From positions 1 to 12,600 of the forward strand of contig JALLPB010003160.1 of the NCBI GenBank assembly GCA_036939975.1: a stretch of DNA of 12,600 bases, in the 5' to 3' direction. The position numbers were made by a program, and so were the translations under genes. Positions 1 to 12,600 of this stretch are shown piece after piece. Position 1 is the first letter of the stretch; each line of letters starts with the position of its first letter. The notes beneath the pieces were generated by a model that did not search any database, had not been told where the DNA came from, and saw nothing but the letters and a program-made list of their open reading frames with translations. Origin of the DNA: Cyclostephanos tholiformis. Lineage: Eukaryota > Bacillariophyta > Thalassiosirophyceae > Thalassiosirales > Thalassiosiraceae.

Positions 1-38
1 CAACCCTATTGCTGTTCCTGTTGGTGGTGATGGTGTTG

Positions 39-72
39 ACCTGCCTACTCTCCCCACCTGCCTACTCTCCCC
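39..72. repeat. 17-bp perfect tandem duplication
   Basis: The 17-mer ACCTGCCTACTCTCCCC occurs twice head to tail (39-55 and 56-72). It lies in C/T-rich sequence upstream of the transposase relic. It looks like a simple replication-slippage duplication, and no function is evident. Confidence 0.8.
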
Positions 73-156
73 GTGCCTTCTCCTCTCCATTGTTCACCTC
101 GCCACTTTCCCCAATCGTCAACCAATGCCATCAATGACCAAACGTAAGGACTCGTC

Positions 157-759
157 TTGGCAAGGGAGCATGCTGCTCTTGCCTTGTCAAGTTCTTCCGC
201 CCATCGAAGGACATTGCCCAGGCCCTCGTCAACCCTGAACCAGGCAGGCAAATTGATGATCTCATTGCCATTAGACATGATGTCTGGCAAGGCAATCAAT
301 GCAAAGTTCACCGAGTTGGGAATGGAGGTAGGCGAATGGTTGGCAATTTCCGAGAAGCTCAGCGGTGAAGATTACTTCATGTGGGCACTGAAAGACCCGA
401 GTTATGTGATGAAGATTATGGTAATGAGAGGACAGCTACTTCCGAATGAGAGTTGTGTCGAGCTGAAGTGGGTGTTGATGGAGAATGCTGTTCAGTGCCT
501 ATGCCAGTACAGGTTTCTGTCCCCGTACGACTGGCACTACAAATTTTGTCATGCCATCGACGATCACAACAACTTCCGTCACGCAATCCTATCCATCGAG
601 CACACCATCACAACAATGCATTGGGAGATACGTGTGTTCTTGTTTCTACTTGCGGCAAGTGAGGTAAATGTGTACCTCGCGTATCGGTTCTTCTGCAAGC
701 CCGATCCTCTCCCGACTCTCCATGGGATGGCAGCTAATAAAGAACAAATGGCTTGCTAG
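157..759 (+). pseudogene. piggyBac-like (DDE_Tnp_1_7) transposase C-terminal relic
   Basis: This open frame of 200 codons begins at a TTG after an in-frame TAA (146-148); its first ATG is about 33 codons in. From about codon 60 it resembles the C-terminal half of the piggyBac-like DDE transposases common in diatom genomes. Visible features are a DYFMWALKDPSYVMKIM segment, an F-DWHYKF segment, an HAIDDHNNFRHA motif at residues 132-143, and a closing hydrophobic stretch RVFLFLLAASEVNVYLAYRFF. By comparison with the family, the Asp pair would contain the third catalytic Asp; this is inferred from memory. The regions carrying the first two catalytic Asp residues are missing, so the copy cannot be active. 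A second frame (138-365, starting after a TGA) is open over the poorly matching 5' part. After the TAG at 757-759 the +1 frame stays open to 838 (NKWLAREDLDESHVV...). Both suggest frameshifts in a decaying copy. It is unrelated in sequence to the retroelement further right. Confidence 0.7.
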
Positions 760-838
760 GGAGGATTTGGATGAGTCCCATGTGGTGAGTATGGTCCATC
801 AGCTCATGGTTGCTAGGGAGGATGAAGTGCTGCAATGA

Positions 839-1470
839 TGTTGAGATGGTAGTCAGTGAGGTGGCAGTGATGCAGTTCGTAGTCAATACAATCCGAGAGG
901 GTGGCAGTGAAGCTTTGGATGGATGATGTGTGAGAAAGTGATGACAGAGAGACAGCCATGCAATCTAGGAGCATCACCAGTGGTAGAGCTTGGGCATAGG
1001 AGGTGGTGGTCACGATGGTTGTTTATCATCTTCTCAAACATTTGGAAGTGTGGGTGGGGGACCTTGGGAGGTCGAGCCTTTTTGTTCCCATCATCGCGAA
1101 GATAAAACTTCCCCCACACTGGTGGTGATGGAGAGGGTGATATGACATTGCGGGTGCTGTGGCAGTGTCATGGTAGACATCTTTTTGGAGGAGCATTAGC
1201 AGACTATTTGTCCTTTATTCACCAACAACCATGGCGCATAGTGGTAATATTTCATCCGGTCGTATTGGGGCCATGGCCTCTCCTCTACAGGTCTTACTTT
1301 ACACTTTGTCATTAAATGTCGGTATGAGACGACTCGGTCGACTGGATCATCATGTGCTAGGGCGTTAATCGACAATGGACAGGGTACACAACACGTCAAA
1401 CCTACAATTCATTATTTGATGAGATATCGATAACGACATTGCCGATAAAATATAGATTTTAGAGGTTCTA
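839..1470. other. Intergenic region, no supported gene
   Basis: No reading frame here has recognisable motifs; all are short and interrupted. It contains an 11-bp direct repeat GGTGGCAGTGA (860-870 and 900-910) and a 10-bp inverted repeat around 1142-1171. The left part may be further decayed tail of the transposase relic. The right end must contain the KEA 3' UTR, read leftward from 1470, but I could not identify a clear polyadenylation signal. Confidence 0.5.
1142..1171. repeat. Short inverted repeat (possible stem-loop)
   Basis: ATGACATTGC (1142-1151) and GCAGTGTCAT (1162-1171) are complementary over 10 positions with one G-T wobble, separated by a 10-nt loop. It lies in otherwise featureless sequence next to the transposase relic. 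It could be chance or the remnant of an element end. Confidence 0.4.
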
Positions 1471-3255
1471 TCATAACGAGACATTGGCATCTTGCTCCTT
1501 ACCAAGTGTGATATTCTTCCGATACAGCGCAACGAATTCGCTGAATGAAATGTACCCCTCTTTCTTTACCGCACATGGATCATCAACCAACGAGTCGCAC
1601 CCCAACAAATCCTTTAATTGTTTGTCTCCAATGACCGAGTCCGACGTCCGAAGGAGCTCGTTCACCAGTTCGGAAAGCTTCACCTTACCGTCTTCATTCA
1701 TTGTTAGAGACGTGGAGAAAAGCCTGAATAATTTGCGAGTTTCTTCCTTGTCACTATCGGAATCGATTTCTTCTGCCAGGCCGGAGAGTTTCTGGTTTGC
1801 ATTTTCTTCGGACACCTTAGCTACAGGAGGATAGAGTGGCGTCGCCATATTTTTAAACGCGATGGCTGCATCAGACTCGTCGAGTACAGCACCAAAGCGT
1901 TTGCTTCGCTTGACTCCTAACAGATCCCCAATTCCGGAGGCGACACTGCCCGTTGCGACAATTACTTCGGTGGCGCCCGCCTGAATAAGTTTCTTCGTTT
2001 TCCCCATTTCATCACAGCGGACAAAGATGGGTGTATCCGGAAATGCCTCTCTCAAACATTCCGTAGCTTTCAAACACCTCTCCGGTTCGCTGTATGTAAT
2101 TGCTATTGCAGTTGGCTCTTGTACCCCAGCTGCTCGGATCAGCGCACCAGAGGTTCCGTCGCCATACACGACTCGTGCCCCGTCCGCCACCTGGATTGAT
2201 AAGACAAACATCGCACGTAAGAATACAAATGATTCATAAGCACGAGAATCATGGCGATTTACTCACACTTGCTGAAATCTGCTCCGTCTTGCGCGCAAAG
2301 GCCACATAAGGTACGCCAGCAATGTTGGCCTTGTCCAGAAGGGCGCAAAGCTGCTGACCGACCTCGTTGTAACCACAGACAACGACTGCCCGGCGGAGGG
2401 ATTCTCGGCTCATAGCCGAGCGACGCTTTGCCATCCACAGTTGGGCAAATTCTTCATACTGCAGGGAGCCGTCGTTGTTATCATCGAACCGACGAATGAT
2501 ACTCGATACTTGGTCCAGCGAGAGAAATTTTCCCTCAACATCTCTCTCCCCGATGAGGGTGAATATGTTCTGTAGTTCCTCCGCCGTTATCACGCCATTT
2601 CCATCCTTATCGAAGCGCGAGAATGCCTCCTGTATCCTTGCCTCGTCGATATCTCCTACGTCGTAGGCAATGCTTTTGCCGTTCTCCACCCCGAACCACT
2701 GTTCCTTTGTCTCCACTGCCTCCTGCACGTCCAACTTTTTACCGACGTAATCGGCCGCCTCGCCCAGGAGAGGCGTCAGCGCCATGGATAAAATGACGGA
2801 GGCGGTAAGGAGCTTCCCCAAGGAATCTGGTATGATTCCATTCTGCGCCGCAAGATTGAATATGACGAAGGCGAATTCACCCCCCCCTGCAAGGAGGAGG
2901 CCAACGCGGGCGGCGTCAGCCTTTGATAGGCCAAGGGCACCGCCTCCACTGTAGATGACGCCGAATTTTATAAGCAGAAAGGATGATATCCCAACGAGCA
3001 GCGTCGGCCAGCAATCTATTACGGTCTGCGGATCGAGTGCAGAGCCCTTGGGGCGGCGTCCATCGATATTGAATTGATCCAAAAAGTCGCGATTAGACAG
3101 CGGCAATGAGTGGTGAAGGTCCGGAGATAAATTGATCATATGTGAATCCTGTTTACTCACTGCAGTGATGAAGAAAACTCCTAGCAAGATGCCCTCAAAC
3201 GGCTGGATGTCCGCCTAGAGAGAGAGAGAGGAGGGGGGGGAGGGAGAGAGAGGGA

Positions 3256-3308
<53 letters not shown>

Positions 3309-4994
3309 AGGGGGGTTGGACAAAACATTGTTAGAGAGAAAAGAATTGACAAGAATCATAACAAACAAAAAACGAACCTCAATCTGGGCCCTATATCCCG
3401 ATTCTGCCAAAAGCACTCCGGCCGCGAACGCCCCCGTAGTTGAACTCAGGCCCAAGAAGTCCGACACGACGCCCATCCCCACCGCGACCAGTAGGCTGGC
3501 GGCAACGAACGATTGACTCGACCTGCTGCTGGCGACGATCTGGAAGACGCGCCTCAATGCCACGCTCGCCAATGCCAGTACCGCGCCGAATACGACCGTG
3601 GCCTTGAAGGCGAGTATGCCGAGCACGATCGGATCAGCTCCACCGCCACCGGCGGCCGAGGAGGTTACGCCACCCTCGACGTTGGCTATCAGTGGCAATA
3701 TCACGAGCAGGGGGGCAACGGCCAAATCCTGCAATAGCAATATCGACAACGCGGCTATCCCATCCGGTCGATCCTCCCATCCCTTCTCCTTCAATATGGG
3801 CAATACGAAGGCACTTGACGACAGTGCGCCTGCGGCAGCGATCGCGAATGCCACCACCGGCTGTTCGAGTAGCTGCACCAATAACGGGTCGATGGGCACG
3901 TTCGGGTTCGATACCACCTGGAATAATAAGGGACCGCCCAAGAATAGTCCGAAGAAGATAACGCCCACGCTAAGCAACAGCTGGGTAGCCCCGAGACTGA
4001 AGAAAGATCCCAGCTCGCGAAGTCTATCGGGACTCAAGTTCAACCCCTCCACGAACAATAGGAAGAGTATGCCGAAGTCGCCCAGCTCGAAACCCACCTC
4101 CTCATTGCCCCGGAGCAGGCCAAGACCGTGCGGACCCGAAACTAGCCCGAATGCCAAATACAGCAACACCGGACTTATGTTCAACGCCGAACTCAACGGA
4201 GCGGCGACGACGCATATCATCAAGAAGATGATCAGATCGTGTCCCACGTTATTCAGGCTCGCCTTCTCCATCTCGGGAGTGATCAGTATTGAATTGTCGT
4301 TGTTGAATTTCGCCCCCTCCTCGACGATCTCCTTCGTTATTTCGCTCTCGACCTCGCCTATCACCGCCCCGACTTCCCGTCGCACCTCGACGAGGTCGCG
4401 TCGTATCTCGCCGACCTCATCGGCGAAATCGCGTCGTATCTCGCCGAGGGATAAGTGACTGGGATGGGGGAGAGAGGAGGCCAAAGTGGACGAGGCGTCC
4501 GAGAGGATAGTTGATGATGATGACGACGACGACGACGACGAGAGGTGATGGTAATAGTTGTCGTGGATTGCTGCCACATTCGCACTGGTCGTCGAATGAT
4601 GGAGGAAGTCGCCCACGGAGCTAAGGAACGACGGGACGTCGTGCGGGATCGAGTCGAGCATTTCGTGCGACAGCGGGAGCGCGCTGAGGTGCTGGTGCTG
4701 CTGCCGCCGCTGAATTTTCTGCCGCTGTCGTCGCAACCGCCGCATATGTTGATGTGCCGTTGTCATCCCCCCCCCGTCGCCGTTCGTACTACACGAAAAA
4801 TGACGATCGTGGTGGTGGAGGTGGTGGTGGGATGATTGAAGGAGGGGAGGCATCATCGTCATTGCCGCCTTCGCGCCACATGGGGGAGGTCGGGCGAAGG
4901 CCGCCACTCCTACTCCTACTCGTACTCCTCCAATAGTGCCACCGTTGAACTCCATCGTGAATAAAAGTAGTAGCGTCTTCATTCCTCGTCCCAT
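1471..4994 (-). CDS. KEA3: Plastid K+/H+ antiporter, KEA family, with EF-hands and TrkA-N domain
   Basis: Spliced gene with exons 4994-3378, 3214-3161, 3046-2267 and 2190-1471, predicting 1056 aa. KEA antiporters exchange K+ for H+ across chloroplast membranes; KEA3 tunes the thylakoid proton gradient. The start is the first ATG after an in-frame stop (5037-5039); a second ATG at 4982 has better context. Residues 1-33 look like a signal peptide ending AA|FARP, an ASAFAP-like diatom plastid signal. His-rich and Ser-rich segments follow (56-65, 152-161), then four 11-residue repeats (184-227). The CPA2 membrane domain (about 251-656) contains the QD pair 422-423 and GEFAFV 613-618. Two canonical EF-hand loops follow (703-714, 745-756), then TrkA-N with GYNEVG at 782-787. 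A second, degenerate EF-hand pair lies at 980-991 and 1024-1035. I recall an EF-hand-bearing KEA3 being described in Phaeodactylum. The family call is secure; the KEA3 paralogue assignment is less so. Confidence 0.88.
2191..2266 (-). other. KEA intron 3 (76 nt, phase 0)
   Basis: On the - strand the donor is AGT|GTGAGT (exon ends at 2267) and the acceptor is ATCCAG|GTGGCG (exon resumes at 2190). Splicing joins ...EQISAS to VADGARVVYGD..., restoring a continuous TrkA-N nucleotide-binding fold. Without splicing the upstream frame stops about five codons into the intron. Confidence 0.85.
3047..3160 (-). other. KEA intron 2 (114 nt, phase 0, frame-preserving)
   Basis: The donor is GCA|GTGAGT (exon ends at 3161) and the acceptor is CCCAAG|GGCTCT (exon resumes at 3046). 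Splicing gives FFITAGSALDPQTV, matching the conserved FF-T-GS segment of this antiporter family. The intron is exactly 38 codons long with no in-frame stop. Retention would therefore insert 38 residues into the membrane domain rather than truncate the protein. Confidence 0.75.
3215..3377 (-). other. KEA intron 1 (163 nt, phase 0) containing a microsatellite
   Basis: The donor is GAG|GTTCGT (exon ends at 3378) and the acceptor is CTCTAG|GCGGAC (exon resumes at 3214). Splicing gives RAQIE joined to ADIQPFEGILLGVFF, the expected continuous CPA2 sequence. More than half of the intron on its acceptor side is simple CT/CA repeat, which acts as a greatly expanded polypyrimidine tract. Confidence 0.85.
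3217..3305. repeat. (GA)n/(TG)n microsatellite inside KEA intron 1
   Basis: The run is compound. It begins with imperfect GA/G-rich sequence (3217-3255), continues with a TG run (about 3256-3268), and ends with 18 uninterrupted AG units (3269-3304). On the gene's own strand it reads as pure pyrimidine-rich CT/CA sequence directly before the splice acceptor. Confidence 0.95.
4396..4447 (-). repeat. Two exact 19-bp repeats, 33-bp period, in KEA exon 1
   Basis: TCGCGTCGTATCTCGCCGA occurs at 4396-4414 and 4429-4447, a period of 33 bp or 11 codons. The repeats encode the first two units of a four-unit 11-residue pattern (GEIRRDFADEV, GEIRRDLVEVR, then more diverged units). The pattern suggests an extended amphipathic helix or hendecad coiled coil between the targeting peptide and the membrane domain. 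Confidence 0.75.
4515..4543 (-). repeat. Trinucleotide (GAT/GAC)n tract encoding a Ser run
   Basis: A GATGATGATGACGACGAC-type repeat on the + strand encodes the run of ten Ser (residues 152-161) of the antiporter on the - strand. It is a likely length-variable site within the low-complexity N-terminal region. Confidence 0.7.
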
Positions 4995-5377
4995 ATGCCG
5001 AAGCTCCTCACTCACTCTCAACGGCGGAAAAGATGATTAAAATGGTGTCCTGGATAGGCATCGACAGATCAGTCTATCCCTCTCTTCCGCTCTAGCTCTA
5101 TGTGTCGACGGATAATCCTTTCACGTGTTATTGTTATATTTTTTAGTGAGAGAGAAGGCCGAAGACGTCTCGGCATGCAGTCAAATGCATTTGGAGGCCA
5201 CAGAGTGGGGAGGGCTGTGTTCCATGTTCCTCCGCCCTGCGCCTGCTGCGTGCCAGATCATCGGAGGAGACGTCAAGAGGATTAGTGTCACAGCTAAAAA
5301 AAATGGGGATAGGGGAATTGTGTAACTTGTTACTACGTGTAACATATCAATTGACCAAACACTTTGCTAACACTTCC
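4995..5377 (-). promoter_or_regulatory. KEA upstream region with candidate promoter motifs
   Basis: No gene is supported here. Reading toward KEA on the - strand, there is a TGACGTC-type CRE-like site (GACGTC 5269-5274, with TGACGTC completed at 5275). Next come a palindrome CAAATGCATTTG (5182-5193), a second GACGTC (5164-5169), an A/T-rich TATA-like stretch (about 5132-5145) and a CACGTG G-box (5122-5127). CRE-like TGACGT motifs are known in CO2/light-responsive diatom promoters. The motifs are short and the assignment is inference. Confidence 0.35.
5322..5344. repeat. GTAAC/GTTAC inverted repeat cluster
   Basis: GTAAC-TT-GTTAC (5322-5333) is a perfect small inverted repeat. It overlaps a second pair, TGTTAC (5328-5333) with GTAACA (5339-5344). 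It lies in the gap between KEA upstream sequence and the retroelement leader and could mark the left end of the element, but there is no matching copy on the right. Confidence 0.4.
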
Positions 5378-5465
5378 CGTAGAAAATACGTAGAACAAAG
5401 TACTAACCAGACATCTAAGGGGTTTAGACAAAACGTAGGAGCTCCTACAGGTAGTTTAGACAAAA
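5378..5465. repeat. 14-bp palindrome between 12-bp direct repeats, with CGTAGAA repeats
   Basis: GTAGGAGCTCCTAC (5435-5448) is a perfect palindrome. GTTTAGACAAAA flanks it at 5422-5433 and 5454-5465. CGTAGAA occurs at 5378-5384 and 5389-5395, with a variant CGTAGGA at 5434-5440. This density of short repeats is unlike the surrounding sequence. It could be a recombinase binding site, a promoter element, or the element's left end. Confidence 0.6.
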
Positions 5466-5671
5466 TTATTTATCTATTCCCGAAATATGTGAAATATTAA
5501 GCGACAATTTAGCTAGATAGCCTCGCGGTAAATTTCCCTCCAAGATTTGCCATTCGCTTACCCGTTTTTTCTTTTACACCCTTCGAAAGGTAAATGCATC
5601 GTTTGATTGTCGTGTCGACTCTGAGACGAGTCCTCCCCCAATCAGGTTTCTCTCAGGTAATCGTTTGGTTG

Positions 5672-5689
5672 TCTCCGCTTCGCCGGAGA
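5672..5689. repeat. Small hairpin in the retroelement leader
   Basis: TCTCCG (5672-5677) pairs with CGGAGA (5684-5689) around a six-base loop CTTCGC. It lies just upstream of the GCAATCAGC repeat array. It might be an RNA structural signal of the leader, but a stem of this size can arise by chance. Confidence 0.35.
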
Positions 5690-5712
5690 GGCACCCGGGG
5701 GGATTTAAAGTG

Positions 5713-5864
5713 GCAATCAGCACTCCCCTGTCGAAAGAACAGCATCATCCCCTCCGGCAATCAGCCACATTTGTTTCGCAATCAGCCAAACATCAAATCC
5801 GCAATCAGCGAACGGTCATCTACTGACAAGGCAATCAGCCAAAAAAAGTTGAACAGCAATCAGC
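5713..5864 (+). repeat. Six spaced copies of GCAATCAGC in the leader
   Basis: The exact 9-mer starts at 5713, 5757, 5778, 5801, 5831 and 5856, giving start-to-start spacings of 44, 21, 23, 30 and 25 bp. Related partial copies are CAATCAG at 5639-5645 and GCAATTAG near 5895. The flanks between copies are unrelated, so this is an iterated site rather than a tandem repeat. It ends about 130 bp before the gag ATG. Possible roles are an internal promoter or enhancer bound by a host factor, or an RNA signal such as a packaging site. Confidence 0.9.
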
Positions 5865-5991
5865 TGACTACTACTTCTGTGTCACTTTTTTCTTGCAATT
5901 AGTTTCGAGCTCTCCCTGACGCTTCATCTCGCCTATCATTCGCCCATTACGGCTACTCATTAATTTTGCTCAATTCTTATTATTCGAACAG

Positions 5992-8358
5992 ATGCTGCTC
6001 TACTCTACTTCGAAACCCCCCTCGGAAATCAGTCCCGACTGGACCTTCTGGTCGACGAGTGAACTTGGGCAGGGCATCTCCCCAGACCAAATCTCTTCCC
6101 TCCTTTTCATCACCAGGAAAAAGGAGATCTGTTTGATATACAAGCCCACCCCTGTCTACAATGACAAAAATGAGCTTATCTCCATCATCGGCAACATGTT
6201 CGACGAGAACACCTCGCCTGCCTTTTTCAAAATCGACAAAGATGAAATCGGCTCCTGCTACGCCATTCGCGAGTTCGAGCAAATCCCTACGGGGTTCCGT
6301 CCCAAAATCGCCCTCCAATCTGATTCCGTGAAAGATACAGACTGGGATGAAGCAGAAGTCGAGATAGCACTCATTGCGATTCCCACTCTTGCCCCGCTCC
6401 CCTACGGCTTTCAGATCAAGAGCATCATCGTCGATGACGATTTCATTGACAAGATGAAAGCAATTTCCAAAGCACATGGTTTTTGGGCAAAAACAATGAG
6501 TGATGCCATCGATCAATTCGAGGTCGACAACCATACCGAGTTAGTCCTCAAAAGGATGATAAAATCTCCCCCGGCGTCCACCTCTCGTGACCCAGCTCGT
6601 GCTGCAACCAAGAATTTGAGAGGCATGACTTTCACCTCCTCCCCCTTTGTTGATGTCTCCCTCCTCAGCAAGAACACTTTCGCCTCCTATCAAGAAGAGT
6701 TACGTACTTTCTTCCGCCGAAACCCCACACCAGCACGTGTTGAGAACATTGATGATAGTAGCGTTGCCAAAAAACAACAAGTTCCAATCATCAACACTTC
6801 CGCAACTACAGCCGTCGGACAACCACCGCAGGAGTTCTATGCCCAGCTTATTGAAACGATGAAAAATCTTCACGCACCATTGCACCCATCCAAAATCGTC
6901 GTTGAATCGAGGGACTACGAGGACACAATCGACCTGGCCAAGCTACAAAACGGAATGCTACAGCTTATGTATGCCACGGGTGATATCGCCTGGGATGACG
7001 GAGTTGTAAAGAACGTCCATCCTGCCACCTTCTCCCAAGGTTTTCTGAACCTCCTCACTCGGACTGCATCAGTTCAAGCTACTCAGCTCACCAACCTGTT
7101 CACTACCATCTTCTCGACTGAACCCGAAGATGACGATGACGAGCAACATGCCAACCCTCTCAACAGGCTCATGTCACTTGTCGTGTTCCCCCCCAAATTT
7201 ACAAAAGGACATTTGAATGCCAGTTTTCAAAGCTCAGACCTCGAAACTGGTTCAATGTACAAATCTACGTCAATAAATCCTTTTCACTACGCACCTCAAG
7301 GAAACAGGAAGCTCATATTAGATGCCGCTACCAGAATGGATGAAGAGCGCAACGAAATCAATTGGCGGATCATTGAGAAAGACCGTAGCAAAATTTCTTC
7401 CGTCATCGAGGGCGTTGGTCGTGTCAACACAATGGAAGAGGTGGCCATGACCTGCGCCAACATCTGTGGTGTCCAACTTGCGATGGTCGATATGTCCGGA
7501 GGAAAACCCCTCCTCTACCAATTCGCCTGGAAGATGATTCGTTTCATTGAGAATAAAAAAACAAAAAATTGGCTGCGCGATAATTCTGGAAGCATCGCGC
7601 ACTTACCCATGGTTTTCATGGCAAAACTTCATCAGTTTTTTATGCATCTCGCCTCTTTCTCTCAGAACACTTTCTCTCAGAACTCCATCAACACGAACAA
7701 GATCGAAGTTGGCGATAGCATGTTTGAAACAAAAGCCTTGACCATCGCAGTCAAGCTCGGTTCAAAGTTCTTTAGCAAGATGCAGGAGCACGTCGACGAC
7801 AATTCCATCCCCAAGGACGTACCAGCCTTTGCAAAAAGTTTTTTTGTTGAAGCACCAGGGGGCGGGTTCAATCCCGCACCCACCAACGAAGCAACCAACA
7901 AACCAACCGCCGCCCAACAACCAGCTGATAGCAACGGCGGTAACAAGCGTAAGGCAAAAACCGAAGAGGAACAAGGCCAAAAAAGGAAGAAAGAGTTTTC
8001 TGATAAGAGCCTCAAAATGGGTCTTTTCCATATCAAAAAAGGCATTCCAGCATCAAAGGCTCTACCCGACAAGAGTACCCTCACGGACGGAGTCAGCATC
8101 TGTCTTGATTCCTGTTGTCACGAGAAGAAGTGTAATTTCAACCATCTGCTCTGCAAGAATGGCAAACACTACACCAACTGGAAGAACGTACCAGACGAGG
8201 ACAAAACCACCTTGCTGAATCACATGAACACCACCGGCCTCATGTGGTTAGATGCGGAGACCTTTGAAAGGCACAAGATCACGATCGCCCCCGAGTTCAC
8301 TCACCTCCTAGGCGATGCAACTGGTCCCAAGCAGAAGTCGGCCGAGAAGAGTACGTAG
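5992..8358 (+). CDS. Gag-like ORF1 of the YR retrotransposon
   Basis: 788 aa starting at the first ATG after an in-frame TGA (5917-5919). I recognise no family for the N-terminal 640 residues; the assignment as Gag rests on position before RT and on the C-terminal region. That region has a basic bipartite nuclear localisation-like segment (KRKAK about 652-656, KRKK about 664-667) and a Cys/His cluster with C704, C708, C709, H710, C714, H718, C721 and H726, plausibly a zinc-binding nucleic-acid contact. An acidic run EPEDDDDEQ lies near residue 380, and a Pro/Ala/Asn-rich linker precedes the NLS. The ORF is uninterrupted and long for a Gag. It ends at TAG 8356-8358, inside a predicted intron whose donor starts at 8351. 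If spliced, residues 1-786 continue in frame into pol. Confidence 0.75.
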   Translation: MLLYSTSKPPSEISPDWTFWSTSELGQGISPDQISSLLFITRKKEICLIYKPTPVYNDKNELISIIGNMFDENTSPAFFKIDKDEIGSCYAIREFEQIPTGFRPKIALQSDSVKDTDWDEAEVEIALIAIPTLAPLPYGFQIKSIIVDDDFIDKMKAISKAHGFWAKTMSDAIDQFEVDNHTELVLKRMIKSPPASTSRDPARAATKNLRGMTFTSSPFVDVSLLSKNTFASYQEELRTFFRRNPTPARVENIDDSSVAKKQQVPIINTSATTAVGQPPQEFYAQLIETMKNLHAPLHPSKIVVESRDYEDTIDLAKLQNGMLQLMYATGDIAWDDGVVKNVHPATFSQGFLNLLTRTASVQATQLTNLFTTIFSTEPEDDDDEQHANPLNRLMSLVVFPPKFTKGHLNASFQSSDLETGSMYKSTSINPFHYAPQGNRKLILDAATRMDEERNEINWRIIEKDRSKISSVIEGVGRVNTMEEVAMTCANICGVQLAMVDMSGGKPLLYQFAWKMIRFIENKKTKNWLRDNSGSIAHLPMVFMAKLHQFFMHLASFSQNTFSQNSINTNKIEVGDSMFETKALTIAVKLGSKFFSKMQEHVDDNSIPKDVPAFAKSFFVEAPGGGFNPAPTNEATNKPTAAQQPADSNGGNKRKAKTEEEQGQKRKKEFSDKSLKMGLFHIKKGIPASKALPDKSTLTDGVSICLDSCCHEKKCNFNHLLCKNGKHYTNWKNVPDEDKTTLLNHMNTTGLMWLDAETFERHKITIAPEFTHLLGDATGPKQKSAEKST

Positions 8359-8513
8359 ACCCTACCTTGGTTGCGACCATCATTCCCTTTCATATTAGCA
8401 GCACAGGAGGACAGCAAAACACTTTCGAACTTCATTACATGCACCTTCCACTCCTTACCTCCCTTTTTTTCATACCCTCGCCTGATGACTATCGTCTTGC
8501 TACACCCTATCAG
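8351..8513 (+). other. Predicted intron joining gag to pol in frame (163 nt)
   Basis: The donor is AAGA|GTACGT (intron begins at 8351) and the acceptor is CACCCTATCAG|GAAAGG (ends at 8513). A branch-point-like CTGAT lies at 8482-8486, about 28 nt upstream, and a pyrimidine-rich stretch lies between. The intron contains the gag stop (8356-8358) and the last upstream stop of the pol frame (TGA 8486-8488). Removing it joins A|GA to make AGA (Arg), then reads straight into the pol frame from 8516 with no stop before 10106. Two independent frame requirements are met by one strong splice pair. Inference only; no transcript seen. Confidence 0.55.
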
Positions 8514-8833
8514 GAAAGGCAGACTCAATTGCTGAACCCTGGATTAATCTGCATAGTAGAATTAAACCCACTAGTAAGCCAAGTAAAGTCAAAAAAGCGA
8601 ATTCCCCAAGTAAAATAAGGATTGAACAGTCACTGGACGACGATAATAAAAGCATTGACTCGACTGCTCAAAAAATCTCGTCAGGCGTAGATAAGAATGC
8701 CATCCTATCTGAGTATCAAACCTCGTGCTTAAATAAGGGTTTCAATTCAGAAGCTTCTACCATTGCAAAAGGTGAGACTTCATCACCACCACCTTCCTAC
8801 CCTTCATATTATCAACTTATTTCACAGTGCAAG

Positions 8834-10108
8834 ATGAAACCAAGTCAAAATCTACAATACCGAGTCAAGGATTTGAGGTTCGATAACATAGTTATTTTCC
8901 TCATCAAGAACCAAGCATCGTACCTTTCACACAACGACGTGAATAACATTCAAAGAATTAGCAAGATGCATCGTGACATGGTTAACGACGTCCTGCGACT
9001 GAGAGGAATTGATTTTTCAAAGGTGAAACTCCCGAGATATGATTATGCAGAGCAGACAGAAATATCACAAGAAAGAGTCAACCTGGCGACGGCATGTGCC
9101 ATTTATTACGGGCTTAACACCGGCATGGTCGTCCGCTACCTGATGGGCGAGTACGTTGGTGAATCCCGGGATTCAACTAAAATTCTTAAAGAGGTGTCGC
9201 CGTACATCGACAAGGTAGACTGCGAGCATATTAAGCGGATCATCGACCAGGGCTGCCCGTCTCATCTTGATTTCGAAGAAGAGTACAAAAATAAGCACAT
9301 GGTTCTTCGAAAGGGAAATCAGCAAACTTTTTTACAATTCCCTGAAGTCACCGCTAAAGCTATGAATAAGGAAGAAAAAAACAGTCACGTTTTAGCTCTT
9401 CGGGAGTGGGTAGTTCATTTTTCACCTTACTGCCGAGCAACACCTCAAGGTATTCGGGAGAAATATGGCAAGCATCGAGTCATATTTGACTCTTCCACAC
9501 AAACCTGTCCTCACGAGGTCGTCCTTAACCACGAAACTTCCACGGACCAAGAGGCGATCATCGATTTTGGGAAAGCTAAAACCAACCTTCTTGTCAACAT
9601 CTACAATTGGCGAATAAGTTACCCTACCAAGGTTACATTTGTATCGCTAGCAGACATCACAGCCTGTTTCCGATTCCCACGACTATCGGCTGATGTCACC
9701 GGAGCCTTCGGATTTGTTGCCGAGTCATTATATTTCATATCGACAAGCCACGTTTTTGGTTCAAACACGTCGGCCAGTTCTTGGGAACCTCTCCGTCGTG
9801 CAATTCAGAATATGATAACAGTTTACGCCCAGCAAGATGATCTGGTTGACAAGCATAAAAACTTACTGGAAGAATTGAATTGGTCCGGTGACTTAAACTC
9901 CTCAAGACCCAATCTGGTGAAAGCATTTCCTTGTGACATCAATAAGGGAGTCGTGGACGACAAGGGAGTTCTCTTCCCGATGACGGCCAATATCTACGTT
10001 GATGACATCTTAGCCGCCGCAACCCGTCAAGAGAACATGTTGAGACTACTTGCAGCTATCATCGAAGCTATTTTTATAGTGTGCGGAATACCAAATACTG
10101 CGGTTTGA
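8834..10108 (+). CDS. Reverse transcriptase portion of pol (ends at in-frame TGA)
   Basis: 424 aa from the first ATG, but the same frame is open from 8489, so the true protein probably begins upstream, perhaps as a Gag-Pol fusion with 106 linker residues (8516-8833). RT motifs seen are K-HRVIFDSS (214-221), motif A LADITACF with catalytic D274, motif B-like FGSNTSASSW (308-317) and motif C YVDD (388-391), with both catalytic Asp. These match RTs of DIRS/LTR-type elements, which copy the element RNA to cDNA. The stretch between motifs B and C is about 70 residues, longer than I expect for the family. The frame stops at TGA 10106-10108, just after the palm domain, and continues in the same frame to 11236. 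That makes the ORF a truncation by one nonsense codon (perhaps CGA to TGA) rather than a natural end. Confidence 0.85.
   Translation: MKPSQNLQYRVKDLRFDNIVIFLIKNQASYLSHNDVNNIQRISKMHRDMVNDVLRLRGIDFSKVKLPRYDYAEQTEISQERVNLATACAIYYGLNTGMVVRYLMGEYVGESRDSTKILKEVSPYIDKVDCEHIKRIIDQGCPSHLDFEEEYKNKHMVLRKGNQQTFLQFPEVTAKAMNKEEKNSHVLALREWVVHFSPYCRATPQGIREKYGKHRVIFDSSTQTCPHEVVLNHETSTDQEAIIDFGKAKTNLLVNIYNWRISYPTKVTFVSLADITACFRFPRLSADVTGAFGFVAESLYFISTSHVFGSNTSASSWEPLRRAIQNMITVYAQQDDLVDKHKNLLEELNWSGDLNSSRPNLVKAFPCDINKGVVDDKGVLFPMTANIYVDDILAAATRQENMLRLLAAIIEAIFIVCGIPNTAV
10106..10108 (+). other. Single in-frame TGA in pol
   Basis: Context GTT TGA CAG. The frames on both sides are the same and both are conserved in character, so no frameshift is involved. 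CGA to TGA at a CpG is the simplest origin. Programmed readthrough is the alternative, since TGA followed by C is the leakiest stop context. Confidence 0.85.
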
Positions 10109-11236
10109 CAGTGTCCCCTCTCCCTTGAGAAGTGGCACGAATTAATTATCGGGCCTAGGCAAATTGTATTGGGCCTAGTCATTGACACAAATACCATGAC
10201 AGTAGGAATCTCTGACGACTATATCAACAAAGTTCGTGACCTCCTGAACAATTGGGATCCTAGAAAGAGATTTTTTAAGGTTAACGAGATGCAAAAGCTC
10301 GTGGGGAAACTCGCAAGACTAGGAGAAGGTGCCCCGTGGATATTTAAACTCATGTCACACCTGTATACTTCCCTGGCCTTTGCCCTAAAAAGCAATACTG
10401 AACTTTTGGAAAATAGCTCAAGCGGATTCAGGGACCTGGTGAAGCAAATCGCTACAAAAAACTTCACAGGAAAAACCTCAGACCACCAACGGCATATCAA
10501 TTTTGCAATGAAAAAGGCTGCAAAGATGGTGAATAGAAATCATGCCACGTACCTTGTGAATAGCACGATGCGAGACGAGCTGAATTTTATTTCAAATGCA
10601 TTAAAACCAGATTCGGGTATCAAATTTGTGACACCGATCGCTCACCTCATCCCTAGAATGCCAACAGCATCTATCGTTGGTGATAGCTCGCTCCTCGCTT
10701 GCGGCGGATACTCAGTCACTCTAAAATTTTGGTGGCATTTTACTTTCCCTTCGAGCGTGGTTGAGAGAACACTCCTGCACCTCAAGAATAAATCGGACGA
10801 AAAGTTCATCTCAATAAACTGCCTCGAGTACTTCACTGTAATAGTGAATTACTGCGCCTCACTGCTTGTATTTTCATCCAAAAAAATCAACGATGACCCG
10901 CATCCCGTTGTCTTATGTGTTACTGACAACACAAGTGCTCTAAATTGGACTTTGCACACAAGCAAGAAATCAAGAATCGGCCGAGCCCTTGCAAGACTCT
11001 TTTGTGGTTTCCTGATTGGCTCGAATGTTGGTGTTAATGCCAAATGGATCAGTACGGTCGAAAACGAGATCGCCGACAAGATCTCAAGGCTGAAGAAACT
11101 CACCCCAAATGAAGCTGAATCTTCCCCCTCTCACATCACCTACGATTACGCCAACCTTCAACAGGAACACAAGGAGTTGAAAGTTTGCAATTTCTTTCAA
11201 CCGAGTCACAAGCTAGTTTGTCATGTCCAAGCTTAG
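10109..11236 (+). CDS. RT thumb and RNase H portion of pol (downstream of TGA)
   Basis: 375 codons in the same frame as the RT, with no ATG near its beginning, so it is the continuation of pol rather than a separate gene. The first part (QCPLSLEKWHELIIGPRQIVLG, then LVIDTNTMTV) is typical of the RT thumb/connection. The second half is an RNase H fold of the DIRS type. The four catalytic carboxylates can be placed, counting from 10169 as residue 1: D172 in IVGDSS, E220 in INCLEY, D253 in CVTDNTSALNW and D303 in NEIADKIS. RNase H would remove the RNA template during cDNA synthesis. The domain appears intact, which argues that the upstream TGA is recent or is suppressed. The stop TAG (11234-11236) overlaps the start of the recombinase ORF. 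Confidence 0.8.
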   Translation, partial: QCPLSLEKWHELIIGPRQIVLGLVIDTNTMTVGISDDYINKVRDLLNNWDPRKRFFKVNEMQKLVGKLARLGEGAPWIFKLMSHLYTSLAFALKSNTELLENSSSGFRDLVKQIATKNFTGKTSDHQRHINFAMKKAAKMVNRNHATYLVNSTMRDELNFISNALKPDSGIKFVTPIAHLIPRMPTASIVGDSSLLACGGYSVTLKFWWHFTFPSSVVERTLLHLKNKSDEKFISINCLEYFTVIVNYCASLLVFSSKKINDDPHPVVLCVTDNTSALNWTLHTSKKSRIGRALARLFCGFLIGSNVGVNAKWISTVENEIADKISRLKKLTPNEAESSPSHITYDYANLQQEHKELKVCNFFQPSHKLVCHVQA

Positions 11237-12347
11237 ATCAAATTCTGAAATTGAAACCACAAGATTTAGGCAAGCTGTATACCTAACCTTCATCAAAAGG
11301 CACCATATTCAAGACCCATGCGGAAGCGAACCAGGATACCAAAGAGTTGTTGCATGTTTCATGGAACAGCTCATGCTCGATCACAACTCTCGATCCGCCA
11401 CAGTCCGTGGGTACGTCGAGGCTATCAATATTTTGTTCAAGCTTCGGAATTTTGAACCCCTCGTTGACTTATCCAACCGCACAAACATGTGCACACGAAT
11501 CATCATTGCTAGAGAGAAAGAAGAATGTATTGCACGCCAACGCAGCCCAATCACCCGGGAAATATTCAGCGCCTTGATCGATCTAGCTAATAATTCACCC
11601 GCCGACTCCGCCGAAGCTGTTGTCGCGGACTGGTTTATTCTCATTCGAATAACAGGCCTCCGATGCGCTGAATACGCGCAGAAAAGTCAGACATCTGTGG
11701 AGGAACACGAATACCCTTCGGGCAAACGTGTAATCAAAGCGTTCGTCTCTCCTGACTGGAGATTCTACAACTGCAAAGGTAGACTCGCCACGAGCACCAT
11801 CGAGGTCCCAGAAAAGTTGAAGATGACCTTCCGAATCCAGAAAAACAGGCGTAATGGTCAATCCATCACTCTGGTTGCTGATCACAACCATAAGGAAATA
11901 TGCCCAGTCCGAGCTGCTCATCACATATCTTTGCGAGCAAAAAGGCTCGGCCAATCAGAATCAGAGCCTCTGGGCATCTTTGTTAACAAATTCGGCATAA
12001 AGAAATATCTCACCGGGAATAAAATTGCTGAGGTGCTACGCTCTGTTGCCAAAAAGGTCCATCCAGACTGGACTGCAGATGAACTAAGCCGCATCTCCTC
12101 TCACTCGGGTCGAGTTTGGGCCCTCGTTTTATTGGACGAAGCTGGCATGAGTCCAGCTTTCATGACATCCAGACTACGCTGGATGGGAGAATCTTACAAG
12201 TTATACCTCCGCGATACTTCCATCCTTCAAACCAAACACGTTGACGCCCTTAAAACGGAATCTGACGAAGTCATCAAACTACTTGGCAGTAATAAAGATA
12301 TACTACCTAACATCGTCCCGATCGACGATGACATGGGAGAATATTAA
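11223..12347 (+). CDS. Tyrosine recombinase (integrase) of the YR retrotransposon
   Basis: 374 aa. This enzyme would integrate the circular cDNA by strand exchange through a 3'-phosphotyrosine intermediate, which is why such elements lack target-site duplications. The catalytic set is visible: R147 in the box I segment RITGLRCAEYAQ, a basic K207 region (QKNRRNG) before the beta-hairpin, H294 and R297 in SHSGR, W320 in the His/Trp position, and nucleophile Y328 in YKLYLRD. The spacing R297 to W320 (23) and W320 to Y328 (8) is close to Cre (23 and 9). The N-terminal 110 residues would be the core-binding domain (helical, with RSATVRGYVEAINI). The start ATG overlaps the pol stop by 14 nt in the +1 frame. 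An in-frame TAG at 11214-11216 rules out an extended start, so translation would need reinitiation, frameshifting or a separate mRNA. Confidence 0.88.
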   Translation: MSKLRSNSEIETTRFRQAVYLTFIKRHHIQDPCGSEPGYQRVVACFMEQLMLDHNSRSATVRGYVEAINILFKLRNFEPLVDLSNRTNMCTRIIIAREKEECIARQRSPITREIFSALIDLANNSPADSAEAVVADWFILIRITGLRCAEYAQKSQTSVEEHEYPSGKRVIKAFVSPDWRFYNCKGRLATSTIEVPEKLKMTFRIQKNRRNGQSITLVADHNHKEICPVRAAHHISLRAKRLGQSESEPLGIFVNKFGIKKYLTGNKIAEVLRSVAKKVHPDWTADELSRISSHSGRVWALVLLDEAGMSPAFMTSRLRWMGESYKLYLRDTSILQTKHVDALKTESDEVIKLLGSNKDILPNIVPIDDDMGEY

Positions 12348-12600
12348 ACTTTGAATTAATCTTACCTTTATAATTTTCTTTTTTCTTTTCTTTTCTTTTT
12401 CTTTTGCATGCTCGTGTCACATATTGGCGTTGTCATAACGACGAGACCAGCTTTGCTCATCCGCGCCCTTCTGATGCGTTCTCCGATCGTAAGAAGCTTA
12501 CATGCCTAAATGGAGGTTTGGCTCACGCCAGAACTTTGGGAACCTTTTAAAACTTGCTGTTTTTGGTTCCACATAGTCTAACTCTTCCGAGTAATAGCCC
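12348..12600 (+). other. Retroelement 3' untranslated region, cut by window edge
   Basis: No reading frame of note. It begins with A/T-rich sequence, then a T/C tract, then ordinary sequence containing a weak inverted pair GGAACC (12539-12544) and GGTTCC (12565-12570). I compared it by eye with the 5341-5990 leader in both orientations and found no convincing repeat. The terminal repeats expected of a YR element are therefore probably to the right of 12600. Confidence 0.55.
12374..12405 (+). repeat. Pyrimidine tract (T4-6 C)n after the recombinase stop
   Basis: A 32-nt run of only T and C, made of TTTTC/TTTTTC units, begins 27 nt after the recombinase stop codon. It could serve in 3' end formation or as a polypurine tract on the complementary strand. 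Simple slippage is equally possible. Confidence 0.7.

Follow-up and report, generated by a model that had tools for sequence, protein, structure and literature searches.

A spliceosomal intron very probably lies across the gag stop codon of a tyrosine-recombinase-type retrotransposon in the diatom Cyclostephanos tholiformis, where its removal would join Gag and Pol in one protein. The element is located in the window, the whole stretch of 12,600 nucleotides of DNA that was analysed. Comparison with related copies and proteins establishes the predicted splice sites, their phase, their conservation and the existence of natural fused products, and the putative intron is beyond what chance would give, as judged from the conservation of the donor, the phases and the fused proteins.

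In the proposed mechanism, unspliced RNA would be read as Gag, with translation ending at a stop that overlaps the 5' splice site, and spliced RNA would lose this stop and enter pol in frame, resulting in a single Gag-Pol protein. One transcript pool would supply both forms, and the unspliced form would double as the genome that is reverse transcribed. The RNA that is copied back to DNA is presumably unspliced in most cases, because the genomic copies keep the intron. Since the stop overlaps the 5' splice site, each RNA would have to be either a Gag message, and perhaps genome, or a Gag-Pol message. By analogy with LTR elements, the spliced fraction may set the ratio of Gag to Gag-Pol and thereby the excess of Gag.

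In the window, exon 1 ends with ..AAG A/GT ACG TAG and exon 2 is entered at ..CTATCAG/GA, where the slash marks the splice boundary. The first intron base lies five bases before the gag stop (TAG 8356-8358), and the T of this stop is the sixth base of the intron (Table 1). The predicted spliced product reads ..KQKSAEK-R(AGA)-KADSIAEPWINLH.., in frame through a new AGA codon formed at the phase-1 junction A/GA. The pol frame is open from 8489, directly after a TGA at 8486-8488, and its first ATG, at 8834, is located 115 codons in. The T content of the intron is 30%, compared with 15% in 8150-8350 and 24% in 8514-8833. Between the acceptor and the conserved TGG of the W-I-N motif there are 26 nt in the window as well as in C358 and C253. 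The branch-like CTGAT of the window starts 32 nt upstream of the intron end, and eight of ten tested copies have a YTRAY word within 60 nt of the intron 3' end, its distance differing from copy to copy; the sole such word of C1452 forms part of the acceptor itself. The initial annotation of this DNA had placed GTACGT at 8351-8356, CTATCAG up to 8513, an intron of 163 nt, CTGAT, the TGA at 8486-8488 and the ATG at 8834, and all these coordinates hold. Its claims that splicing would fuse Gag to Pol in frame and that 115 open pol codons precede the first ATG were both confirmed by direct reading of the window.

Table 1. Features of the element in the window.
Feature	Position	Strand	Remarks
gag	5992..8358	+	exon 1 to 8350 if spliced; TAG 8356-8358 if unspliced
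Predicted intron, phase 1	8351..8513	+	GT..AG, 163 nt; missing from fused P0041, P0036 and P0151
Predicted 5' splice site GTACGT	8351..8356	+	one-base overlap with gag stop codon
Branch-like CTGAT, candidate only	8482..8486	+	branch A about 28 nt before intron end
Predicted 3' splice site CTATCAG	8507..8513	+	the more pyrimidine-rich of two YAGs
pol exon 2, first part: N-terminal PWINLH region and reverse transcriptase (YVDD motif)	8514..10105	+	
pol, second part, RNase H-like motifs	10109..11236	+	beyond in-frame TGA 10106-10108
Tyrosine-recombinase-like ORF	11223..12347	+	HxxR, RW and Tyr invariant in 4 aligned copies

Natural fusion proteins and conservation of the donor

Natural Gag-Pol fusions have been identified among the pol-side proteins, a set of 178 obtained in two protein searches, the second with the fused protein P0041 as query. 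The gag tail of the window and the start of exon 2 were applied separately as probes, and both match three of the 178 proteins: P0041 and P0036 from the first search and P0151 from the second. The whole intervening stretch is missing from all three. P0041 reads ..GPKKKATKK-R-KADAIAKSWINLH and its relative P0177 ends ..GPKKKATKKST; in a longer view, the junction of P0041 is ..HLLGNVTGPKKKATKK-R-KADAIAKSWINLHGRIKP and the end of this near relative is ..HLLGDTTGPKKKATKKST. The Arg at the junction is the residue predicted from A/GA. Among the 44 gag-side proteins none is fused, proteins longer than 1421 aa being outside the candidates. None of the three fused proteins extends to the end of pol as known from longer relatives, and the ORFs of P0151 and P0036 are short, on contigs of more than 3 kb. 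The fused proteins may therefore be derived from decayed, intron-free DNA copies of spliced RNA; alternatively, they may be cDNA. An origin in a lineage in which the intron never existed is also possible, though the four nearest Gag tails to each of P0041, P0036 and P0151 end with S-T or S-M.

Related copies were obtained through reverse transcriptase (RT) and gag searches within the same genome. Of the 30 RT matches, 16 contributed a junction to the table of copies. The 14 left out are L011, where gag is absent upstream, the second pieces of tabulated elements (L013, L021, L023 and L030), and short or decayed pieces (L022, L024, L025, L027, L028 and L031-L034), of which only C1401 was examined, through L050. 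C314 has no gag upstream. The donor is present at the matching place in nine of the ten readable related copies, C1401 being the one without it.

All nine copies with at least 50% RT identity and a readable gag end have a donor of the form A/GTRYGTR or, in one, GTGCAT. The donor is GTACGT in the window, C358, C1452 and C253, GTATGT in C1293, GTGCGT in C1430 and C1565, GTGTGT in C196, and GTGCAT in C1515. In each of them gag ends with AGT-xxx-stop, so that the penultimate residue is Ser from AGT throughout, and the last codon encodes Thr, Met, Ala or Val, with G as third base in eight of the nine. A residue that varies while its third base is nearly fixed is the reverse of what protein constraint produces, and fits a splice donor. 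In C1401, gag is 32% identical and ends AAT-GCA-TAA, without a GT at the donor place, and exon 2 and much of RT are missing from pol.

The same ending has been observed in database proteins. The 44 relatives of the gag C-terminal part and P0177 form a set of 45 Gags, nine of which fall short of the C-terminus. All 36 Gags that reach it end with Ser-Thr (31), Ser-Ala (3), Ser-Met (1) or Ser-Leu (1); this count consists of 35 pattern-matched Gags and P0177, the C-terminus of which was counted by eye. In the 35 tabulated Gags, Ser at -2 is invariant and residues -3 to -7 are variable. A donor is thus implied, at the level of sequence, by 36 of 36 C-termini.

According to the initial annotation, copies in which a donor or acceptor is lost while pol stays intact would speak against the intron. 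The four other copies with a near full-length, stop-free RT match (C358, C1452, C1565 and C507) all keep the donor and an in-phase acceptor. The donor is lost in C1401, where much of pol is deleted, in C1533, which has a partial stop-free RT match with an interrupted frame, and in C139, where RT contains stops.

The intron could also be real but always removed, in which case Gag alone would be a by-product and no control of the ratio would exist. The ordinary look of the splice sites and the three intron-free fused proteins agree with this, but it is improbable: an element that is copied from RNA would lose such an intron, yet nine of ten readable copies keep the donor, and all 36 Gags reaching the C-terminus end at a stop that overlaps it. 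Counter-evidence to the intron as such consists of the absence of a donor in C1401, of an in-phase acceptor in C196 and of a donor in two of seven distant copies, of the out-of-phase richest YAG in C1565, of the stop that splicing would create in C46 and the single clean solution in the distant group, of the rarity of fusions, and of the broken pol of the window.

Entry into pol and the varying reading frames

In the stretch from the acceptor to the first pol ATG, the changes between the window and C358 at codon positions 1, 2 and 3 number 40, 38 and 76 (105 aligned codons), and those between the window and C1452 number 37, 35 and 59 (97 codons). Synonymous changes are near saturation, and therefore codon-position counts alone are quoted. 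The stretch before the ATG at 8834 evolves as coding sequence, indicating that the reading of pol begins further upstream, as it must if pol is entered from gag; the upstream entry proposed in the initial annotation is supported by this pattern over about 105 codons. A W-I-x-[L/F]-H motif follows the acceptor in the window, C358, C1452, C1293 and C253.

The three aligned sequences also allow the intron to be compared with its flanks. DNA identity between the window and C253 is 70% in the gag tail, 55% with 43 gap columns in the intron, and 79% in the first 87 nt of exon 2. Between the window and C358, the respective values are 72%, 48% with 68 gap columns, and 55% with 11 gap columns, and identity over 8514-8833 is 51%. 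The expectation that the splice sites are kept while the intron diverges faster than its flanks is borne out against C253; exon 2 of C358 diverges fast too, so that the contrast between intron and exon lies in the gaps and the codon pattern.

Slightly less probable than an intron that is always removed is the separate production of Pol, with translation starting internally or restarting at the 8834 ATG or at another in-frame start. The RT domain follows closely on the ATG of the window, the annotated starts of many database pol proteins lie there too, the callers being mechanical, and other copies have earlier in-frame ATGs (in C358 after 46 codons). However, the roughly 105 codons before the window ATG evolve as coding, the W-I-x-[L/F]-H motif follows the acceptor, and fused proteins exist. 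Separate initiation of Pol could take place alongside splicing.

Among the close copies, all three possible values of the gag-to-pol offset have been observed, and therefore a single signal for frameshifting or readthrough could not work across the family. The predicted intron restores the frame in eight of the nine close donor-bearing copies, namely the window and seven of the eight others. The copy that fails is C196, which is decayed and has the donor but no in-phase acceptor or YAG at the homologous place. The intron lengths are 163 (window), 215 (C358), 235 (C1452), 190 (C253), 316 (C1293), 122 (C1430), 177 (C1565) and 136 nt (C1515), corresponding to 1, 2, 1, 1, 1, 2, 0 and 1 modulo 3 in the same order, with the frame restored in each.

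The acceptor was also chosen without regard to frame: within the 90 nt that precede the conserved motif of exon 2, the YAG richest in pyrimidines was taken. Of the ten loci scored, eight gave a phase-1 acceptor, where about one third would do so by chance and the copies are not independent. In C1565, the YAG richest in pyrimidines is out of phase and an in-phase TTGCAG is present. In C1515, the richest YAG differs from the acceptor used for the 136-nt length, and both are in phase. In these two single copies joining at the level of translation could occur: gag and pol of C1565 are in one frame with a single TAA between them, and the pol frame of C1515 overlaps the gag end. As a general mechanism, programmed frameshifting or stop readthrough with an incidental splice-like motif is very improbable and was rejected on account of the varying offsets, even though it is considered the usual strategy of retroelements (PMC3735527, in the part available) and suits the frames of C1565 and C1515, while the frames of the window are 130 nt apart without overlap and the three fused proteins lack the whole intervening stretch. 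The statement in the initial annotation that splicing acts in place of frameshifting or readthrough is thus favoured, since the gag and pol offsets vary while splicing restores the frame.

Seven copies form a distant group: C957, C507, C139, C1418, C1533, C883 and C46 (L015-L018, L020, L026 and L029). A GTAA-type donor near the gag end has been observed in five of them, and C139 and C1533 are without it. A clean phase-1 solution is given by C507 alone (donor GTAAGA, acceptor CTGTCTAG, 103 nt), the RT match of which is stop-free with 36% identity. In C46, splicing would create a stop at the junction. A TTAG acceptor was considered for the group and discarded, being out of phase with the GTAAG donor; C507 uses the in-phase CTGTCTAG. 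These copies hint that the Gag-Pol intron device may be older than the close family. In five of the seven (L015, L016, L020, L026 and L029), a DNA motif similar to TTAGCAATAAAYTACAT stands out by its strong conservation where pol starts, perhaps beyond coding needs.

For the splicing model as a whole, it is reasonably probable that one ancestral intron at the gag stop replaced frameshifting in a lineage of tyrosine-recombinase (YR) retrotransposons of diatom-like algae. The gag and pol frames would then have drifted with phase 1 fixed, and splicing would act as the switch between Gag and Gag-Pol and between genome and mRNA.

Known systems and composition of the element

Introns have reportedly been noted in some DIRS-order elements. 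In foamy viruses, Pol is made from a spliced RNA and without Gag; splicing opens pol both there and in the present element, but Gag and Pol are joined only in the latter. Ogre is a plant LTR element with a DDE integrase, and Steinbauerova et al. reportedly found in 2008 that its intron joins gag-pro to pol in frame. Like Ogre, the present element, though of another class, has an intron that separates two ORFs; it differs in its tyrosine-recombinase-like protein, its divergent RT and a donor that overlaps the gag stop. The available part of PMC3735527 describes splicing between ORFs in Ogre, as a plant Ty3/gypsy LTR retrotransposon, and that of PMC12786077 describes functional introns that yield subgenomic RNAs by alternative splicing. 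In copia, BARE1 and EVADE, splicing sets the output of Gag versus Pol (parts of PMC12786077 and PMC3735527). The direction is opposite to that of the present element, as in those sources the spliced RNA leads to Gag only and the full-length RNA to Gag-Pol.

The ORF order Gag, RT/RNase H and tyrosine recombinase is reported for Cafeteria Ngaro elements in the accessible part of PMC8547959. This order is common to the present element and the Ngaro/DIRS order, but the present RT is unseen by Pfam, and the split direct repeats of Ngaro (A1-ORFs-B1A2B2) were looked for in the flanks of two copies without success. In a term search of the available text of two DIRS surveys (PMC3266345 and PMC3783388), the word 'intron' is absent. 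In the literature as far as it was openly accessible, no intron between gag and pol was found described for tyrosine-recombinase or diatom elements. If the present reading is true, splice-controlled Gag-Pol synthesis extends from LTR elements to another class of retrotransposons, elements of this kind are broken up by simple gene callers, and the seemingly 'separate' pol ORFs of other protist retroelements may hide introns.

The element looks like a tyrosine-recombinase retrotransposon composed of Gag, RT/RNase H and recombinase. The start of gag is the first ATG of an 812-codon open frame (5920-8358), giving a protein of 788 aa, and 23 of the 44 relatives of the gag C-terminal part are 782-810 aa long. 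The RT has a palm and fingers fold of the retroviral/Ty3 type. The order Gag, RT/RNase H, YR is present with HxxR and Tyr, the YR and RNase H parts being assigned by motifs alone; the motifs in the second part of pol are those that we take to be of RNase H. The pol of the window is broken by the in-frame TGA at 10106-10108, and its 3' end, at about 11213-11236, leaves the frame kept by relatives such as P0004 and P0008 and is missing some residues that they have. Therefore, the window copy no longer makes an intact product. The recombinase ORF (ATG at 11223) overlaps the pol tail in another frame, at 11217-11236.

The first pol-side protein search yielded 119 database relatives of pol. Pfam gave no credible match for the gag, RT, RNase H and YR pieces of the window or for six relatives, and matches to Toxin_trans and Kelch, below the cut-off, were treated as chance. 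In a profile sequence search of the PDB, pol had no match at E up to 1, and three matches for the recombinase (E 0.13-0.52) were taken as chance. A structure model of the YR was poor (pLDDT 43) and was set aside. Viral contigs scanned with the RT contained no relative. The RT, RNase H-like and recombinase proteins (8834-12347) look like an unmodelled retroelement lineage. An integrase was not matched by Pfam in the window, though Pfam misses the RT too, and a tyrosine-recombinase-like ORF follows pol; in the pol pieces, Pfam matched no methyltransferase, a domain that, like inverted terminal repeats, marks DIRS1-like elements.

Within the window, where the contig ends at 12600, no repeat of at least 25 nt joins the two ends. 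No direct repeat, split or otherwise, links the 5' flank to the 3' flank in the sequence retrieved around C1452 and C1565, where the element ends were not located; inverted repeats were limited to one weak 30-nt inverted match, in C1452. The element is not filed as Ngaro, because split direct repeats were not found in these two copies. A perfect, near-tandem direct repeat of 72 bp is present in the 5' flank of C1452 (L065, C1452:10400-13400). Upstream of gag in the window, CAATCAG occurs seven times in the 225 bases of 5639-5863 and once elsewhere on the same strand, and this cluster is possibly a leader repeat. The neighbouring host gene is located on the minus strand at 1471-5036, and a piece of it (2249-3214) has sodium/hydrogen exchanger and EF-hand domains according to Pfam; it contains one GT..AG-like interval, and introns seem to be present.
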